Source: Planctomycetes bacterium MalM25 (GTDB lineage: Bacteria > Planctomycetota > Planctomycetia > Pirellulales > Lacipirellulaceae). Taken from it: a stretch of DNA of 64,000 nt. Under the pieces are notes generated by a model, which was not told the origin of the DNA, made no database searches, and saw only the letters and a list, made by a program, of their open reading frames with translations. The translations under genes and the position numbers were made by a program. This document shows positions 1 through 64,000 of this stretch, in pieces (within the stretch, counting starts at the first letter, position 1; each line of letters begins with the position of its first letter). The stretch covers positions 124,001-188,000 of the forward strand of contig CP036424.1 of NCBI GenBank assembly GCA_007745835.1. The letters are read 5' to 3'.

Positions 1-1184
1 CCGCGGCGGGGGTTTCTCTGGCAGCCATGTTGAGCGCGTTATCGGTCCCCATTTCGTGGTGGTTCGCGCGCGAGGAGGTGGCGGCCATTATCGTGGCGCT
101 GTCACTCCCGTTTGTTCTGGCGGGGATGACGATCCAGCACCAAGCGCTGCTGCGTCGCAACATGCGATTCGGCGAGTTGGCGATGATCCGTATCGGCGGG
201 GTGCTGCTATCGCAGAGCGTCACGATCGGTTGCGCCTACGCCTGGCGCAGCTACTGGGCCTTGGTGGTCGGTCAGATCACGTTGGCCGCCTTCTCGATGC
301 TCGCCACGTGGTGCTTCTGTCGGTGGCGGCCGGGTCTACCAGCACGCGGCGCAGGGACGCGGTCGTTGGTCGAGTTCGGCGCGAACCTGACGCTCGCCAA
401 GTTCATCAACTACCTCACACGCACCGCCGACCGCGCGCTGATCGGATCGTTCATCGACGCCGCGACGCTCGGCTTCTACGACCGCGCCTTCAAGTGCCTG
501 CTCTTCCCGGTCCAGAACATCAACGGCCCGAGCACCTCGGTCATGGTGCCTGCGCTCAGCCGCCTCAAGGAGCAGCCCGAGCGATACAGCAAGGCCTACC
601 TAACCGCGCTCACGGCGTTGGCGACCGTCGTGACGCCGTTGGTGACCGTCGCGGCGATCGATTCGGAGCGGCTCATCCCCCTGATCCTGGGCGACCTGTG
701 GCGCCCGTCGATCCCGATCTTCCAGGCGCTGATCCCCGCGGCCTACCTGGCGGTTTTCAGTTCGGTCTTCTCGTGGATCTACGTCTCTCAGGGGCGGGGA
801 GTCGATCAAGTCCGCTGGCAGATCATCAACGGGGTGGCGACTCTCGCGGGGGTTGTCTGCGGGCTCCGGTGGGGCGCTGTGGGCGTCGCTTGGGGCTTCT
901 CAGCCAGCCGTCTGATCGTGATGCCGATCGGTTTCTGGCTCAGCTTTCGTGGGGCGCCGATGACGATCCCCGAGTTGCTCCAAGCAATCCGCCCCGTGGC
1001 CCTCAGCGCTCTGACCGCGGCCGGCGCCGGTTTGAACGCCAAGGCCTGGGCGCCCGAACGGTTCGCCTTGTCTTCGTGGGGATCGACGCTGATGCTCGCG
1101 GCGCTAACCGTCGGCGTCTTCCTCGCCACCGCGCAAGCCTTGGGTTTGCCCAAGAGGGTCCTCACCGTCCTCCGCCGAAAGTGA
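1..1184 (+). CDS. Wzx-type polysaccharide flippase, 5' end cut by window
   Basis: Membrane protein of the oligosaccharide flippase (MATE/MOP superfamily, RfbX/Wzx-like) type, predicted to flip lipid-linked sugar repeat units across the inner membrane. The frame is open from base 3 with no stop before the first ATG at 27, so the gene very probably starts before the window. About 393 residues are visible against a usual 450-500. Repeated hydrophobic segments fill the protein. The stretch around residues 120-165 (KFINYLTRTADRALIGSF, then LGFYDRAFKCLLFP) is typical of this family. It opens a locus with a sulfotransferase, two glycosyltransferases, a UDP-sugar dehydrogenase and a polymerase, which fits a Wzx/Wzy pathway. 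The family is clear; the sugar substrate is unknown. Confidence 0.85.
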   Translation, partial: AAGVSLAAMLSALSVPISWWFAREEVAAIIVALSLPFVLAGMTIQHQALLRRNMRFGELAMIRIGGVLLSQSVTIGCAYAWRSYWALVVGQITLAAFSMLATWCFCRWRPGLPARGAGTRSLVEFGANLTLAKFINYLTRTADRALIGSFIDAATLGFYDRAFKCLLFPVQNINGPSTSVMVPALSRLKEQPERYSKAYLTALTALATVVTPLVTVAAIDSERLIPLILGDLWRPSIPIFQALIPAAYLAVFSSVFSWIYVSQGRGVDQVRWQIINGVATLAGVVCGLRWGAVGVAWGFSASRLIVMPIGFWLSFRGAPMTIPELLQAIRPVALSALTAAGAGLNAKAWAPERFALSSWGSTLMLAALTVGVFLATAQALGLPKRVLTVLRRK

Positions 1185-1189
1185 AACGC

Positions 1190-2101
1190 CTAGGCGTTCC
1201 CTTCTTTCCACGAGTCGAGGTCGCGGCCGATCAGCTTCGAGAGCCGGTCGATCTCGGGAACGAACTCCTCCGTGAGGCGGCGGCGTGTTTCGGGAGCCAT
1301 CTTCGTGCGGGCGTCGACTTGCTCGCCCGAGAACCGGACCATCAGGTCGCTGATCGCCGTTCCCACCGACACCGGCAAGCTGCGAATGCACCGATCGAGC
1401 CAAGCGTGCTTCTTCATCAGGGCCCGCACCCGAAAGTTCCGCAGCCGCTTCGTCTCGCCCGCGTTGCGGGCGCTCAGATCGACTCCGTCGGATTCGGGCA
1501 GCCCGAGGAAGCGGAGCACCTCGCCGAACACCCTCACGGGGTCCTTGCCGAGGTCTTCCATCAGCACGACCTTCACCTGTTGTTGGCCGAAGCGATCGTA
1601 GAAGCGTTCGACTTGTTCGGCGAAGCGAGCGTTGTGCCGGTAGAGCAGCTGGCCCGGGTAGTGGGCGGCGTCGGGGATCCGCTCGCCCGCCGCGCGATCG
1701 GGCTCCGCCTCGAGGGCGTCCTCGAACCTGTGGAGGTCCTCGTTGCAGGAGCCGACGAACTGTCGGTGCAGCGAGAACATGAAGTCGATCGGGTTCCGGA
1801 GCGAGATCAGCACCTTCGCTTCCGGCGCGTACTCGTGGATCCGCTCCGCGGCGAGGCGCGACACCAGGTAGGAGGGCGAAGCCTCGCCGATCACCCGCTT
1901 GCCTTCCGCTTCATCGAACAGCCGGTGGTAGGCCTCCGGGTCGCGGACGCAGAACCGAGCCGCCGCGGGCAGGTCGGTGTCGAAGAAGCGGGGCTCCTTC
2001 GGCGTGCTCATGAAGACCTCGGGGTGCTGCCGCAGGTAGGCGTGCAGCGAGGTCGTCCCGCACTTCGCGGCGCCGGCGATGAAGAAGTTGGGGCGGGGCA
2101 T
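1190..2101 (-). CDS. Sulfotransferase domain protein
   Basis: PAPS-dependent sulfotransferase of 303 residues, predicted to place sulfate on a sugar hydroxyl in the cytoplasm. The 5'-phosphosulfate-binding loop is at residues 10-20 (GAAKCGTTSLH, Lys13). A 3'-phosphate-binding segment lies near 98-112 (ISLRNPIDFMFSLHR, Arg102 and Ser110). Length is normal for the family. The ATG at 2101 opens directly into the first beta strand, as usual. It runs opposite to the flanking polysaccharide genes, with stops 5 bp apart from the flippase. The context suggests the exported polysaccharide is sulfated, a trait known from other planctomycetes. The acceptor is inferred only. Confidence 0.88.
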   Translation of the reverse strand: MPRPNFFIAGAAKCGTTSLHAYLRQHPEVFMSTPKEPRFFDTDLPAAARFCVRDPEAYHRLFDEAEGKRVIGEASPSYLVSRLAAERIHEYAPEAKVLISLRNPIDFMFSLHRQFVGSCNEDLHRFEDALEAEPDRAAGERIPDAAHYPGQLLYRHNARFAEQVERFYDRFGQQQVKVVLMEDLGKDPVRVFGEVLRFLGLPESDGVDLSARNAGETKRLRNFRVRALMKKHAWLDRCIRSLPVSVGTAISDLMVRFSGEQVDARTKMAPETRRRLTEEFVPEIDRLSKLIGRDLDSWKEGNA

Positions 2102-2405
2102 CAGCGGGCGGGCTTACTCTTGTGTGGCGATGAATCGGGAACTCCTATCATGCACGCTGCGTCTCTCGTGGCAAAAGGGCCGCTCCGCATCCGCTTTCCC
2201 CCGGCTGCATTAGGCGCCCAATCGCCCCGCACCCCTACATCCCGTGCAACCGGCGCAAATGTGGCCTTGGGGGAAAGACGTAGCCGTGGGTCGCGACGGG
2301 TTCGGAAGCTAAGCTATCAAGCATCCTAAGAGTGCCCCTCAGCCAGTGCCGAGCCCGATCGGCCGAGAGGACGGCGCCCGCCGCTAGTGAGTTGAAGACC
2401 CGAGC
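2102..2405. other. Intergenic region between divergent sulfotransferase and glycosyltransferase genes
   Basis: This 304-bp stretch separates two outward-facing genes, so it must hold both promoters. I found no good Shine-Dalgarno sequence before the ATG at 2406 and no convincing -35/-10 pair. A long open frame crosses it on the plus strand, but its codon use and low-complexity Arg-rich product mark it as a shadow of flanking genes. No RNA gene or inverted repeat stands out. Confidence 0.5.
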
Positions 2406-3350
2406 ATGCTGCCCCCACTCATCACGTTGATCGCCACCGCGGGGGGGAACGCGGACCTGCGGGACACCCTGCGATCGTTGGCGGCGTGTGATCTCCCCGA
2501 GGGGTATCGCAAAACGATCGTCATCGAGAACGGCGGCCGCCAAGGCGCCGAGGAGATCGTCACCGAGACGCAAGGCGAACACCCGCACTTGGCGTGCGAG
2601 TACCAGTTCGCGGAGCGGCCCAACAAGAGCAACGCCCTCAACGAGTGCCTCGCGACGCTCGACGAGAACTTCTTGCTCTTCATGACCGACGACGACATCG
2701 AGTTCGATCCGCGGGTCCTCACCGAGTTCTCAGAAGCCGCCCGCGAATCGGGCGAGCACGTTGTGTACGGCGGCATGCTCAAGGTTCGGTCAACGGGCGA
2801 GGCCCCTGAGGAGCTGCAAGAGTTCTTGCCGATCTCGGCGACGGGCTTCCCTCGGCGTGAGTACCGCGACGGGCAGGACTTCTTGGGCGCCAACTGGGCC
2901 GCCTTCGCCGAAGACCTCAAAGCGATCGGGGGGTTCGATCCTCGTTTCGGACCTGGCAGTCCGCACACGGCGACCGGCCAGGAGAGCGAGATGATGCGTC
3001 AGCTCCGCCGACGGGGGATGCGTTTCCAGTACGTTCCCGGCGCGGTTGTTTGGCACCAGTTCGACGCATCCGGTTACTCGCTCGATTTCTTGAGCCGCCG
3101 CAGCTTTCGCAACGGGGTCGAGCACGGCCAGCGGCTGTGGCTTCGGCGGGCCGAAGGCGAGCAGACGCCCTGGCGGTGGGACTTGGCAAAGTCGCGTGTG
3201 TATAGCACGCTCCTACCGCTGGTGACCCTCGTGACGCAGGCCCTCGCCCCCAAGCGGCTGCACGCCCGACTCATCGCCGCCCTGAACGCCGGCCGCGGAC
3301 GCCTGGAGGGCTGGAACGCCCTGAAGAACGAAACCCAGCGAAACGATTAG
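2406..3350 (+). CDS. Family 2 glycosyltransferase
   Basis: GT-A fold glycosyltransferase of 314 residues, predicted to transfer a sugar from a nucleotide donor to a lipid-linked acceptor on the cytoplasmic face. The start (LITLIATAGGNADLRDTL) is the usual nucleotide-binding strand of GT2. The metal-binding DxD-type motif is TDDDIEF with Asp95-97. A WHQF segment in the C-terminal third resembles the acceptor-side motif seen in many GT2 enzymes. No membrane span is evident. It lies 16 bp upstream of the UDP-sugar dehydrogenase, probably in one transcript with it and the GT4 gene. The sugar specificity cannot be read from sequence. Confidence 0.87.
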   Translation: MLPPLITLIATAGGNADLRDTLRSLAACDLPEGYRKTIVIENGGRQGAEEIVTETQGEHPHLACEYQFAERPNKSNALNECLATLDENFLLFMTDDDIEFDPRVLTEFSEAARESGEHVVYGGMLKVRSTGEAPEELQEFLPISATGFPRREYRDGQDFLGANWAAFAEDLKAIGGFDPRFGPGSPHTATGQESEMMRQLRRRGMRFQYVPGAVVWHQFDASGYSLDFLSRRSFRNGVEHGQRLWLRRAEGEQTPWRWDLAKSRVYSTLLPLVTLVTQALAPKRLHARLIAALNAGRGRLEGWNALKNETQRND

Positions 3351-3366
3351 CCCCTCCCGATAAGCC

Positions 3367-4695
3367 ATGACCCAGCACCACCAGCAACTCCAGCAGAAAA
3401 TCGAGGACCGGACCGCGATCATCGGGATCGTCGGCCTCGGCTACGTCGGCCTGCCCCTCGCCGAGGCCTCGGTGGCCGCCGGCTACGGCGTGCTGGGGTT
3501 TGATATCGATCCGACCAAGGTCGCCGCTTTGGAGCGGGGCGACACCTACCTGAAGCACCTGCCGAGCGAGTGGTTGAAGCCCGCGGTCGACGCGGGGTCG
3601 TTGCGGGTCACGGCGGACATGAACCGGCTCGACGAGCCGGACGTGATCATCCTCTGCGTGCCCACGCCGGTCACCAAGAGCCGTGACCCGGACCTGTCGT
3701 ACATCGAGTCGACCTCGGCCGACGTCGCCAAGCGGCTGCGTCCCGGTCAGTTGGTCTCGCTCGAGAGCACGACTTACCCGGGCACGACTCGGGACGTCGT
3801 CGTGCCGATCCTTGAGAGGTCTGGCCTCAAGCCCGAGGTCGATTTCTTCGTCGGCTACAGCCCCGAACGCGAGGACCCGGGCAACAAGTCGTTCAAGGCC
3901 CGCAACATCCCCAAGCTGGTTGGCGGGATCGGGCCGCACAGCTCGTCGCTCGCCAACGCCGCCTACAGCCGGATCGTCTCTGAGACGGTGCCCGTCAGCA
4001 GCTGCGAAGTCGCCGAGGCGGCGAAGATCCTAGAGAACACCTATCGCGCGGTGAACATCGCCCTGGTGAACGAGCTCAAGGTTCTCTTCGCCAAGCTCGG
4101 CATCGATGTCTGGGAAGTGGTCGAAGCGGCGAAAACCAAACCGTTCGGCTTCCAAGCGTTCTACCCCGGGCCCGGTCTAGGGGGGCACTGTATCCCCGTC
4201 GACCCGTTCTACCTGAGTTGGCTCGCGAAGCGGAACGATGTCAGCGCCCACTTCATCGAGCTCGCGGGCGAGGTGAACCGGAAGATGCCTCGGTACGTTG
4301 TCGATCGCGTCGCCGAGGCGCTCAACGAGAACGGCAAGCCGGTGCGGGGCAGCAAGGTGCTCTTGCTCGGTCTGGCCTACAAGAAGGACGTGGACGACAC
4401 GCGAGAGAGCCCCTCCTTCGAGCTGTTCGAGCAGCTCCGCCAGCGGGGAGCCGAGATTGCGTTCAGCGACCCGCACGTCGCCTCGATCCCCGCCAAGCGA
4501 GACTACGATCTGCCGGCCCAGGAGAGCGTCGAGCTGACGCCCGAGACCTTGGCGGCGCAAGACTGTGTGCTGATCGCCACCGACCACACTAAGTACGACT
4601 ACGAGCTGATCGCGAAGCACGCCCCGTTGATCGTAGACACGCGCAACGCGCTCGCCGGTGTCGAAGGGGCCGAAGGCAAGGTGTGGAAGGCGTGA
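3367..4695 (+). CDS. wbpA: UDP-N-acetyl-D-glucosamine 6-dehydrogenase (WbpA/WecC-type nucleotide sugar dehydrogenase)
   Basis: Oxidises a UDP-HexNAc to the uronate with two NAD+, giving an acidic sugar for surface polysaccharide. The 442-residue protein has the N-terminal NAD fold at 20-32 (GIVGLGYVGLPLA), an ESTTYPGTTRD segment near 133-143, the SPEREDPGN motif at 165-173, and the catalytic Cys275 in GPGLGGHCIPVDP. The SPERxDPGN form favours UDP-GlcNAc-type enzymes (WbpA/TviB group) over UDP-glucose dehydrogenase. All key residues are present and length is normal. Its 3' end overlaps the next glycosyltransferase, so the two are translationally coupled. The gene symbol is by similarity of type; the exact epimer used is not certain. 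Confidence 0.88.
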   Translation: MTQHHQQLQQKIEDRTAIIGIVGLGYVGLPLAEASVAAGYGVLGFDIDPTKVAALERGDTYLKHLPSEWLKPAVDAGSLRVTADMNRLDEPDVIILCVPTPVTKSRDPDLSYIESTSADVAKRLRPGQLVSLESTTYPGTTRDVVVPILERSGLKPEVDFFVGYSPEREDPGNKSFKARNIPKLVGGIGPHSSSLANAAYSRIVSETVPVSSCEVAEAAKILENTYRAVNIALVNELKVLFAKLGIDVWEVVEAAKTKPFGFQAFYPGPGLGGHCIPVDPFYLSWLAKRNDVSAHFIELAGEVNRKMPRYVVDRVAEALNENGKPVRGSKVLLLGLAYKKDVDDTRESPSFELFEQLRQRGAEIAFSDPHVASIPAKRDYDLPAQESVELTPETLAAQDCVLIATDHTKYDYELIAKHAPLIVDTRNALAGVEGAEGKVWKA

Positions 4696-5861
4696 GCGGA
4701 TCGGACACCAAACCGAACCGGGTGATCTTGGTGCAGCCGACGCTGCCCAAGTACCGGGTGCCGGTCTACCGCGGGTTCGCCGAACGGCCGCAGATCGATC
4801 TGCGGCTCTGGTTCGGCAACCACACGCAGCTCAAGAACGCCGAGCCCGAGGGCTTCGACGGGGAGTTGCGACCGATGCGACAATGGGTCCTCGGCAGCCA
4901 GGAGGCGATGTGGCACCAGGCGCAGCTCGACGCCGCTCGTGACCCCGACGCCGACGCGATCATCCTTTCTTGGAGCTCGAGGTATCTCTCGCTCGGGCCC
5001 GCTCTCCGCACCGCGAAGCGCCGCGGCCTGCCCGTGGTGCTCTGGGGGCACGGCTACTCGCGCAGCGAGTCTCCCTGGCGCGTTTGGGCCCGCAATCGGC
5101 TCGCGAGTATGGCCGGCGCGTTGTTGTTCTACGACGACCAAACGGCCCAGGCCGCCATCGACAGCGGCTGGGACGCCGACCGGGTCTTCGTGGCGCCCAA
5201 CGCCATCGATCAAACCCCGATCGCCGCCGCCCGCGAGGCGTGGCGAGCCGATCCTGAGCGGCTCGAACGATTTCGCGCCGACGAGGGTTTGAACGATCGC
5301 GATTTGCTGCTCTACGTCAGCCGGCTGTCGGAGAAGGCGGAGATCCCACTCCTTTTGGAGGCGGTCGACAAGCTCCGCCGCCGCCGTCCCCAACTGCTGC
5401 TAGCCCTGATCGGCGACGGCGAGATGCAGGAAGAGCTCGAGCGGCGGATCCCTCAGCTCGGCTTGCAGGACCATGTGCGGATGGTCGGCCCGATCTACGA
5501 ACAGGACCGCCTCGCCCCCTGGTTCCTCACCGCCGAGCTCTTCGTTTACCCCACGGCGATCGGCCTGAGTCTGTTGCACGCGATGGGTTACGGGTTGCCG
5601 GTCGTGACCGACGACCGGATGGGGGGGCACTTCCCAGAGATCGTCGCGTTCAATCCGGACCCCGATTCGCCCGACGCGAACGGCGCCACCTATCGGGCGG
5701 GCGACACCGATTCGTTCGCCGACACGCTCGAAGCTCTCTTGGACGACCCCGCTCGACGAAAGGCCCTTTCCGCCGGGGGCATCCGGACGGTGGAGCAGCG
5801 TTACAACGTCCCGGCGATGGTCGATGGGATGGTCGCCGCGGTGGAGCGGGCGCTCCACTAG
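4683..5861 (+). CDS. Family 4 glycosyltransferase
   Basis: GT-B fold glycosyltransferase of about 392 residues, acting in the same polysaccharide pathway. The C-terminal donor domain shows the family pattern: LLYVSRLSEKAEIPLLLEAV, then LALIGDGEMQEELERR, then PTAIGLSLLHAMGYGLPVV, which corresponds to the EGFGLPLLEAMA-type motif. The usual first Glu there is replaced (PTAIG), a mild oddity. Two GTG starts are possible. The one at 4683 has GAAGG six bases upstream and overlaps the previous gene by 13 bp; the one at 4692 makes a GTGA overlap with the preceding stop. I kept 4683. Donor and acceptor are unknown. Confidence 0.85.
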   Translation: MEGVSGSDTKPNRVILVQPTLPKYRVPVYRGFAERPQIDLRLWFGNHTQLKNAEPEGFDGELRPMRQWVLGSQEAMWHQAQLDAARDPDADAIILSWSSRYLSLGPALRTAKRRGLPVVLWGHGYSRSESPWRVWARNRLASMAGALLFYDDQTAQAAIDSGWDADRVFVAPNAIDQTPIAAAREAWRADPERLERFRADEGLNDRDLLLYVSRLSEKAEIPLLLEAVDKLRRRRPQLLLALIGDGEMQEELERRIPQLGLQDHVRMVGPIYEQDRLAPWFLTAELFVYPTAIGLSLLHAMGYGLPVVTDDRMGGHFPEIVAFNPDPDSPDANGATYRAGDTDSFADTLEALLDDPARRKALSAGGIRTVEQRYNVPAMVDGMVAAVERALH

Positions 5862-6007
5862 CACCTTGTGGGAACCGAACTCGCGATCGACGCGTCTCAG
5901 CCGTCGCGACCGCTACGACCCCACGCCCGGGGCGCAGCAAAGCTGAGCTACACTAGGGAGTCTCCAGATTCTCCCCCCAGCTAGCGACCGCCCGACGAGT
6001 CAGATCG

Positions 6008-7444
6008 ATGGACCCCAACGACCGCGTGCTGCTGGCCTTTAGCTACAGCTTCATCCTTGTGATGGGGCTCTTGCTGGTGGTGCCCGTCCTCCGCCGGCAG
6101 CGCGACGTTTTCTGCGCGTGGAACCTGTACCTGCTCGGGACGATCGTCTTCGGCGGGCTGTCGGGGATCAACTGTGTCACGATCGATCACTACCTGCCGA
6201 ACTACAAGTCGGCGGACTACAACAAGTTCTATCTCGGCGTGGCGGTGTTCTACCCCACGATCATCGCGACGTACCATTTCTTCCGGTGGCCACGCAAGCT
6301 GGCCGGCAAGAGCCTGTTGAAGTGGCCCGAGCTCAACGCGAGCACCGTCCCGTTGATCGCGCTGCCGCTGGCGGCGGTGGTGGTCGCCCAGGTCATGCCG
6401 ATCCCCATCCCCGGGGTTCATCAGTTCCTGTCCCAAGCCGCCCTGTCGGCGCCGGTGCTGGCCCTGGCCTGCGCCTTCATCGTGTGGAGTCGCTCGCCGA
6501 GCAACGTCTTCATGCTGCTCCTGGTGCTGATCGTGTTCGGCGCCGCGGTCTTCGGGGCGACGTCCAGCGGCACGTCACGGCGCTACCTGGTCGGCGTGCT
6601 CGCCACGGCCCCGGTTTGCCTGTACTGGACTTGGCTGCGGTACAAGCCGACCCCATACATCCTAGGCACACTCCTCGCCGCGGCGGCGATCGCGTTCCCG
6701 GTGATGATGGGTTACACGATGATCCGTCACCTGATCAAGCAGAACGTGGAGAGCTCGTCGCAGCGGTTTAGCAACTTGCTCAACGAGCTTCCCAAGGCGG
6801 TCCAATCGGGCGGTTCTAGCGAGGGGCTGATGGGGCAGGACTCGGTCGAGGCCGCGATCATGTGCATCCATCTGCTCAACAATGGATCGGGCGCCCTCGA
6901 GGTCGACCACTTCTTCACGCCGAAGTGGGTCCTCTCAAACCCGATCCCCCGTGCGATCTGGCCGGACAAGCCACGCAGCACCGGGATCGAGCTCGTCCAC
7001 GCTTCCGGCCTAGCGTCGCGAGGGATGAACTTCAACATCGGCCTCAACGTGATCGGCCAGGCCTATCACGACGGTGGCGTCTGGATGCACTTCCTGTACG
7101 CGTTTCTGTTCGGCTCGTTCTTGCGGTTTGTCGACGAGCTGCTGGTGCGCCAGCCGGGCAATCCCTATCTGATCGGCGCGCTGGTCGCCATGAGCGGACA
7201 GCTCATCGCCTGGACACGAGGCGGCATCGACGTGATGAGCATGCAGATCATTCTGGTTTGCGCGATCACGGTCTTCGTCGGTTGGGCCGGCAAGATCGTG
7301 CTCGGCGTGGGGCTGCACTATCCCCGCACCGACCACCTTGTCGATTACCCCGTGCTGCGATCCCCCGCGGACCGTGATCGGTGGTTGCGGTCGATCGGTG
7401 GAGCCGTGCCCAGTTTCACCCGCGGGCAAGCGCCCGCGGGTTAG
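6008..7444 (+). CDS. Wzy/O-antigen polymerase-like integral membrane protein
   Basis: Polytopic membrane protein of 478 residues with about ten to twelve hydrophobic segments, starting at residues 10-28. A long hydrophilic stretch near residues 240-345 contains NPIPRAIWPDKPRS, which resembles the large periplasmic loop of oligosaccharide repeat-unit polymerases, where the pattern P(R)xxWPxKP recurs. Predicted to polymerise flipped repeat units in the periplasm, together with the Wzx-like protein at the window start. A possible -10 box TACACT lies at 5949-5954. The last codons and stop lie inside a perfect hairpin (7418-7441). Family assignment is from topology and the loop motif, so it is less certain than for the soluble enzymes. 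Confidence 0.75.
   Translation: MDPNDRVLLAFSYSFILVMGLLLVVPVLRRQRDVFCAWNLYLLGTIVFGGLSGINCVTIDHYLPNYKSADYNKFYLGVAVFYPTIIATYHFFRWPRKLAGKSLLKWPELNASTVPLIALPLAAVVVAQVMPIPIPGVHQFLSQAALSAPVLALACAFIVWSRSPSNVFMLLLVLIVFGAAVFGATSSGTSRRYLVGVLATAPVCLYWTWLRYKPTPYILGTLLAAAAIAFPVMMGYTMIRHLIKQNVESSSQRFSNLLNELPKAVQSGGSSEGLMGQDSVEAAIMCIHLLNNGSGALEVDHFFTPKWVLSNPIPRAIWPDKPRSTGIELVHASGLASRGMNFNIGLNVIGQAYHDGGVWMHFLYAFLFGSFLRFVDELLVRQPGNPYLIGALVAMSGQLIAWTRGGIDVMSMQIILVCAITVFVGWAGKIVLGVGLHYPRTDHLVDYPVLRSPADRDRWLRSIGGAVPSFTRGQAPAG
7418..7441 (+). repeat. Perfect 10-bp hairpin overlapping the end of the polymerase gene
   Basis: Arms ACCCGCGGGC (7418-7427) and GCCCGCGGGT (7432-7441) flank the loop AAGC. The hairpin covers the last codons, and its final T begins the TAG stop. 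No T-run follows, so it is not a textbook terminator. GC-rich palindromes of this kind recur between genes in planctomycete genomes in my recollection; copy number here cannot be tested from one window. Confidence 0.7.
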
Positions 7445-7477
7445 CCGCTGGTACAGTCTTAGGACCCAGCCTGAGGC

Positions 7478-8095
7478 CTAGCTCGCCTTGCGCTCACCGC
7501 GGTAGAGCTGCGGGTTGAGCGTCGGGTCGTTGTACATCTTCATCTGGCGGTAGACGCACAGACGCTTCTTGGCGGAGAAGATGTCGTCGAGCAGCTCGCG
7601 GAGCGAGTTCGATAGGTCGCTGCGTTGCAGCACACAACGCTGCCGCTTCGGCTCGACCTTGGCGAGGTGCTCCTCGCTCGCGTCGGGGCGGGCGAGCTCT
7701 TCTTCCATGTGGTAGATCCGCAGCGACATGATCGACAGACGGTCGATCGCCGAGCCCGGAGTCTCGGTGTTGAGCGGCGCGTCGTCCGGGGTGGCGACGC
7801 CCTGCGAGTCGAGCATCTCGAGCAGCGTCTCGTCGATGCGCTCGATCCAGTCGTTCCGGTTCTGGTTGAAGCCGTCGATGTTGCGCTTCACGACAGCGAT
7901 CTCGGCGTCGGAGACGTCGGTCCGGCGGGCGATGTCCTCTTCGTGCCACAGCTGGAAGTTGAACTGGTGCTGCTGGCAGATCACGCCCAGCAGACCCGTG
8001 TACGGGTTGTCGAGCGGCTCGTCGTGCCAGCGTGCCACCGTGTCAGCGTGCAGTTCGAGGGCTTGGCGGACGATCGTCGCGGCGTCGAGCGGCAT
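7478..8095 (-). CDS. DUF4254 family protein
   Basis: Soluble protein of 205 residues matching what I know of DUF4254, found in planctomycetes and Bacteroidetes and without known function. The N-terminal part (LLGVICQQHQFNFQLWHEED, then ARRTDVSDAEI) carries the recognisable W-H-x-E-D pattern. The middle is helical with conserved-looking Asn and Arg (NQNRNDWIERID). No signal peptide, membrane span or metal-binding Cys cluster is visible. It is the last gene of a probable minus-strand operon with SPFH, RHH, M20 and Bfd genes, 86 bp after the Bfd gene. In other genomes the family often lies near LPS or glycosyl genes, but no role follows from the sequence. Confidence 0.8.
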   Translation of the reverse strand: MPLDAATIVRQALELHADTVARWHDEPLDNPYTGLLGVICQQHQFNFQLWHEEDIARRTDVSDAEIAVVKRNIDGFNQNRNDWIERIDETLLEMLDSQGVATPDDAPLNTETPGSAIDRLSIMSLRIYHMEEELARPDASEEHLAKVEPKRQRCVLQRSDLSNSLRELLDDIFSAKKRLCVYRQMKMYNDPTLNPQLYRGERKAS

Positions 8096-8181
8096 CGGAG
8101 GACTTCCTTGTCCGAAGGGGGAGTTGTACGGGGCCGAGACCGTACTCGGTTTCTCCCCCGTCGGGCAAGACGAGTGCGCCG

Positions 8182-8451
8182 CTAGCCCCGCGGGGGCGTC
8201 CCCTTCCCCTCGGCGAGGTGTTCGCCGCGACCGCTGGCGTGCTGCTCAGCATCGGGCAGATCGGCCACGGTCTTCGCCCGATGGGCCTCGAACAGCTTGC
8301 GGAGCAACGGGCGGCACCATCCGCAGCCGGTCCCGGCGCCGTAGCAATCTGCTAGCTGTGACGGCGCCTGGGGGCGTTCGTTGCGCAAGTAGTTCTCCAC
8401 CTTCCGCCGGCTGACGTGGAAGCAGAGACAGAGCTCGTCATCGGGCTGCAT
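8182..8451 (-). CDS. Bfd-like (2Fe-2S)-binding protein
   Basis: Small ferredoxin-like protein of 89 residues. The first 53 residues match the BFD-like [2Fe-2S] domain: CLCF at 8-11 and GTGCGWC near 40-46 give the four ligands in the C-x-C plus C-x2-C arrangement. In bacterioferritin-associated ferredoxin this domain passes electrons to reduce stored ferric iron. The C-terminal tail (about 70-89) is low-complexity and rich in Gly, His and charged residues. I chose the ATG at 8451 because it starts just before the first ligands; a longer frame upstream is a shadow of the peptidase. It follows the peptidase by 17 bp. No bacterioferritin gene is visible here, so the partner is unknown. Confidence 0.82.
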   Translation of the reverse strand: MQPDDELCLCFHVSRRKVENYLRNERPQAPSQLADCYGAGTGCGWCRPLLRKLFEAHRAKTVADLPDAEQHASGRGEHLAEGKGTPPRG

Positions 8452-8468
8452 CGGTCGGTGGTCTCCCC

Positions 8469-9650
8469 TTAGGCCCCGGTGGCCAATCGCCAAGCGACCC
8501 GGCGGGCGAGCTGGAATTCGGCCAGGTCGAGCGTCTCGTTCACGGTGTGGATGTCGTGTTGGCCGTTGCCGATCGTCACGCACGGCATGCCGTGGTGGGT
8601 GATCCAATTCGCGTCGAGTCCGCCGTTGGTGACCCCGATCTCGGGCTCCTCGCCAAGGGCACGCAACGCCTTGCGCGCGGCGGTGAGTGACGGGTCCTCG
8701 GTGGGCAGGCGGAAGGACTCGTAGTTCAGGTTCCCGCTGAAGCGGACCGAGCCCCGACGGCCTTCGCTGCTCACGACGCGCTCGACGGCGCGGTGGAACG
8801 CGGTTTCGAGCGCCCTGACGATCTCTGCCCGGAAAGCCGGGTCGTGGCTGCGGGCCTCGACGTGCAGACGCGCCCGCTCGGCGACGACGTTCGTGGCGAC
8901 CCCCGCCTCGATCACGCCGAAGTTGGTTGTGCCGGTCTTGCCATGCTTCTCGACGAGCCCGTGCCAGCCGTTTTCTACCAGGTCGGCGACCCCGAGCGCC
9001 GCGATCGCCGCCGCGCTGACCCCCTTCTCGGGCGCCATGCCGGCGTGGCTCGGGTGGCCGTCGATCTCGATCCAAATGCGGTCGCAGCCGGTGGCGCCGA
9101 TGACGAGCTTCGCGGGCGAGCCCCCGTCCAGGTTGAACGCCAACGCCGGTTCGCCCAGCATCGAGACCTCGACGTTCCGCGCCCCGTTGATGCCCCCTTC
9201 CTCTTGCACCGTCCAGAGGAAGGTGATCGGCGGGTGCGGCGCACCGCTGCGCAGCAACGCCAACGCCGTGGTTAGTAGCACGGCGGTCCCCGCGCGATCG
9301 TCCGCGCCGAGGCCCGTCGTCGGGTCGGCCGAGTGGACGATTCCGTCGCGCACTTCGGGGCGGCTGCCCACGCAGACGGGCACCGTGTCCGTGTGCGCCA
9401 GCAACAACCGGCGGGGGCCCTCGATCGTGCCGGGCAGACGGAGCACGCCGTTGCCGATCCCGCCGCCCAACTCGCTGCGTGTCTCCGCCCCGTCGAACTC
9501 GATCGGCGGAGCGCCCGCCTTCGCGAGCTTCTCGCCAAGGAAATCCATGACCGCCCGCTCCTCCCCGCCGCTCCCCGGGATCGCCATCAGCTGGAGGACG
9601 AGATCGATCGCCTCCTGGTCGGAGACCTCAGGAACGTGGGGCGTTGTCAT
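8469..9650 (-). CDS. M20 family metallopeptidase, peptidase T-like
   Basis: Zinc-dependent exopeptidase or deacylase of 393 residues. The metal-site pattern is complete: LLAHTDTVP (His86, Asp88), LGADDRAG with Asp117, and VQEEGG with the catalytic Glu150 and ligand Glu151. The insert between residues 190 and 300 is the dimerisation (lid) domain (IEIDGHPSHAGMAPEKG). The GADDRAG and EEGGINGA forms point to the PepT/YqjE-like branch rather than ArgE or DapE. No signal peptide, so cytoplasmic. It sits 21 bp after the RHH gene and 17 bp before the Bfd gene. The substrate (tripeptide or other) is not certain. Confidence 0.85.
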   Translation of the reverse strand: MTTPHVPEVSDQEAIDLVLQLMAIPGSGGEERAVMDFLGEKLAKAGAPPIEFDGAETRSELGGGIGNGVLRLPGTIEGPRRLLLAHTDTVPVCVGSRPEVRDGIVHSADPTTGLGADDRAGTAVLLTTALALLRSGAPHPPITFLWTVQEEGGINGARNVEVSMLGEPALAFNLDGGSPAKLVIGATGCDRIWIEIDGHPSHAGMAPEKGVSAAAIAALGVADLVENGWHGLVEKHGKTGTTNFGVIEAGVATNVVAERARLHVEARSHDPAFRAEIVRALETAFHRAVERVVSSEGRRGSVRFSGNLNYESFRLPTEDPSLTAARKALRALGEEPEIGVTNGGLDANWITHHGMPCVTIGNGQHDIHTVNETLDLAEFQLARRVAWRLATGA

Positions 9651-9671
9651 GGCGGTCGGTTGGGTCTTGGG

Positions 9672-9863
9672 TCAGTCTTCGGCCGGCTTGTCGGGCGCGT
9701 CGGCTTTCGGTTCGTTCTCGCGCAGGCGCCCCGCGTCGCGGAGCGCCCTGCGGAGGACGTAGTCTAACTGACCGTTGACGCTCCGCAGCTCGTCGTCGGC
9801 CCAACGGCGCAACGCCGCCAGGACTTTCGGGTCGGTGCGGAGGAGGAAGGATTCGCGAGCCAC
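9672..9863 (-). CDS. Small ribbon-helix-helix (Arc-like) protein
   Basis: Protein of 63 residues with the layout of a ribbon-helix-helix DNA-binding protein: a short strand SFLLRTD (5-11), helix [15 protein letters not shown] (12-26), a turn at SVNG, then a second helix [14 protein letters not shown] (32-45), and a charged Pro-rich tail. It lies between the SPFH gene (36 bp) and the peptidase gene (21 bp) in one orientation. SPFH genes followed by a small Arc-like gene are found together in other bacteria in my recollection. It could regulate this operon or bind the SPFH protein; neither is shown. Confidence 0.72.
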
Positions 9864-9899
9864 TTCTCGTGCCTGCCTATCTGCCCGGGGACCAACGGA

Positions 9900-10841
9900 T
9901 CAGTTGTGGAGCGTGCCCGTGTTCACGACCGGCTGGGTGTGCCGGTCGCTGCAGAGCACCACGAGCAGGTTCGACACCATCGACGCGCGGCTCTCATCGT
10001 CGAGCTCCACAACCTTCTTGTTAGACAGTTCGTCGAGCGCCATCTCAACCATGCCGACCGCTCCCTCGACGATCTGCGTGCGCGCCGCGACCACGGCCTG
10101 GGCCTGCTGGCGTTGCAGCATCGCGGCGGCGATCTCCGGCGCGTAGGCCAGATGGCTGATGCGGGCCTCGATCACTTCGACACCCGCCTTGCCGAGCCGC
10201 TCCTGGATGTCCGCTTTGAGCTGCTCGCTCACTTCGGTCGTGCTACCCCGGAGCGAGGTCTCGTGGTCCGGGCTGTCGTACGGATGCCGGCTCGCGAGGT
10301 TGCGGAGCGCCGCCTCGCACTGCACGGCGACGTAGTGCTCGTAGTCGTCGACCTCGAAGAGCGCTTCGGCCGTGTCGACCACCTTCCAGACGACGACCGC
10401 CGAGATCTCGATCGGGTTGCCGTCGCGGTCGTTGACCTTCGACGGCCTGCCGCCACTCTGCACCTTGTGCTGGGTGATGTTGCCGGCGGCGTCCTTCACT
10501 TCGGGCTGGTTCGTCGAGCCGGTCTCGAAGTTCCGCACGCGGAGCGAGACCTTCTTGCTCGTGTAGAACGGGTTCACCCAGTAGAAGCCCGACTCGTTGA
10601 TCGTGCCGATGTACTTGCCGAATAGCAGCAGGGTCCGCGAGTCGTTCGGGGCGACCGCCTTGAAGCCGATAACGGTCAGAACCGTCGCCAGGATCAGCCC
10701 GACCGCCAGGACGATCGCCACGGGATGAACCGACTCGGTGGCGACCCCCACGATGGTCAGCACGGCCCCGATCGGCATCGCGAGACAGCACAACAGGGCG
10801 AACCAGCCCGATATCGGATGGATGATCTTCTCTTGGATCAT
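9900..10841 (-). CDS. SPFH (band 7/stomatin-like) domain membrane protein
   Basis: Membrane-anchored scaffold protein of 313 residues. Two hydrophobic segments at about 12-33 and 38-60 are followed by the SPFH domain from about residue 70 ([20 protein letters not shown]) to 260. The segment [20 protein letters not shown] followed by an Ala-rich helix is typical of stomatin/prohibitin proteins at the start of the coiled region. Such proteins form oligomeric rings in membrane microdomains and often hold a protease partner. It is the first gene of a likely five-gene minus-strand operon. The usual NfeD partner is not present next to it. Confidence 0.86.
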
Positions 10842-11069
10842 GGCGGCAGACTCCTCTCGAATAGGGGGTGAGCTAGCGTAATGATATCACTTCGCTATCT
10901 CGGAGGGCAAATTGCCGTCGTGGGTTCGGATTTCCCCAAGAAAGGCCTCCCAGTGGTCACGAACCCGGCCCCCTGCCGATGGGTCCTCCACCGAGCCCCG
11001 ATGAGCCTCGGCCCGTGGTGAGTTAGACTCAGGGCCCCCGCCCCATCCCGATTCCCCGCCGATCGCGCC

Positions 11070-11663
11070 ATGCTGCTGGTCATCGATAACTACGACTCGT
11101 TCACGTTCAACCTGGTGCAGCGCTTCGGGGAGATCGACCCGGAGATCGACGTCCGCGTGGTCCGCAACGACGAGATGACGATCGATGAGTTAGCGGCCCT
11201 CGAGCCGGAGCGCGTGGTCGTTTCGCCCGGACCCTGCACGCCCAGCGAGGCGGGGGTGTCGATCGACGCGATCCGGCGATTCGGCGGAAAAGTGCCTGTT
11301 TTGGGCGTCTGTTTGGGCCATCAGTCGATCGGCCAGGCCCTGGGGGCGACCATCGTCCGCGCCGGGCGGCTGATGCACGGCAAGACCGATCAGATCCGCC
11401 ACGAGGGGGGCGCCCTGCTGGAGGGGCTGGAGAACCCGTTCCAAGCGACCCGGTACCACAGCCTCGTGATCCAGCCCGACACACTCCCGCCAGAGCTGCG
11501 GGTAACCGCGTGGTGTGAGGATCCCACCTCCGATGGTTCCGCCGAGCGGGTCATCATGGGAGTCGAACATCGGGATTGGCCCCTTTACGGGGTGCAGTTC
11601 CACCCCGAGAGCTTCCTGACCTACCAGGGGACCGACCTGCTGGGCCGATTCCTACGGGCCTGA
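11070..11663 (+). CDS. pabA: Anthranilate/para-aminobenzoate synthase glutamine amidotransferase subunit
   Basis: Class I glutamine amidotransferase of 197 residues, supplying ammonia from glutamine to the TrpE or PabB chorismate-converting subunit. The start LLVIDNYDSFTFNLVQ is diagnostic for TrpG/PabA. The catalytic triad is complete: Cys81 in GVCLGHQSIGQA, and His178 and Glu180 in YGVQFHPESF. Length is normal. It stands alone with no trpE or pabB beside it, so it may serve both complexes, as in Bacillus. Choice between pabA and trpG is not possible from this subunit. A TAGACT box at 11024-11029 could be its -10 element. Confidence 0.9.
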   Translation: MLLVIDNYDSFTFNLVQRFGEIDPEIDVRVVRNDEMTIDELAALEPERVVVSPGPCTPSEAGVSIDAIRRFGGKVPVLGVCLGHQSIGQALGATIVRAGRLMHGKTDQIRHEGGALLEGLENPFQATRYHSLVIQPDTLPPELRVTAWCEDPTSDGSAERVIMGVEHRDWPLYGVQFHPESFLTYQGTDLLGRFLRA

Positions 11664-12001
11664 TCCCACCGCGGGTGGTTGCAATAAGGCCCGGTTCTAC
11701 GGGCGAAAGGGGTTATGGCGTCCTGGCTGCGCCCAAATCGTTGACGTTAGGCAGGGCCCCAGTGAAACTGTGCATTCTGGGCAAGAGGTCCCTCCTTACA
11801 CGCCCAGGAACCGCCCGAGGCCGCAATTCGAGCCGGCCTTAAAGCCAGCCGCCGCGAAGGGTTAGATCGCGGCTCCCATCACCGAGAAGCCATTCGCCCG
11901 GGCGCATTCGGAACGGCCCCGTCGCGAAGCCAACCCACTGTCCGCCCGCCCGGCCCCTGACCGGGCGCCCCGGATAACCGCCAAAGGAGCGTCGACCCAC
12001 G
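11664..12001. other. Intergenic region before the 1043-residue PEP-CTERM gene
   Basis: This 338-bp stretch holds no supported gene. Near its end AAAGGAG at 11983-11989 is a good Shine-Dalgarno sequence, though 12 bp from the ATG at 12002, which is long. A GC-rich imperfect dyad lies around 11945-11972. No T-run terminator follows pabA. The promoter of the long secreted protein gene is expected here but I could not place it. Confidence 0.5.
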
Positions 12002-15000
12002 ATGCCTCGATACGCCGCCACGCTGCTGATCCTCCTCGCCCTCGCCTGCACACCGGCGCTGGCCGCCGTCAACAACACGGGTGATGTTCGTCCGGTCGCC
12101 CCGGGTGGCTTCGGCTTGCCGATCGGTGCGAACGGCATCGACGACGACGGCGACAACATCGCCGACTGGATCGACAGCCAGGGCAACAATGTCTTCGACA
12201 ACTTGGCCGATCCGAACAACCCATTGGGTGGTAATGGTCTCAATTGGGATAACGAGTTGATCTGGGTCGACTACGAGACGACCCAGAACATCCTCATTGG
12301 CGAGACCGGCTACGGCTTGTTGGAGATCAACGGTGGCAGCGCCTTGCGTTATCAGCATCTGGTGCTCGGTGGGTCAGCGGAAGATACCAACGGCAATCTC
12401 GAACTCACCACGACCGACGGTGAGGATTATGACTTTCTGCAGGACCTTCGTGATCAGGACAACTCCCGCACCGGTGTTGGCGTGATGACGATCACGGGTG
12501 TCGGCAGCGTGTTCAACAACGACCCGAATGTCATCCCCGGTGAGTTTCAGACCGCGCTGAACTTTGCTGATCCCAGCGCAGACGTTGGTGACCAAGTAAA
12601 TACAACTCCGGACCCCACCGCCCGGGTCGACGACGAGGGCTTCGATGTGCACGTCGGCCTGCTCGGATCGGGTCAGCTGAACGTGCTGGCTGGCGGGCGG
12701 ATCGAGATCCAAGACGCGCTGCTCGTTGGCACCGCTTCGACCGCCCAGGGCGACGTGACCGTGGATGGCTTCGGCTCCTACCTAGCCGCGTACGGCCGGA
12801 CCGAATTCCAGCCGGGCACGGGGACCCCGTCGATGCCGACGACGGTGACCGCTTCCATTGTGGGCGGAAACGGCCGCGGCTCTCTCACGGTGAGCGAAGG
12901 GGGCCGGGCCGACTTCTTCAACGGGCTTTCGATCGGCGCTGGCAACGGAAGCCCTACCGCGGCCAATATCGCGAGTGAAGATGTCGGGACGACTGATCCG
13001 CTCAGCTCGGGCGTGGTCACTGTCACGGGCAATGGCAGTAGTCTGACGATCGACTCGACCACTCTGATCCGAAACGGCGCCGCCCTGGCGATCGGCGAGC
13101 TCCGCGGTGACCCGACCGCCACCCTCCGCTACGACAATGGGGGGGCTGTGATTAATGCTCCCGATGGCACTCAGACGCTGGGCGATGGCCTCTTGCGGAT
13201 CGAGACCGGCTCGAACGTCACGGTTATCGGCAGCGGCTCGGCGGAGGTCGGTTTCAACGGCGTGCTCGAGCTGCGTGGCGGCCGGATCAACGTCGGTGGC
13301 GACCTCGTCAACGACGGACGCATCGACGGCGTCGGCGACGTGCTCGCGACGACGCTTAACACCTCCGTTTACTCAACCATCCGGGGCGGCGACCCCGACG
13401 CCCAGCCGGGCAACCCGTCGTCCGAGCCGCTCCGCATCGTGCTGGCGGGCAACGGGGGCGGGGGCGGTATCGCCTTCACCAACCTGGGCTTGGTCGATGG
13501 CCTCGTCGACTTGTCGGTCACCGGCGACCTCAGCAACCTCGGGCGCATCGAAGTCGGCGGTGAGATCAAGGCGCGAGCGATCATAACGACCGTCGGGTCG
13601 AGCCTGATCGGCAACGCGGCCACCGGCAGCCCGCTGCGGATCCGGCTGGACAGTCAGGACCAAGTCGATGAGGCCAACCCGGCCCTTCAGAACAACGGCC
13701 TGATTGGTGGCGACATCGATCTCATCACCCCCGGGGGGGTCGTCAACGGCGGCAACCTGATCGACGAACCCAACAGCTCGAACGGTGGCGTCATCCGCGC
13801 CAACGGCGTGATCCAGGTCGGCACGTTCATCAACCACGGCCTGGGTGAGATCCACGTCGAGCAGGGCAAGTCCCTGTCGATCCTCGCCGTCGGCGTCCCC
13901 CCGGTCGCCACCCTGCCGGGTGTGGTTCTCGAAGACGGCATCGACCAGCGCACCAGCGGCGGGACTGATGCCCCCGACGGGGAGGCCGGTAACGCCGATT
14001 TCTACGTCGCCAACCTTGGCAAGATCATCGTCAACGGGGGCACGTTCGAGTCGGGTTGGGTGACCGACAACCGCCCAGACATCGAGGACGGCGCCATTAA
14101 TCACGTCCGCCTGTTCCGCAACGCTAGGCACGTGGAAGTGGACGCCGCCTCGACGTCGGCCGCCCCGGTCGGCGACGAGACCGTTGGCACGATCACCTCG
14201 ATCGACGGCACGCTCCTCTTCCGCGACGGCCTCTACAACACGGGCGTGGTCTCGTTCGCGGGCGGGGCGAACGTGGTGCGTGGGCAGGTCATCAACGCCG
14301 GTTTCTTCCGGGACACGCCGGACCGCAACGGCATCGACTACGATCCCGGCACGGAAGAGTACCTCCGGCCCGGCGTGATCCTCGTGTCGGGTGACAACAC
14401 GAGCGTCACCTTCCAGGATTCGGTCCGCAACAGCGGCATCATCTCGATCGGTCCCAACGGGAACGTCGCCAACTTCTTGGGCGACCTCGACAACACGGGG
14501 GGCACGATCCAGATCGCCCTCTCGCCCTTCGCGGCCGACGTGGTCTCGGCCTACATCACGGTGGGCGGCGAGGTGCGGATCAACGGCGGCTCGATCGTCC
14601 TCAACGGGGGCGGGGGCACGGTCGATCCGACCAGCGTCTCCTCGTTCGCCTTCGCCACGGCGCCGGGCGAGATCGCTTTGGCGGGCGAGCCGCTCGTCCC
14701 CGGCGAGTTCTCGCTGACGGTTCTCGAAGCGGACGGCGAACTCTCCGAGGACAGCCTGTTCACGAGCCTGGTTCTGCCCGAGACGGGCGAAGGCGTCTAC
14801 TGGGACATCGTCTACGACACGGACGCCGACGAGATCCGGATCGAGCTCATCGAGTCCGACGCGATCGGAGCCGACTTCAACAACGACAACATCGTTGACC
14901 AGCTCGACATCGACATCTGGACCCGCAACGTGGGCATCGTGTCGGGCGCCTCGATCATCCAGGGCGACGCCGACCTCGACGGCGACGTCGACCTGGGCGA

Positions 15001-15133
15001 CTACGAGCAGCTGATGCAGCAGATCTTCGCCGGCGGCACGCCGATCGCCTTCGCGGCCGCCGTGCCCGAACCGGCGGCGTTGATGCTCCTCTGCGTGGCG
15101 GGCGTCGCCGCGGCGGCTCGCCGACGCGGCTGA
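12002..15133 (+). CDS. Large secreted repeat protein with dockerin-like region and PEP-CTERM anchor
   Basis: Exported protein of 1043 residues. A signal peptide covers about residues 1-22 (LLILLALACTPALAA). Residues 90-900 are rich in Gly, Asn, Val and Thr with repeated LxVxxGGxxxxxx-type motifs (for example GSGQLNVLAGGRIEI and GRGSLTVSEGGRADF), which suggests a right-handed beta-helix of the autotransporter-passenger type. Near 958-1010, ADFNNDNIVDQLDIDIW and GDADLDGDVDLGDYEQL form a dockerin type I-like pair of calcium loops. The end VPEPAALMLLCVAGVAAAARRR is a PEP-CTERM sorting signal: motif, hydrophobic helix, basic tail. Probably a surface or biofilm-matrix protein processed by exosortase. 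AAAGGAG lies 12 bp before the ATG. Binding partner unknown. Confidence 0.88.
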   Translation: MPRYAATLLILLALACTPALAAVNNTGDVRPVAPGGFGLPIGANGIDDDGDNIADWIDSQGNNVFDNLADPNNPLGGNGLNWDNELIWVDYETTQNILIGETGYGLLEINGGSALRYQHLVLGGSAEDTNGNLELTTTDGEDYDFLQDLRDQDNSRTGVGVMTITGVGSVFNNDPNVIPGEFQTALNFADPSADVGDQVNTTPDPTARVDDEGFDVHVGLLGSGQLNVLAGGRIEIQDALLVGTASTAQGDVTVDGFGSYLAAYGRTEFQPGTGTPSMPTTVTASIVGGNGRGSLTVSEGGRADFFNGLSIGAGNGSPTAANIASEDVGTTDPLSSGVVTVTGNGSSLTIDSTTLIRNGAALAIGELRGDPTATLRYDNGGAVINAPDGTQTLGDGLLRIETGSNVTVIGSGSAEVGFNGVLELRGGRINVGGDLVNDGRIDGVGDVLATTLNTSVYSTIRGGDPDAQPGNPSSEPLRIVLAGNGGGGGIAFTNLGLVDGLVDLSVTGDLSNLGRIEVGGEIKARAIITTVGSSLIGNAATGSPLRIRLDSQDQVDEANPALQNNGLIGGDIDLITPGGVVNGGNLIDEPNSSNGGVIRANGVIQVGTFINHGLGEIHVEQGKSLSILAVGVPPVATLPGVVLEDGIDQRTSGGTDAPDGEAGNADFYVANLGKIIVNGGTFESGWVTDNRPDIEDGAINHVRLFRNARHVEVDAASTSAAPVGDETVGTITSIDGTLLFRDGLYNTGVVSFAGGANVVRGQVINAGFFRDTPDRNGIDYDPGTEEYLRPGVILVSGDNTSVTFQDSVRNSGIISIGPNGNVANFLGDLDNTGGTIQIALSPFAADVVSAYITVGGEVRINGGSIVLNGGGGTVDPTSVSSFAFATAPGEIALAGEPLVPGEFSLTVLEADGELSEDSLFTSLVLPETGEGVYWDIVYDTDADEIRIELIESDAIGADFNNDNIVDQLDIDIWTRNVGIVSGASIIQGDADLDGDVDLGDYEQLMQQIFAGGTPIAFAAAVPEPAALMLLCVAGVAAAARRRG

Positions 15134-15159
15134 GCGGCTCCGCGACTTGGTACGAACCA

Positions 15160-15200
15160 GCGGCCCGGAGATGGAAATCTCCGGGCCGCTTTTCGTTTTT
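15160..15200 (+). terminator. Rho-independent terminator of the PEP-CTERM gene
   Basis: A perfect 13-bp stem (GCGGCCCGGAGAT, 15160-15172; ATCTCCGGGCCGC, 15177-15189) closes a GGAA loop and is followed at once by TTTTCGTTTTT (15190-15200). It begins 26 bp after the stop at 15133. This is the clearest intrinsic terminator in the window and sets a transcription-unit end before the TPR gene. Confidence 0.95.
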
Positions 15201-15346
15201 ACCGATTCGGCTTGGCCCGCCCCCGGCCGAAGGCCGATACGAGACGACGGATACGGTCCGATCGTGCGCTGGGAGCGCGCGTGCGGACGCGCGGTTGCTG
15301 GCGCCGAAGGCGCCCACGCCGCGATTCGTTAGGGAGGGAACCCGCC

Positions 15347-17686
15347 ATGCCACGCAAGACGTCTCGCGATCTCGACTCCGTCACCCTGCCGCCCGATTGG
15401 TTGCGGCGTGTTGGTCAAACGCTGGCGCTGGGCGCCGGCGCGCTGGTCGTTGTCCCGTCCCAGGCGGTCGATCTCATCGAACCGGTGTCGGGCGAAGTCG
15501 TGATGGTGGTCGCCACCGACGACGCCCAGCTCGAGTCGGTGCTCGTCTCGTCACGCAAGGGGGAGCCCCTGGCCGAGACCGAGGCGCCCGAGTTGGAGCC
15601 GATCTCGGACTTCGCGGAGAAAGAGCCCGAGCTCGCGGAGCCCCCTGCCGAGAACTCACCGCCGAGTGGGTCGGCCGATCAGAAGGTCTCGCCCGTCGCG
15701 CTCGAAGAGGCGGAGGGAACGGGCTCGCCGCGCGTCGCGGTGCTGCCGGAGAACGGCGAACGCGTGCTGGCCGATGTGGCCACCGCCTACCGCCAAGAGA
15801 ACAAGCCACGCCCGGCACGGTTCCACAGCGTCACGCCGGGTGAGTCGAACCGCGACGAACTGATCGAGGCCTGGGGCGAGCCGGTCCGCACCGCGAAAGC
15901 CGATGGCCAAACCGCCGGCGGAGAGGTGCTGGGCTACGACCTCAAGCCGTTCAAGCAGGTCGAGGCGCTCGTCGAGCGCGACCTCGTGACGGTCGTCCGG
16001 GTGACGCTCGCCGAGGACGCTACCGTCGAGGATCTGACGCGTCGTCTGAAGCTCACCGAGATCGACCCGGTCCAGGTGACCGACCCACAGACAAACGAGC
16101 TCCTCGCGGTCGCGTTCCCGGAGAAGGGCCTCACGCTCCTTGTGAAGCCGACCTCCGCCGCGGCGCCGCTGACCGGATCGGTCGAGCTGGCGGGCGTGTC
16201 GCACTTGGTGCTCGAGCCGATCGACGCCCGGGCGTTTGTGCTCCGGTCCGAGCAGCGGCCCGAGCAGATGCTCAAGGCGAAGCTGAAAGACCTGCGACTC
16301 GCGATCGAAGCGGACCCGTCCGACGCGCACGCGCACTGGCTCGCCGCCGGCTGGCGGCTCGACGCTGGCCTGGCGGCCGCCTCCGAGGAGGCCGCCGCCG
16401 AGGCGGTCCGCCTCGACCCGTCGAACCCCGCCCACCGCTTGGCCCTCGCCGAGGCGCTGCGCGCCGGGGGCGAGTTCGACAAGTCGGTCATCGAGACCCG
16501 CAAGGTGCTCGACGATGGCTCGGCGCCCGAAGTGGTCCGCGCTCAAGCGCTTGACTTGATGGGTCGCCTCGCCGCGATGGGGACCCAGAAGATCGCCGAT
16601 AAGACGATCGACTTCCACAACGCGGCGATCTCCATCGCCGACAAGCTCGCCACTAGCACCGACGACCGCGAACGCCGTACGGCGAAGGACGTGCTCGTCT
16701 CAGCGCACCTCTCAATCGCCCGCGAGGTGGCCCGTCGCGACTACGCCGACAAGGCGAGCACGGTCGCCGAGTGGATCGGTCGCGCCTCGGGCCTCGCGGA
16801 GGACCGCATCGCTTCGGACGACGGCGGTTTGGAACTCCGCCTGCAAGTCGCCCGCGGCGCGCTGGCCGCGCTGGCGGAGATGCGTCCGACCAAGGACCCG
16901 GCGCCCTGGCTGAGCGAAGCCCAGGACACCGCCGCGGAGTTGCTCTCCACGAGCACCGACCCGCTGTTCCGCGCCCGTGTCCACTGGGAGTTGGGCGAGT
17001 CGTACCAGCACGCGGTGCGTATCGAGCATCTTCGCGGCGACAGCGAGCAGGCGCTCAGCTACGGAACGAAGGCGATCAACGAGCTCTCCGCCGGCGCCGA
17101 ACCACGAACCACTTCGCCCGAGGCGGAGAAGCTGGTCGGCAAACTCTACTTCTACTTGGGTGCGGTCAATGCGGTCCACAAGAAGGACCACGCGGAAGCG
17201 ATCGGTTGGTACGATCGAGGCCGAGAGATCTTGACCGCAGAGACCACGCCGAGCGACTTCGTCGTGCCGCGTCGCGAGGGCGAGGAGCTCGTCAGCATGG
17301 GCGTCAGCTACTGGGACCAGGGCCAGCGTGACTTGGCCGTCGAGTTGACCGAGGCGGGCGCCCGGCTCATGGAGCGGGGCGTGACGGCCGGCGTTGTGAA
17401 AGAGCGGACACTCGCCGTCCCGTACGGCAACCTCCACACGATGCACGGAGAGCTGGAGAACACCAGCAAGGCCTCCGAGTACGGCCGCCTCGCCCGCGGG
17501 GTTGAACCCGCCGCGACCAAGCCGAAGCCGGAAGCCAAGCCCGCCGCGAAGCAGACGGCCGAGGTGAAGAAGGAGCCGCCGCAGCGATCCGCTTCCACTC
17601 AGGCGAAGCGCGAGCCGGCCCCGCCCAACCCGCGGCTCTCGCGGCGTCCGGGTCGCCCGACCTTCAAACGCACCATGATGCGTTGA
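15347..17686 (+). CDS. Tetratricopeptide repeat protein, membrane-anchored
   Basis: Protein of 779 residues, function unknown. I chose the ATG at 15347 because AGGGAGGG at 15331-15338 gives a strong ribosome site; the frame is open further upstream but that part is Arg-rich and overlaps the leader. A single hydrophobic segment at about 24-42 (GQTLALGAGALVVVPSQA) may anchor it or act as a signal. An acidic linker follows (to about 140). The middle, from about residue 340, holds helical TPR-like pairs (AHWLAAGWRLDAGLAAAS; NPAHRLALAEALRAGGEFD). The tail after 730 is Lys/Pro/Ala-rich. A planctomycete-type unknown, probably an envelope scaffold. No catalytic motif seen. Confidence 0.78.
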   Translation: MPRKTSRDLDSVTLPPDWLRRVGQTLALGAGALVVVPSQAVDLIEPVSGEVVMVVATDDAQLESVLVSSRKGEPLAETEAPELEPISDFAEKEPELAEPPAENSPPSGSADQKVSPVALEEAEGTGSPRVAVLPENGERVLADVATAYRQENKPRPARFHSVTPGESNRDELIEAWGEPVRTAKADGQTAGGEVLGYDLKPFKQVEALVERDLVTVVRVTLAEDATVEDLTRRLKLTEIDPVQVTDPQTNELLAVAFPEKGLTLLVKPTSAAAPLTGSVELAGVSHLVLEPIDARAFVLRSEQRPEQMLKAKLKDLRLAIEADPSDAHAHWLAAGWRLDAGLAAASEEAAAEAVRLDPSNPAHRLALAEALRAGGEFDKSVIETRKVLDDGSAPEVVRAQALDLMGRLAAMGTQKIADKTIDFHNAAISIADKLATSTDDRERRTAKDVLVSAHLSIAREVARRDYADKASTVAEWIGRASGLAEDRIASDDGGLELRLQVARGALAALAEMRPTKDPAPWLSEAQDTAAELLSTSTDPLFRARVHWELGESYQHAVRIEHLRGDSEQALSYGTKAINELSAGAEPRTTSPEAEKLVGKLYFYLGAVNAVHKKDHAEAIGWYDRGREILTAETTPSDFVVPRREGEELVSMGVSYWDQGQRDLAVELTEAGARLMERGVTAGVVKERTLAVPYGNLHTMHGELENTSKASEYGRLARGVEPAATKPKPEAKPAAKQTAEVKKEPPQRSASTQAKREPAPPNPRLSRRPGRPTFKRTMMR

Positions 17687-17725
17687 GCGGCTTCACGGCA
17701 GCCGGCACGGTCAGGGCTGGTCCGG

Positions 17726-17731
17726 TAGACT
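17726..17731 (+). promoter_or_regulatory. Possible -10 box next to a start codon (leaderless transcript)
   Basis: TAGACT at 17726-17731 fits a -10 element and lies six bases before the ATG at 17738, so transcription would begin at or next to the start codon. There is no Shine-Dalgarno sequence. No clear -35 box was found at the right distance, so support is weak. Confidence 0.35.
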
Positions 17732-17737
17732 GTCCTC

Positions 17738-18304
17738 ATGGCCAGCAACTTCGACCCCAGTGTTTACGGCGCCGCGATAGCGCAGGCAATCGGTGTCGAG
17801 CCGACCATGCCGCTCGACGCGGGCGAGGCTGATCGATCGCAACGCGACGCGCTTGAGGTCCTCTCCGCCGAGGTGGTCCTCGAGCTCGAAGAACGCACGC
17901 CGATCATCGATCAGGGCGCCTTCGAGTGCTGCCTCGCCGGCGTCTGGCTGCTGCACGGTTTCTTGGACGAGGCCCACGCCATCTGCCAGGACGTGCCCAG
18001 CGCCTCGGGCAGCTACTGGCACGGCGTCATGCACCGCCGCGAGGGGGACCACTGGAACGCCGATTACTGGTTCCGCCGGGCGGGCGACCACCCGGCGGGG
18101 GCCCGGATCGCCTCGGCTGCCGTGGAGCACCCTGAGACCGTCGAGGCCGCTCTCGGCGGCCGCTGGGACCCACACCGCTTCAATGAGCTGGTCAAGCAGG
18201 CCAAGTCGGCAGGCGGCCCTCTGGAGGCGGCGTGCCTGGCCGTGCAGCGGGCCGAGTGGCGGGCCCTCTTCGACCACGATTGGCGCCGGGCGATCGGGGG
18301 CTGA
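17738..18304 (+). CDS. Conserved hypothetical protein
   Basis: Soluble protein of 188 residues that I do not assign to a characterised family. Visible features: an acidic N-terminal half (LSAEVVLELEERTPIIDQGAF), two adjacent Cys (ECCLAG, about 66-67) and a His/Trp-rich centre (SYWHGVMHRREGDHWNADYW). The centre and the following helices (RRAGDHPAGARIASAA) resemble a single degenerate TPR-like or SEL1-like repeat. No signal peptide or membrane span. Codon use matches its neighbours, so it is a real gene. Thiol peroxidase follows after 101 bp on the same strand. Confidence 0.7.
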   Translation: MASNFDPSVYGAAIAQAIGVEPTMPLDAGEADRSQRDALEVLSAEVVLELEERTPIIDQGAFECCLAGVWLLHGFLDEAHAICQDVPSASGSYWHGVMHRREGDHWNADYWFRRAGDHPAGARIASAAVEHPETVEAALGGRWDPHRFNELVKQAKSAGGPLEAACLAVQRAEWRALFDHDWRRAIGG

Positions 18305-18405
18305 CCCTTGTCATCGCGGCGATCTCGTTAATACTCCGGCGATGACCGTCCGCGCGGACCCAACGGGCCGCGATCATTGAAAACACGATCCCAAGGCTTC
18401 CTGCT

Positions 18406-18927
18406 ATGTCCCGCTCCGGAGCGATCACGTTCAAAGGCAACCCGATGACCCTCGCCGGCGAGGCGGTCGCGGCCGGCCAGGCCGCGCCCGACTTCACCTG
18501 CCACTTCTTCGAAGGGGGCATGCAAGCCCTCTCGTTGGCGGATTTGAAGGGCAAGCCGACGATCCTGAGCGTCGTCCCCTCGCTCGACACCGGCGTCTGC
18601 GCCATCCAGACCAAGACCTTCAACGAGAAGCTCTCGGCCCTTGGGGATAAGATCAACGCGGTGACGATCAGCCTCGACCTGCCCTTCGCGATGAACCGTT
18701 TCTGCGGCGCCGAGTCGATCACGAACCTGCAGGTCGCCAGCGATTACCAGGACCGCTCGTTCGGTCAGGCGTTCGGCACGCTGATCGAGGAGTTGAAGAT
18801 CCTCTGCCGCGCCGTCTTCGTGCTCGACGCCGAGGGCAAGGTCATCCACGCGGAGTACGTGGGCGAAGTCACCGAGGAGCCCAACTACGACGCCGCCTTG
18901 GCCGCCCTGGAAAGCGCCGCCGGCTGA
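18406..18927 (+). CDS. tpx: Thiol peroxidase
   Basis: Atypical 2-Cys peroxiredoxin of 173 residues that reduces hydrogen and alkyl hydroperoxides using thioredoxin. The peroxidatic Cys65 sits in VVPSLDTGVCAIQT, the family signature, and the resolving Cys100 in NRFCGAESIT at the expected spacing of about 35. PDFTCHFFEG near residues 28-37 is the normal start of the thioredoxin fold. No signal peptide is seen. The cytochrome c peroxidase gene starts only 10 bp after the stop, so the two very likely share a transcript: one peroxidase for the cytoplasm, one for the periplasm. Confidence 0.94.
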   Translation: MSRSGAITFKGNPMTLAGEAVAAGQAAPDFTCHFFEGGMQALSLADLKGKPTILSVVPSLDTGVCAIQTKTFNEKLSALGDKINAVTISLDLPFAMNRFCGAESITNLQVASDYQDRSFGQAFGTLIEELKILCRAVFVLDAEGKVIHAEYVGEVTEEPNYDAALAALESAAG

Positions 18928-18937
18928 GTTTGGCACG

Positions 18938-20308
18938 ATGTCGAAGATCTTGGCTTTTCTGCTGATCGGCGTGCTCACCGGTGCGGGTGTGTATTACGTT
19001 AAACACGCCCGCACCAATGGGGCCGATCCCGTGCGTCGCGGCCCGGCGTTGTACGACGATCGCTTCGTCACGGTAAGCACTGGTGACTCGGAGAGCGTTG
19101 TCGAGGAGGTCCGCCTCGGAGAAGGGGACCTGCTCCGGGGCATCCCCGGCGCGGGACCGCTCACGCTGGTCGAGGCGCGCGCTTGGCTCAACGATCCAGC
19201 CAACCATCGCCGGCTCGACCCGTTGCTGCCGATCGGTCTCGACGAGGGCGCCGCCGATTTGCGGGGCCTCGAAGAGAACCCGCTGACTCGGGCGAAGATC
19301 GAACTGGGCCGCCAGCTCTACTTCGACAAGCGGCTGTCGCGTGACGGTGAGGTGAGCTGCGCCTCGTGCCACGACCCGCAGCACGGCTTCGCCTTCCCGA
19401 CTCGGTTCGGCGTTGGCGTCGAGGGTCAGGAGGGATCACGCAACTCGCCAACCGCCGCCAACCGGCTGCTCTCGGACGGGCAGTTCTGGGACGGCCGCGC
19501 CGCCTCGCTCGAGGAGCAGGCGATCGGCCCGCTCGCCAACCCGGCCGAGATGGCCATCACGCACGACCAAGCGGTCGAGCTCTGCCGTCAGATCGCCGGG
19601 TACCGTGAGCAGTTCGAGAGCGTTTTCAACGACGGGGTGACGATTCAGAACCTCGGCCGGGCGCTCGCGTCGTTCGAGCGCGTTGTGGTCAGCGGTCCGA
19701 GCCCGTGGGATCACTACCGGCGTTTGAGGAGGTTCGAGTCGGCGTACGAAGGCGAGCTCGATCTGCTGGAGCCCGATCTGGCTGCGGAGCACGAGGACCT
19801 GCAGGCTGCCGTGGCCGCTGCCCCCTTTTCCGAATCGGCCGCCCGGGGGGCCGAACTCTTCTTTGGCGAGCGAACCGGTTGCACCCAGTGCCATGCCGGC
19901 GCGAACTTCAGCGATGAGCGTTACCACAACCTGGGCGTCGGTCTTGAACTCCTCGATGGGTTGGACGAGGGCGAGGCGATTCCCGAATCGCTAGACGCCA
20001 AGCTTGATTGGGGCCGCTACGCCAAGACCGGCCAGGAGGAGGACCGTGGCGCCTTCAAGACGCCCGGCTTGCGGAACGTCGCCCAGACAGCGCCCTACAT
20101 GCACGACGGCTCGCAGGAGACCCTTGCCGAGGTTGTCGCCTGGTACGTGCAGGGGGGGCACGATAACCCGTACCTCAGCCCGCTCATCGCGCCGCTCGAC
20201 TTGACCGAGGCGGAGCAGGCCGACTTGGTCGCCTTCCTCGAAGCGCTGACCGGCGAGTGGCCCGACATCGAGACGGGGCGACTCCCCGCCGACGAGCCAG
20301 AGCGCTAA
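18938..20308 (+). CDS. Di-haem cytochrome c peroxidase
   Basis: Periplasmic peroxidase of 456 residues (CcpA/MauG superfamily) that reduces hydrogen peroxide with electrons from c-type cytochromes. A hydrophobic N-terminal segment (4-20, ILAFLLIGVLTGAGVYY) acts as signal or anchor. The two haem sites are CASCH (141-145) and CTQCH (315-319). The C-terminal FKTPGLRNVAQTAPYMHDGS block is the typical conserved end of the high-potential domain. About 100 residues precede the first haem, longer than in short bacterial CCPs. It is 10 bp after tpx. The last 4 bp overlap the convergent histone deacetylase gene. Confidence 0.93.
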   Translation: MSKILAFLLIGVLTGAGVYYVKHARTNGADPVRRGPALYDDRFVTVSTGDSESVVEEVRLGEGDLLRGIPGAGPLTLVEARAWLNDPANHRRLDPLLPIGLDEGAADLRGLEENPLTRAKIELGRQLYFDKRLSRDGEVSCASCHDPQHGFAFPTRFGVGVEGQEGSRNSPTAANRLLSDGQFWDGRAASLEEQAIGPLANPAEMAITHDQAVELCRQIAGYREQFESVFNDGVTIQNLGRALASFERVVVSGPSPWDHYRRLRRFESAYEGELDLLEPDLAAEHEDLQAAVAAAPFSESAARGAELFFGERTGCTQCHAGANFSDERYHNLGVGLELLDGLDEGEAIPESLDAKLDWGRYAKTGQEEDRGAFKTPGLRNVAQTAPYMHDGSQETLAEVVAWYVQGGHDNPYLSPLIAPLDLTEAEQADLVAFLEALTGEWPDIETGRLPADEPER

Positions 20309-21231
20309 ACGCCCTGCGCGTGTCGCGCCAGCACCTCGACGGTCGTCGCGTAGATCGCCGCGATTGCCTTCACGTCGCGGGCGTAGCCACCCCCCATGGC
20401 GGCGACGACCGGCAGGTTGCGATCTTTGCAGGCTGCGGCGACGCGTTCGTCGCGCTCTCGCAGGCCCGCCATGGTGAGCTTCATCCGGCCGTACCGGTCG
20501 TGCTCGTACGGATCGGCGCCGGCGAGGTAGAAGACGACCTCAGGGTCGAACCGCCGCCAGGTCTCCGTGAGTGTCTCGTCCAGCCGGACGAGGTACTCCG
20601 CGTCGCCGCATTTGTCGGGCAGGGGCGTGTCGAGATCGCTGGTCTCTTTGAGGCGTGGGTAGTTCTTCGCCCCATGCATCGAGACCGTGAACGTTGCGGG
20701 GTCGTCGGCGAAGAGGGCCGCGGTGCCGTTGCCCTGGTGGACATCGAGGTCAAGAACGAGCGCCCGCTCGAAGTGGCCCTCCGCTCGGAGGTTGCGAACC
20801 GCGACGGCCACGTCGTTGAACACACAGAAGCCTTGTCCCCGATCGGCAAAGGCGTGGTGGGTGCCGCCCGCCAGGTGAACGCCCCACGCCCGGGCGCCTC
20901 GGTCGCGGGCGGCGTACACCGCCCGTCCCGCGGCGAGGGTGGCCCCGGTTGAATGGAGCGAACGCTCGACGAAGCCTTCCGACCACGGGAAGCCGATCTC
21001 ACGCAGCTCTTTCTCGCTCAGCTCGCCGGCGCGAACGCGACGCACATACTCCGAAGTGTGGACACACAAGAGCTCCTCATCGGTTACCGCGGGCGCGGGG
21101 CGGAGGTCGATCGCCAGCTCGCCTGCGAACGAGGCGATCCGTTCACGGGTCAACCGGTACTTGTTGCGCGGGAAGGCGTGCTTCTCCGGCAGGGGCAACG
21201 CGACGTGGTCGCTGTAGTAGGCGTAGAGCAT
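20305..21231 (-). CDS. Histone deacetylase superfamily protein, class IV-like
   Basis: Zinc amidohydrolase of 308 residues. Key parts are visible: GGTHHAFADRGQGFCVFND with the active-site His pair and Cys loop, LVLDLDVHQGNGT with zinc ligands Asp and His, and YLAGADPYEHDRYG with the third ligand Asp. The stretch SMHGAKNYPRLKETSDLD resembles HDAC11 (class IV). In bacteria such enzymes act on acetylated small molecules or proteins such as acetyl-polyamines or acetyl-CoA synthetase; the substrate here is not known. A shortened acyl-CoA synthetase gene lies upstream on the same strand, 135 bp away. The stop overlaps the peroxidase stop by 4 bp. Confidence 0.9.
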   Translation of the reverse strand: MLYAYYSDHVALPLPEKHAFPRNKYRLTRERIASFAGELAIDLRPAPAVTDEELLCVHTSEYVRRVRAGELSEKELREIGFPWSEGFVERSLHSTGATLAAGRAVYAARDRGARAWGVHLAGGTHHAFADRGQGFCVFNDVAVAVRNLRAEGHFERALVLDLDVHQGNGTAALFADDPATFTVSMHGAKNYPRLKETSDLDTPLPDKCGDAEYLVRLDETLTETWRRFDPEVVFYLAGADPYEHDRYGRMKLTMAGLRERDERVAAACKDRNLPVVAAMGGGYARDVKAIAAIYATTVEVLARHAQGV

Positions 21232-21283
21232 GGCGGGAGAGCGAGAGGGTGCGGGCTCGTGACTATAGGAACCGCCCCAAAAT

Positions 21284-21372
21284 CTGTAGGAGGCTTCTCC
21301 AGAAGCCGATCCCGGATGGTCAGCCTTTGATTGCTGGCAGCACGTTATCGGCGTCGGAGACGCCTCCTACAG
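21284..21372. repeat. Dispersed palindromic element A, copy 1
   Basis: An 89-bp inverted-repeat element. The left arm is 21284-21310 (begins CTGTAGGAGGCTTCTCC) and the right arm is 21347-21372 (ends GACGCCTCCTACAG). The arms are imperfect, with one extra A in the left arm and several T/G changes. A closely similar 88-bp copy lies at 26056-26143. The right end supplies the last codon and TAG stop of the acyl-CoA synthetase gene on the minus strand. Confidence 0.9.
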
Positions 21373-22659
21373 GCGAGAATCCATCCAGTGGAGTTCCCGC
21401 TCGAAACTCGCTTCGATCGCTCTCCGCCGCAGGCTCAGCTTCGCTGTCATCTCGCCGCGGCCCTGCTCGAAGCCGCGACCGATCAGCGTGAAGTCGTGGA
21501 CCTGCTCCTCCTTGGCGGCGTCGGCGAGGCGGGCGTCGATCTCTTCGCGGTACAGCGCCCGGACGGCGGTGTGTCGCAGTGCGCCGCGCTTCGACCAGAC
21601 CCACAGACGTCGGCGTTTGATCTCGGCCCGCAAACGCTCGGGGTTCGGCACGATCAACGCCCGGAGTCCCTTACGCCCTTCGCCGACGACGCACGCCTGC
21701 TCGATCCAGGGCGAGGCGCAAAGCAGGGCCTCGACGCGTGACGGCGCGACGTTCTTGCCGGTCGCGAGGACGATTAGCTCTTTCTTGCGGCCCGTGATGG
21801 TGAGGAATCCCTCGTCGTCCAGCTCACCGAGATCGCCCGTGTGCAGCCAGCCGTCGCGAAGCGTTTCGGCGATCGCCTCGTGGTCGTCCCAGTAGCCGAG
21901 CATGACGTTCGGACCACGGACGAGCACCTCCCCATCCTCGGCGATACGAACCTCAACGCCGGGCAACGGCTTGCCGACCGTGCCCAGCTTGTGATGGTCG
22001 GGCGTGTTGACGCTGACGACGGGCGACGCCTCGGTCAGTCCGTAGCCGTTGTAGAGCGGCACGCCCTCGTCGAAGAACCGCTGTTCAACGCTCGGCGCGA
22101 GGGGCGCCCCGCCGCAGTAACAGCGTTTGATTTCGCCGCCGAGCAGCGACTTGAGAGACACGCCTTCTTTCTCCGCGAGGTCGATTGCCTTCTGGAAAAA
22201 GTAGGGCACCCCGTTGATGACCGTCGGCTTCACCAGCTTCGCGTCGCGGAATACGGTCTTCGGGCTCTCGGCCAACACCAATCGCGATCCGCGCACGATC
22301 CACGTGTAGAGGTCGCACGTCCGGGCGTAGAGGTGCTCCATCGGCAAGAACGAGAGCCGCAGCTCGTCGCCGTCGCCACCGGAGGCCTCGCTGAGAGCGA
22401 TCGCGTTGGAGGCGAGGTTCTGCTCGGTGAGCATGACGCCGCGCTGGACGCCGGAAGTGCCGGCGGTCTTGACGATGATCGGTTCGGTCGGGCTGAACGA
22501 GATCGACCACCAAGGGAAACCAGGTGGGTCAGTAGCAATCTTGGACCAGGTGCTCCAGCGGATCGTGTCCGTTTCAACGGTCCCTAGAGCTTGCTTTCCT
22601 GGTTCCTTGCTGATGGCTGACCGGAACAGCTCGGAGATGGTCGGGCCGGGGTCGCTCAT
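21367..22659 (-). CDS. AMP-binding (acyl-CoA synthetase-like) protein, shortened
   Basis: Adenylate-forming enzyme family, 430 residues against about 600 for long-chain acyl-CoA ligases. Motifs present: NGYGLTEASPVVS (A5), the GWLHTGDLGELDDEGF and GRKKELIV pair (A7/A8), and a C-terminal Lys in TAKLSLRR. The phosphate-binding loop reads KTAGTSGVQRGVMLT, a variant of the usual YTSGTTGxPKGVMLT, and only about 60 residues precede it, so roughly 110 residues of the N-terminal subdomain are absent. I chose ATG 22659 because GGAGG lies seven bases upstream. No frameshift or stop is seen, so it is a shortened gene rather than an obvious pseudogene. Activity is doubtful. Confidence 0.8.
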   Translation of the reverse strand: MSDPGPTISELFRSAISKEPGKQALGTVETDTIRWSTWSKIATDPPGFPWWSISFSPTEPIIVKTAGTSGVQRGVMLTEQNLASNAIALSEASGGDGDELRLSFLPMEHLYARTCDLYTWIVRGSRLVLAESPKTVFRDAKLVKPTVINGVPYFFQKAIDLAEKEGVSLKSLLGGEIKRCYCGGAPLAPSVEQRFFDEGVPLYNGYGLTEASPVVSVNTPDHHKLGTVGKPLPGVEVRIAEDGEVLVRGPNVMLGYWDDHEAIAETLRDGWLHTGDLGELDDEGFLTITGRKKELIVLATGKNVAPSRVEALLCASPWIEQACVVGEGRKGLRALIVPNPERLRAEIKRRRLWVWSKRGALRHTAVRALYREEIDARLADAAKEEQVHDFTLIGRGFEQGRGEMTAKLSLRRRAIEASFERELHWMDSRL

Positions 22660-22720
22660 GGCGTTGCCTCCGACCAAGCTTGGTCGGGGCTATAGAAAGG
22701 TGCCGCTGAGAATCGCGGTT

Positions 22721-22768
22721 GAACCCAGAGAAGACATCCGCGTTGATCTGCGTGCATCTGCGGTTCCA
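22721..22768. repeat. Short intergenic repeat of the CTGCGTxxATCTGCGG type
   Basis: The segment carries ATCCGCGTTGATCTGCGTGC followed by ATCTGCGGTTCC, a near-periodic unit of about ten bases. Its reverse translation gives RRCTQINAD, a product I recall as a frequent artefact of intergenic repeats in several bacterial phyla. It lies in the 116-bp gap between pheT and the acyl-CoA synthetase gene. Confidence 0.6.
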
Positions 22769-22775
22769 AACCGAA

Positions 22776-24866
22776 TCAAGAACGAAGCTCACCACCCAGC
22801 TGGCTCTTCAACGCCCCAACGATCACCTCGACGACGCCGTCGGCTTGCTCGCTCGTGAGCGTCCCCTCGTGGGAGCGGAGCTGCACGCGGAAGACGACGC
22901 TCTTCTTGCCCTCGCCGAGTTGCTTCGCATCCCGGAAGCTGTCGTCCGTGAACGTGATCGCTTCGACTAAGGTTGCAGCATCACTGGCGCCACCCGCGTC
23001 CGCGGCGGCCGAGTAGATTGCGGACCAGGCGACCGATTCATCGACCACGACGTTCAGGTCGCGCGACACGGGCGGATAGGTCGAGAGGGGCTTGGTTTGG
23101 CGGACGAGTTCTGCGGCGCTGGTGAGCAGGTCGAGGTCGAGCTCGGCGATCGACGCCCCGCCGCGCAGGTCGAACGCCCCTCGGCCCGCTTCGCTCAGTT
23201 CGCCCAGCAGGCAGAACGGCGCCCCGCCGAGCAGCACGCCTGCGCTGCGGGCCGAGTCGAGCAGGTCGCCCTTCGCTTCGGTGACCTCCAGCTCGGCGCC
23301 GGGCGCGACCGCCCCCGCGAGCTCTTCGACGACGCCCTTCAGCTCAAGGAAGCCGCCGCCGCTGCACAGGGCCAGCACCCGCTTCTCCGCCGGCAACGCG
23401 CCCTCGCGGGGCAGGTAGACCTTGGCGATCTCGAACAGCTCGACGATCGGGTTGCTAAGCGTCTCGTTCGTGCGGCGGCAGGTGAGCAGGCTCGGCGTGA
23501 CGCTCTGCCGGAGGACGTTCGCCCGCCGCAGGACGGCCGTCCCCGTGGCGAGGGCGCCGCTCACGCCGGGAGCGTTCGACCAGGGGGTGAACCGCTCGGC
23601 GAGGTCGGGATCGACAGCGCTGAGCGTATACGCCTCGTCGAAGCCGGCGCCGACCAGCAGCGTGCGGACCTGCTCGGTGACGAAGTCCTCCCGCCGTTTG
23701 GCGGACGCGACGATCGGCAGCGACGACTCCATCGGCACTTTATCGTAGCCGTGGATGCGGGCGACCTCTTCGATCAGGTCGCACTCCCGCGTCAGGTCGG
23801 CCCGCCAGGTGGGCGGCACGACCTTGATGCAGTGGTCGCAGTTGTGCGTCTCGACGCAGCCCAGGTCGGCGAGGATCTTGGCGACCTCTTCCTTGGCGAT
23901 CTCGATCCCGAGGACGCGGGGGATCTGGTTGTAGCGGAGCTTGATGTGGTCGCGGTCGTCGTCGAATCGGCGGTCGGCCGGCTCGGTCCACGCGGCGGTC
24001 TTCAAGTCGAGGACGCCGTCGCACAGTTCGCCGCCCGCCAGTTCGAGGATCAGCTCGCAGCAACGCCGGCTCGCCCAGTCGATCCCCTCGGGGTCGACGC
24101 CGCGCTCGAAGCGATAACTGCTCGGGCTGAACAGCACGTGCTTGCGGGCCGCCTTCCGCACGGCGAGCGGCGCGAAGTCGGCCGCTTCGATGAGGACCTC
24201 GACCGTCGCTTCGGAGACCTCGGTGTCCGCTCCGCCCATGACGCCACCCAGGGCGACGGGGCGCTCGGCGTCGGCGATGACGACCTCGTCGCCGGTGAGC
24301 TCGTACTCTTTATGGTTGATCGCGACGAACGGCTCGCCCTTTACTGCCTGCCGGACGACGATCTTCCCGCCCTTGAGCTTCGTGAAGTCGAACGCGTGGA
24401 GCGGCTGGCCGTTCTCCATCATCACGTAGTTCGTGATGTCGACGACGTTGTTGACCGACGCGACGCCAAGCGTCGCGAGCCGATTCACGAGCCACTCCGG
24501 GCTCGGCCCGATCTTCACGCCCTTGATCAGTCGGGCTGTGTAGCGAGGGCAGAGGTCGTCGGTCTCGATCGCGACCGACGTGCTTTCGGTAATCGGTGCT
24601 CCGGGCGCTGACGCTTGCGGCTCTCCTTTGAGCGGCTGGGGTGCCTTAAGTTCCTGGCCCCAGATCACCGCGATCTCGCGCGCGACCCCGAGGTGGCCGA
24701 GGCAATCGGGCCGGTTGCTTGTGACTTCGAGGTCGATGGCCGTGTCGTCGCCTACGGTCTCGACGCCTTCGAGGTTAAGCCCCGTGAGGGTGAGCTTCTC
24801 GGTCAGCTCCTCGATGGGCATCGAGAGGTCGACGTATTCGGCGAGCCAGTCGGTTGAGACGATCAT
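22776..24866 (-). CDS. pheT: Phenylalanyl-tRNA synthetase beta subunit
   Basis: Beta chain of the alpha2-beta2 synthetase that charges tRNA-Phe, 696 residues against 795 in E. coli. The N-terminus (WLAEYVDLSMPIEELTEKLT) runs from GLNLEGVETVGDD directly into IDLEVTSNRPDCLGHLGVAREIA. In E. coli a tRNA-binding OB domain of about 110 residues is inserted between these parts, and here it is absent. The B3/B4 region (DICNYV-like DITNYVMMENGQPLHAFD) and the B5 domain are present. The C-terminal anticodon-binding domain is intact (VSRDLNVVVDESVAWSAIYS). It follows pheS by 84 bp, a gap filled by an inverted repeat. Confidence 0.95.
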   Translation of the reverse strand: MIVSTDWLAEYVDLSMPIEELTEKLTLTGLNLEGVETVGDDTAIDLEVTSNRPDCLGHLGVAREIAVIWGQELKAPQPLKGEPQASAPGAPITESTSVAIETDDLCPRYTARLIKGVKIGPSPEWLVNRLATLGVASVNNVVDITNYVMMENGQPLHAFDFTKLKGGKIVVRQAVKGEPFVAINHKEYELTGDEVVIADAERPVALGGVMGGADTEVSEATVEVLIEAADFAPLAVRKAARKHVLFSPSSYRFERGVDPEGIDWASRRCCELILELAGGELCDGVLDLKTAAWTEPADRRFDDDRDHIKLRYNQIPRVLGIEIAKEEVAKILADLGCVETHNCDHCIKVVPPTWRADLTRECDLIEEVARIHGYDKVPMESSLPIVASAKRREDFVTEQVRTLLVGAGFDEAYTLSAVDPDLAERFTPWSNAPGVSGALATGTAVLRRANVLRQSVTPSLLTCRRTNETLSNPIVELFEIAKVYLPREGALPAEKRVLALCSGGGFLELKGVVEELAGAVAPGAELEVTEAKGDLLDSARSAGVLLGGAPFCLLGELSEAGRGAFDLRGGASIAELDLDLLTSAAELVRQTKPLSTYPPVSRDLNVVVDESVAWSAIYSAAADAGGASDAATLVEAITFTDDSFRDAKQLGEGKKSVVFRVQLRSHEGTLTSEQADGVVEVIVGALKSQLGGELRS

Positions 24867-24871
24867 ATATT

Positions 24872-24943
24872 CACCACAGAGGGCACAGAGTGAATCCGAA
24901 TTCCCTCTATGACTTCTCAGTGCCCTCGGTGTCTCTGTGGTTA
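24872..24943. repeat. Inverted repeat of the ACCACAGAG family between pheS and pheT
   Basis: Outer arms ACCACAGAG (24873-24881) and CTCTGTGGT (24933-24941) are perfect, with further near-repeats inside (GGGCACAGAG; GTGCCCTCGGTGTCTC). The reading HRDTEGTE on the minus strand is a known kind of artefact from such intergenic repeats. It fills nearly the whole gap between pheS and pheT, and so would be transcribed as a hairpin within the operon mRNA. Confidence 0.7.
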
Positions 24944-24950
24944 AACCAAT

Positions 24951-26033
24951 TCAGAACTGCGCCAAGAACCGCACGTCGTTCGTGTACAGGTCGCGGATGT
25001 CGGTGATGCCGTGTTGTCGCATGCAGATCCGTTCGATGCCCAGGCCGAAGGCGAAGCCGGTCACTTGTTCGGGGGCGTAGCCGACCGCGCGGAGGACGTT
25101 CGGGTCGACCATGCCGGCGCCGCCGATCTCCATCCACTTGCCGTCGTGCCAGATGTCGCACTCGACGCTCGGCTCGGTGAACGGGAAGAAGCTGGGACGG
25201 AAGCGGACGTCGATCGGCTCGTCGGACTCTAAACCGAAGTACGACTGCCAGAACATCTGCAGCACGCCCTTCAGGTCGGCCATCGTCACGCCCGGCGCGA
25301 CGCAGAGTCCCTCGATCTGATGGAACATCGGGTAGTGCGTCGCGTCGGCCGTGTCGGGCCGGTAGACGCGCCCCAGCGACACGATGCGGATCGGCGGCGG
25401 CGCGGCGCCTTCGGGCGTGGCGGCGAGGGCGGCCTCCATCGTGCGGATCTGCACCGTGGAGGTCTGGCTCCGCAGCAGCAAAGGCTTCCCGTCCGGCCCC
25501 AAAGCGGGCTTCGATTCCTGCCCGGCAGCGGCAGCTGACAAGTAAAAGTTGTCGAGCGGGTCGCGGGCGGGGTGGGTCTCCGGGATGTTGAGCGCGACGA
25601 AGTTGTGCCAGTCGTCTTCGATCTCGGGACCCTCGACGGCCGAGAAGCCGAGCCGACCCATGATCTCCTTCATCCGCTCGATCGTCTGCGTGATCGGGTG
25701 GAGTCGGCCCCGCCGTACCGCCTGGCCGGGGAGGCTCGCGTCGAAGGCGGTCTGCTCCGCTTCGGCGGCGCCGCCGGCGAGGCCGGCTTGGGCCGCTTCG
25801 AGGGCCGCCTCGACCGCCTGCTTCACGGCGTTGAGCTTCTGGCCGGCGGCGGGCTTGTCCGCCTTGTCGACCTTGCCCATCCCCTTCTGGATGGCTTTGA
25901 GACGCCCTGCCTTGGCGCCGAGGAACTCGACGCGGGCCGCCTCGAGCGCATCGTTGTCCGCCGCCGCGTCGAACGCCTGGGTGGCGTCGGCTTGGAGGGT
26001 TTCGAGGTCAGCTACGAATTTCGAGAGGGCCAC
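24951..26033 (-). CDS. pheS: Phenylalanyl-tRNA synthetase alpha subunit
   Basis: Catalytic alpha chain of phenylalanyl-tRNA synthetase, 360 residues. Class II motifs are visible: the [20 protein letters not shown] segment, [12 protein letters not shown], the [12 protein letters not shown] stretch, and near the end the [15 protein letters not shown] and [13 protein letters not shown] blocks that build the active site. I chose a GTG start at 26033, which gives [16 protein letters not shown], a normal PheS N-terminus. The frame is open further upstream only through repeat element A. No good Shine-Dalgarno sequence precedes the GTG, which is common in planctomycetes. Confidence 0.95.
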
Positions 26034-26055
26034 AAATCTGCTGGGCTGTTCATGC

Positions 26056-26143
26056 CTGTAGGAGGCTTCTCCGAAGCCGATCACGGTATCCAAGCCGACA
26101 CAGGCATGGAACGCGTTATCGGCTTCGGAGAAGCCTCCTACAG
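26056..26143. repeat. Dispersed palindromic element A, copy 2 (perfect 26-bp arms)
   Basis: The arms 26056-26081 (CTGTAGGAGGCTTCTCCGAA, then GCCGAT) and 26118-26143 are exact reverse complements, 26 bp each, around a 36-bp spacer. It lies between rplT and pheS. In RNA it would fold into a very stable hairpin. The match to 21284-21372 in arm sequence, overall length and the GTTATCGGC motif shows a dispersed family. Confidence 0.95.
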
Positions 26144-26185
26144 AGAGGTGATCAGAGAGGGATGCTGCAAAGACCCGCGGATAGA

Positions 26186-26608
26186 TCAGGCCGAGGCGAC
26201 CGCTTCGCGGGCGGCCTTGTCCTTGGCGATCTGGGCGTCGCGCTCGGCGTCCTTCTTCTTCATATGCTCCTCGCACTTGGCGAAGACGGCGTCGAAGGCG
26301 GCCGGGTCGTGGATCGCCATCTCCGAGAGGCTCTTGCGATCCAGCCCGATCTCGAGCGTGTTCAACGCGTTGATGAACTCGCTATAACGGCGGCCGCGCT
26401 GGCGGCAGGCGGCGTTCAAGCGCGTGATCCACAGCTTGCGGAACTCGCGGGCGCGGACCTTACGGTCGCGGTACGAGTAAGCGCCCGAGCGGACGAGGGT
26501 CTCCTTGACGGTGCGGAGCAGATTGCCGCGGCCGCCGCGGTTGCCCTTCGCTTCCTTAAAGAGACGCTTCTTCTTCTTGTGGCGTGCGACGCCGGTCGTG
26601 GTCCGCAT
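26186..26608 (-). CDS. rplT: 50S ribosomal protein L20
   Basis: Ribosomal protein of the large subunit, needed for early assembly on 23S rRNA. The N-terminal RNA-binding tail ([21 protein letters not shown]) and the globular part ([20 protein letters not shown], then [18 protein letters not shown]) are typical. At 140 residues it is longer than the usual 115-120, with an extra helical, Lys/Ala-rich C-terminus (about 115-140). It follows rpmI by 110 bp on the same strand. Confidence 0.97.
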
Positions 26609-26718
26609 GGTGGGACTCCGGGTTGGGCTCGATTCCAGGCCGCGGGGCTTCGTGGGAAGCGACCCGCTGTTCTAACGCCCGATCGGCTTGGTGACGTGAA
26701 GGCCGTGAGGCCTTGAAC

Positions 26719-26922
26719 TCAGTAGCTGTTGCCGGCCAGGACGTCGGCGATCTTCTTGCTGTTGCTGTCGTTGGTGACTTCACAGCCGCGAAGATTGCGC
26801 TTGCGCTTCTGGCTCATGCGGGCGGCCAAGTGGCTGGTTCCGGCGAAGCGGTGCTTCGCCTTGCCGGTGCCGGTCAGGCGGAAACGCTTCTTAGTCGCTT
26901 TGTGGGTCTTTTGCTTGGGCAT
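26719..26922 (-). CDS. rpmI: 50S ribosomal protein L35
   Basis: Small basic ribosomal protein of 67 residues. The start PKQKTHKATKKRFRLTGTGK and the HLAARMSQKRKRNLRG centre are typical. AGGAG lies about six bases before the ATG at 26922. The infC gene that normally precedes rpmI is not here: the next gene upstream is the Rrf2 regulator, so infC must be elsewhere. Confidence 0.97.
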   Translation of the reverse strand: MPKQKTHKATKKRFRLTGTGKAKHRFAGTSHLAARMSQKRKRNLRGCEVTNDSNSKKIADVLAGNSY

Positions 26923-27075
26923 GACTCTTTCTCCTGGGCCTTGGGTTCAGAAGGCCATCGGCCCGGATTGCGCGGAAAATCTGACGCGAGCCCCACATCG
27001 TAGCGGCCTTAGACCGCCGAGAAAAGGCCTTGGATTAGCGAGATTCGACCATTTATGCCCCCGATGGCCAGCGAA

Positions 27076-27540
27076 TCAGGCCGGATCGGTCGAGGCTGGG
27101 GCGCCGTCGTGGGTAGCGAGGGATTCGCACAGGGGCTTCGACTGCGTCGGATCAGCGAGCACTTCGGCGAGGGTCGTCGCGGCGAAGGCGGCTTCTACGT
27201 GCGCCAGGGCGTCGTCCATCCGCCGATGTAGCGGGCAGAGCCGCACGCCGTGCGAGGCGAGGCCGAGCGGACAGGTGGCGATCCGCTCGATCGGATCGAC
27301 CGCGTTCACCACATCGAGAATGGTCAGTTCCTCCGGCCGGACGGCCAGGCTCACCCCGCCACCGGCGCCGCGCTGTGAACGCACAAACCCTGATCTGCCA
27401 AGGGCTTGCAGTACTTTCGATAAGTAGGCGGGCGGCGTCTGGGTCGCCTCGGATATCTGCCCCGTGGTCCGGCTCTCGGGTGTTTCCGAGGCCAGGTAAA
27501 CGACCGCCCGCAGGGCGTATTCGACGGTTTGGGAGAGCAT
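27076..27540 (-). CDS. Rrf2 family transcriptional regulator
   Basis: Winged-helix regulator of 154 residues of the Rrf2 family (IscR, NsrR, CymR). The DNA-binding part MLSQTVEYALRAVVYLA ... QTPPAYLSKVLQALGRSGFV ... RGAGGGVSLA is complete. The sensor loop has Cys90, Ser96, Cys102 and His105, the exact spacing of the IscR ligands Cys92, Cys98, Cys104 and His107, but with Ser at the middle Cys. I chose ATG 27540 because the family starts there; the upstream frame is junk. A perfect palindrome begins 8 bp upstream of the start, and a protoglobin gene diverges from it. It may sense NO or redox state. Confidence 0.9.
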   Translation of the reverse strand: MLSQTVEYALRAVVYLASETPESRTTGQISEATQTPPAYLSKVLQALGRSGFVRSQRGAGGGVSLAVRPEELTILDVVNAVDPIERIATCPLGLASHGVRLCPLHRRMDDALAHVEAAFAATTLAEVLADPTQSKPLCESLATHDGAPASTDPA

Positions 27541-27548
27541 GAGGCGTT

Positions 27549-27572
27549 TAATTGGATGTTGACATCCAATTA
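27549..27572. promoter_or_regulatory. Palindromic operator between Rrf2 and protoglobin genes
   Basis: TAATTGGATGT (27549-27559) and ACATCCAATTA (27562-27572) form a perfect 11-bp inverted repeat with a 2-bp spacer TG. It lies 8 bp upstream of the Rrf2 start and 86 bp upstream of the protoglobin start. A 24-bp dyad of this size fits an Rrf2 dimer site, suggesting autoregulation and joint control of the protoglobin gene. Confidence 0.8.
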
Positions 27573-27658
27573 GAGCGAAGTAAGTTCTTGCGTATCGGAC
27601 AAGCAGGTCCACTTTAGCAAGCCCACCCGCCTCTGGGCAGACAGCCCAAGGACTCGCC

Positions 27659-28234
27659 ATGAAAACGATCGACGAACCCGCCCTGGAGAGCGATCTCTCT
27701 GCCCGCTTCGCGTACCTGTGCGACTTCATCGGGTTTGGCGAGGAGGACATCGCCACGATCCACGCTTCCGCACCGGCCTTGGCGCCGCTCGTGCCGTCGC
27801 TGGTCGATGCGGTCTACGACAAGCTGGCGGGGTACGACGCCACCTGGCGGCATTTCGTGCCCCGGCAACACGGCTTCGAGGGAGAGACCGCCGCGTCGGT
27901 CGCGGCGCTCGCGATGGACTCCGAGACGATCCGCTTCCGCAAGCAGCACCTGGGGCGTTACCTGGAGAAGCTGGTCACGGCGCCGTACGACGAGGCCCTG
28001 GTGAAGTACCTCGACCGCGTCGGTCAGATGCACACCCCCGGCCAGGGGAGCGGGGCGATCGAGGTGCCGCTCGTGCAGATGAACGCCCTGATGGGCTTCG
28101 TGGCCGACGCCTTCGTGGCGACGATCGTCTCGCTCGATCTGCCGCGCGAGACCGAAGTCGCCGCCCTCCGGGCGTTCACCAAGTTACTCTGGATCCAGAA
28201 CGACCTCATCAACCGCCACTACGCCGCGGGTTGA
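27659..28234 (+). CDS. Protoglobin domain protein
   Basis: Single-domain haem protein of 191 residues of the protoglobin/globin-coupled-sensor family. The segment RFAYLCDFIGFGEEDIATIH at 16-35 is the pre-A/A-helix region, and IRFRKQHLGRYLEKL (91-105) contains the likely proximal haem ligand His97. The rest is helical, ending NDLINRHYAAG. No output domain follows, so it acts alone, probably binding O2, NO or CO in the cytoplasm. It is divergent from an Rrf2 regulator across a perfect palindrome, which favours a role in NO or redox stress. A monohaem exported protein gene follows after 41 bp. Confidence 0.88.
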   Translation: MKTIDEPALESDLSARFAYLCDFIGFGEEDIATIHASAPALAPLVPSLVDAVYDKLAGYDATWRHFVPRQHGFEGETAASVAALAMDSETIRFRKQHLGRYLEKLVTAPYDEALVKYLDRVGQMHTPGQGSGAIEVPLVQMNALMGFVADAFVATIVSLDLPRETEVAALRAFTKLLWIQNDLINRHYAAG

Positions 28235-28275
28235 GGCGTGTCGATGACGCATCTTTCGGGGAGAGACTCACAGCC

Positions 28276-29562
28276 GTGCCGCACCGGGTGACGCTTAGCG
28301 CCGTGGCCTGCCTGATCGCCACGGCGGTCTGCTGCGCCAACGCGAGCGACGACCCCAACGCGGCGCCGATCCACTACGACACGGCGCCCGTCGATGACGC
28401 GGTCGCCCGGCTGCAACGGGCCCTCGATGCGGGCGAAGCCGAGCTGTCGTGGGACGAGCGACTTGGCTGGCTCCCCTCGGTCCTCGAAGCGTTGGGCGTT
28501 TCCGATCAGTCGCAACTGCTGGTCTTCTCGAAGACGAGCCTGCAGACCGCCAAGATCTCGCCTCACCGGCCGCGGGCGGTCTACTTCAACGATGACACCT
28601 ACGTCGGTTACGTGCAGCGTGGTGATTTGATCGAGCTCTCCGCGGTCGATCCACGCCAGGGGACGATCTTCTACTCGCTGCCGCAGGAGGAGGCGGACGC
28701 CCCACGCTTCGTGCGCGAGCAAGGTCGTTGCCTCGTGTGTCACGACAACGGCCGGACCCGTGACGTGCCGGGGCTCTTGGTTCGCTCGGTCTACCCAGAC
28801 GACCGGGGCCACGCACTGCTCTCGCTCGGCGACGAGACGACCGACCCAACCACGCCACTAGAGCAGCGTTACGGTGGGTGGTACGTGACCGGCGAGGCGG
28901 GCGTCGCGCATCGGGGCAACGCTGTTTACACGGAGCCCGACTCGGCCGACGAGCCGGAGCCGATCGCCGTGTCGCTGGGCAAGACCTGCAGCCCGGACCG
29001 CTACCTCACACCGCACAGCGACCTCGTCGCGCTGATGGTGCTGGAGCACCAATCGCAGATGCACAACGCGATCACCCGCGCGTCGTACGAAGCCCGGCGG
29101 GCGGCGGCTTACGACACGATGTGGAACGAGATCCTCGAGAAGCCCGAGGGTCACGTCTTCGCGGTCTCCGAGCGCCGGATCGAGCGGGCGGTCGAACAGC
29201 TGCTCGAGTGCCTGCTCTTCAGCGGCGAGGCGGCGTTGCCGGGCGCTGTGTCGGGCACGTCCGGCTTCGCCGCAAAATTCGAGGCCGCCGGCCACCGCGA
29301 TGGACAGGGGCGATCGCTCCGCGACTTCGACCTGCAAACGCGGCTCTTCAAGCACCCGTGCAGTTACTTGATCCACAGCGAGGCGTTCGCCGCGCTGCCC
29401 GAGCCGGTGCTCGAACTTGTGGAAGAGCGGCTCGGAGAGATTCTCACGGGCGAGGACGCCTCGCCCGCGTTCGCGCATCTAACGCCCGCCGACCACCGAG
29501 CTATCAGCGAGATCTTGTCGGCGACCAAATCGCCGGTGGGGCGTTTGCTAGCTCACGAGTGA
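28276..29562 (+). CDS. Exported monohaem c-type cytochrome-like protein
   Basis: Protein of 428 residues with a signal-like N-terminus ([17 protein letters not shown], 7-23) and one c-type haem site, [11 protein letters not shown] (Cys152, Cys155, His156). I chose the GTG at 28276; the longer frame upstream runs through the protoglobin gene out of frame. The segment before the haem ([30 protein letters not shown]) and a later part with His-rich [11 protein letters not shown] may hold other ligands. I know no characterised family; similar proteins occur as unknowns in planctomycetes, as I recall. It follows the protoglobin gene, so a role in gas or redox handling is possible. Its 3' end overlaps cysH by 10 bp. 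Confidence 0.72.
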
Positions 29563-30257
29563 ATCCCACACTCCTGCTTCAGCCCGCCGAAGCGGGTCGC
29601 GCGCTCGTCGGCCTCGCCTGACACGAGGGCACGGCTGCTGTGCCAGTCGCCAACGGTCGTGTAGCCCCGCTCCCACAGCGGGTGCTGCGGCAGGTCGTGG
29701 CGCTGCATGTACTGGTGGATGTCGCGCGCCGACCAGTTGAGGATCGGCATCAGCTTGTGCCGCGCCCCGTCGTGCGTGACACGGCCGAGCGTGCGACGGT
29801 GGTCGGTCTGATCGGCGCGGAGGCCGGTGATCCAGCCGGTCGGCCGCAGCTCTTCGAGCGCGCGGCGGAGGGGTTCGACCTTGCGGACCCAGTCGTACAG
29901 GTCGAGGTCCTCAACGAACCCGGTCTCCCACAGCCGGCCGAAGCGGGCCTCCATCGCCGTGGGGCTGAATTCGGCCTGGTAGACCTTCAGGTTGAGGCCG
30001 AGGCGCTCGGTGAGTCGATCGGCGTAGCGGTAAGTCTCCGACGGGAGGTAGCCGGTGTCGATCCAGATGACCGGCAGGTCGGGCCGGACTCGGGTGGCTA
30101 GGTGCAGGGTCACCGCCGACTGGATGCCGAAGCTGGTCGTCATCACCAAGCCCTCGCCGAACCGATGTTCGGCCCATTCCAGAAAGGCCTCGGCGGACAG
30201 GTCGTCGAGGCGATTGGGATCGACTCCGAGTGTGGCGGCAGAGAGCGGGGCGAGCAT
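29553..30257 (-). CDS. cysH: Phosphoadenylyl-sulfate (PAPS/APS) reductase
   Basis: Reduces activated sulfate to sulfite in assimilation, using thioredoxin, in the cytoplasm. The 234-residue protein shows [14 protein letters not shown] (nucleotide-binding loop), [43 protein letters not shown], and the C-terminal nucleophile in LKQECGIHS. The paired CC motifs that bind the [4Fe-4S] cluster in APS reductases are absent, so a PAPS substrate is favoured. I chose ATG 30257; twelve residues upstream are weak. The PAPS pool also feeds the sulfotransferase at 1190-2101. The gene stands alone without cysN, cysD or cysI beside it. Confidence 0.92.
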
Positions 30258-30422
30258 GGTGGGGCTCCTTCGAGCATTGGCGGGCGGGGGCACGGCTCTG
30301 ATACGTGCCGTTACGCCAAGAAGGTCCGCCGGTAGCCAGGAACCCTCGCTACGTGGTGGCTTATCCCACGCTGCGGAGCGCCAACGTGAACCGTTTCACT
30401 CTGGCCGTTGGGGCGTTGGTGC

Positions 30423-33400
30423 TCAGTCGAACAAAAGAAGTCCGAACGCGTCGGGCGAGTCGGCCCGCTCGGCGCCCGCGGGCCAGGCGGCGGGGGCTTC
30501 GCCGGGGCGGAGGCGTTCGAGCGAGACCGCCCACGCCGCGCGGGCCAGCTGCTCGGGGTCGGCCAACTCGGCGAGCGGGATGGCGGCTTCGACTCGCCAA
30601 TGGCTCTCGTCCGTGTCCGCGGCGACGTACCACGTCGGTTTCCAGTTCACATCGCGCCAGAGGGCGTCGTGTGTCCAGCCTCGGGCGTCGATCGTTAGCT
30701 CAAAGGCGGTCGTGTAGTCGCGGTCGGTGTCGATCCTCAGGCGGACGCGATCGTGATCCGCGAGGTCGGCGTCGCGGGGGCGAGCCGTTTTGGGATCGAC
30801 GGTCTCCGGCGTGGCGCTCTCGGCTTCGATCGCGACGTAGAGGAACGCCTCGTCGTGGGCCACACGCACCGAGGCCGTCGGTTCGGGGTCGTCGGCCGTG
30901 GCGAGGCGGATCGGCGTCGCTTGCGACCAAGTCGCGTCGTCGAGCCGGCCGTCGAGCAGCGGCCGGCGAGGGGTGAAGCGACAGTTGGCGATCGGCTTCG
31001 CCGGCGGCAGGCCCTCGGGTTTCGCCAGCCAACGTTCCGCCTCCGCCGCGCGACGCCACGGCTTGGCGATCGATTGCTTGGAGAGGACGAGCGCGGCCTT
31101 GTCGGCGTCGCCGCCGAAGCCGCGGGCGCGTTGCGTTGTCGCCTGCAAGAAACGGGTCGCGGGATCGGCGTAGAGTCCGGGGCGGGCTTGCTCGAGGAAG
31201 TCGATCAACGCCGCCGCCCGGTCGAGGCGTTCTTCTGAAGAGAGCGTGCCGGTCACCTCACGCGGTGCGAGGCGCAACGCGGGGTTGGCGCCGCTCGGCA
31301 TGTTCGCGAGGGTCTCGTTCGGCCTCGCGTCGACGCCCGCGGAGCGACTGTCCACGTGGGCGCGTTCGCCGCTGGCGTAGTAACGGACGAGCCAGAGCAG
31401 GGCGGCGTCGGCGAGGGGCGCGTCGGGGTAGCGGCGGGCGAGCAGGTAGAGCGTGTTGGCCGCCAGCTCGTAGCGCCCCGCTTGGCGGTAGCCCTCAGCG
31501 AGTTGCCCGAGCAGCTCGGCGCCCGCCTCCGCGTCGAGCCCGCCGGTGAGGTTCACCACCTGACCCGCCCACGCCGGGTCGCCCTGAGCCTGGTCGAGCA
31601 GTCGTTCCAGGTTGCGACGCTTGCCGGCGACGCGGCGGAGCTGGTCGAGCCGGTTGACGCCCGCCATCGCCGCGGGCCGCCGGGCGTCGCCACCCCGCGC
31701 GGTGACGGCGCCGGCGAGCAGGTTGTCGGATCCGCCGCCCGCCGCCGCCCTGCCGGCCAGCGTTCGCCAGCGGTGGGCCGCCGGGGCGGCGTGGTAGTCG
31801 GCCGAGAGCAACCCGCGGGCGCCGCGTCGCCACTGCGAGGGGGTTGCCCCCAACAGCGGCGCGAAGTCGCCCGTGCTGAGCCGTGACTCCTCGGCCCCGA
31901 GCGGCGAGCCGTCGTCCGCCCGGTAGGCGACGAGCCGGGGCGTCGGGTGGCGCTCTAACCCGGCCCACCCGTGCTGGACGACGAGGGGGCGTTCGAGCGC
32001 CTCAGTCGCCGCCTCGGCGAGAAGAATCGAAGGCCCGTCCTCCCCCGCCGGGATGGCGATCACGTCGGGCCGGTAAGCGGCGAGGAGTTTCTGCACCTCG
32101 GCGACGAGCAGTTCGTGGCTCCGCCCGTCCGTTAAGCGATCGAGCCGTTCACGGAGAAGACCCGCCGGCAGCGTGGCGTCCGTCGCGGTGAGGGGCAGCG
32201 ACCAGCCGACCCGTGTCGCGTCGGCGCCGACGAGGGTCGAGGCGTCCGCCAAGCGACAGGAAAGGGGCCCGGCCGTCTCCGCCGATTCGGGCGTGAGCGG
32301 GGCGTGCACGACCGTTCGGTGGCCTTCGGCGGCCGAGACGCTGGCCAACAGCTCGGTCGGCAGCTGATCGATCGTGGCGACGAGGACCGCAAGCGCGGCG
32401 CGACGGCCTCCGCCCCGTTGAGTGCGCCAGGTCCGTCCGCCGTTGCGGGTGGTGAGCACAATGCCCATCTCGCCGACCGCCCAGCCGACACGGTCGTCGA
32501 TGAATGTCATGGCGGTGATCGGCGTGGTGACGCCCGTGTTGGCGGTCGACCAGGTGGCGCCGCCGTCTTCGGACGCGAGGACCAAGGCGCCCGGCGAACC
32601 GGCGATCCAGACACGATCTCCCCGCACCGCGGCGGCTCGCCAGTCATACGAATCGTTCAAAGCCTCCGGGGGATCGGCCGGGGGGTCGGACCAAGCCTGG
32701 CCGCCATCTTCGGTGACGCGAACCAAGCCGCCGTCGCCGACGAGCCAACCGCGGGCCGCGTCGCGCATCGCCACGGCGTAGCCGCCGCGCAGGTCGCCCG
32801 CGTTGAGCGACGGTTTCACCTTGCGTCCGGCGACGCGTGCGGACTCGCCGCGCAGGCCGGCGACGGCGCCCGCCAGTTCGCCGAGCCGGTCTTGGGTGAA
32901 GTCGCCCGCGAGCCATTGGCGGGGTTCGCCGCCCGGCAGCGGGCGCCAATGGCGTCCGCCGTCGTCGGTGGTGAAGATCCCCGAGGGGTGCTGCGCCGTG
33001 CCGTCGCCGGCGGCGACGCCGCGGGCCGCGTCGAAGAAGTGGACGCAGCGGAGCCGAGGCAGCTGTCCCGAGGAGAGCGTCTCCCAGGTCCGCCCCCCGT
33101 CGGTCGTGCCGAGCACGACGCCGCGCGACTCGTGTGTGTAAGGCCGCACCGCTCCGCCGACCGCCCAACCCCGGTTGGCGTTGAGGAAGCAGACACCGTC
33201 GAGGCGGTCGTGTGTCGGCGATTCGAGGCGTCGCCAGCGGTCGCCGCCGTCGGTGGTGCGGAGGATCGCCCCGTGGTCGCCGACCGCCCAGCCGTGGTCG
33301 GCGTCGGCGAACGTCACGTCGCGCAGCGACGCCTCGTCGGCGAGCACGTCGGTGAGCGTGCGGTGCGAATCGCCCGGCGCCGCGAGCAGCGTCGGGGCCG

Positions 33401-33437
33401 CGCTGAGCAGGCCGATGAGAGTTGCTGTGAGCCGCAT
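30423..33437 (-). CDS. Exported YCF48-like beta-propeller protein with C-terminal CBM9-like domain
   Basis: Protein of 1004 residues with a signal peptide (LTATLIGLLSAAPTLLA, 3-19). Residues about 30-360 hold at least five YCF48/BNR-like repeats of the form GWAVGDHGAILRTTDGGDRW, which build a beta-propeller similar to photosystem II assembly factor Ycf48 or sortilins. Residues about 370-700 are a domain I cannot name; its start (LAVLVATIDQLPTELLA) faintly recalls LmbE-type deacetylases without their metal motif. A short helical, TPR-like stretch follows (GYRQAGRYELAANTLYLLA). The last 190 residues (PLLDGRLDDATWSQATPIRL to the end) match CBM9/DOMON-like sugar or haem-binding domains. I chose ATG 33437 for the signal peptide. 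Secreted, role unknown. Confidence 0.82.
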   Translation of the reverse strand: MRLTATLIGLLSAAPTLLAAPGDSHRTLTDVLADEASLRDVTFADADHGWAVGDHGAILRTTDGGDRWRRLESPTHDRLDGVCFLNANRGWAVGGAVRPYTHESRGVVLGTTDGGRTWETLSSGQLPRLRCVHFFDAARGVAAGDGTAQHPSGIFTTDDGGRHWRPLPGGEPRQWLAGDFTQDRLGELAGAVAGLRGESARVAGRKVKPSLNAGDLRGGYAVAMRDAARGWLVGDGGLVRVTEDGGQAWSDPPADPPEALNDSYDWRAAAVRGDRVWIAGSPGALVLASEDGGATWSTANTGVTTPITAMTFIDDRVGWAVGEMGIVLTTRNGGRTWRTQRGGGRRAALAVLVATIDQLPTELLASVSAAEGHRTVVHAPLTPESAETAGPLSCRLADASTLVGADATRVGWSLPLTATDATLPAGLLRERLDRLTDGRSHELLVAEVQKLLAAYRPDVIAIPAGEDGPSILLAEAATEALERPLVVQHGWAGLERHPTPRLVAYRADDGSPLGAEESRLSTGDFAPLLGATPSQWRRGARGLLSADYHAAPAAHRWRTLAGRAAAGGGSDNLLAGAVTARGGDARRPAAMAGVNRLDQLRRVAGKRRNLERLLDQAQGDPAWAGQVVNLTGGLDAEAGAELLGQLAEGYRQAGRYELAANTLYLLARRYPDAPLADAALLWLVRYYASGERAHVDSRSAGVDARPNETLANMPSGANPALRLAPREVTGTLSSEERLDRAAALIDFLEQARPGLYADPATRFLQATTQRARGFGGDADKAALVLSKQSIAKPWRRAAEAERWLAKPEGLPPAKPIANCRFTPRRPLLDGRLDDATWSQATPIRLATADDPEPTASVRVAHDEAFLYVAIEAESATPETVDPKTARPRDADLADHDRVRLRIDTDRDYTTAFELTIDARGWTHDALWRDVNWKPTWYVAADTDESHWRVEAAIPLAELADPEQLARAAWAVSLERLRPGEAPAAWPAGAERADSPDAFGLLLFD

Positions 33438-33636
33438 CCTTGCGACCTCCGGGTGTGCGGGGCGTCCGTACCGAACGGGGAGTCTAACCCTTTGCCGGTC
33501 GGCCCCCCACAGGAGTCGCCAGGTCGGCGTTCGGCTGTAACGATCGCCCGGCCTGTGCTGGCGCCGCTGGCGTGTCGGGCGCTGGGGGTGAGCTACGGTT
33601 GGGTGGTACCGCCCACTCCGCTCCAACCTCCTCAGC

Positions 33637-35235
33637 ATGACCCCCGCCGAGACCCCGCCGCTCACCGCGTTGGCCGATGGCGCCGACCGGCTGTACACGC
33701 TTCCCGCCGTCGCTCTGGAGGTGCTCCGCCTGACCGAGCAGCCGGGCATCGACGCGCGGGCGCTCTGCCGCTGCCTCGAGTCCGACCCCGCCCTCGCCGC
33801 CAAGCTGCTGCGGGTGGTCAACAGCTCTCTCTACGGGCTCCCCTGCCAGATCGCGAGCCTCTCGCAGGCGATCGCGCTGTTGGGAGTGCAGCCGCTGCGG
33901 TTGCTGGTCCTTGGATTCTCTTTGCCAGACAAGCTGCTCGCGGGCGTGCCGGGCGAGGCGCTCCGGCGATACTGGACCGAGGCCCTCACCACCGCGACCG
34001 CCGCGCGACAGATCGCTTCTGGAGGATGGGGTCGGCTCGGCGACGAGGCCTTCCTCGCCGGTCTGATGCAGGGGTTGGGTCGCTTGGTCCTGATCGACCA
34101 ACTCGGCGAGGAGTACGCCCAGCTGATCGAGAAACAGGGCGCCGCGGCGCCCTTCGTACCGCGCCCCGATTTGTTGGAGGTTGAGCGCCGCGCGCTCGGG
34201 TTCGATCACCGCGAGCTCTCGGTCGAGTTGCTCCGCCGTTGGGGTCTGCCCGACCGCCTCGCCACGGCGATCGAGCACCAGCGGGACGAGTCCCACGATC
34301 ACCTTGAGGGCGACGAGGCGTGCCTGGCGCAGTCGCTGCGGCTGGCGAATCAGCTCAATCGCCTGGTGTCCGGACGTGACTTGCTGGTCCTTCAGATGCT
34401 CAAGAGCGAGGGCTCACTCTGCGGCGACCTAACCAAGGAGCAGCTCAATCAGATCGTCGACTCCTTGCAGGGGCGTGTCGCTCAGCTCGCCCAGGCGATG
34501 TCGATCGACATCGAGCAGGGGTTCGATCAACACGAGTTGCTGACCGAAGCGCACCATCGGCTCTCGCAGATGACCGAAGAGCAAGCGGGCCTCGTCTTGG
34601 CCGCGCCGCGCTCCGCCGACGATATGGACGAGGATGAACGCCTCGGGCGCGAGCTCTTGCTCGAAACCAGCCGGCTTTCGGCCGCCATGCGGGTCTTCTT
34701 GGCGGGAGGGACCGGGCCACGCACCGACGACGGATCCGGCGGGGAAGAGGCCGACGCCACGGCGTCTTCCCGGCGGCCTCACGCCCCGCCTCAGACCTCG
34801 AACCGTGACCTGCTCGTCCGGCGAGTTCAAGAGCAGGCCGATCGCTGTCGGGAAGAGCGGCTTCCGATGGCGGTCGCCCTCTTCGAGGTCTCCGACGAAC
34901 GGACCGGGCCGGAAGAGGCTTTCGCCCTGCGCGAGTGGTTGAAGGGATCGGCCGTTGCGGGCGACTTCGCCGAGACGCTCTGGTCGCCGCTGTCGAGCGA
35001 TCGCTGCGCGGTCCTGCTGCCTGGCATCGACCGGCACGACGCCAACCGTCTGTGGTCCGAGGTGGCCGACGCGTTGGCCCAGGAGACGCGGAAGCAGCTC
35101 AATGTGGGCGTCGCGGGCGTGGCGCAACTGCCACGCGGATTCGATGCCGAGCGCCTCGTCGAGCCGGCCGAGCGTTGCCTGGCGGCCGCCCTGGAGATCG
35201 CCGGCTCCGCGATCAAGAGCCTCGAGGTCTTCTGA
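33637..35235 (+). CDS. HDOD domain protein with degenerate GGDEF-like C-terminus
   Basis: Cytoplasmic signalling protein of 532 residues. The HDOD domain (about 20-225) begins LPAVALEVLRLTEQPGIDA and contains LLRVVNSSLYGLPCQIASLS and AIALLGVQPLRLLVLGFSL, all typical. HDOD proteins lack the HD phosphodiesterase metal site and act as regulatory scaffolds. Residues about 385-532 follow the diguanylate cyclase pattern (RCAVLLPGIDRHDANRLWSE, then LNVGVAGVA, AERCLAAALEIAG), but the GGDEF position reads SSDRC, so catalysis is not expected. A helical linker joins them. Probably a regulator of motility, stress or c-di-GMP responses; partner unknown. Confidence 0.85.
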   Translation: MTPAETPPLTALADGADRLYTLPAVALEVLRLTEQPGIDARALCRCLESDPALAAKLLRVVNSSLYGLPCQIASLSQAIALLGVQPLRLLVLGFSLPDKLLAGVPGEALRRYWTEALTTATAARQIASGGWGRLGDEAFLAGLMQGLGRLVLIDQLGEEYAQLIEKQGAAAPFVPRPDLLEVERRALGFDHRELSVELLRRWGLPDRLATAIEHQRDESHDHLEGDEACLAQSLRLANQLNRLVSGRDLLVLQMLKSEGSLCGDLTKEQLNQIVDSLQGRVAQLAQAMSIDIEQGFDQHELLTEAHHRLSQMTEEQAGLVLAAPRSADDMDEDERLGRELLLETSRLSAAMRVFLAGGTGPRTDDGSGGEEADATASSRRPHAPPQTSNRDLLVRRVQEQADRCREERLPMAVALFEVSDERTGPEEAFALREWLKGSAVAGDFAETLWSPLSSDRCAVLLPGIDRHDANRLWSEVADALAQETRKQLNVGVAGVAQLPRGFDAERLVEPAERCLAAALEIAGSAIKSLEVF

Positions 35236-35239
35236 GCGC

Positions 35240-35719
35240 TTACCGCCGCCAGCCGCGGTAGAACCGGCTCGTGTCGCCGAACCGGGCCCCGCCCGAGATG
35301 TTCGTGGCGGGCGTCGTGTAGGTCGCTTGCTGGACTTGGCGTTGCAGCTGCTGGAGCTGCTGACGCTGTTGTTGATTCGCCTCGTACTGCTGCTGCTGCG
35401 GCCGCACAAAGGTGTAGTAGTTAGGCAGGCTGCTGTCGGAGGTCTCGTCGCGGAACAGGTTGAGGTAAGGGCTGATCGTCGGCCCGCTGTTGGCGCCGAG
35501 AAACGGCTTGGCGGCTTGCCCGCCTCGTGCGGCGCCGACCCCATTCCGCGCGGCGACGCGGTACGACGGACCCGTCGGCTGCGAGTTGTTCAGCACGCCG
35601 ATCTGCCCGAGCGCCCCCATCGCCGTCTGGCGCGGCGCGTACGTGGCGGACCCTTGTTGGGCCGAAGCGGCGGTTGCTCCGGCGAGCAGGCAAGCGGCGA
35701 CGAGCAACGGGGTGCGCAT
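35240..35719 (-). CDS. Small exported Gln-rich protein
   Basis: Protein of 159 residues with a clear signal peptide (TPLLVAACLLAGATAASAQ, 3-21). The mature part is polar. Residues about 107-135 are strongly Gln-rich (PQQQQYEANQQQRQQLQQLQ), predicting a coiled or disordered stretch, and SGPTISPYLNLFRDE before it looks like a conserved short motif. The end (GARFGDTSRFYRGWRR) is basic. No family known to me. Convergent with the HDOD gene, stops 4 bp apart. Codon use is like its neighbours, so it is likely real and cell-envelope located. Confidence 0.7.
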   Translation of the reverse strand: MRTPLLVAACLLAGATAASAQQGSATYAPRQTAMGALGQIGVLNNSQPTGPSYRVAARNGVGAARGGQAAKPFLGANSGPTISPYLNLFRDETSDSSLPNYYTFVRPQQQQYEANQQQRQQLQQLQRQVQQATYTTPATNISGGARFGDTSRFYRGWRR

Positions 35720-35820
35720 GGCGGACGCCTTCGCGTGAGGGGGTGTGCGTGCGGCGGCGGAGAGGAGGTCCGCCCAATCGTCATAATCGGCGATGCCGGC
35801 CCTGCGGCTTAACCCAACCG

Positions 35821-36981
35821 CTAAGCTTTGCCGTCCGCTAGCAAAGCCCGCAACGTTTCCGCCGCCGCGACAGCGTCGTCGCCTGCGATCGCTCCGAGCG
35901 CCAATCGCAAGGCAGCGATCTGCGAAGGGGCGAACGGCACGGCTTCGCCCCCCGCCGGGTCCCCCACAGCGAAGGCGTCGGCGATCGCCGCGAGCAGCTC
36001 CTGAACGCCTTCGCCGGTCGGCGAGGCGACGCGGAGTACACCGGCGGGCGTGTTATTTTCGGGCGCCAGGTCGGCCTTGCTCGCCACGTCGATCAGCGTG
36101 GCCGCATCCGGGATCGCCTCTGCCAGCCGTTCGCGGCTGGCGTGGGCCTCCGAGGATTCGTACCCATCCGCTTCGCTGACACGCACCACCACGTCGGCCC
36201 GCGAGAGCGTACCCAGCGCGAGCCGGACCCCGGCCGCTTCGAGTGGGTCGCTCGCGTCGCGCACGCCTGCCGTGTCGGCGAGGGTGACGGGCCAGCCGTC
36301 GATCACCGTGGCGGCGGTCACGACGTCGCGCGTCGTCCCCGGCTGATCGAACACGATCGCCCGTGCGTAGCCAACCAACGCGTTGATCAAGCGGCTTTTA
36401 CCGACGTTCGGCGGGCCGGCGAGCACGACCCGCCAGGGGGTGGTCAGGTGTTGGCCGAGGCGTTCGCGTTCGAGCAAGGTTTCGAGTTGTGCCGCTGCCA
36501 TCTCGTGGTCGTTCGCTCCCAAGAAAGTAACGACGGTTTCGATCGTCCGAGCGAGCGCCCCGTTCAGTTGGTCGAGCAGCACGCTGGCGGTCCGTTCGGT
36601 TGGCGCCTCGGAGAGCGCGGACCGCGCCGCTTGTTCGATAGTGGCGAGCGTGCCCGATTCGTTCTGCTCAGCGCCGTCGGCGACCAACGCCAGAACGACC
36701 GCCCGCGAAGCGGCGACACCGCCGTGGCAGTGGACCTCGACCCGGTCGTCGGCGGTTCGCACGGCGACGAGCTCTTCGCCCGCCGGCTCGTCGCCCGGTT
36801 CACCGCCGCGGTTCGCTCGCCAGCGACCGAAGACGATCTGGTTGATCGCGCGTTGCGAGAGAGACGATCCGAACGCGGGGTCGAACCAGCGATCGACGCG
36901 TTGCGCCGCGTCGTCCCCCCTGACTTCGACGACGGCGATCGCGCCCCGCCCCGCGGGCGTGAGCAGGCGGACGCGCGTCAT
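35821..36981 (-). CDS. MnmE-like GTPase, divergent
   Basis: GTPase of 386 residues related to the tRNA-modifying MnmE (usual length about 450). The N-terminus (LLTPAGRGAIAVVEVRGDDA) is like the MnmE folate-binding domain. The G domain has the P-loop GPPNVGKSRLINAL, QPGTTRDVV, DTAGVRD (G3), and a G4 of ASKADL in place of NKxDL. The C-terminal Cys-I-G-K motif needed for MnmE catalysis is absent, and the conserved helical-domain motif around FLNGKLDL is not recognisable. So it is probably a paralogue, not the housekeeping enzyme. Its ATG overlaps the coaX stop (ATGA), giving translational coupling. Confidence 0.82.
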   Translation of the reverse strand: MTRVRLLTPAGRGAIAVVEVRGDDAAQRVDRWFDPAFGSSLSQRAINQIVFGRWRANRGGEPGDEPAGEELVAVRTADDRVEVHCHGGVAASRAVVLALVADGAEQNESGTLATIEQAARSALSEAPTERTASVLLDQLNGALARTIETVVTFLGANDHEMAAAQLETLLERERLGQHLTTPWRVVLAGPPNVGKSRLINALVGYARAIVFDQPGTTRDVVTAATVIDGWPVTLADTAGVRDASDPLEAAGVRLALGTLSRADVVVRVSEADGYESSEAHASRERLAEAIPDAATLIDVASKADLAPENNTPAGVLRVASPTGEGVQELLAAIADAFAVGDPAGGEAVPFAPSQIAALRLALGAIAGDDAVAAAETLRALLADGKA

Positions 36982-37817
36982 GACGCCGCGCCCGACTCGG
37001 CGGCGATCGCGACTCCCGACAGCGTCAGGTGCGGGAGGCAGCGGACCGTGAGGTCGGGCCCGCCGATCAATCGCGCAAAAGCGGGGGCCGCTCCGCCGGT
37101 GAGGAAGACCTGCGGGGGGGTGACCAACCGGTCGCGTTGGCGAGCGATCAGCTCCCGCACGGCGCCGACGCAGCCCCAGTAGATGCCCGCTCGGATGGCG
37201 GGTTCGGTCGAGCGCCCGACCGCGTCGGGCGAGGCGTCGAGCTCGCCGAATCGGATGTCGGGCAACGCGTCGGTCTTCTCGGCGAGGGCCCGGGCGGCCA
37301 GACCGGGGCCGGGGAGGATGGCGCCCCCTTCGAGGGCGCCGTTGGTCGCCACCAGATCGACCGTGATCGCCGTGCCGACGTCGACGACGATCGCCGGCTT
37401 GTCGGCGTGGCGCAAGCGGTTGGCGGCCACGGCGGCCAGCACCCGGTCGACGCCGATCTTCGCCGGCTCGTCGACGCGCAGCTCGATCGGAGCGGACTCG
37501 CTCGTCACACGCTCGATCGCTTGGCCGTCGAACGCCGCAACGAGGGGTTTCTCGGCCGACTGAGAAACACTCGCCAGCACGACACGCCCGAACTCAAGCC
37601 CCGCGAGCCACTCCGCCAAGGCGCCCTCGCCCAGCTCGTCCGGCGCGGCGGCGAAGGTCTCGGCCGGCTCCGGCAGGCTCGGGCCGGCGATCGGCAGCGT
37701 GCCGGCGGCCGCCTTCGTCGCGCAGTCGGCATCGACCACGGGGAACCAACCGAGTTTCACCCGGCTGTTGCCCACGTCGATCGCGACGAGGTTTCGGCTT
37801 GTTGGCGAGCTGCTCAC
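36978..37817 (-). CDS. coaX: Type III pantothenate kinase
   Basis: First enzyme of coenzyme A synthesis, phosphorylating pantothenate in the cytoplasm, 279 residues. Motifs of the ASKHA fold are visible: VAIDVGNSRVKLGWF (phosphate 1), GVDRVLAAVAANRL, IVVDVGTAITVDLV (phosphate 2 with catalytic Asp) and GAILPGPGLAARALAEKTDALP. The end VFLTGGAAPAFARLIGG is the adenosine motif. It lies between nadD (54 bp upstream) and the MnmE-like gene (4-bp overlap), so cofactor synthesis genes are grouped on this strand. Confidence 0.92.
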   Translation of the reverse strand: MSSSPTSRNLVAIDVGNSRVKLGWFPVVDADCATKAAAGTLPIAGPSLPEPAETFAAAPDELGEGALAEWLAGLEFGRVVLASVSQSAEKPLVAAFDGQAIERVTSESAPIELRVDEPAKIGVDRVLAAVAANRLRHADKPAIVVDVGTAITVDLVATNGALEGGAILPGPGLAARALAEKTDALPDIRFGELDASPDAVGRSTEPAIRAGIYWGCVGAVRELIARQRDRLVTPPQVFLTGGAAPAFARLIGGPDLTVRCLPHLTLSGVAIAAESGAAS

Positions 37818-37871
37818 GCAACGAGCCTAACACCGAGCCGCGCCCGAGAGGAAGCGACCCAGGGTCGCGAC

Positions 37872-38441
37872 TTAGGGTGGGGAGTAGAGGCCGTTCTCTT
37901 CCAGGTACCGGGCCACCGCCGCGGGAACGAGGTCGGCGATCGGCTCGCCGGCATGGATCCGTTTGCGGATCGCGCTGCTGCTGATGTCAGTTGGCGGCAT
38001 CTCGACCCGGGTGTGCTCGATCTCGGTGTCGAGCGTCTCGCCGGGCCGTTGCACGACGAGCGGGGTTGCGAGCCGCCGGACCTCATCCGGTTCGCGCCAG
38101 TTCGACAGGTCGCGGAGCGTGTCGGCGCCCATCAGGAAGAAGAGCTCGGCGTCGGGGCGGTCGGCGTGGATCTGTCGGAGTGTGTCGACGGTGTAGCTCA
38201 CCCCGCCCCGGTCGATCTCCAGGGTCGAGACGACGAACCCCTCACGCCCGGTCGTCGCCAGTCGCAGCATCGCCACGCGGTCGGCGTCGCTGGCGATCGG
38301 GCCGCGTTGTTTGAAGGGCTGGACCGCGGCGGGGAGGAACCAGACCTCGTCGAGCCCCGCCTGATCAGCGCAGCACGCCGCCAACCGGAGGTGGCCGTTG
38401 TGGACCGGGTCGAAACTGCCGCCGAACAGGCCGAGACGCAT
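37872..38441 (-). CDS. nadD: Nicotinate-nucleotide adenylyltransferase
   Basis: Joins nicotinate mononucleotide and ATP to form deamido-NAD, 189 residues. The nucleotidyltransferase signature LGLFGGSFDPVHNGHLRLA (3-21) with the HxGH motif is clear, as are FLPAAVQPFKQ, ELFFLMGADTLRDLSNWREP and the ISSSAIRKRIHAGEPI block near the C-terminus that binds ATP. Length is normal. It is the first gene of the nadD-coaX-MnmE-like cluster, divergent from priA with an 88-bp gap. Confidence 0.94.
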   Translation of the reverse strand: MRLGLFGGSFDPVHNGHLRLAACCADQAGLDEVWFLPAAVQPFKQRGPIASDADRVAMLRLATTGREGFVVSTLEIDRGGVSYTVDTLRQIHADRPDAELFFLMGADTLRDLSNWREPDEVRRLATPLVVQRPGETLDTEIEHTRVEMPPTDISSSAIRKRIHAGEPIADLVPAAVARYLEENGLYSPP

Positions 38442-38529
38442 GAGAGGCTAGAGGCAAGAGGTGCGAGGCGTGACAATGCGTTCAGGCCCACCCTAGCATC
38501 CAGCCTCTCGCCCCCGGCATCTACCCTCC

Positions 38530-40842
38530 TTGTCCCAGCAATCGCTCTTCGACGCCGAACCGCCCGACTGGGAGCTGGACGCGAAGTCCACGCTGCTGGC
38601 GGCGACGGTCGTACTGCCGACGGGCCCGCCGGGCGAGTTCGACTACGCCGTGCCCGACGCGATGGCGGACGAGCGTCGCCCTGAGCAGCTGGTTGAGCCG
38701 GGGCGTCGGGTCAAGGCTCCTTTAGGCCGAGGCAACCGGCCCGTGGTCGGGTACTGCGTCGCGCTCGAGCAGAAAACGGTTTTGCCGACGCGGCCCCTCA
38801 AAGAGCTGCGCGGCGTGATCGACCCGGTGAGCCTCGTCTCGCCCGGCATGTTACGACTCACGCGCTGGATGGCCGACCACTACCTCACGCCTTGGGGGCA
38901 GGTGCTCGAAGCGGTTGTCCCTTCGGGCGTGCGCGGCCGGGCGGGGACGCGTGATGTGACGCTGCTCTCCGTGCCAACCCAAGTCGCCGCGCGGCTGACG
39001 ACACTTGAGCTGCCGCCCAAGCAGACCGAGGCGCTCCAGGCGCTCGCCGCGAGTGCCAAGCCGCTGACGCTCAAGCAGCTGGCGATGCGGGTCGGTTGCA
39101 CCTCGGCGCCGATCAACGCGCTGCGGAAGCGCGGGCTGATCGAATCGCGAGTGGAACGTTTGGCGACCGACGCGCTGTCGGCGGAGGACCTCGCCGTTGA
39201 ACGCCAGCCCCCGAAGAAGCTCAACCCGGACCAGCAGCGCACGCTCGCCACGATCACCGACGCGATCGACGCCGCCGAGGCGGAGACGATCCTCGTTCAC
39301 GGTGTCACCGGCAGCGGCAAGACGGAGGTTTACCTGCAGGCGATCGAGCAGGTCGTCTCCTTCGGCCGTCAGGCGATCGTGCTGGTGCCCGAGATCAGCC
39401 TCACGCCGCAGACCGTGGGGCGCTTCCGCGAGCGGTTCGATCACATCGCCGTGCTGCACAGCCACCAGTCGGACGTCGAACGCCACCGGCAGTGGCGGCG
39501 GATCGCGGCGGGGGAGATCCAGGTGGTGGTCGGCGCGCGGAGCGCGATCTTCGCCCCCACGCCGCACCTGGGGCTGGTCGTAATCGACGAGGAGCACGAA
39601 TCGTCGTTCAAACAGGACACAGCGCCCCGCTACCACGCCCGGGACGTGGCGATCGAGCGGACCCGCGCCGAGGGTGTGCCCCTCGTGCTGGCCAGCGCGA
39701 CCCCCTCGCTCGAGGCGTGGCGGCGCACGCGGTCCGATGCGCCCGAGCCCGAGCGCTACACGCTCGCCAGCATGCCCCGCCGCGTGGGCAACCTGCCGAT
39801 GCCGGCGGTGCGGACAGTCGATCTGCGGGTCGATGGCGCGTCGCGTGGCGCGCTGAGCCGCCCGCTTTGTATGGCGATCGACCAATCCTTGCGCGACGAG
39901 GGGCAAGTCATCCTGCTGCTCAACCGGCGTGGCTACTCGACCCACGTGCAGTGCCCGGCCTGCGGTTTCATCTTGAAGTGCGACCACTGCGACGTCGCTA
40001 TGACGTTCCACCGCGCCGACAACGCCGTGCTCTGCCATTGGTGTGACCACCGCACCTCGCCCCCAACGACCTGCCCCGACTGCAAGAGCCCGCGGATCCG
40101 CTACGGCGGGCTCGGCACGCAGAAGCTCGAGGCGGAGGTCCGCGCGCGCTTCCGCGGCGTGCCAATGGCCCGGATGGACGCCGACACGATGCGCCGCCCG
40201 GGCAGCCACGAGGCGACACTCGACGCCTTCCGGCGGGGCGACACGCGGATCCTGCTCGGCACGCAGATGATCGCCAAGGGGCTCGACTTCCCGAACGTCA
40301 CGCTCGTGGGCGTTGTATCGGCCGACTCCGCACTGAACCTGCCCGACTTCCGCGCGGCGGAGCGGACGTTTCAGCTCGTCACCCAGGTCGCCGGTCGCAC
40401 GGGTCGCGGCGAGCGCGGCGGGCGCGTCGTCGTGCAGACGTTCGATCCAGACCACCCGGCGATCCAGGCCGCCGTCAAGCACGACTACCTCCGCTTCGCG
40501 AAGGAAGAGTTGCCAGGCCGCGAGGCGCTCGGCTATCCGCCCTTCGGCGTGATGGCACGGGTGCTGGCGCGGGGCGCCTCGGAGCAGCTGGTCTCCGCCT
40601 ACCTGGAGCAGGTGACCGAATCGATTCGCGCCGCGGCGGAAGGCCTGCCGGGCAAGTTCCGCTTCGTCGGCCCCGCCGCGGCGCCGATCACCCGGCTGCG
40701 GGGCGAGTTCCGTTACCATCTTCAGCTGCTAGCGAGCGATGGTGAATCGGTCCGCGAGGCCTTGAGGCAAGGCTGGCGCCCGATCAGCCCTCCGGAGGGT
40801 GTGCGTTCGATCGTCGATATCGATCCGACCGACATGCTTTGA
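38530..40842 (+). CDS. priA: Primosomal protein N' (replication restart helicase)
   Basis: Superfamily 2 DNA helicase that reloads the replisome at stalled forks, 770 residues. Residues about 25-130 form the 3'-end-binding domain. Walker A is HGVTGSGKTEVYLQ, Walker B is VVIDEEHESS (DEEH box), and the zinc-binding Cys set runs from CPACGFILKCDHC through LCHWCDHR to CPDCKSPRIR. GTQMIAKGLDFPNVTLVG and QVAGRTGRGERGG are helicase motifs V and VI. The start is TTG at 38530, chosen because no ATG lies before the DNA-binding domain. No dnaT or priB-like gene is near. Confidence 0.95.
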   Translation: MSQQSLFDAEPPDWELDAKSTLLAATVVLPTGPPGEFDYAVPDAMADERRPEQLVEPGRRVKAPLGRGNRPVVGYCVALEQKTVLPTRPLKELRGVIDPVSLVSPGMLRLTRWMADHYLTPWGQVLEAVVPSGVRGRAGTRDVTLLSVPTQVAARLTTLELPPKQTEALQALAASAKPLTLKQLAMRVGCTSAPINALRKRGLIESRVERLATDALSAEDLAVERQPPKKLNPDQQRTLATITDAIDAAEAETILVHGVTGSGKTEVYLQAIEQVVSFGRQAIVLVPEISLTPQTVGRFRERFDHIAVLHSHQSDVERHRQWRRIAAGEIQVVVGARSAIFAPTPHLGLVVIDEEHESSFKQDTAPRYHARDVAIERTRAEGVPLVLASATPSLEAWRRTRSDAPEPERYTLASMPRRVGNLPMPAVRTVDLRVDGASRGALSRPLCMAIDQSLRDEGQVILLLNRRGYSTHVQCPACGFILKCDHCDVAMTFHRADNAVLCHWCDHRTSPPTTCPDCKSPRIRYGGLGTQKLEAEVRARFRGVPMARMDADTMRRPGSHEATLDAFRRGDTRILLGTQMIAKGLDFPNVTLVGVVSADSALNLPDFRAAERTFQLVTQVAGRTGRGERGGRVVVQTFDPDHPAIQAAVKHDYLRFAKEELPGREALGYPPFGVMARVLARGASEQLVSAYLEQVTESIRAAAEGLPGKFRFVGPAAAPITRLRGEFRYHLQLLASDGESVREALRQGWRPISPPEGVRSIVDIDPTDML

Positions 40843-40910
40843 ATTGGGTGTTGGGAAGTAAAACGCGAGAAAGCAGGCATTCCACCTCCCAGTTCGCGCA
40901 GCCCACGGCA

Positions 40911-40940
40911 TTGGTAGCTAACCCGCGTAGCCCCTACACT
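40911..40940 (+). promoter_or_regulatory. Possible sigma-70-type promoter of the histidine kinase gene
   Basis: TTGGTA (40911-40916) and TACACT (40935-40940) are 18 bp apart and match -35 and -10 boxes fairly well. The -10 ends seven bases before the ATG at 40948, so the transcript would be leaderless or nearly so. No Shine-Dalgarno sequence is present. Confidence 0.45.
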
Positions 40941-40947
40941 GGACCCC

Positions 40948-42792
40948 ATGTCTTCCCGTGGTCTGAAACGCGTTTTCGTCGGCGAGACGAGCCTTGAGCG
41001 GAAGTGCCGCTGGTGGTTCGGCATCGCGTTAGGCGTGTTGTTGGTGCTGACCTTCTATTGGTCGGGGCAGCAACTCCGCGGGATCGTGCGGCAGAACGAC
41101 CGCGAGCTCGGACCCGGGTTGGTTGGGGCGGCATGGGACGAGCTGCACTTCGAGTACTTCCTGCAACCGACCGCGGACGAGCAAGTCGGTCTGAGCCCCG
41201 AGGAGCTCGATACGTGGAAGGGCATCATCGAATCGCTCGTCGAGAGCGGCCGGAAATTCGGCGAGGAGTTTGAGTCTTACGCGATTCAGCCGCAGGGGGT
41301 CGCTAACCCGGAAGGACTGGGCCACCCGACCAACGAGTTTGAGCAGAGTTTGCTGACCCACTACCGCCAGACCTCGCCCGAAGAGGCTCAGCCCTCTTGG
41401 TCGTACCTTAACAACAAGAAGACCTATCGCTACTACGAGGCGATGTACGCGGAGAAGTCTTGCGTGACCTGTCACAAGGTCTTGGGCAAGCCGCCCCGTC
41501 CCGGGCTCAAAGAAGGGGACCTGATGGCGGTCATGCGCGTCGAGATCGATCGAGAGGAGAAGCAGAAGGACTTCACGATGTACGAGGCCGGCATGTGGAC
41601 GGCCGCGGTGACGATCGGCTTCCTGTCGATGTTCCTGCTGTGGGCCATCGTGCGGTTGTTGATTGTGAAACCAGTAAAGCACCTCGGCCAGGTGGCCAAC
41701 GCGGTCCGTGAGGGCGACACGACCCAGCGGGCCGACATCCAGACGGGCGACGAGTTCGAGGAGCTGGCCGCCTCGTTCAACCGGATGCTCCGTCAGCTGC
41801 TGAGCCAGCAGAACGCGTTGGAGAGCGTCAACTCAGAACTCGACGGCAAGCTCGATGAGCTGGCGCAAATGAACCTGCGCCTGTTCGAGATGAACCGCCT
41901 GAAGAGCGATTTCCTCGCGACCATGAGCCACGAGCTCCGCACGCCGCTCAACAGCATCCTCGGCTTCAGCGAGGTGCTGGCGACGGTCGACACGCTCGAC
42001 CCGAAGCAGCAGCGCTACGTCGGCAACATCCAACGCAGCGGCAAGATGCTGCTCGAGATGATCAACGACATCCTCGACCTCGCGAAGATCGAATCGGGGC
42101 GCATGGACGCCTCGCCGAGCGACCTGCCGATCGCCGCGGTGATCACCGCCCAGTGCGACATGGCGCGGCCCCTGGCCGAGCGGAAGAACATCGACCTCGA
42201 CGCGAGCTGCCCCACGAACGTGCCCGCCCTCCGCCAGGACCAGGCGAAGTTGCAGCAGATCCTCAACAACCTGCTCTCCAACGCGATCAAGTTCACGCCC
42301 GAGGGGGGACGCATCCAGGTCCGCGCTCGGCGGGAGGTCGGCTCTTCGGCGAACGACTTCGACGCCGGCTCGGCGCTCGGCTCCCCGTTGCCCCCACTCA
42401 GCGGTTTGGCGGCCGGCGAGGCGACGCTGGTCATCGAGGTCGAGGACACCGGCATCGGCATCAGCGAAGCGGACCAAGCGATCATCTTCGAGAAGTTCCG
42501 CCAGGGCGCCTCGGCCGCCCCGGACGGCGACGCCATGACCCGCGAGCAAGGGGGCACCGGCCTCGGCCTCTCGATCGTCCGCGAGCTGTGCCGGTTGCTC
42601 GGGGGCGATGTCGCCGTCCGGAGCATCGCGGGCAAAGGGAGCACGTTCATCGTCCGCCTGCCGTGGCGGCTGCCCGACCGCACCGACCTCGACGCGGAGC
42701 TGAACCGCGGCGTCGCCGAGTTGACCCGCGCCCCGGCGCCCGCGTTATCGGCTCCTGGGAATCAAGAAACGATCGCCAGTCCGGGCGACTGA
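40948..42792 (+). CDS. Sensor histidine kinase with periplasmic haem-binding (DUF3365/Tll0287-like) domain
   Basis: Membrane sensor kinase of 614 residues. Order: transmembrane segment 22-40, periplasmic domain 41-213 with a c-type haem site SCVTCHK (Cys172, Cys175, His176) and RYYEAMYAEKSCVTCH typical of DUF3365, transmembrane segment 217-240, HAMP 241-295, a short coiled coil, HisKA with the phospho-acceptor His328 in FLATMSHELRTPLNSILGF, and HATPase (LSNAIKFTPEGG; EDTGIGIS; GGTGLGLSIVREL). Predicted to sense redox state, NO or O2 through haem. No response regulator gene is adjacent. It follows priA by 105 bp on the same strand but probably has its own promoter. Confidence 0.9.
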   Translation: MSSRGLKRVFVGETSLERKCRWWFGIALGVLLVLTFYWSGQQLRGIVRQNDRELGPGLVGAAWDELHFEYFLQPTADEQVGLSPEELDTWKGIIESLVESGRKFGEEFESYAIQPQGVANPEGLGHPTNEFEQSLLTHYRQTSPEEAQPSWSYLNNKKTYRYYEAMYAEKSCVTCHKVLGKPPRPGLKEGDLMAVMRVEIDREEKQKDFTMYEAGMWTAAVTIGFLSMFLLWAIVRLLIVKPVKHLGQVANAVREGDTTQRADIQTGDEFEELAASFNRMLRQLLSQQNALESVNSELDGKLDELAQMNLRLFEMNRLKSDFLATMSHELRTPLNSILGFSEVLATVDTLDPKQQRYVGNIQRSGKMLLEMINDILDLAKIESGRMDASPSDLPIAAVITAQCDMARPLAERKNIDLDASCPTNVPALRQDQAKLQQILNNLLSNAIKFTPEGGRIQVRARREVGSSANDFDAGSALGSPLPPLSGLAAGEATLVIEVEDTGIGISEADQAIIFEKFRQGASAAPDGDAMTREQGGTGLGLSIVRELCRLLGGDVAVRSIAGKGSTFIVRLPWRLPDRTDLDAELNRGVAELTRAPAPALSAPGNQETIASPGD

Positions 42793-42838
42793 GCCGAGAC
42801 GCTAGCCGCGGGGGCCACCCGCATGCGGTTCGATTCGC

Positions 42839-45800
42839 TTACCGCCGTGGCGGCAGGGGGCGCGAGGCGTTCGGGCCGGGTTGGTACTCGACGCCGCGGA
42901 GGTCGTCGATCGAGGTGCGGCCTTGCGACAGGTAGTGCGTGATCCGCCGAGCGGTCGCCGGCGCGTAAGGCTGCGACCCGTCGGGTCGCGCCCAGAGCCG
43001 TGCGAGCTGGGAACCGCTCCCTTCGAGAACGACGCGGTCTCCCGATTGCGAGTAGCTGGCGCTGTGCGCCTCAGCGACCACGCCGCCGCCCGCTTCGCCG
43101 ACCGAGGCGTCGATCCGCACGCTCCCTAGCGCGCGCAACTCGATCGGGCCGAAGGGGGCTCCCTGCTGCGCCCCACGCGCCACCGAGGCGGCCGGGGATT
43201 CGTGGACGCGCAGCTCGTCGCAACGCAGCTCCGCCGCCCCGGGAGGAATCCCTTGCGGGGACTGGAGCGGCAGCTGCTGCTCCCAGGCGAGCACCGGCCC
43301 GTAAACCGCCTGCACGGCCCCGAGGAAGCGGATCGCGCGGTCGTTCGCGTTGCCGCCCATCGCGTTGCGGAAGTCGACTCGCAAGAACCGGAGCCCGGAC
43401 TTTTCGGAGCCATCCGCTTTGGGTTGTCCCGGGAGCCCGCCACTGGCGAGGCGGGTCGAGCGGATCGAGCCGGGCCCCTGCCCGGCGATGGCGCCGGTCC
43501 GTTGGTTGTAGGCGAGTGAGTTGAGTTTGGCGTGCTCGTGCGAGCGCTGTCCGGCCTGGTCGGTGGTGCGGTAATCGATCGTTACGCCGCCGACGCACTC
43601 GACCTCTTCAACGTCGACTGCGGAGCCGGATAGCCCGCCCCCGCCGCCGCGTAGATCGACCGGATTGGAGAGTTTGGCGGTGAGCGCGGCGCAGTGGAGC
43701 CAGCCGTTGGAGGCTTCGGCGTAAACCTCGTCGGAGAGCGTCATGAGGCTGCCATCGAACTGCATGCCGCCCCGCCAGCGGAGCGTCGCCTCGCCGCCGA
43801 GCGGCGCGGCGGGGCCGGCGGCGCGGAGCGTGAGGCGGGCGTCGCCGCGGCCTTCGGTCCAGGCACGGCCGACGGCTTGGTCGATGTGCAGGTCCTTCAC
43901 CCAGACGCGCAGCCCCTGCGATTGGATCTCCGCGAGGCCACGCAGGTCACCGGTCCCGCCCGGGTCGGCGCCCTGTTGGCCCGCGAGGGTCAGCCGTGCT
44001 CCGCCGGGCCGGTCGAGTCGATCGACGCGGAGCTGGTCGCCGAGGATCTTGAGCGGTTGCTTGGCCGGGTCGCTGGTGAGTTCGTCGATCTTCACGCCGC
44101 CGTCGCACACCAGCGCGAGGGGCGTCGCCTGGCGGCCGTGCAGGCCGACCTCGATCTGGATGTTGCGGGTGTTGAGCTCGTAAACGCTCTGCGGTTTATC
44201 GGCGCCCGGCGGTTGGAACGCGACGGTCGATCCGAGTGACGGTCCGCCCGTCTCGGCGGGCGGGGCGATGGGGCGAAGCAGCGTGGCGAGCGTGTCCGCG
44301 TGGCCCTTGATCTGTTTGCCCACGAAGTCGACCCGTCCGGTGGCGTCGATCCGCTTCGCGAGCACCGCGAGCTGCGGCCGATCCCCGCCGGTCGCCAGCT
44401 CGATCGCCGGCCCGTCGGGGCCGTCGGGTTGGACCTCTCGCAGCTGCATCGTTACGCGGTCGGCCCGCATCTTGCCCAGCCCCGTGGCGGCGAACTCGGG
44501 GCGGCCCAGGATCGTGAGCAGCGGCTGGCCGTGCGGGTCGCGGCGCATCGTTACGGCGGGGCTTCCATCCGGTAAGGCGCTCCAACGAGCTTGGTACGCG
44601 CGGCCTTGCTGGTCCGAATCGGGGGTGAAGCGGAGCCAGCCCGGCCCCGCGGCGAGCAGGTCGCCGATCGCTTGGTTCGAGTTTTCGGTCGGGGCGTCGT
44701 ACTCCAAGAGGGGCGCTTGCAGCTCACTGAGCCCTTGGGCGAGGGAGGCCGGCGTTCCCTCGATCCGCAGCCGCCGTTCGCCGAGCCACGCCTCGAGACG
44801 GGTGGCGCGGACCGCCGCTTGGCGCGTAGGCGAGTCGAGCCGAACCGGCGAGCCGATCGCCTCGACGCGGTGCGGGGTCAGGCCGCCGAGCGTGCGGCTC
44901 TGGCGGCGGGCCAGGTCGGGCTCGTGGGCTGGGTTGAGTGCCGCCGAGTCGCCCCCTTGGTCGCCGAAGTGGAGTCGCAATTCGCGGCAGTGCAGCTGGT
45001 CGCTCGGCCCCGCGGCGTTGGGCAACGTGGCGCGGACGTCGTCCTGCAGCGAAGCGACGAAGCCGGTGAAATCGAACCGGAACGGCCCCGCCGACGTGAC
45101 CTCCAGCGGGCCGCTTGCGCCGAGCGGCGCCTCGGCCGAGGCGAGCCGGACCGGGCCCTGGGGCGTGAGCACGACGCGTTCTGCGGCCGGGCCGCCCTTC
45201 TTGAACTGGCTCACGTCGATCGTCGCGCGGACTTGTTCGCGGATCTCGAGCGACTCGACGCCCGCGATCGGCAAGCCCGACGACCCGGCGCCGGTGTGTG
45301 GTTCCTTGAGCAGGCGGATCTCGAGCACCCGCCCGTGCGCCCGATGCGGACCCAGCCGCAGATCGACCGCCGCGCGGGTCCAGATCATCGATTGGTTGAA
45401 GTGCAGGTCGCTGGTGACCAAATAAAGGTCGTCCTGCGGTCCGGCCTCCTTCATGTCGCTGCGGATGACGAACTCGCCAGGCAGCTCCGCGGCGACGGGG
45501 CGGCCGAGCTTGCCGCTCGCCAAGTCGAACTCGGCGTTGAGGTCGTCGAATTGAATCGTGGTGTTGTCGGGAGCTTCGATGATGATCGCGTCGCGCGGGG
45601 GGGGGCCGTCGGGCGTGCGGGGCGTGGGGAAGGCGACCAGCAGGCACTTCGTCAGTTTCAGCCGTCCGCGATCCATCGGCTCGAAATCGTCGATCACCGC
45701 CACCACCGACGCCGGCGCGTACTCCACCACCTTCGGCGCGCCCGACAGGGCCCAGTGTCCCGCGGGGAGGTAGCTGCGGAGCATCTCCTGGTAGCGGACG

Positions 45801-45958
45801 ACGGCCCGCTTGCCGCCTCGCCAGGCGGCTTCGTCGGCCGCGTCGTATTCGCGAATGACGAGCTGCGGCTCGATCAGCGGCGCCACGCCCAACACGTACG
45901 CCTGGTACGCCACGAACGTGACGGCGAAGGCGACGGCGGCGTTGACGAGGCGTTTCAC
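42839..45958 (-). CDS. Large LptC/LptA (OstA-like) family protein
   Basis: Protein of 1039 residues with one N-terminal membrane anchor (5-27, VNAAVAFAVTFVAYQAYVLG) and the rest periplasmic. Several stretches show the alternating pattern of OstA/LptA jelly-roll strands, best near the end (AEAHSASYSQSGDRVVLEGS, then ARLWARPDG, ARRITHYLSQGRTSID) and near 385-415 (AAVRATRLEAWLGERRLRIE). LptA-family repeats in proteobacteria read similarly (ADRAxYDxxxDxLxLxG). It is preceded on the same strand by kdsD-like and kdsC-like genes, as lptC-lptA are in E. coli. So I infer an LPS-transport bridge, LptC and LptA in one chain. The family is inferred from motif and context, not certain. Confidence 0.6.
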   Translation of the reverse strand: MKRLVNAAVAFAVTFVAYQAYVLGVAPLIEPQLVIREYDAADEAAWRGGKRAVVRYQEMLRSYLPAGHWALSGAPKVVEYAPASVVAVIDDFEPMDRGRLKLTKCLLVAFPTPRTPDGPPPRDAIIIEAPDNTTIQFDDLNAEFDLASGKLGRPVAAELPGEFVIRSDMKEAGPQDDLYLVTSDLHFNQSMIWTRAAVDLRLGPHRAHGRVLEIRLLKEPHTGAGSSGLPIAGVESLEIREQVRATIDVSQFKKGGPAAERVVLTPQGPVRLASAEAPLGASGPLEVTSAGPFRFDFTGFVASLQDDVRATLPNAAGPSDQLHCRELRLHFGDQGGDSAALNPAHEPDLARRQSRTLGGLTPHRVEAIGSPVRLDSPTRQAAVRATRLEAWLGERRLRIEGTPASLAQGLSELQAPLLEYDAPTENSNQAIGDLLAAGPGWLRFTPDSDQQGRAYQARWSALPDGSPAVTMRRDPHGQPLLTILGRPEFAATGLGKMRADRVTMQLREVQPDGPDGPAIELATGGDRPQLAVLAKRIDATGRVDFVGKQIKGHADTLATLLRPIAPPAETGGPSLGSTVAFQPPGADKPQSVYELNTRNIQIEVGLHGRQATPLALVCDGGVKIDELTSDPAKQPLKILGDQLRVDRLDRPGGARLTLAGQQGADPGGTGDLRGLAEIQSQGLRVWVKDLHIDQAVGRAWTEGRGDARLTLRAAGPAAPLGGEATLRWRGGMQFDGSLMTLSDEVYAEASNGWLHCAALTAKLSNPVDLRGGGGGLSGSAVDVEEVECVGGVTIDYRTTDQAGQRSHEHAKLNSLAYNQRTGAIAGQGPGSIRSTRLASGGLPGQPKADGSEKSGLRFLRVDFRNAMGGNANDRAIRFLGAVQAVYGPVLAWEQQLPLQSPQGIPPGAAELRCDELRVHESPAASVARGAQQGAPFGPIELRALGSVRIDASVGEAGGGVVAEAHSASYSQSGDRVVLEGSGSQLARLWARPDGSQPYAPATARRITHYLSQGRTSIDDLRGVEYQPGPNASRPLPPRR

Positions 45959-46037
45959 GTTAGATGTTAAACGCGGGGTTAGCGGAGGAAGCGGAGTTGT
46001 AGAAGGCTTGCCGGTAGCTTTAACGGCCGGATAGCGG

Positions 46038-46277
46038 TTACCTCATGAAGGTCACGCCGCCGAACGTCGGCGGCGCGTCGAATCGGACGCTCCACAGCCG
46101 CTTCTCTCGCCACAACTCGCGTGTGAGCGGGAACGCCAGCTCTTCCATGTAGGCCCGTTCAAAGGAGCGAGCGGCGGGTGTCGTGGACAATTCGTAAGCC
46201 GGAAGGGCGATGCCCTCCTCGCCTGCGCAGAACGGCAGACAACTCAGGACGATCGCGATGCTCAGCAAACTCTTCAT
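46038..46277 (-). CDS. Small exported protein
   Basis: Short gene of 79 residues between kdsC and the LptC/LptA-like gene. The signal peptide (KSLLSIAIVLSCLPFCAG, 2-19) contains a Cys followed by Ala-Gly, but it does not fit a lipobox well. The mature part of about 60 residues is mixed, with FERAYMEELAFPLTRELWRE helical. I chose ATG 46277, with AGGA about eight bases upstream; that leader overlaps a repeat-like stretch (46281-46316). No known family. Position suggests the cell envelope. Confidence 0.5.
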   Translation of the reverse strand: MKSLLSIAIVLSCLPFCAGEEGIALPAYELSTTPAARSFERAYMEELAFPLTRELWREKRLWSVRFDAPPTFGGVTFMR

Positions 46278-46280
46278 AAG

Positions 46281-46316
46281 GTTTCCTTTGCGTCCTCCGC
46301 GAACTCCGCGGGTAAT
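46281..46316. repeat. Short-period GC-rich stretch resembling an intergenic repeat
   Basis: The stretch reads CCTTTGCGTCCTCCGCGAAC then TCCGCGGG, with a CGTCC/TCCGCG unit recurring about every nine bases. It is of the same style as the ATCTGCG repeat at 22721-22768. It overlaps the ribosome-binding region of the small exported gene at 46038-46277. Confidence 0.4.
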
Positions 46317-46324
46317 CCCTTGGT

Positions 46325-46828
46325 TCATCCGTGCAGCGGTCCGGTCGCCTCTTCCCACATGCCCGAATCCTTGAGTAGCTTCTCGATCACTTCTCGCAGC
46401 ACGCCGCGCCCGCCCGGCGCCGTGGTGACGTAGTCCGCGCTCTCAAGCAGCTCGGGCGCCGCGTCGGTGGGGGCGGCGCCGAAGCCGACGGCGCGGATTG
46501 TCGGTAGGTCGGGCAGGTCGTCGCCGACGTAAGCGATCTGGTCGAGCGACAGGCCGAGTTCCTTCGCGAGATTGCGAACGACCGACAGTTTCTCCTTGAC
46601 CGCTTGGTAGACGAACTCGATGTCGAGCTCGGCGCCCCGTTGTTCGACGATCTTCGAGGCCCGCCCCGTGATGATCCCGAAGCGGCCCCCGGCACGCTGC
46701 CAGAGCCGCACGCCGAGGCCGTCGCGGACGTTGAACGTCTTGGTCTCGACGCCATTGCCATCGAACGTGATGCCCCCATCGGTGAGCACCCCGTCAACGT
46801 CGGTCAGGAGGAGGGCGATGCGTTGCAT
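46325..46828 (-). CDS. kdsC: 3-deoxy-D-manno-octulosonate 8-phosphate phosphatase (KdsC-like HAD hydrolase)
   Basis: HAD-superfamily phosphatase of 167 residues that frees Kdo from Kdo-8-phosphate before its use in LPS core. The DxD motif is at LLLTDVDGVLTDGGI (Asp9, Asp11), followed by FNVRDGLGVRLWQRAG, ITGRASKIVEQRGAELDIEF and the metal motif YVGDDLPDLPTIRAVGF. Length fits the C0-type KdsC, which lacks a cap. It is 78 bp after the kdsD-like gene and 47 bp before the small exported gene, all on one strand. The other possible reading, a general HAD phosphatase, is less likely given the context. Confidence 0.88.
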   Translation of the reverse strand: MQRIALLLTDVDGVLTDGGITFDGNGVETKTFNVRDGLGVRLWQRAGGRFGIITGRASKIVEQRGAELDIEFVYQAVKEKLSVVRNLAKELGLSLDQIAYVGDDLPDLPTIRAVGFGAAPTDAAPELLESADYVTTAPGGRGVLREVIEKLLKDSGMWEEATGPLHG

Positions 46829-46861
46829 CGAGTAAGGCGGTAGGCGGAAGGCGGTAAGGAC

Positions 46862-46911
46862 GGTGAGTCCCCCGACGTCAGTCAGGGGAGATGAGTCAAC
46901 AACGACTCACC
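46862..46911. repeat. Nested inverted repeat between kdsD-like and kdsC genes
   Basis: Outer arms GGTGAGTC (46862-46869) and GACTCACC (46904-46911) enclose an inner imperfect hairpin CCCCCGACgtcaGTCAGGGG (46869-46888). A second small hairpin, GAGTCaacaacGACTC, uses the right arm. The TGA stop of the kdsD-like gene (46907-46909) lies inside the right outer arm. Confidence 0.75.
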
Positions 46912-48010
46912 CCGCCGCGTAGGCGTCTTCGTTCGGGAAGATCCGCATCGGGGGCTTGGCGGGCTGCGGGGCGGCGGCGGGAGCGTCGTTCGCTTCCCGG
47001 GCGACGACATCGGTCACATCGACCAAGCCGATCGGTCGACCCGTGACATCGACTACCGGCAGCTCGCTGAACTTGCGGTCCGCCAGGAGACCGACCGCCT
47101 CGCTCATACGGACGTCGGGCGTGATCGTGACCGGGTCGCGGACCATGATCTGGTCGATCGGTCCGTCGAGCGCCGCGGCGTCGTGGGATTCGAGCAGCTT
47201 CGCGAGGTCGCTGTCGGTGAAAAGGCCGGTCAGCTTGCCCTCCGCATCGACCAGCATGACGGCGCCGGTGCGGCGGCCCGGCTTGCTGCAGGCGACCAGC
47301 ACCTCGCGGACCGACTGCGTCGCTTCGGACACACGGCATTCGGCGAGCGGTCGCATCTCGTCCTCGACGCGGGCCAACTTGCGACCGAGCGAACCGCCCG
47401 GGTGGAACTTCGCGAAGTCCTCGGCGCGGAAGCCGCGGATGGAGCTCAGGACCAGGGCGAGCGCGTCGCCGATAGCGAGCATGGCGGTCGTGCTCGTGCT
47501 GGGCGCGAGGCCGAGCGAGCACGCCTCGTCGAGGCTCCCCAGCGGGAGGACCACTTCGGCGGCGCGGCCGACCGTGCTCTGGGTGGTGGCGGTGATCGCG
47601 AGGATCGGGGCGCCAAAGCTGCGGAGGCTCGGCAGCAGTTGGATGACCTCGCCCGTTTCGCCGCTCTGCGAGAGCATCAGCACGAGGTCGCCCCGCCCGA
47701 CGCGGCCCAGGTCGCCGTGGAACGCTTCGGCGGGGTGCAGGAAGTGGCTCGGCTGGCCGGTGCTGGCGAGCGTCGCGGCGATCTTCTGGCCGATCAGCCC
47801 CGCCTTGCCCATGCCGGTGACGATCACCGAGCCGCGGCAGGTTTCGAGCAGCTCGATCGCGTCAGCGAACTCGTCGCCGAGTTGCTGCGAGAGCTTCCAG
47901 AGGGCGATCGCCTCGAGGCGCATCACTTCGCGCGCCGCGGCGATCCGTTGGGGCGTGGGCAGCGCGTCGCGCGGGGGCGCGTCGCTGCGCGCAGCGGGTT
48001 GTGCGCTCAT
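46907..48010 (-). CDS. kdsD: Arabinose-5-phosphate isomerase (KpsF/GutQ/KdsD family)
   Basis: Converts ribulose 5-phosphate to arabinose 5-phosphate, the first step to Kdo, in the cytoplasm. The 367-residue protein has an SIS domain (about 55-190: VIVTGMGKAGLIGQKIAATL, FLHPAEAFHGDLGRV, LMLSQSGETGEV) and a pair of CBS domains after residue 225 (TGAVMLVDAEGKLTGLFTDS; FSELPVVDVTGRPIGLVDVT). Family length is about 330; the extra residues are an Ala/Pro-rich N-terminus and a tail. Next to kdsC in the same direction, which supports the Kdo role. The stop lies in an inverted repeat. Confidence 0.9.
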   Translation of the reverse strand: MSAQPAARSDAPPRDALPTPQRIAAAREVMRLEAIALWKLSQQLGDEFADAIELLETCRGSVIVTGMGKAGLIGQKIAATLASTGQPSHFLHPAEAFHGDLGRVGRGDLVLMLSQSGETGEVIQLLPSLRSFGAPILAITATTQSTVGRAAEVVLPLGSLDEACSLGLAPSTSTTAMLAIGDALALVLSSIRGFRAEDFAKFHPGGSLGRKLARVEDEMRPLAECRVSEATQSVREVLVACSKPGRRTGAVMLVDAEGKLTGLFTDSDLAKLLESHDAAALDGPIDQIMVRDPVTITPDVRMSEAVGLLADRKFSELPVVDVTGRPIGLVDVTDVVAREANDAPAAAPQPAKPPMRIFPNEDAYAAG

Positions 48011-48135
48011 GGCTTCGTCGTCCTTGACGGCGCCGGGGAGTGGGGAGGTGGAGGCCGCGAAGTGTAGACCGACGCCTGCCCCGCGGCAACGTGAAACGGT
48101 CGCGCGACAGCGGTGCTAGCTAAGGCAGCGAACGG

Positions 48136-51100
48136 CTACTCGGCTTCGTCCTCAGGCTCGTCGGTGAGCTGACGCTGAGTCGCTTCCCAAGAGAGCTGCG
48201 TCTGCTCGATCCGGCGGAGCGGGTCGTTGGACGAGTCAGCGCCGCGGCGGCGCTTGCGCTGTTGCTCGTCGGCTTCCGACTCGAGCGCTTCGACCCAGTC
48301 GGGTAGATCGAGCCCCGAGCCGGCGGCGTCGCCCAGCAGGGAGTTGACCTCGCGGCGGAGCGCGGAGAAGGCCTCGCTCGCTTCGATCCGGGGGTCGGTC
48401 CCCATCGCCGGACCGACGAGCGAACGGACCAGGTCGATCGTCAGGGGGCGGACGAACCGCTCGGCGAGCCGCTGCGAAACGGTCGGTAGGCGCATGCCGT
48501 AACGCTGCGTGAGCGCTTCGAGCCCCGCCTGGTGCTGGTCGGCCGCTTCGCAGGTCCGCTCCTCAACCGCACGGCGCCAGAGCGCGGCGGCGGCGGGGCG
48601 GCCGCTCTTCACGAGGATGCGGTGGGCGAGCGCCACCGGCTTCAGGTTCCAGGCGACCCGGTCGTAAGCGTTCTTGAGCCTCAAGAAGTCGATCAACGCG
48701 TGCAGCATCTCGCCGTGGTCGGACTGCGTGGTGGTCGCGTTGTAATCGCGGTAGATCGGGTAGTTTTCGACGACCGCCTCGATGGCGATCGACAGCAACC
48801 GGACCGCCTCGTCGCGCGGCACGCCCGCGTCGATCTCCTCGATCAACTTCGGCGCGTCTTGGGGCGGGTCTTCGCACAGGTTGTCGAGCCACACGCCGAC
48901 GCGTTGGTGCAAGATCGCCCGCAGGTTGCTGAGCGTGAGAAAACGTTGCGTGAACAGATCCTCGCCGTACCGCTCGACGAAGCGGACGAAGCGTTCCCAT
49001 TCGCGCGAGTCTTGCAGCCGTTCGACCACGCTCAGGCGGACCGTCTTGCTGTGGCCGAGCCAGCGGCCCAACTCGGTCTCGGTCAGGTCCTGCAGGGCTT
49101 CGACCAGCATCACGTCGGCGGCGTGGGCGTCGTCCTCGGCGCGGCCCCAGGTTGGGGAAGACTCGACGAGGCACTGCACGATGGCCGCGTAGCCCGCCTC
49201 GAACAGGCGGTCGTATTCCGTGACGGCGCCGCGGCCGACCGGGTGGTCGGTCTCCATCTGTTGCGCGACGCCGAGCAGCTCGGTCGTCTCGCGGATGAGT
49301 CCCAGACGCGGGAACCAACCGAGCAGGTCGCTGATCAGCCGGTGCAGCGCGCGGGCGCGGACGATCTTGCGGGGCTCGCCGCCGCGACCGATCGGAACGT
49401 ACAGCAACTCCTCGCTCGCCAGCGCGGTGCGGAGTTGCGGCCAATGCTCGCGGACACCCGCCGTGTCGCCCCGCAGAACCGATCGCAGCACCCCCACCGC
49501 GGCGCCGACGGCGCGGGGCGTAAACGGCGAGTCGTCGTCGGCCAGGGCGCCGCTCGCCGCGCGGAGCAGGCGAGCCGCGTCGGCCACCTCGACGCACGAC
49601 GTGATCACGCCCTCAAGGATGGCGTCCTTGATCGTCCGCACCTGGTCGTACTCGACCATCGACTCGTGGTCGCCGTCCGGAGGCTGCAAGCGGTGCGTAT
49701 GGATCGTTTCGAGCAGTTGTGCGAGCTGCACACCACGCCGGACGGCCATCTTACGCCACGCGGCGATGGTCTCCTCGCGGCCGCCGGGCGAGGCGACGCG
49801 GACACCCCAAACCACGGCGGCGTGCTTCCACAGCCGCGATACGGTGTTCAGGAACGAGAGTCGCGACTCCAGGCGTTCGGCCTCATCCTCGAACTCAAGA
49901 CGCGTTTCGTCGCTGTCCGGCTCGTACATGGCCGAGTCGATGCCGTCGTCGGTCGTGTCCTCGTAGGTCATGTCGTCGTAGGCGGCGTCGAACAGGCCGA
50001 ACTCGTCGTCCTCCTCGTCGTCGAACGGCGCTTCGGGATCGAAGTCGCCCTCCCCTGCATCCTCAAAGCCGAGCGACTCCTCTTCTTCGTCGATGTCGTC
50101 CTCGAGCAGCTCGTCGAAGAGGGCGTCGTCGTGGACCTTGCCGAGCTCGAACTTCGGCGCGTCCCACAGCTCCTCGGCGTTCGCTTCGAGGTGGTCGAAG
50201 AACTTGGCGACCAGCGGCCACTGGTCCTCGCCCGTCTCTTCGCCGCGCTTCTCCACCAGCCGCAACCAGCGCTCGGCGAGCGGGTGGAACGACGCGTCGC
50301 CGTCGTCGAGCGGCGTGAGATCGACCTGGCAGACCCAGCGCATCAGCAGCGCCATCGAAGCGACCAAGTCGCCCTTCTCGAGCAGCGCCTCGACGACCTG
50401 CTGGAACGCCTTGGGCGAGTCGAACTGATCAACGAACATGCCCCAGAAGCCGATGTCGCCCGAGGCGGCGCCCGCCTTGTGCCAGGCGTTGAGGGCGCCG
50501 GCGACGAGGTTCGTCGAGACCTCGATCTCCTTCGCCAACAAGCGACGCACGCCGCTCACCATCGGCGTGGCGAACTGGTCCCACCAGATGGCGATCCGCT
50601 CCAGCGTGCTGGAGAAGAAACGCTCGTACTCGGCGTCATCGATGGCGGCCGCCTCGCTCCAGCCGCGGGCGCAGAGCCCGAGCAGCTGCTCGACGACCTG
50701 GATCAGGTCGTCGACGCGGTAGTCGTGGATCGTGTTCTCGATCGACGGGAACAGGCTGTAGTTGCCGCCGAAGCCGACAATGTTCCACGGATCAACCAGG
50801 GCGCCGCACTCGATGCCCCGTTCGAGCAAATCCTCGATCTCGGGCGTCAGCTCGGCGGCGAGGGCGAGCTCGTGGCCGTCGATCGCTTGGTGGCCGGCGG
50901 TCAGCTTGCAGTAGATCTTGCACAAGATCCGCGACGAGGCGACGCGGACCTCGTTCGCCTGCTCGAGCGCCGCCTCCGAAGCGCCCATGCGGGCGTACAC
51001 GCGGGCAAGCCGTACGCGCTGGAGCTGCTCCGCCCGCCGGCGGGCGATGGCGTGGTTCAGGTGCTGCCGCGCGCCGGCGAACGGCTGGCGGAGCCGTTCC

Positions 51101-52224
51101 GCCTCGCGCCGCAGGCGCTCGCCGTGGTCGCCGGTCATGCGGGCGAGCAGGTCGGCGTAGAAGCGGTCGCGGTAGGCAGCGATCTGTGGCAACAGGATCG
51201 ACAGCGTGTCGTCCCCGCTGTGGGCGGTCGGCCCCGCACCGCTGACGCCCGACGCCATCAGGATCGTGCCCGCGAGCACCGCGGCCGCCTCGTCGAGCAG
51301 CTCGTCGCGAGCGTAGCTGCCGTCGGGGCGATCGCCCGACTCCTGTTCGACCCGTTCGCATAACGCGTTGAGGACCACCGGCTGCAGCACGAAGCGGCGG
51401 TACATGCCGCTGCCGTCGATCCGGTTGGGGTCCCAAAGGCCGAAGTGATGGTTCGGGCGTTTGTGTGCGGGGTGATCGAAGTCGTACGCGCGGGGGTCGA
51501 GCGCGAGTTCCTCAAGCAGTTCGGGATCGAAGTGCGCGGCGCGGAGGATGCCGGGCTCGGTGTTGCGCAGCAGGTCGAGCGTCCGTTCGAGCAGCCGCTT
51601 CCGACGCCCGACACCCACGCCCGAGGCGCCGTTCTGCCGCGCGGCCGCGACGTACAGCGGGATCGGGCGCACCCACTCGTGACGGTACGGCTCGATCTTC
51701 TGATCGGTCTCCAGAACGGCGATCGGGCGGTAGCCGATGTAGTCGTCCAGGCGGTCGCGGGCGGTGTTCAGCGCCGCCTCGTCCCACGGCGCGCCCTGGG
51801 TCAGCAGCGCCTCGAAGACCCGCCCTAAGAACAACGGCCGCCACAGCTCCTGCGGTTCGCGACCCCACAACAGGTCGGCGTGGAAACGCCCGTACGCTTG
51901 CCGGAACTGGCCCGTTAGCCGCAGCACGCCGAGAGCCTGCTCGGCGTCGGCGAACGGGGCGCCTGCGGCCCGCAATTCTTCGAGCCGCTTGCTCAGTCCC
52001 GCCAGCACACGATCAACCGAGGGCCGGTCCCCTGAGGGGCCCTCTTCCTCGATCTCGAACAGCTCATTAATCGCGCCGAGGAACGCGCCGTCGGTCGCCC
52101 CGGAGGAGAAGTTCAGGTAGCCCAGAACCTCGCGCTCGAGCTTCGCTCGCCTCTCGCCGGTCCCCAGCGGGCTCGCTGGTGGGCCGTCGCCATGCTCCCG
52201 CGGATCATTGGCTTCGGTCGACAT
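48136..52224 (-). CDS. Very large protein of unknown function with an acidic insert
   Basis: Cytoplasmic-looking protein of 1362 residues that I cannot assign to a family. No signal peptide and no membrane span. Most of it is alpha-helical with even spacing of Leu/Ala/Trp, like an alpha-solenoid. A strongly acidic, probably disordered insert lies near residues 700-785 (DDIDEEEESLGFED ... FDDEEDDEFGLFD). The extreme C-terminus is basic then mixed (DEQQRKRRRGADSSND). No nucleotide-binding, metal or catalytic motif is evident. Codon use is uniform and the frame uninterrupted for 4.1 kb. It lies 125 bp upstream of the kdsD-like gene on the same strand, and may be in one transcript with the Kdo/LPS genes. 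Confidence 0.75.
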   Translation of the reverse strand: MSTEANDPREHGDGPPASPLGTGERRAKLEREVLGYLNFSSGATDGAFLGAINELFEIEEEGPSGDRPSVDRVLAGLSKRLEELRAAGAPFADAEQALGVLRLTGQFRQAYGRFHADLLWGREPQELWRPLFLGRVFEALLTQGAPWDEAALNTARDRLDDYIGYRPIAVLETDQKIEPYRHEWVRPIPLYVAAARQNGASGVGVGRRKRLLERTLDLLRNTEPGILRAAHFDPELLEELALDPRAYDFDHPAHKRPNHHFGLWDPNRIDGSGMYRRFVLQPVVLNALCERVEQESGDRPDGSYARDELLDEAAAVLAGTILMASGVSGAGPTAHSGDDTLSILLPQIAAYRDRFYADLLARMTGDHGERLRREAERLRQPFAGARQHLNHAIARRRAEQLQRVRLARVYARMGASEAALEQANEVRVASSRILCKIYCKLTAGHQAIDGHELALAAELTPEIEDLLERGIECGALVDPWNIVGFGGNYSLFPSIENTIHDYRVDDLIQVVEQLLGLCARGWSEAAAIDDAEYERFFSSTLERIAIWWDQFATPMVSGVRRLLAKEIEVSTNLVAGALNAWHKAGAASGDIGFWGMFVDQFDSPKAFQQVVEALLEKGDLVASMALLMRWVCQVDLTPLDDGDASFHPLAERWLRLVEKRGEETGEDQWPLVAKFFDHLEANAEELWDAPKFELGKVHDDALFDELLEDDIDEEEESLGFEDAGEGDFDPEAPFDDEEDDEFGLFDAAYDDMTYEDTTDDGIDSAMYEPDSDETRLEFEDEAERLESRLSFLNTVSRLWKHAAVVWGVRVASPGGREETIAAWRKMAVRRGVQLAQLLETIHTHRLQPPDGDHESMVEYDQVRTIKDAILEGVITSCVEVADAARLLRAASGALADDDSPFTPRAVGAAVGVLRSVLRGDTAGVREHWPQLRTALASEELLYVPIGRGGEPRKIVRARALHRLISDLLGWFPRLGLIRETTELLGVAQQMETDHPVGRGAVTEYDRLFEAGYAAIVQCLVESSPTWGRAEDDAHAADVMLVEALQDLTETELGRWLGHSKTVRLSVVERLQDSREWERFVRFVERYGEDLFTQRFLTLSNLRAILHQRVGVWLDNLCEDPPQDAPKLIEEIDAGVPRDEAVRLLSIAIEAVVENYPIYRDYNATTTQSDHGEMLHALIDFLRLKNAYDRVAWNLKPVALAHRILVKSGRPAAAALWRRAVEERTCEAADQHQAGLEALTQRYGMRLPTVSQRLAERFVRPLTIDLVRSLVGPAMGTDPRIEASEAFSALRREVNSLLGDAAGSGLDLPDWVEALESEADEQQRKRRRGADSSNDPLRRIEQTQLSWEATQRQLTDEPEDEAE

Positions 52225-52432
52225 AGAGGGGTCGTGCAGGAGGAACGGGGGCCGCGGGCCGGAAAATCGGACTAAAAATCACACGCGGCGCCGTCGCGCA
52301 ATGTAGGAGCCGCCCCCGCCCGGGTCTAGCGGCTGATCCGCGGCGCCCATCGCGTGCAGAACCGCTGTGGGGCAATTAAGATGGAGGCCTAAGCCAATAT
52401 CCCCGATCTCCTGCCGTTTGGACCCCGCCGGC

Positions 52433-53818
52433 ATGTCTCTCGCTCGCGTCTTCCGGTTCTCTTCGTTCGCGCTCGCCCTGGTGCTAGCATCCACGGCGGC
52501 GGAGGCTCGTCTCGTCGGCCGGCAGGTCGCCCAAGAGGCGGGCCTCACGCGGGCGTGGTTCACCCAGGCCGCCCTGATGTCGGGTGTGCAGCGCGTCGCC
52601 GGCGCCGAGTTGCAAGACGGCGTGCTCTACGTGCTCAGCTCAGCCGGGACGATCCAGGCCTTCGACGCCGAGTCCGGCGAGAACCTGTGGACCAACCGCT
52701 TGGGCGACCCGTCGCAACCCGCCACCGGCCCCGCGATCCGCCGCACCGTCAAGCAGCTGGCCGAGGGGGGGACGTCCGTCTCGACGCGTTGCGCAATCAT
52801 CGTCGGCACGACTATCTACGTGCTCGACGCGGCCAACGGCGTCGAGATCGAGTCGCAGGCGATCCACGGCTCGACCGACTCGGCTCCCGTGCTGGGCGAC
52901 GACCATGTGTACGTCTCGGCTTTGGGAGGGCGGCTGATCGGGTACCCGATCGCGAAGCCGCGCAGCGTGAATTTCCGCATCGCCTCGCCCGGTCAGCTGT
53001 ACGCGACGCCGCTGTTGGCGTCGGGCCGAGTGATCTGGACCACCGCGAAGGGCGAGGTCTACGCCGCCGCCGCCGAAACGGGACGCCCCGCCTATCGCTT
53101 CAACGCGTCGGCTCCGGTCGTGGGCACGCCCGCGGCGGTGGAGGACAGCCTCTACTTCGCCAACGAACGGGGCGTGATCTACGCGTTGGACGCCGAGCGC
53201 GCCCGGCCGCTGTGGCGCACCTCGGTCGGATCGAGCGTGAGCCGGCCCGTGGTGGGCGTCGGTGACGCGGTCTTTGTGCCCGCCGACGGACCCACGCTGC
53301 ATTCTTTCGACCGGAAGTCGGGCGACCACACTTGGATCGTCGACGGCCCTTCGGAGGTGGTTTCGGTCTCGCCCGAGCGCGTCTACGCGGTGACCCCCGT
53401 CGGGGAACTGGCGGTGCTCGATCGGAAGACGGGTCGCCCGCTCGCCAGCTGGCCGGCGGGTGGCGCCTTGCGGCCCGTGACGAACACGCAGACCGATCGC
53501 CTGTTCTTTGTCTCCGAGAGCGGCTTGATCCAGTGCTTCCACGAGTCGGCGCTCACCGAGCCGGTCTACCACGGCGACGACCCCGCCCAGGCCGAACCGG
53601 CCGACGCCCCCGCCGAAGAGGGCGAACCCGCCGCCGACACGCCCGACGCGCCCGCGGACCAGCCGGCCGGTGGCTTCGACGACGACCCCTTCGCACCGGA
53701 TGGCGAGGCCAGCGACGACCCGTTCTCTCCTGAAGAAGAAGCCGCTGCGTCGGACGACGACCCGTTCTCCTCGGACGACGGCGGAGCGGACGAGGACGAT
53801 CCGTTCGCCGACTTCTGA
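52433..53818 (+). CDS. Exported PQQ-type beta-propeller protein with acidic tail
   Basis: Protein of 461 residues. I chose ATG 52433, which starts a good signal peptide (LARVFRFSSFALALVLASTA, 3-22); the upstream GTG at 52367 gives no leader. Residues about 50-370 hold repeats of the PQQ-like propeller (GTIQAFDAESGENLWTNRLG; GVIYALDAERARPLWRTSVG; LHSFDRKSGDHTWIVDGPSE), resembling BamB or PQQ dehydrogenase blades. No catalytic residues of the dehydrogenases are seen, so a scaffold role like BamB is possible. The tail from about 385 is rich in Asp/Glu/Pro (DDDPFSSDDGGADEDDPFAD). It is divergent from the 1362-residue gene. Confidence 0.8.
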   Translation: MSLARVFRFSSFALALVLASTAAEARLVGRQVAQEAGLTRAWFTQAALMSGVQRVAGAELQDGVLYVLSSAGTIQAFDAESGENLWTNRLGDPSQPATGPAIRRTVKQLAEGGTSVSTRCAIIVGTTIYVLDAANGVEIESQAIHGSTDSAPVLGDDHVYVSALGGRLIGYPIAKPRSVNFRIASPGQLYATPLLASGRVIWTTAKGEVYAAAAETGRPAYRFNASAPVVGTPAAVEDSLYFANERGVIYALDAERARPLWRTSVGSSVSRPVVGVGDAVFVPADGPTLHSFDRKSGDHTWIVDGPSEVVSVSPERVYAVTPVGELAVLDRKTGRPLASWPAGGALRPVTNTQTDRLFFVSESGLIQCFHESALTEPVYHGDDPAQAEPADAPAEEGEPAADTPDAPADQPAGGFDDDPFAPDGEASDDPFSPEEEAAASDDDPFSSDDGGADEDDPFADF

Positions 53819-53857
53819 TCGCTGCGTTACAGAGGCCCCTCGCAGTGGGGGGCGAAG

Positions 53858-55432
53858 GTGTCGGAGGTGAACCTAGCGGCGACGCCGCTTGTCGGGCAGG
53901 CTATGCCGACGCAAGAGCAGGTCACCGACCGCCCGTCCGCCCTGGCGGCCGATCGCTTCAGGGAAGAGGACGACGCCGTGCCCGCCGAGCCGACCGATGA
54001 CGCCAACGGCGACCCCGCCCGTCCGGGCTGGTGGTCGCGCGCGGGCGGGGGCCGTGAGGTGCTCACGGTGGCCGCGCCGCTGGTCGTGTCGAGCCTGTCG
54101 TGGACCGTCATGACGTTCGTCGATCGGATGCTGCTCAACCACTGGTCGGGCGCGGCGATGTCGGCGGCGTTCGTCGCCTCGACCGCTTGGTTCGCGGCCC
54201 TCTGCTTGCCGCTGGGCATCTGCTCGTACACGAACACCTTCGTCGCGCAGTACCACGGCTCGGATCAACCACGCCGGATCGGCCCTTCGGTCTGGCAAGG
54301 GGTTTGGATCGCCTTGGGCGCCAGCCCGTTCATCCTGATGGCCATCCCGTGGGGTGACGCCATGTTCCGCGCCGCCGGACACACGGCTGCGGATGTCGCC
54401 TTGGAGGGGGAGTACTTCTCCATCCTGTGCTGGGGCGCGCCGGCCATGCTGCTCTCCCAGTCGCTCTCCGCCTTCTGGAGCGGGCGGGGCAAGACGGTCG
54501 TCGTCATGGTGGTCGACGCCCTCTTCGCGGGCCTGAACGTGCTGCTCGATTGGTGGTGGATCTTCGGGCTCTCGATCGCCTGGGGGCAACAAGCGATCGA
54601 GATCTTTCCCGCCGCGGGCATCGCCGGCGCGGGATGGGCCACCGTCGTGTCGCTTTGGCTCAAGGCGATCGTCTACTTCGTCATGCTGGTGGGCGGAGGG
54701 GGGTACCGCAGCGAGTTCGCCTCGGCCGCGTGGTGGGTCGATCGCCCCTTGCTGAAGCGCATGCTGGTCTTCGGCGGCCCGAGTGGCGTGCAGCTGTTGC
54801 TCGATGTGCTCGGGTTCACGGTCTTTATCTTGCTGGTCGCGCAGCTTGGCTCGGTCGAAAACGAGGCGACCAGCATGACCTTCAGCATCGGATCGCTCGC
54901 CTTCATGCCGGTGGTCGGTGTGGGGATGGCGGCGTCGATCCTCGTGGGCCAGCACCTGGGCGAAGACAACGACGCCGCCGCCGCCCAGGCGACCTGGACC
55001 TCGCTGCACGTCGGTTGGGGCTACATGGCGATCGTCTCGGCGCTGATGGTCTTGGTGCCCGGGCTTTTCCTCTCCGGCTTCTTCGTCGGCGAGGCGGTCG
55101 AGGGCGACCTGGCTCAGCGAGCCGCCGTGGCCGCGGTCGCGGCGGTGCTCATGCGGTTTGTCGCCGCGTACAATTTCCTTGACGCGGCGTTGATCGTCTT
55201 CGTCAGCGCGTTGAAGGGGGCGGGCGACACGCGGTTCATCCTCCTGGCGAGCCTCGTCATGGCGACCCTGCTCGGCGTGCTCACCTGGCTGGCGGTCGAG
55301 GTGCTCGACGCCGGGCTCTACGGCTGCTGGACGCTGGTGAGCGGCTGGATCATGGGCCTGGGCCTGATCTTCATGCTCCGCTTCTTGCAAGGGAAATGGA
55401 GAACCATGCGCGTGATCGAGCCCCCCGCCTGA
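53858..55432 (+). CDS. MATE family efflux transporter
   Basis: Inner-membrane multidrug/toxin antiporter of 524 residues using an Na+ or H+ gradient. About twelve hydrophobic segments begin at residue 70 (VLTVAAPLVVSSLSWTVMTF, then VDRMLLNHWSG), the classic MATE N-terminus. The first 60 residues are hydrophilic and may be an extended start: GTG 53858 is kept, but ATG 53903 (residue 16) is equally possible. The second MATE half is seen at MLVFGGPSGVQLLLDVLGFT. Substrate unknown. It follows the propeller gene by 39 bp on the same strand. Confidence 0.9.
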   Translation: MSEVNLAATPLVGQAMPTQEQVTDRPSALAADRFREEDDAVPAEPTDDANGDPARPGWWSRAGGGREVLTVAAPLVVSSLSWTVMTFVDRMLLNHWSGAAMSAAFVASTAWFAALCLPLGICSYTNTFVAQYHGSDQPRRIGPSVWQGVWIALGASPFILMAIPWGDAMFRAAGHTAADVALEGEYFSILCWGAPAMLLSQSLSAFWSGRGKTVVVMVVDALFAGLNVLLDWWWIFGLSIAWGQQAIEIFPAAGIAGAGWATVVSLWLKAIVYFVMLVGGGGYRSEFASAAWWVDRPLLKRMLVFGGPSGVQLLLDVLGFTVFILLVAQLGSVENEATSMTFSIGSLAFMPVVGVGMAASILVGQHLGEDNDAAAAQATWTSLHVGWGYMAIVSALMVLVPGLFLSGFFVGEAVEGDLAQRAAVAAVAAVLMRFVAAYNFLDAALIVFVSALKGAGDTRFILLASLVMATLLGVLTWLAVEVLDAGLYGCWTLVSGWIMGLGLIFMLRFLQGKWRTMRVIEPPA

Positions 55433-55508
55433 CACACGTGAGTTTGACGCGGGCTGTCGCTCCACTTAGAACGGGGTCGGCAGGGGCAATGCCGAACCAC
55501 ACCACGTT

Positions 55509-56966
55509 ATGCATCTCAAGAACCACTTGGCGGCGGCAGTCAGCGCGCTGCTGATCGTCTCGCCCGCGGCGGCGGGCATCTCGGGCGTCACGTACCTGGC
55601 GTTCCCCGACAGCGAACCCCTCGCGGCCGCGCACGCCCCAAACGATCCGACGACGCTCTACGTCGCGCATCGCAACGGCGTTATCCGCGGCCTCGACGTC
55701 GCCGCCGGGACGTGGGATGTCGATCCGTTGCTCGAGGTGGCCGGCGTGGACGCTTCGGGCGAAGGGGGCCTGCTCGGCTTCGCCTTTCACCCCGACTTCG
55801 CAACGAACCAGAAGCTGTACGTCCACGCGACGATCGACCCGGGCGATGCGATGCCCGGAGTGCTCGACCCGTTTAATACCCAAGTGCTCGAGTACACGTT
55901 TGATCCCGGCGGCGCCGCACCGGCCGTCCGCACGATCCTCAGCGTGCCGCAGCCGACGGCCTTTCACAACGGGGGTTGGATCGGCTTCAACCCGGCCGCC
56001 TCGGCTGGCGAGGAAGGCTTGCTGTACCTCACGATTGGCGATGGCGATACGCCCGCCTCGGCCCAGTCGATCACCAGCGGCGACCTGCTGGGGAAAGTGC
56101 TGCGGATCGATCCGACCGGAGACGAATATCCGGCTGACGCCGACCGCAACTACGCGATCCCATCGACGAATCCGTTTATCGGCGGAAACGAAGACGGTGA
56201 AATCTATGCCTACGGTCTGCGCAATCCTTTCCGTGCGAGCATCGACCGTCTGACTGGCGATCTTTGGATCGGCGATGTCGGGGACGACACCCGCGAGGAG
56301 GTCGATGTGATACGGGCCGCTACCGGCGGCGGCGAGAACTTCGGCTGGGACGCGTGCGAGGGCCTCACCGACTCGGATGGCTCCGGCGGCTGCGCCGTGC
56401 TGAAGGCCTCCACGACAGTGACCGACCCGGTGTACGACTACATGCGGCCCGGTGTGGGGCCGGTCGACTTCACCGGCGTGTCGGTCATCGGCGGCGTGGT
56501 TTACCGCGGGCCCGACCCAGCGGTGCAGGGCCGCTACCTATTCGGCGACATCTTTGCTCCCGGCGCGAGCTACTGGAGCCTCGACGCCGACGACCCGGTC
56601 GGGTCGATCGCGAACCTCGAGCCGGAGCTCTTCCCCGATGACAACTCGATCGGCGGACCGGTTGCTTTCGCCGAGGACCTCGACGGAAACGTTTATATCC
56701 TGACTCGCTTCTCGGGCATCTATCGCATCGACACCGATGCGGTCGTTCCGGGTGACTTCAACGCCGACGGTGTGGTCGACGCGGCTGACTACACCGTGTG
56801 GCGTGACGGACTCGGCTCGCCAGCGGAGTATGCGGCCTGGCAAGCCAACTACGGGGCGACAGCCGTCACGTGGACCGCTCCGAGCCAGGGCGTTCCCGAG
56901 CCGACGACCGTTCTGCTCGCCGGCGCCGCTCTACTCGGCTTGCAGCTGACTGCGCGGCAGCGTTAG
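55509..56966 (+). CDS. PQQ-dependent sugar dehydrogenase (GSDH/sorbosone-type) with dockerin-like and PEP-CTERM ends
   Basis: Secreted protein of 485 residues. Signal peptide about 1-22 (LAAAVSALLIVSPAAA). Residues 25-410 are the six-bladed propeller of soluble glucose/sorbosone dehydrogenases: GEGGLLGFAFHPDF, FHNGGWIGFNP, EIYAYGLRNPFRASIDRLTG, DLWIGDVGDDTREEVDVI, and VYRGPDPAVQGRYLFGD. Residues about 417-455 read DFNADGVVDAADYTVWRDGL, one and a half dockerin-like units. The end VPEPTTVLLAGAALLGLQLT plus basic tail is a PEP-CTERM sorting signal. Probably oxidises extracellular sugars on the cell surface. The last 36 bp overlap the convergent PhoD gene. Confidence 0.9.
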   Translation: MHLKNHLAAAVSALLIVSPAAAGISGVTYLAFPDSEPLAAAHAPNDPTTLYVAHRNGVIRGLDVAAGTWDVDPLLEVAGVDASGEGGLLGFAFHPDFATNQKLYVHATIDPGDAMPGVLDPFNTQVLEYTFDPGGAAPAVRTILSVPQPTAFHNGGWIGFNPAASAGEEGLLYLTIGDGDTPASAQSITSGDLLGKVLRIDPTGDEYPADADRNYAIPSTNPFIGGNEDGEIYAYGLRNPFRASIDRLTGDLWIGDVGDDTREEVDVIRAATGGGENFGWDACEGLTDSDGSGGCAVLKASTTVTDPVYDYMRPGVGPVDFTGVSVIGGVVYRGPDPAVQGRYLFGDIFAPGASYWSLDADDPVGSIANLEPELFPDDNSIGGPVAFAEDLDGNVYILTRFSGIYRIDTDAVVPGDFNADGVVDAADYTVWRDGLGSPAEYAAWQANYGATAVTWTAPSQGVPEPTTVLLAGAALLGLQLTARQR

Positions 56967-58340
56967 CTCGTACACGACCTCGTCCTCGGCGGTGACACAC
57001 TGGAACGTCACCTCCGGGTCAGGCTTCGTTGTGTCGAATCGCAAGAGGCCAAAGAACGTCCCCTCGTTGTACGAGAAGAGGGCCTCCTTCTTCGTCGGAT
57101 GCGTGTGGTCGTTGGTCAGCTTCGAGGTCTCGAACTCGTAGAGATCGTAGCTGTTTGGCCGCGCGATCTGGTAGACGTCGGTCCGGTGGCGGTCGGCGGA
57201 GAGCAGGATCACGCCGCCGATCTGTTCCCGGTCGAGGAAGTCGAAGATCTCGTTGCGCTCCTCCTTGACCCCCCACCACGAGTCCTTGCCCCCCTTGTCG
57301 GCGTGCTCGGTCCACAGCGTGCCGGAGGCGAGCACCTTGAACGTCGCGTCGGACGCACGCAGCCGCTCGAAGAGCCACGCCTTCTGATCGGGGCCGAGCA
57401 TCGTGCCCGACTTGAAGTCGCGGTAGTAGCGGTTGTCGAGCATGAAAAAGTCGACGTCGCCGAGTGAGAAATCGAACCAACAACCGGGGCGTTCCGGCGG
57501 GTCGCCGTAGGCTGGGTTGTTCCAGTTCTCCCGGAAGACTTTCCACGATGCGTACTTCCAGTCAGGCTTGAAAGGATCAGGACCCCCGGACGAGTCGTTC
57601 ACCCCCAGGTCGTGATCGTCGTACACCGCGTAGACCGCCGACGAGGCGACGAGTCGCCGGTACTCGGGGCGGAGCTGACGGCGGTAGTAGTGCACTCGCT
57701 GCTTGGTGCGCGAGTGCGGCTCGTCGATGTAAACATTGTCGCCGAGCATCAGCAACGCGTCGGGGCGATGATCGGCGATCACGTCCCAGATGCCCTCCTT
57801 CGAAGGGTTGTAGCGCGCCCCCCCACCGAAGGCGGCCGTCACGACGGCGGGTTGGCCCTTGGCCGGCGCCGTGCGGAACGCGGCGAGATCGCCGTCGAAC
57901 GCACTCACCCCATCGACCAGCACATCGTATCGATAGGTGGTGGCGGGCTTCAGTCCGTCCAGGTCAATCAGCGCGGTGAAGTCATTTCGCGCGGTGGTGG
58001 TGACCTCCTCGCTCTTTCGCCCGTCGCAGCGGACCCGAACACGCGCGGCGCCCGGCGTGCGGACCCAGACCCGGGCGCTGGAGTCGGTCACGCACCCGAG
58101 CATCGGCCCGCCGAAGAGGTGTAAACCATGCCGCTCGATCAAGGCTCGCAGCCGTGGATCGACGAGGGCGTCCTTGAGGCCTAGGTCGGCTCTCGGGTCT
58201 TGGTAGAGCGTGCCGAGCAGCAGGCGGTCCAGCTCACCAAGGATCGGCGTTTCGACGGGCGTCGGTATCGGCGGCTTGCCGTGCGCTGAGGCCGGGATCA
58301 ACAGGCAGCTCAGCAGGGCGCGTCCTAGCGGCGAGGGCAT
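56931..58340 (-). CDS. PhoD-like alkaline phosphatase/phosphodiesterase
   Basis: Exported metallophosphatase of 469 residues. I chose ATG 58340, which begins a signal peptide (SPLGRALLSCLLIPASAHG, 3-21). An Ig-like N-terminal domain (LDGLKPATTYRYDVLVDG) precedes the phosphatase core with ALLMLGDNVYIDEP, YAVYDDHDLGVND, DVDFFMLDNRYYRDF, and GVILLSADRHRTDV. These give the usual Asp, Asn and His metal ligands. PhoD enzymes hydrolyse phosphodiesters, including teichoic acids and phospholipids, and need Ca2+ plus iron. No Pho box was identified upstream. The last 36 bp overlap the convergent sugar dehydrogenase gene. Confidence 0.9.
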   Translation of the reverse strand: MPSPLGRALLSCLLIPASAHGKPPIPTPVETPILGELDRLLLGTLYQDPRADLGLKDALVDPRLRALIERHGLHLFGGPMLGCVTDSSARVWVRTPGAARVRVRCDGRKSEEVTTTARNDFTALIDLDGLKPATTYRYDVLVDGVSAFDGDLAAFRTAPAKGQPAVVTAAFGGGARYNPSKEGIWDVIADHRPDALLMLGDNVYIDEPHSRTKQRVHYYRRQLRPEYRRLVASSAVYAVYDDHDLGVNDSSGGPDPFKPDWKYASWKVFRENWNNPAYGDPPERPGCWFDFSLGDVDFFMLDNRYYRDFKSGTMLGPDQKAWLFERLRASDATFKVLASGTLWTEHADKGGKDSWWGVKEERNEIFDFLDREQIGGVILLSADRHRTDVYQIARPNSYDLYEFETSKLTNDHTHPTKKEALFSYNEGTFFGLLRFDTTKPDPEVTFQCVTAEDEVVYELTLPRSQLQAE

Positions 58341-58505
58341 GTGTCGCTTTGCAGAGAAGATCGAAAAGGGTCGGGATTCGGAGATTGTAGCCAGCGGGCA
58401 GCGGTGAATTCGTTTACCCGCCGCGTTTTGCATGATGCATACAATCTGCCCCGCTATTAGAATGCATGCCCTGCTCGTCTTGCTGCCTCACCTCGGAACC
58501 GCCGC

Positions 58506-60404
58506 ATGATCGCTTCGATCCCTCGCTACGCCTCCCTGCTGCTCCTGTTGATCGCTTCGCCGGCCTTCGCCGAGGCCCCGAAGGAACAGCCGAACATCTT
58601 GTGGATCATCACGGACGATCATCGGGCCGATTCGCTCGAGGTCTACAACCGGGCGACCACTGGCAAGAGCGAGAGCCCGCTCGGCTATGTGAGCTCTCCG
58701 AACATCGACAAGCTGGCGAGCGAGGGGGTGCTGTTCACCCGCGCCTACTGCAACTCGCCGGCGTGCGGGCCATCGCGGGCGTCGATGCACACGGGGCGGT
58801 ACCCGTTCCGCAACGGCAAGTACGGCTGGGAGGCGACTCACCAGGAGGCCGACTTCACCCGCCCCGCCTTCGCCCAGAGCCTGCGCGACGCCGGCTACGG
58901 CACGGCGATCATCGGCAAGCGGCACTACTCGATCCGCACCCCCGAACAACGCCCCGGCGGCACGCAGCAGGCTGTGTTCGATTACGAGATGGATTTCGTC
59001 CGCGACCTGGAACGCAACGGCGTCGGCGACCTGCACTCGACCGGCGCGTACGGGCTCGTCGATTCGATCCTGCTGCGCAAGGACGCGACCGAAACGATCT
59101 TCTACCCCGACGGGCGCGTGAAGAAGTACGTGCTCACAAAGGCCGACCGCGAGTTGAGCGCTGAAGAGGAAGCCATCAAGCGGGGCGTTGAGGAGGAGTT
59201 CGATATCCTCCGCGCCTACACCCGGATCAACACCGGTCTGATCCTCGGCGGGGTGAACCCGCAGCCGGCCGGCAAGACGACCGACGCGAACATCGTCCGT
59301 GAGTTCAAGAGCCACCTCGCTAACGCGGGCAAGACCTATAAAACACAGTGGGGCAAAGAGGTCTCCGGCGCCGACGCGGACAAGCCGCTGTTCGTGAATC
59401 TTGGCTTCCACCTCCCCCACACGCCGGTGCTGCCCCCCAAGGAGTTCCGCGAGCGCTTTCGGGAAAGGAAATACAAGCTGCCCGAGTTCGACACGAGCGA
59501 ACTCTCCGCCCTGCCGCCGCAACTGGTTGAGATCTACAACGAGTCGAAGACCGACCGGATGAAGCCTGAGGAGAAGCTCCAGGCGATCCGGGACTACTAC
59601 GCCTTCTGCGCGTACGGCGACGCGCTCGTCGGCGAGGCGGTCGAGTCGTTCAAGGCGTACTGCGAGGCGAACGATCGGGAGTACCTGATCGTCTTCACCG
59701 TGGGCGACCACGGCTGGCACCTGGGCGAGCAGGGCACGATGGCCAAGTTCGGCCCCTGGCGGCAGTCGATCGAAGACGCGGCGATCGTTGTCTCGTCCGA
59801 CAAACAGAACTACCCGCCCGGCACGGTCTGCAACGAGATGGTCGAGTTCGTCGACTTCGCCCCCACGATGATGGCCGCCGGAGGCATCGACGTGTCGGAC
59901 GCTCAGTACGACTACCTCGACGGCACGGACCTGGCCCAAGTGGTCGCCGACCCCGAGGCGAACCGCCGCGACTACATCCTCGGGGAGATGAACCTCGTGT
60001 GCGGCCACCGCGCCTACCTGCGGACCGACGACTTCGCCTTCTCGATGCGCACCCGCGACCGCCGAAAGGTCGGCGCAGCGCCCTTCCTAAACGACGACAT
60101 CCGTTGGGCGCTCACCTGCGAGGCGAAGCACGCGCACCTCGCTCTGTACGACCTGCGGAACGACCCGCTCGAACGTCGGAACGTCGCCTACGACCTGGAC
60201 TACCTCCCGCTTGCCGAATGGTTTCGCCAGAAGCTAGGGAACATCGTGCTGGGCGATGGCCGCATCGAATGCGACTGGACGCAGCCCAACAGCTACTCCC
60301 TCAGCAACTTCGCCGGCGGGGCGGACGACAAGAAGATCGACATGCCGGCCGAGATCGTCCCGAGCGGCAAGCCGTTCGCGATGCGCACCCCGCCGAATCG
60401 CTAG
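58506..60404 (+). CDS. Formylglycine-dependent sulfatase
   Basis: Exported type I sulfatase of 632 residues. Signal peptide 1-22 (ASLLLLLIASPAFA). The metal-binding start is ILWIITDDHRADSLE (Asp37, Asp38). The formylglycine site is Cys87 in SPACGPSRASMHTGRYP, a good CxPSR motif. HTPVLPPKEF, GDHGWHLGEQGTMAKFG and WRQSIEDAAIVV are later conserved parts. Such sulfatases, abundant in marine planctomycetes, remove sulfate from algal polysaccharides. The maturing enzyme FGE is not in the window. Substrate cannot be assigned. The end overlaps the convergent unknown gene by 4 bp. Confidence 0.94.
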   Translation: MIASIPRYASLLLLLIASPAFAEAPKEQPNILWIITDDHRADSLEVYNRATTGKSESPLGYVSSPNIDKLASEGVLFTRAYCNSPACGPSRASMHTGRYPFRNGKYGWEATHQEADFTRPAFAQSLRDAGYGTAIIGKRHYSIRTPEQRPGGTQQAVFDYEMDFVRDLERNGVGDLHSTGAYGLVDSILLRKDATETIFYPDGRVKKYVLTKADRELSAEEEAIKRGVEEEFDILRAYTRINTGLILGGVNPQPAGKTTDANIVREFKSHLANAGKTYKTQWGKEVSGADADKPLFVNLGFHLPHTPVLPPKEFRERFRERKYKLPEFDTSELSALPPQLVEIYNESKTDRMKPEEKLQAIRDYYAFCAYGDALVGEAVESFKAYCEANDREYLIVFTVGDHGWHLGEQGTMAKFGPWRQSIEDAAIVVSSDKQNYPPGTVCNEMVEFVDFAPTMMAAGGIDVSDAQYDYLDGTDLAQVVADPEANRRDYILGEMNLVCGHRAYLRTDDFAFSMRTRDRRKVGAAPFLNDDIRWALTCEAKHAHLALYDLRNDPLERRNVAYDLDYLPLAEWFRQKLGNIVLGDGRIECDWTQPNSYSLSNFAGGADDKKIDMPAEIVPSGKPFAMRTPPNR

Positions 60405-61243
60405 CGACGCGCGTCGCGGTATTGGGCTTTGAGGGCCAGCCGCATCTTGCCTTTGCCGTCGAGCGTGTAGGCGCCCACCTTGCCGCCGCGGGCGCCGCTC
60501 ATGGCGATCGGGCCCGACAGGTCGGCCGACACGATGCGGCACGTCGCTCCGTCGATCTGGAACGCGCCGGCCACGATCAGCCGCATCTGTTGCGACGAGG
60601 CCCCGTGCGCCTCGATCTCGGCCTCGAACCGCCCCACGCGCCGAGACTCCACGTCCTCGACTCGGGTCAGCTTCAGCACGAAGCGATCAACCTCGCCCAT
60701 CCGCGAGTCGAACCCGAGCGCCCGCTGCGCCAGCTCGGCGGGCAGCTCGAGACGCTCGCCGACCCGGACGGTGCGGCCCGCGAGGTACTCCGCGAGCGGG
60801 CTCGCCGTGCCGAGGGACTCCATGGCGCGGGTCACCAACTCGTACTCGTTCATCGGCGGCAGCTGGCCGTCGGGTGTGGTGATGGTGAGGCGCTCATCGC
60901 TCTCGCGACGGCAGAGGTACGCCTTGCCGGCGATCGGCTGCTGCTCTGCGGCGCCGTCGCGCGCCGCGGTCGCGTTGAAGAACCGGACCTCCGCGCCGAC
61001 GACCCGTTTGCCGGTCACCTCGGTGGCGGTCACGCGGCGGGTTTGCTCGCGGTCGATAGCGCTGGTCGTGGACTCGATGACCTCCGCCCCCTGCCGGGCG
61101 GTCGATTCGAGGCGCATCTCGACCCGCACCGATTGCTGCACCGCGTCGCCGACGGCGGGCGCGTGGTGGCCGAAGGTGAGCGTCTGGGCGGCGGCGTTGG
61201 CGGACCACGCCAGCAGCGCTAGCGTCGCGATCGATCGGGGCAC
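60401..61243 (-). CDS. Exported protein of unknown function
   Basis: Protein of 280 residues with a signal-like start (SIATLALLAWSANAAAQ, 4-20). I chose the GTG at 61243, with AAGGAA about ten bases upstream; the frame continues upstream but without a leader. The mature part is mostly beta, with alternating hydrophobic and charged residues (SVRVEMRLESTARQGAEVIE, then GRFEAEIEAHGASS). It contains a Cys pair (YLCRRES and ATCRIVS). No known family. It lies between an ECF sigma factor upstream and a convergent sulfatase, and may be controlled by the sigma factor. Confidence 0.65.
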   Translation of the reverse strand: MPRSIATLALLAWSANAAAQTLTFGHHAPAVGDAVQQSVRVEMRLESTARQGAEVIESTTSAIDREQTRRVTATEVTGKRVVGAEVRFFNATAARDGAAEQQPIAGKAYLCRRESDERLTITTPDGQLPPMNEYELVTRAMESLGTASPLAEYLAGRTVRVGERLELPAELAQRALGFDSRMGEVDRFVLKLTRVEDVESRRVGRFEAEIEAHGASSQQMRLIVAGAFQIDGATCRIVSADLSGPIAMSGARGGKVGAYTLDGKGKMRLALKAQYRDARR

Positions 61244-61346
61244 GGCGGTCACTTCCTTGTGTGGCCTGGAATGAGAGCCGACAGGTTCGCCGATCTCCCC
61301 GCGTCGCGGCAAGAGCGACTCACGCGACTCTCTCCACCAACGCAGC

Positions 61347-61415
61347 GACGGCCGCTCGGGACCCACACCCCGAGCGGCCGTCGGCCGGTTACCGCTCCCG
61401 ACCCAGCGGGGAGCG
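61347..61415. other. Two tandem stable hairpins downstream of the sigma factor gene
   Basis: The first has a perfect 14-bp stem (GACGGCCGCTCGGG, 61347-61360; CCCGAGCGGCCGTC, 61369-61382) around 8 bases. The second has a perfect 7-bp stem (CGCTCCC, 61393-61399; GGGAGCG, 61409-61415). Neither is followed by a T-run on either strand. Read on the minus strand they lie just after the sigma stop and before the exported protein gene, so they may be an mRNA 3' stabiliser, attenuator or weak terminator. Confidence 0.75.
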
Positions 61416-61431
61416 TCGTTTAGTCAAGGAG

Positions 61432-62103
61432 TCACACGGCGAAGCCGTCGCCCAGCTCGGCGGCGAGCCGCTTCCGCGCCACGTGCAGGCGCCGCTTGAT
61501 GGTGCCGACCGGCGCGCTGAACGCGTCGGACATCTCCACGAGCGACTGGCCCCGGACGTAGAACGCCTCGAGCGTGGAGCGGTCCATCTCGCCGAGCCGG
61601 CCGAGGCCGTCCCGGACCTGCTCGGCCCGCTCGGCGGTGAGGGCCGCGTCGACCGGGCACCGATCGTTATCGACGCAGGTCGCCTCGAGTGTGGCCGGCT
61701 CGGTGTCGACGCTCCGCTTGCGCCGGACCTGCCGGTTGATCGCCATGCGGACGGTGATCGACTTGAGCCACGACCCGAACGCCCGGGGCTCGCTGAGCTG
61801 GTGGAGCCGATCCATCGCGCGGATCAGCACCTCCTGCGACAGCTCGAGCGCCTCGGCGTGGTTGCCCAACCGACGCAGCGCGACCGACTGGACCATCCCC
61901 TCGAAGCGGACGGCCAGCTCGCCGAAGGCGTCGCGGTTGTCGCCCTGAGCGGCGCGGACGAGGTCTTCGGTCTCCCACTCGGCGAGCGGCAGATCGGTCG
62001 ACTCGACGATCGTGAACCGCGGCGCGGTCTCGAAGGTCTCGTTAGGAGTGAAGTGCGGCGCTCCGCTGAAGCGGGCGGTCGACGGAGTGGCGAGGGCGCT
62101 CAT
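61432..62103 (-). CDS. ECF-type RNA polymerase sigma factor
   Basis: Sigma-70 family factor of 223 residues. Region 2 runs from about 70 to 125 (AFGELAVRFEGMVQSVALRR, EALELSQEVLIRAMDRL, AFGSWLKSITVRMAIN) and region 4 from about 165 to 215 (DRSTLEAFYVRGQSLVEMSD, GTIKRRLHVARKRLAAEL). The N-terminal 45 residues before region 2 are longer than in a minimal ECF factor. I chose ATG 62103 with AGGA about four bases upstream. No anti-sigma gene is adjacent. It could control neighbours, but this is not shown. Confidence 0.92.
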   Translation of the reverse strand: MSALATPSTARFSGAPHFTPNETFETAPRFTIVESTDLPLAEWETEDLVRAAQGDNRDAFGELAVRFEGMVQSVALRRLGNHAEALELSQEVLIRAMDRLHQLSEPRAFGSWLKSITVRMAINRQVRRKRSVDTEPATLEATCVDNDRCPVDAALTAERAEQVRDGLGRLGEMDRSTLEAFYVRGQSLVEMSDAFSAPVGTIKRRLHVARKRLAAELGDGFAV

Positions 62104-62368
62104 GGTCCTATCTCTCTCGTGCTTAGCCGGTCCCGGAAGGGACACGGTGATTCCCGGAGTGCGAACGCACGCACGGGGGCGTGGCTCGCGGACAGCGACG
62201 ACAGAAACACACAGGCGCCAAAAGCGAAGCGGCCGGGCTGCGACCATCAAGGGACGCAACAAAGCACTTCAAGCGGGGGCGCTGGGGTCGCGTCGTCGCG
62301 ACTCAGCTCACGCGTGAGGGTTAGATTTCGGGCGAGTTTTCAGATCGCCCGGGAGCCTTCACGCGGCG
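62104..62368. other. Noncoding leader of the sigma factor gene
   Basis: This stretch of 265 bp holds no supported gene. It must contain the sigma promoter on the minus strand. No clear -35/-10 pair was found. Confidence 0.5.
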
Positions 62369-62644
62369 TCAGATCGAGGCCAACCGGTTGACGACCGAAT
62401 ACGGTCGGCAACCCAGACACGCATCACTGATTGGTGATGCGGGCCGCATCGCTAGTGGCATCAAGCCTGCTAGCCATGCGAGTTGGTGTTGGCCTACTAC
62501 GCCGGGATTACTGCCGCGTCCTACTACATGGCGCCAGCGCAGGCGCGATGAAACAGCGGCCGAAATCACCGAGACGATCCCCGTAGCGCCGGCTTTAATA
62601 GCGGCGGTGAAGGTCGTGGCAATTTTGATGGTCGTCGTCTTCAT
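62369..62644 (-). CDS. Possible small hydrophobic protein
   Basis: A frame of 91 residues with ATG 62644 preceded at six bases by a perfect GGAGG (62651-62655). The first 30 residues are hydrophobic and Thr/Ala-rich (TIKIATTFTAAIKAGATGIV, then SVISAAVSS), suggesting a signal or single membrane anchor. The rest is Arg-rich with a hydrophobic LAWLAGLMPLAM. The opposite strand is open over the same stretch. No family is recognised. The good ribosome site is the main support. Confidence 0.4.
   Translation of the reverse strand: MKTTTIKIATTFTAAIKAGATGIVSVISAAVSSRLRWRHVVGRGSNPGVVGQHQLAWLAGLMPLAMRPASPISDACLGCRPYSVVNRLASI
62419..62440. repeat. Small perfect hairpin within the 62.4 kb region
   Basis: Arms CGCATCAC (62419-62426) and GTGATGCG (62433-62440) flank TGATTG. 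It lies inside the doubtful small frame 62369-62644. Its meaning is unknown. Confidence 0.5.
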
Positions 62645-63067
62645 CGTGAGCCTCCGCTGCGCTCTGGGGCGCGGCTGAGAGAAAGGTTTTGCCCCACCGA
62701 GAGGGTTCTCGGCGGGTCGTCTAAGTCAGCATCGGCGGTCGGGCGGGCTCTCCTTGCGGCGAACCTACGCCCGAGGCGCTTCTGCAAGCATTCCACCTGG
62801 CCGCCAACCGGTCAAGCAAAAACCGGCCGGGCAGGGGTCGTGAGGGCCGAAAACCCGGGAAACAGCCTCCCCGTGGCGGAATCAACCACTCGCGACGCCC
62901 CCAGGGACAGGCGGAGCCGGAAGAGGTTCGCGGGAATCAGGAGAATTCTTCCAGGGAGTGGCCATTGAGCATTTGGCTCCGCCATAGATCGCCCAGGACG
63001 ACGCCTCCTCCTGTGCAGGTCGGCGGGACGCTGAATTAGCATCCCGCCAAGAACCTCCCGTGTCTTC
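62645..63067. other. Gene-poor stretch between two minus-strand frames
   Basis: This 423-bp stretch has no convincing gene. A minus-strand frame (62812-63108) runs through it but overlaps the orphan gene at 63068 and lacks a ribosome site; its Arg/Pro-rich product looks like noncoding sequence. No tRNA fold was found. The 62880-62985 part reads like a conserved intergenic repeat, but I cannot confirm that from one copy. Confidence 0.45.
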
Positions 63068-63502
63068 TCATTGGTCGAACTTGGCTCTGAGAAGAGCAAA
63101 TGCGTCATCCTCTGAGTTCGTCAGCCAATCATTTGGATCTGACATCATTTCGTCTCGCACCAAGGAGGTCAGGCCATCGCTATTTAGCTCTGACGTAACG
63201 ACCACAACGGGAAAATCAGAATCCATGTGATCAGACGGAGCACATAGCGTGCATGCCATCTCATCGCCCCACGAGTACGTAAGCTCTCGAAGATCGAGAA
63301 TAATTGCCGCCGGATGTTGCGAATCCAGCAACTTTTCTAGTGCTTGGTCCATCGCGGAGAAAACGTGGATAAGCTCATGCGTCGCGGCGGCTTCTCCGCG
63401 AAACTTCGCTATTGCGACTTTTTTACCCGCCACCTCTACGCAATGAAACTCATGAAAGTCTCGTCGAAGAGGCTCTGGGTCAGGGCGTTTCCAAGCATGC
63501 AT
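63068..63502 (-). CDS. Orphan protein, possibly STAS-like
   Basis: Protein of 144 residues whose codons are clearly AT-richer (roughly 50 percent GC by eye) than the rest of the window (mid-60s), a sign of recent transfer or different origin. The pattern KVAIAKFRGEAAATHELIHV, then AIILDLRELTYSWGDEM and FPVVVVTSELN recalls the beta-alpha alternation of STAS domains, but the conserved phospho-acceptor Ser is not obvious. I chose ATG 63502; a TTG at 63535 would add a doubtful 11 residues. No ribosome site is clear. No known neighbour function. Confidence 0.55.
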   Translation of the reverse strand: MHAWKRPDPEPLRRDFHEFHCVEVAGKKVAIAKFRGEAAATHELIHVFSAMDQALEKLLDSQHPAAIILDLRELTYSWGDEMACTLCAPSDHMDSDFPVVVVTSELNSDGLTSLVRDEMMSDPNDWLTNSEDDAFALLRAKFDQ

Positions 63503-63602
63503 CGGGGCCAATCGAATTCGGACTGTAGATCCCAAGCTCGGTGCATTCTAGCACGATTCCGTAAGTATAAATGAGTGACCCGCCTGCGTGTCCTAGCCCA
63601 CG

Positions 63603-64000
63603 CTAACCGCGATACTCCGCGTGGCAGTCGACGCAGCTTCGGCTCACGGCGGTCATCGCGGCGGCGGCGGCTTCGTACTCCTCGTCCTCGGCGGCGCGGG
63701 ACAGCTCGGCCGACGCGTCGCGCAGCTGGCGGGCGAAGGCGGCGTAGTCGGGGTCGTCGTGCTCGTCGGCCTCGGGCCGGACGATCGCTTCGGCGAGGGC
63801 GGCGAGGACCTGCGCCTCGTGCCGCACTTCGTCCGAGTCGCGGCGGAACGCTCGTTCGCTGCCGAGCCAGCCGCGGAGGCGTTCCTCCTCGGCGGCGCCC
63901 ATCCGGCGCATCAGCGTCGTGCGGCTGGCGAGCAGGCCCCAGTCGACTTCGTCGGCGGGCTCGGGCATGTCGGGGCGGCCGCCGCGCACCAAGTCGGTTA
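63603..64000 (-). CDS. Cytochrome c'-like protein, 5' end cut by window
   Basis: The C-terminal end reads SRSCVDCHAEYRG, a CxxCH haem site at the very C-terminus, the arrangement of cytochrome c' and c556 four-helix bundles. The visible 130 residues are helical and rich in Ala, Glu and Asp (AQVLAALAEAIV; FARQLRDASAELSRAAEDEE), as expected. The frame is open to the window end, and no signal peptide is seen, so the true start is probably beyond base 64000. A periplasmic electron carrier or gas-binding protein is likely. Confidence 0.75.
   Translation of the reverse strand, partial: TDLVRGGRPDMPEPADEVDWGLLASRTTLMRRMGAAEEERLRGWLGSERAFRRDSDEVRHEAQVLAALAEAIVRPEADEHDDPDYAAFARQLRDASAELSRAAEDEEYEAAAAAMTAVSRSCVDCHAEYRG

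Follow-up and report, generated by a model that had tools for sequence, protein, structure and literature searches.

The protein of 1039 residues encoded at positions 42839–45958 of the 64,000-nucleotide stretch of DNA analysed here (the window) is probably (with a probability of roughly 0.8) the periplasmic part of the lipopolysaccharide (LPS) transport (Lpt) system in the form of one chain, which replaces LptC and the string of LptA molecules. Homology to LptA, an LptA-type fold, internal repeats, a membrane anchor and gene order were all established computationally. The genome to which the window belongs has a size of 4.72 Mb and is assembled as a single contig.

The gene is on the minus strand, has a GTG start and is preceded on the same strand by a run of genes with intergenic gaps of 78, 47, and 79 bases. 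The run begins with kdsD/kpsF (46907–48010, minus strand), encoding an arabinose-5-phosphate isomerase of 367 aa with SIS and CBS domains (256.4 bits against TIGR00393, KpsF/GutQ, with a cut-off of 203.7). It is followed by kdsC (46325–46828, minus strand), the 167-aa product of which is a Kdo-8-phosphate phosphatase (155.6 against TIGR01670, YrbI/KdsC, with a cut-off of 106.95). Between kdsC and the bridge gene lies a small, fast-evolving gene (46038–46277, minus strand) which ends at 46038 and, when read from the ATG at 46277, encodes an exported protein of 79 aa; the residues past its start codon have no match in Pfam. The original prediction had described a kdsD-like gene, kdsC, a gene for a small exported protein and one for a large one-span protein on one strand with short gaps, and the open reading frames (ORFs) and TIGR cut-offs agree with this description.

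In Escherichia coli the gene order is kdsD-kdsC-lptC-lptA-lptB. The window shares with the E. coli LptC-LptA bridge the presence of kdsD and kdsC upstream and a single N-terminal anchor. However, lptB, which is part of the E. coli locus, lies on the same contig at a distance of ~260 kb, consistent with the earlier remark that no lptB is visible at the locus. Because the histidine kinase gene that comes next downstream (40948–42792) is convergent, neither lptA nor lptB follows the bridge gene. Apart from the window's own, 57 genomes had an orthologue match; neighbourhoods were compared for 38 of them, and kdsD was found upstream of the orthologue on the same strand in 38/38 and kdsC in 36/38. 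Homologues therefore do keep the kdsD-kdsC order, a point on which a check had been proposed, and a chance run of genes was ruled out because the kdsD-kdsC-bridge order is conserved across the taxonomic order.

The sole hydrophobic stretch of this kind in the protein is at the N-terminus (mean Kyte-Doolittle hydropathy of 1.79 at residue 7, with a later maximum of 1.19), in agreement with the single LptC-like anchor first proposed, and the membrane anchor is predicted at about residues 2–25. The hydropathy maximum was near the N-terminus in all 27 sequences considered (the window protein and 26 orthologues), with values of 1.51–2.39.

The only Pfam match of the 1039-aa protein at E ≤ 1 was to PF03968 (LptD_N/LptA), covering residues 907–982 (E 0.015), with a score of 16 bits, under the curated cut-off of 20.4. 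The stretch AEAHSASYSQSGDRVVLEGS, previously pointed out as LptA/OstA-like, falls within this sub-threshold match. NCBIfam returned nothing at E ≤ 1 for the window protein and nothing at E ≤ 1e-5 for the orthologue L071. Among the 27 sequences, Pfam at E ≤ 0.1 gave LptD_N for 21 and LptC for 4, with no family besides these two, and an AsmA/TamB-type or barrel protein was ruled out on this basis. A PDB search with the 27-sequence profile gave nine hits at E ≤ 1, of which eight were LptA, covering three stretches of the query (about 349–417, 701–745, and 936–964); the ninth was FabG (E 0.45). The Pfam and profile searches suggested as a check on the large protein thus both point to LptA, the former below threshold. 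As self-comparison of the whole family profile by hhalign gave no hit, repeats were sought by comparison of non-overlapping 150-residue tiles of the profile (55 pairs), with reversed tiles as a control. Thirteen pairs matched at a probability of at least 50 and nine at 80 or above, all from residue 226 on, compared with 0/55 for the reversed tiles (best 6.2).

The AlphaFold model of the whole chain (16-sequence alignment; pLDDT 72.5, pTM 0.57) shows a helix at residues 2–25, a second helix at 43–61 and then mainly strands to residue 1020. The model has 62 strand segments, the chain of strands extending over about residues 76–1020, and confidence is low for residues 1–75 and parts of 76–250. 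Modeling of residues 356–772 alone gave a pLDDT of 83.8 and a pTM of 0.81. A C-terminal LptA-like jelly roll is predicted at 42881–43393 (minus strand; residues 856–1026, which include the Pfam match at 907–982). It was aligned by VIA-align with E. coli LptA (2r1a_B) at Z 13.6 and rmsd 2.4 (123 aligned of 134), while residues 821–1018 aligned with LptC (6mjp_C) at Z 11.4 and rmsd 3.8 (137 aligned). An internal LptA-like jelly roll is predicted at 43706–44191 (minus strand; about residues 590–751), where residues 235–396 of the 356–772 model matched LptA (2r1a_C; Z 11.3, rmsd 2.6, 120 aligned) and its residues 237–398 matched LptC (Z 10.5, rmsd 3.7, 118 aligned). Another internal jelly roll is predicted at 44312–44827 (minus strand; about residues 378–549), with model residues 23–194 matching LptH (4uu4; Z 9.8, rmsd 3.5, 127 aligned) and model residues 5–259 matching 4q35_A, which we take to be LptD (Z 11.9, rmsd 3.7, 153 aligned). 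A jelly roll predicted in the N-terminal half at 44699–45430 (minus strand; residues about 177–420) overlaps the 378–549 roll and fits residues 88–248 of LptD (7omm_A; Z 10.2, rmsd 3.7, 155 aligned). For the 356–772 model, the top 23 rows of the VIA-align results were Lpt proteins, 4q35 included.

The LptA-type jelly-roll fold was thus found in the predicted models (Z 13.6 and Z 11.3), and residues 177–1026 were best matched by jelly rolls of LptA, LptC, and LptD, the fold expected from the original prediction. Three LptA-sized rolls (about 378–549, 590–751, and 856–1026) and an overlapping fourth match (177–420) are directly supported by the models. At ~150 residues per roll, a strand region of ~945 residues would accommodate five to six rolls, those above four being presumptive. 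Foldseek also gives Rhs/teneurin-type repeats, with low E-values and a probability of 0.33 or less. The best structural match of LptC was to the C-terminal end and middle of the chain, not the N-terminus; with this, the weak sequence resemblance and the low model confidence, an LptC identity of the N-terminal domain is tentative.

Distant homologues were studied at 20 loci, which were selected for PF03968 or family matches and do not constitute a random sample. Upstream on the same strand, kdsD was present at 17 of these and kdsC at 17, with at least one of the two at all 20, and the family profile recognizes the kdsD/kdsC neighbor at 19. In six of six cases (five loci of family f50 and one of genome G157; L187–L191 and L193) a protein of 641–664 aa was located directly behind kdsD-kdsC. 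Eight proteins, an LptD candidate included, were scanned with Pfam: L188, L190, and L193 pass LptC near the N-terminus and LptD_N in three stretches, L192 passes both with an internal LptC match (417–496), L199 passes LptD_N, and L206 barely passes LptC (21.4 vs. 21). For the long relative L194, Pfam gave nothing at E ≤ 0.1. In NCBIfam, L188 (655 aa) scores 70.6 bits for LptC (TIGR04409, cut-off 38) and 82.3 for LptA (TIGR03002, cut-off 71.7) in three stretches; L193 and L192 also pass LptC, with LptA scores under the cut-off of 71.7 (69.4) and narrowly under it (71.3), respectively.

The short planctomycete chains (641–664 aa) are like the window protein in having kdsD-kdsC in front and in being one chain, with LptC-like and then LptA-like domains in the three scanned. 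They differ from the window protein in being shorter, with LptC and three LptA stretches, and in being recognized by curated models. A profile of the six chains matched the window family at 95.5, 95.0, and 93.0%, vs. 0.1% for the reversed control, and the distant LptC domain alone gave no match to the family (probability of 1.7%). Of 19 genomes searched with the distant-chain profile, just one gave a match at E ≤ 1 (E 0.002, that genome's orthologue), so that what ties the window family to the short chains is the comparison of profiles with each other, the search in the reverse direction and the place of the genes. An arrangement of LptC and then LptA rolls is indicated by position, anchor and domain order, and the N-terminal domain of the 1039-aa protein may be LptC. 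The original proposal of a fusion of LptC with several LptA-type jelly rolls is supported by the profile, the fold, the repeats and the passing of both LptC and LptA models by L188 in one chain.

The partners of an Lpt bridge (LptB, LptF/LptG-type permeases and an LptD candidate) are all present in the genome of the window, and with its LptA/LptC-type jelly rolls and partners LptB, LptF, LptG, and LptD the system resembles that of E. coli. LptB scores 319.6 bits (cut-off 240), and its gene (genome position 426297–427001) is followed by a putative DnaJ-like gene, by lpxD, which is over its cut-off, and by an lpxI-like gene (117.6 vs. a cut-off of 400). Two LptF/LptG-type permease genes pass PF03739 and are below the NCBIfam equivalog cut-offs for LptF and LptG. 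The LptD candidate of 1064 aa (L116:5576-8770) has a weak PF04453 (LptD) match (E 0.038) and has clear relatives, at phmmer E-values of 1.1e-231 or lower, among the candidates of four further genomes; the G046 candidate reaches 25.6 vs. a cut-off of 22.4 when neighboring matches are added. PF04453 has matches in 26/59 genomes at E ≤ 0.1, one of them over the cut-off, and PF19838 (LptD_2) has none at E ≤ 0.1 in the 59 genomes.

LptC (PF06835) had no match in the window's genome at E ≤ 1, was over the cut-off in 0/59 genomes, and had any match at E ≤ 1 in 9/59. At E ≤ 1, PF03968 revealed no stand-alone LptA in the genome, the matches being the large protein and a weak one inside a 921-aa ORF (G000:C1:4479680). 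PF03968 was over the cut-off in 17/59 genomes (the window's own is counted in the 59 and is not among the 17), by position in the orthologue in 14 of them and in other frames of 1054–1154 aa, which may be LptD, in three. The neighborhoods of lptB (in this genome and six relatives), lptF, lptG, and lptD were also scanned for additional LptA or LptC: none of the ORFs matched the distant-chain profile at E ≤ 1, and just two, both at chance level (E 0.19 and 0.9), matched the family profile. Separate lptA and lptC genes, the point on which the one-chain proposal could have failed, were thus not detected with PF06835 or PF03968. The genome would therefore have no other LptA or LptC detectable by profile, divergent copies being possible.

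Groove proteins carry several lipids, and the chain could be a long LptA-type bridge for a phospholipid or other surface lipid and not for LPS. This is quite unlikely given that kdsD is upstream at 38/38 loci and kdsC at 36/38, with the same position in distant families, and that the genome has LptB beside lpxD (both over cut-off) and an lpxI-like gene, as well as LptF/LptG-type permeases and an LptD candidate, with no other LptA/LptC found. It is also unlikely that the protein comprises LptC and some rolls alone, and would need further LptA or end-to-end self-assembly to reach LptD. A divergent small protein can escape profile searches, and a small exported gene is located between kdsC and the bridge gene. 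However, the only PF03968 matches in the genome and the chance-level ORFs at the lpt neighborhoods are those given above, and tblastn gave no match for the small gene in the 38 relatives' loci, a shared motif being found in 7/38.

The longest Foldseek matches are LptD chains and barrels appear in the lower rows of the whole-chain VIA-align results, as could be expected if the chain were a further LptD-like protein or another beta protein of the outer membrane. The close fit, however, is to the N-terminal jelly roll of LptD (7omm 88–248, 4q35 62–229) rather than to the barrel; in addition, the chain is anchored at its N-terminus and the genome encodes a separate LptD candidate. A second LptD was rejected on these grounds, and an outer-membrane protein of any such type is highly improbable.

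For the one-chain Lpt bridge, the following mechanism may be envisaged, with LPS as the likely cargo and probable docking at both ends. The N-terminal helix would anchor the chain in the inner membrane, and the first jelly roll would act like LptC in accepting a lipid A-type glycolipid from LptB2FG. Roughly five to six rolls of LptA type in a row would provide an unbroken hydrophobic groove from one side of the periplasm to the other. If the system works as in E. coli, LptB2FG would drive the glycolipid into the first roll of the chain and on through the groove as far as LptD, with the last roll docking on the N-terminal jelly roll of LptD. E. coli has LptC and separate LptA monomers, which would here be replaced by a single chain with perhaps five to six rolls; the gene, rather than assembly, would then determine the number of rolls, and the length in the cell is presumably constant. 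Strands in a sheet are spaced at 0.48 nm, and 62 modeled strands in two sheets would give, as a rough estimate, about 15 nm for the chain alone. LptF/G, LptC, one LptA, and LptD together have been described as measuring about 16 nm in a periplasm of 21 nm (PMC5575297), taken here as about 4 nm per roll. Five to six rolls with those of LptF/G and LptD would then span very roughly 28–32 nm.

The orthologue was found in 58/59 genomes (the window's own included), the one miss being an 82%-complete assembly, and in 117/118 sampled genomes of the class (own included), the exception being G239 with a completeness of 92%. Across the phylum, 118 genomes were sampled; the family profile had matches at E ≤ 0.001 in 27 of these, those beyond the class being weak, and PF03968 was over the cut-off in 23. 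Among the latter, seven genomes of family f50 have PF03968-matching frames of 652–669 aa, with two or three separate LptA matches per frame in six. The recognized ORFs are of 641–664 aa (f50, G157), 983–1086 (f21), 1069–1344 (f74), and 1291–1363 aa (f73), although the start of some long ORFs may be too far upstream. The one-chain bridge appears to be that of this bacterium and, it seems, of much of the phylum, and these data support a one-chain LptC-LptA bridge with a length differing between lineages (about 640–1360 aa).

No report of a one-chain LptC-LptA bridge was found in titles and abstracts of a mostly open-access literature, preprints apart. The elongated MlaD of Veillonella parvula is similarly a single inner-membrane protein which spans the periplasm and replaces separate carriers, but with an MCE domain, an outer-membrane barrel and phospholipids (PMC10665443). 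In diderm Firmicutes, two OstA-domain proteins of ~200 aa have been proposed as LptA and LptC on the basis of their OstA domains, but are encoded by separate genes (PMC5007114). LptD has been reported in planctomycetes in a paper whose main text contains no mention of LptA or LptC (PMC3422733). A 2022 survey, with profiles from groups including E. coli sequences, termed the planctomycete Lpt system "largely reduced" (PMC8871954), for which the one-chain protein offers an explanation.

The chain lengths are about 650 aa in one family, about 1000–1100 in the window's order and up to about 1360 in another family of the same class. More tentatively, and at somewhat less than even odds, the LPS bridge across much or all of the Planctomycetota may be a single gene-encoded ruler, with a roll number fixed within a lineage, differing between lineages and matched to the width of the periplasm, such that LPS would be exported only where the membranes are at that distance. 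A covalent chain would settle the count of rolls for these bacteria. The periplasm of planctomycetes varies and can become much larger (PMC5394234), and a fixed-length bridge within such cells would provide a natural test.

The association of kdsD with the bridge gene (the ORF for the proposed one-chain LptC/LptA-type protein) was found to persist in loci without a detected kdsC. No kdsC was found in the fetched stretch of two close relatives (L039 and L041) or of any of the three loci of family f21 (L202–L204), and in all of these kdsD still adjoins the bridge gene. At the locus L050, kdsD is contained in an ORF of 1402 aa, which is either a fusion or the product of a wrong start.

Between kdsC and the bridge gene lies a gene for a small, fast-evolving exported protein (46038–46277), a position common to several family members. 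A motif search detected such a protein in seven of the 38 fetched loci (L035, L037, L042, L043, L046, L047, and L049), with that of L034 being recognised separately by eye. An "FPxT"-like stretch is common to some of these proteins, and several end in GG(I/V/L)xxxR-like residues.

Upstream of kdsD, a 1362-aa protein (48136–52224) had no Pfam match over the cut-off. Convergent with the bridge gene is a histidine kinase gene (40948–42792) with Tll0287-like, HAMP, HisKA, and HATPase domains. In three distant planctomycete loci with short one-chain homologues (L188, L190, and L193), the bridge gene is followed by genes for a putative glycerophosphodiester phosphodiesterase-like exported protein and a putative siroheme-type methyltransferase, both named from our reading of the sequence.
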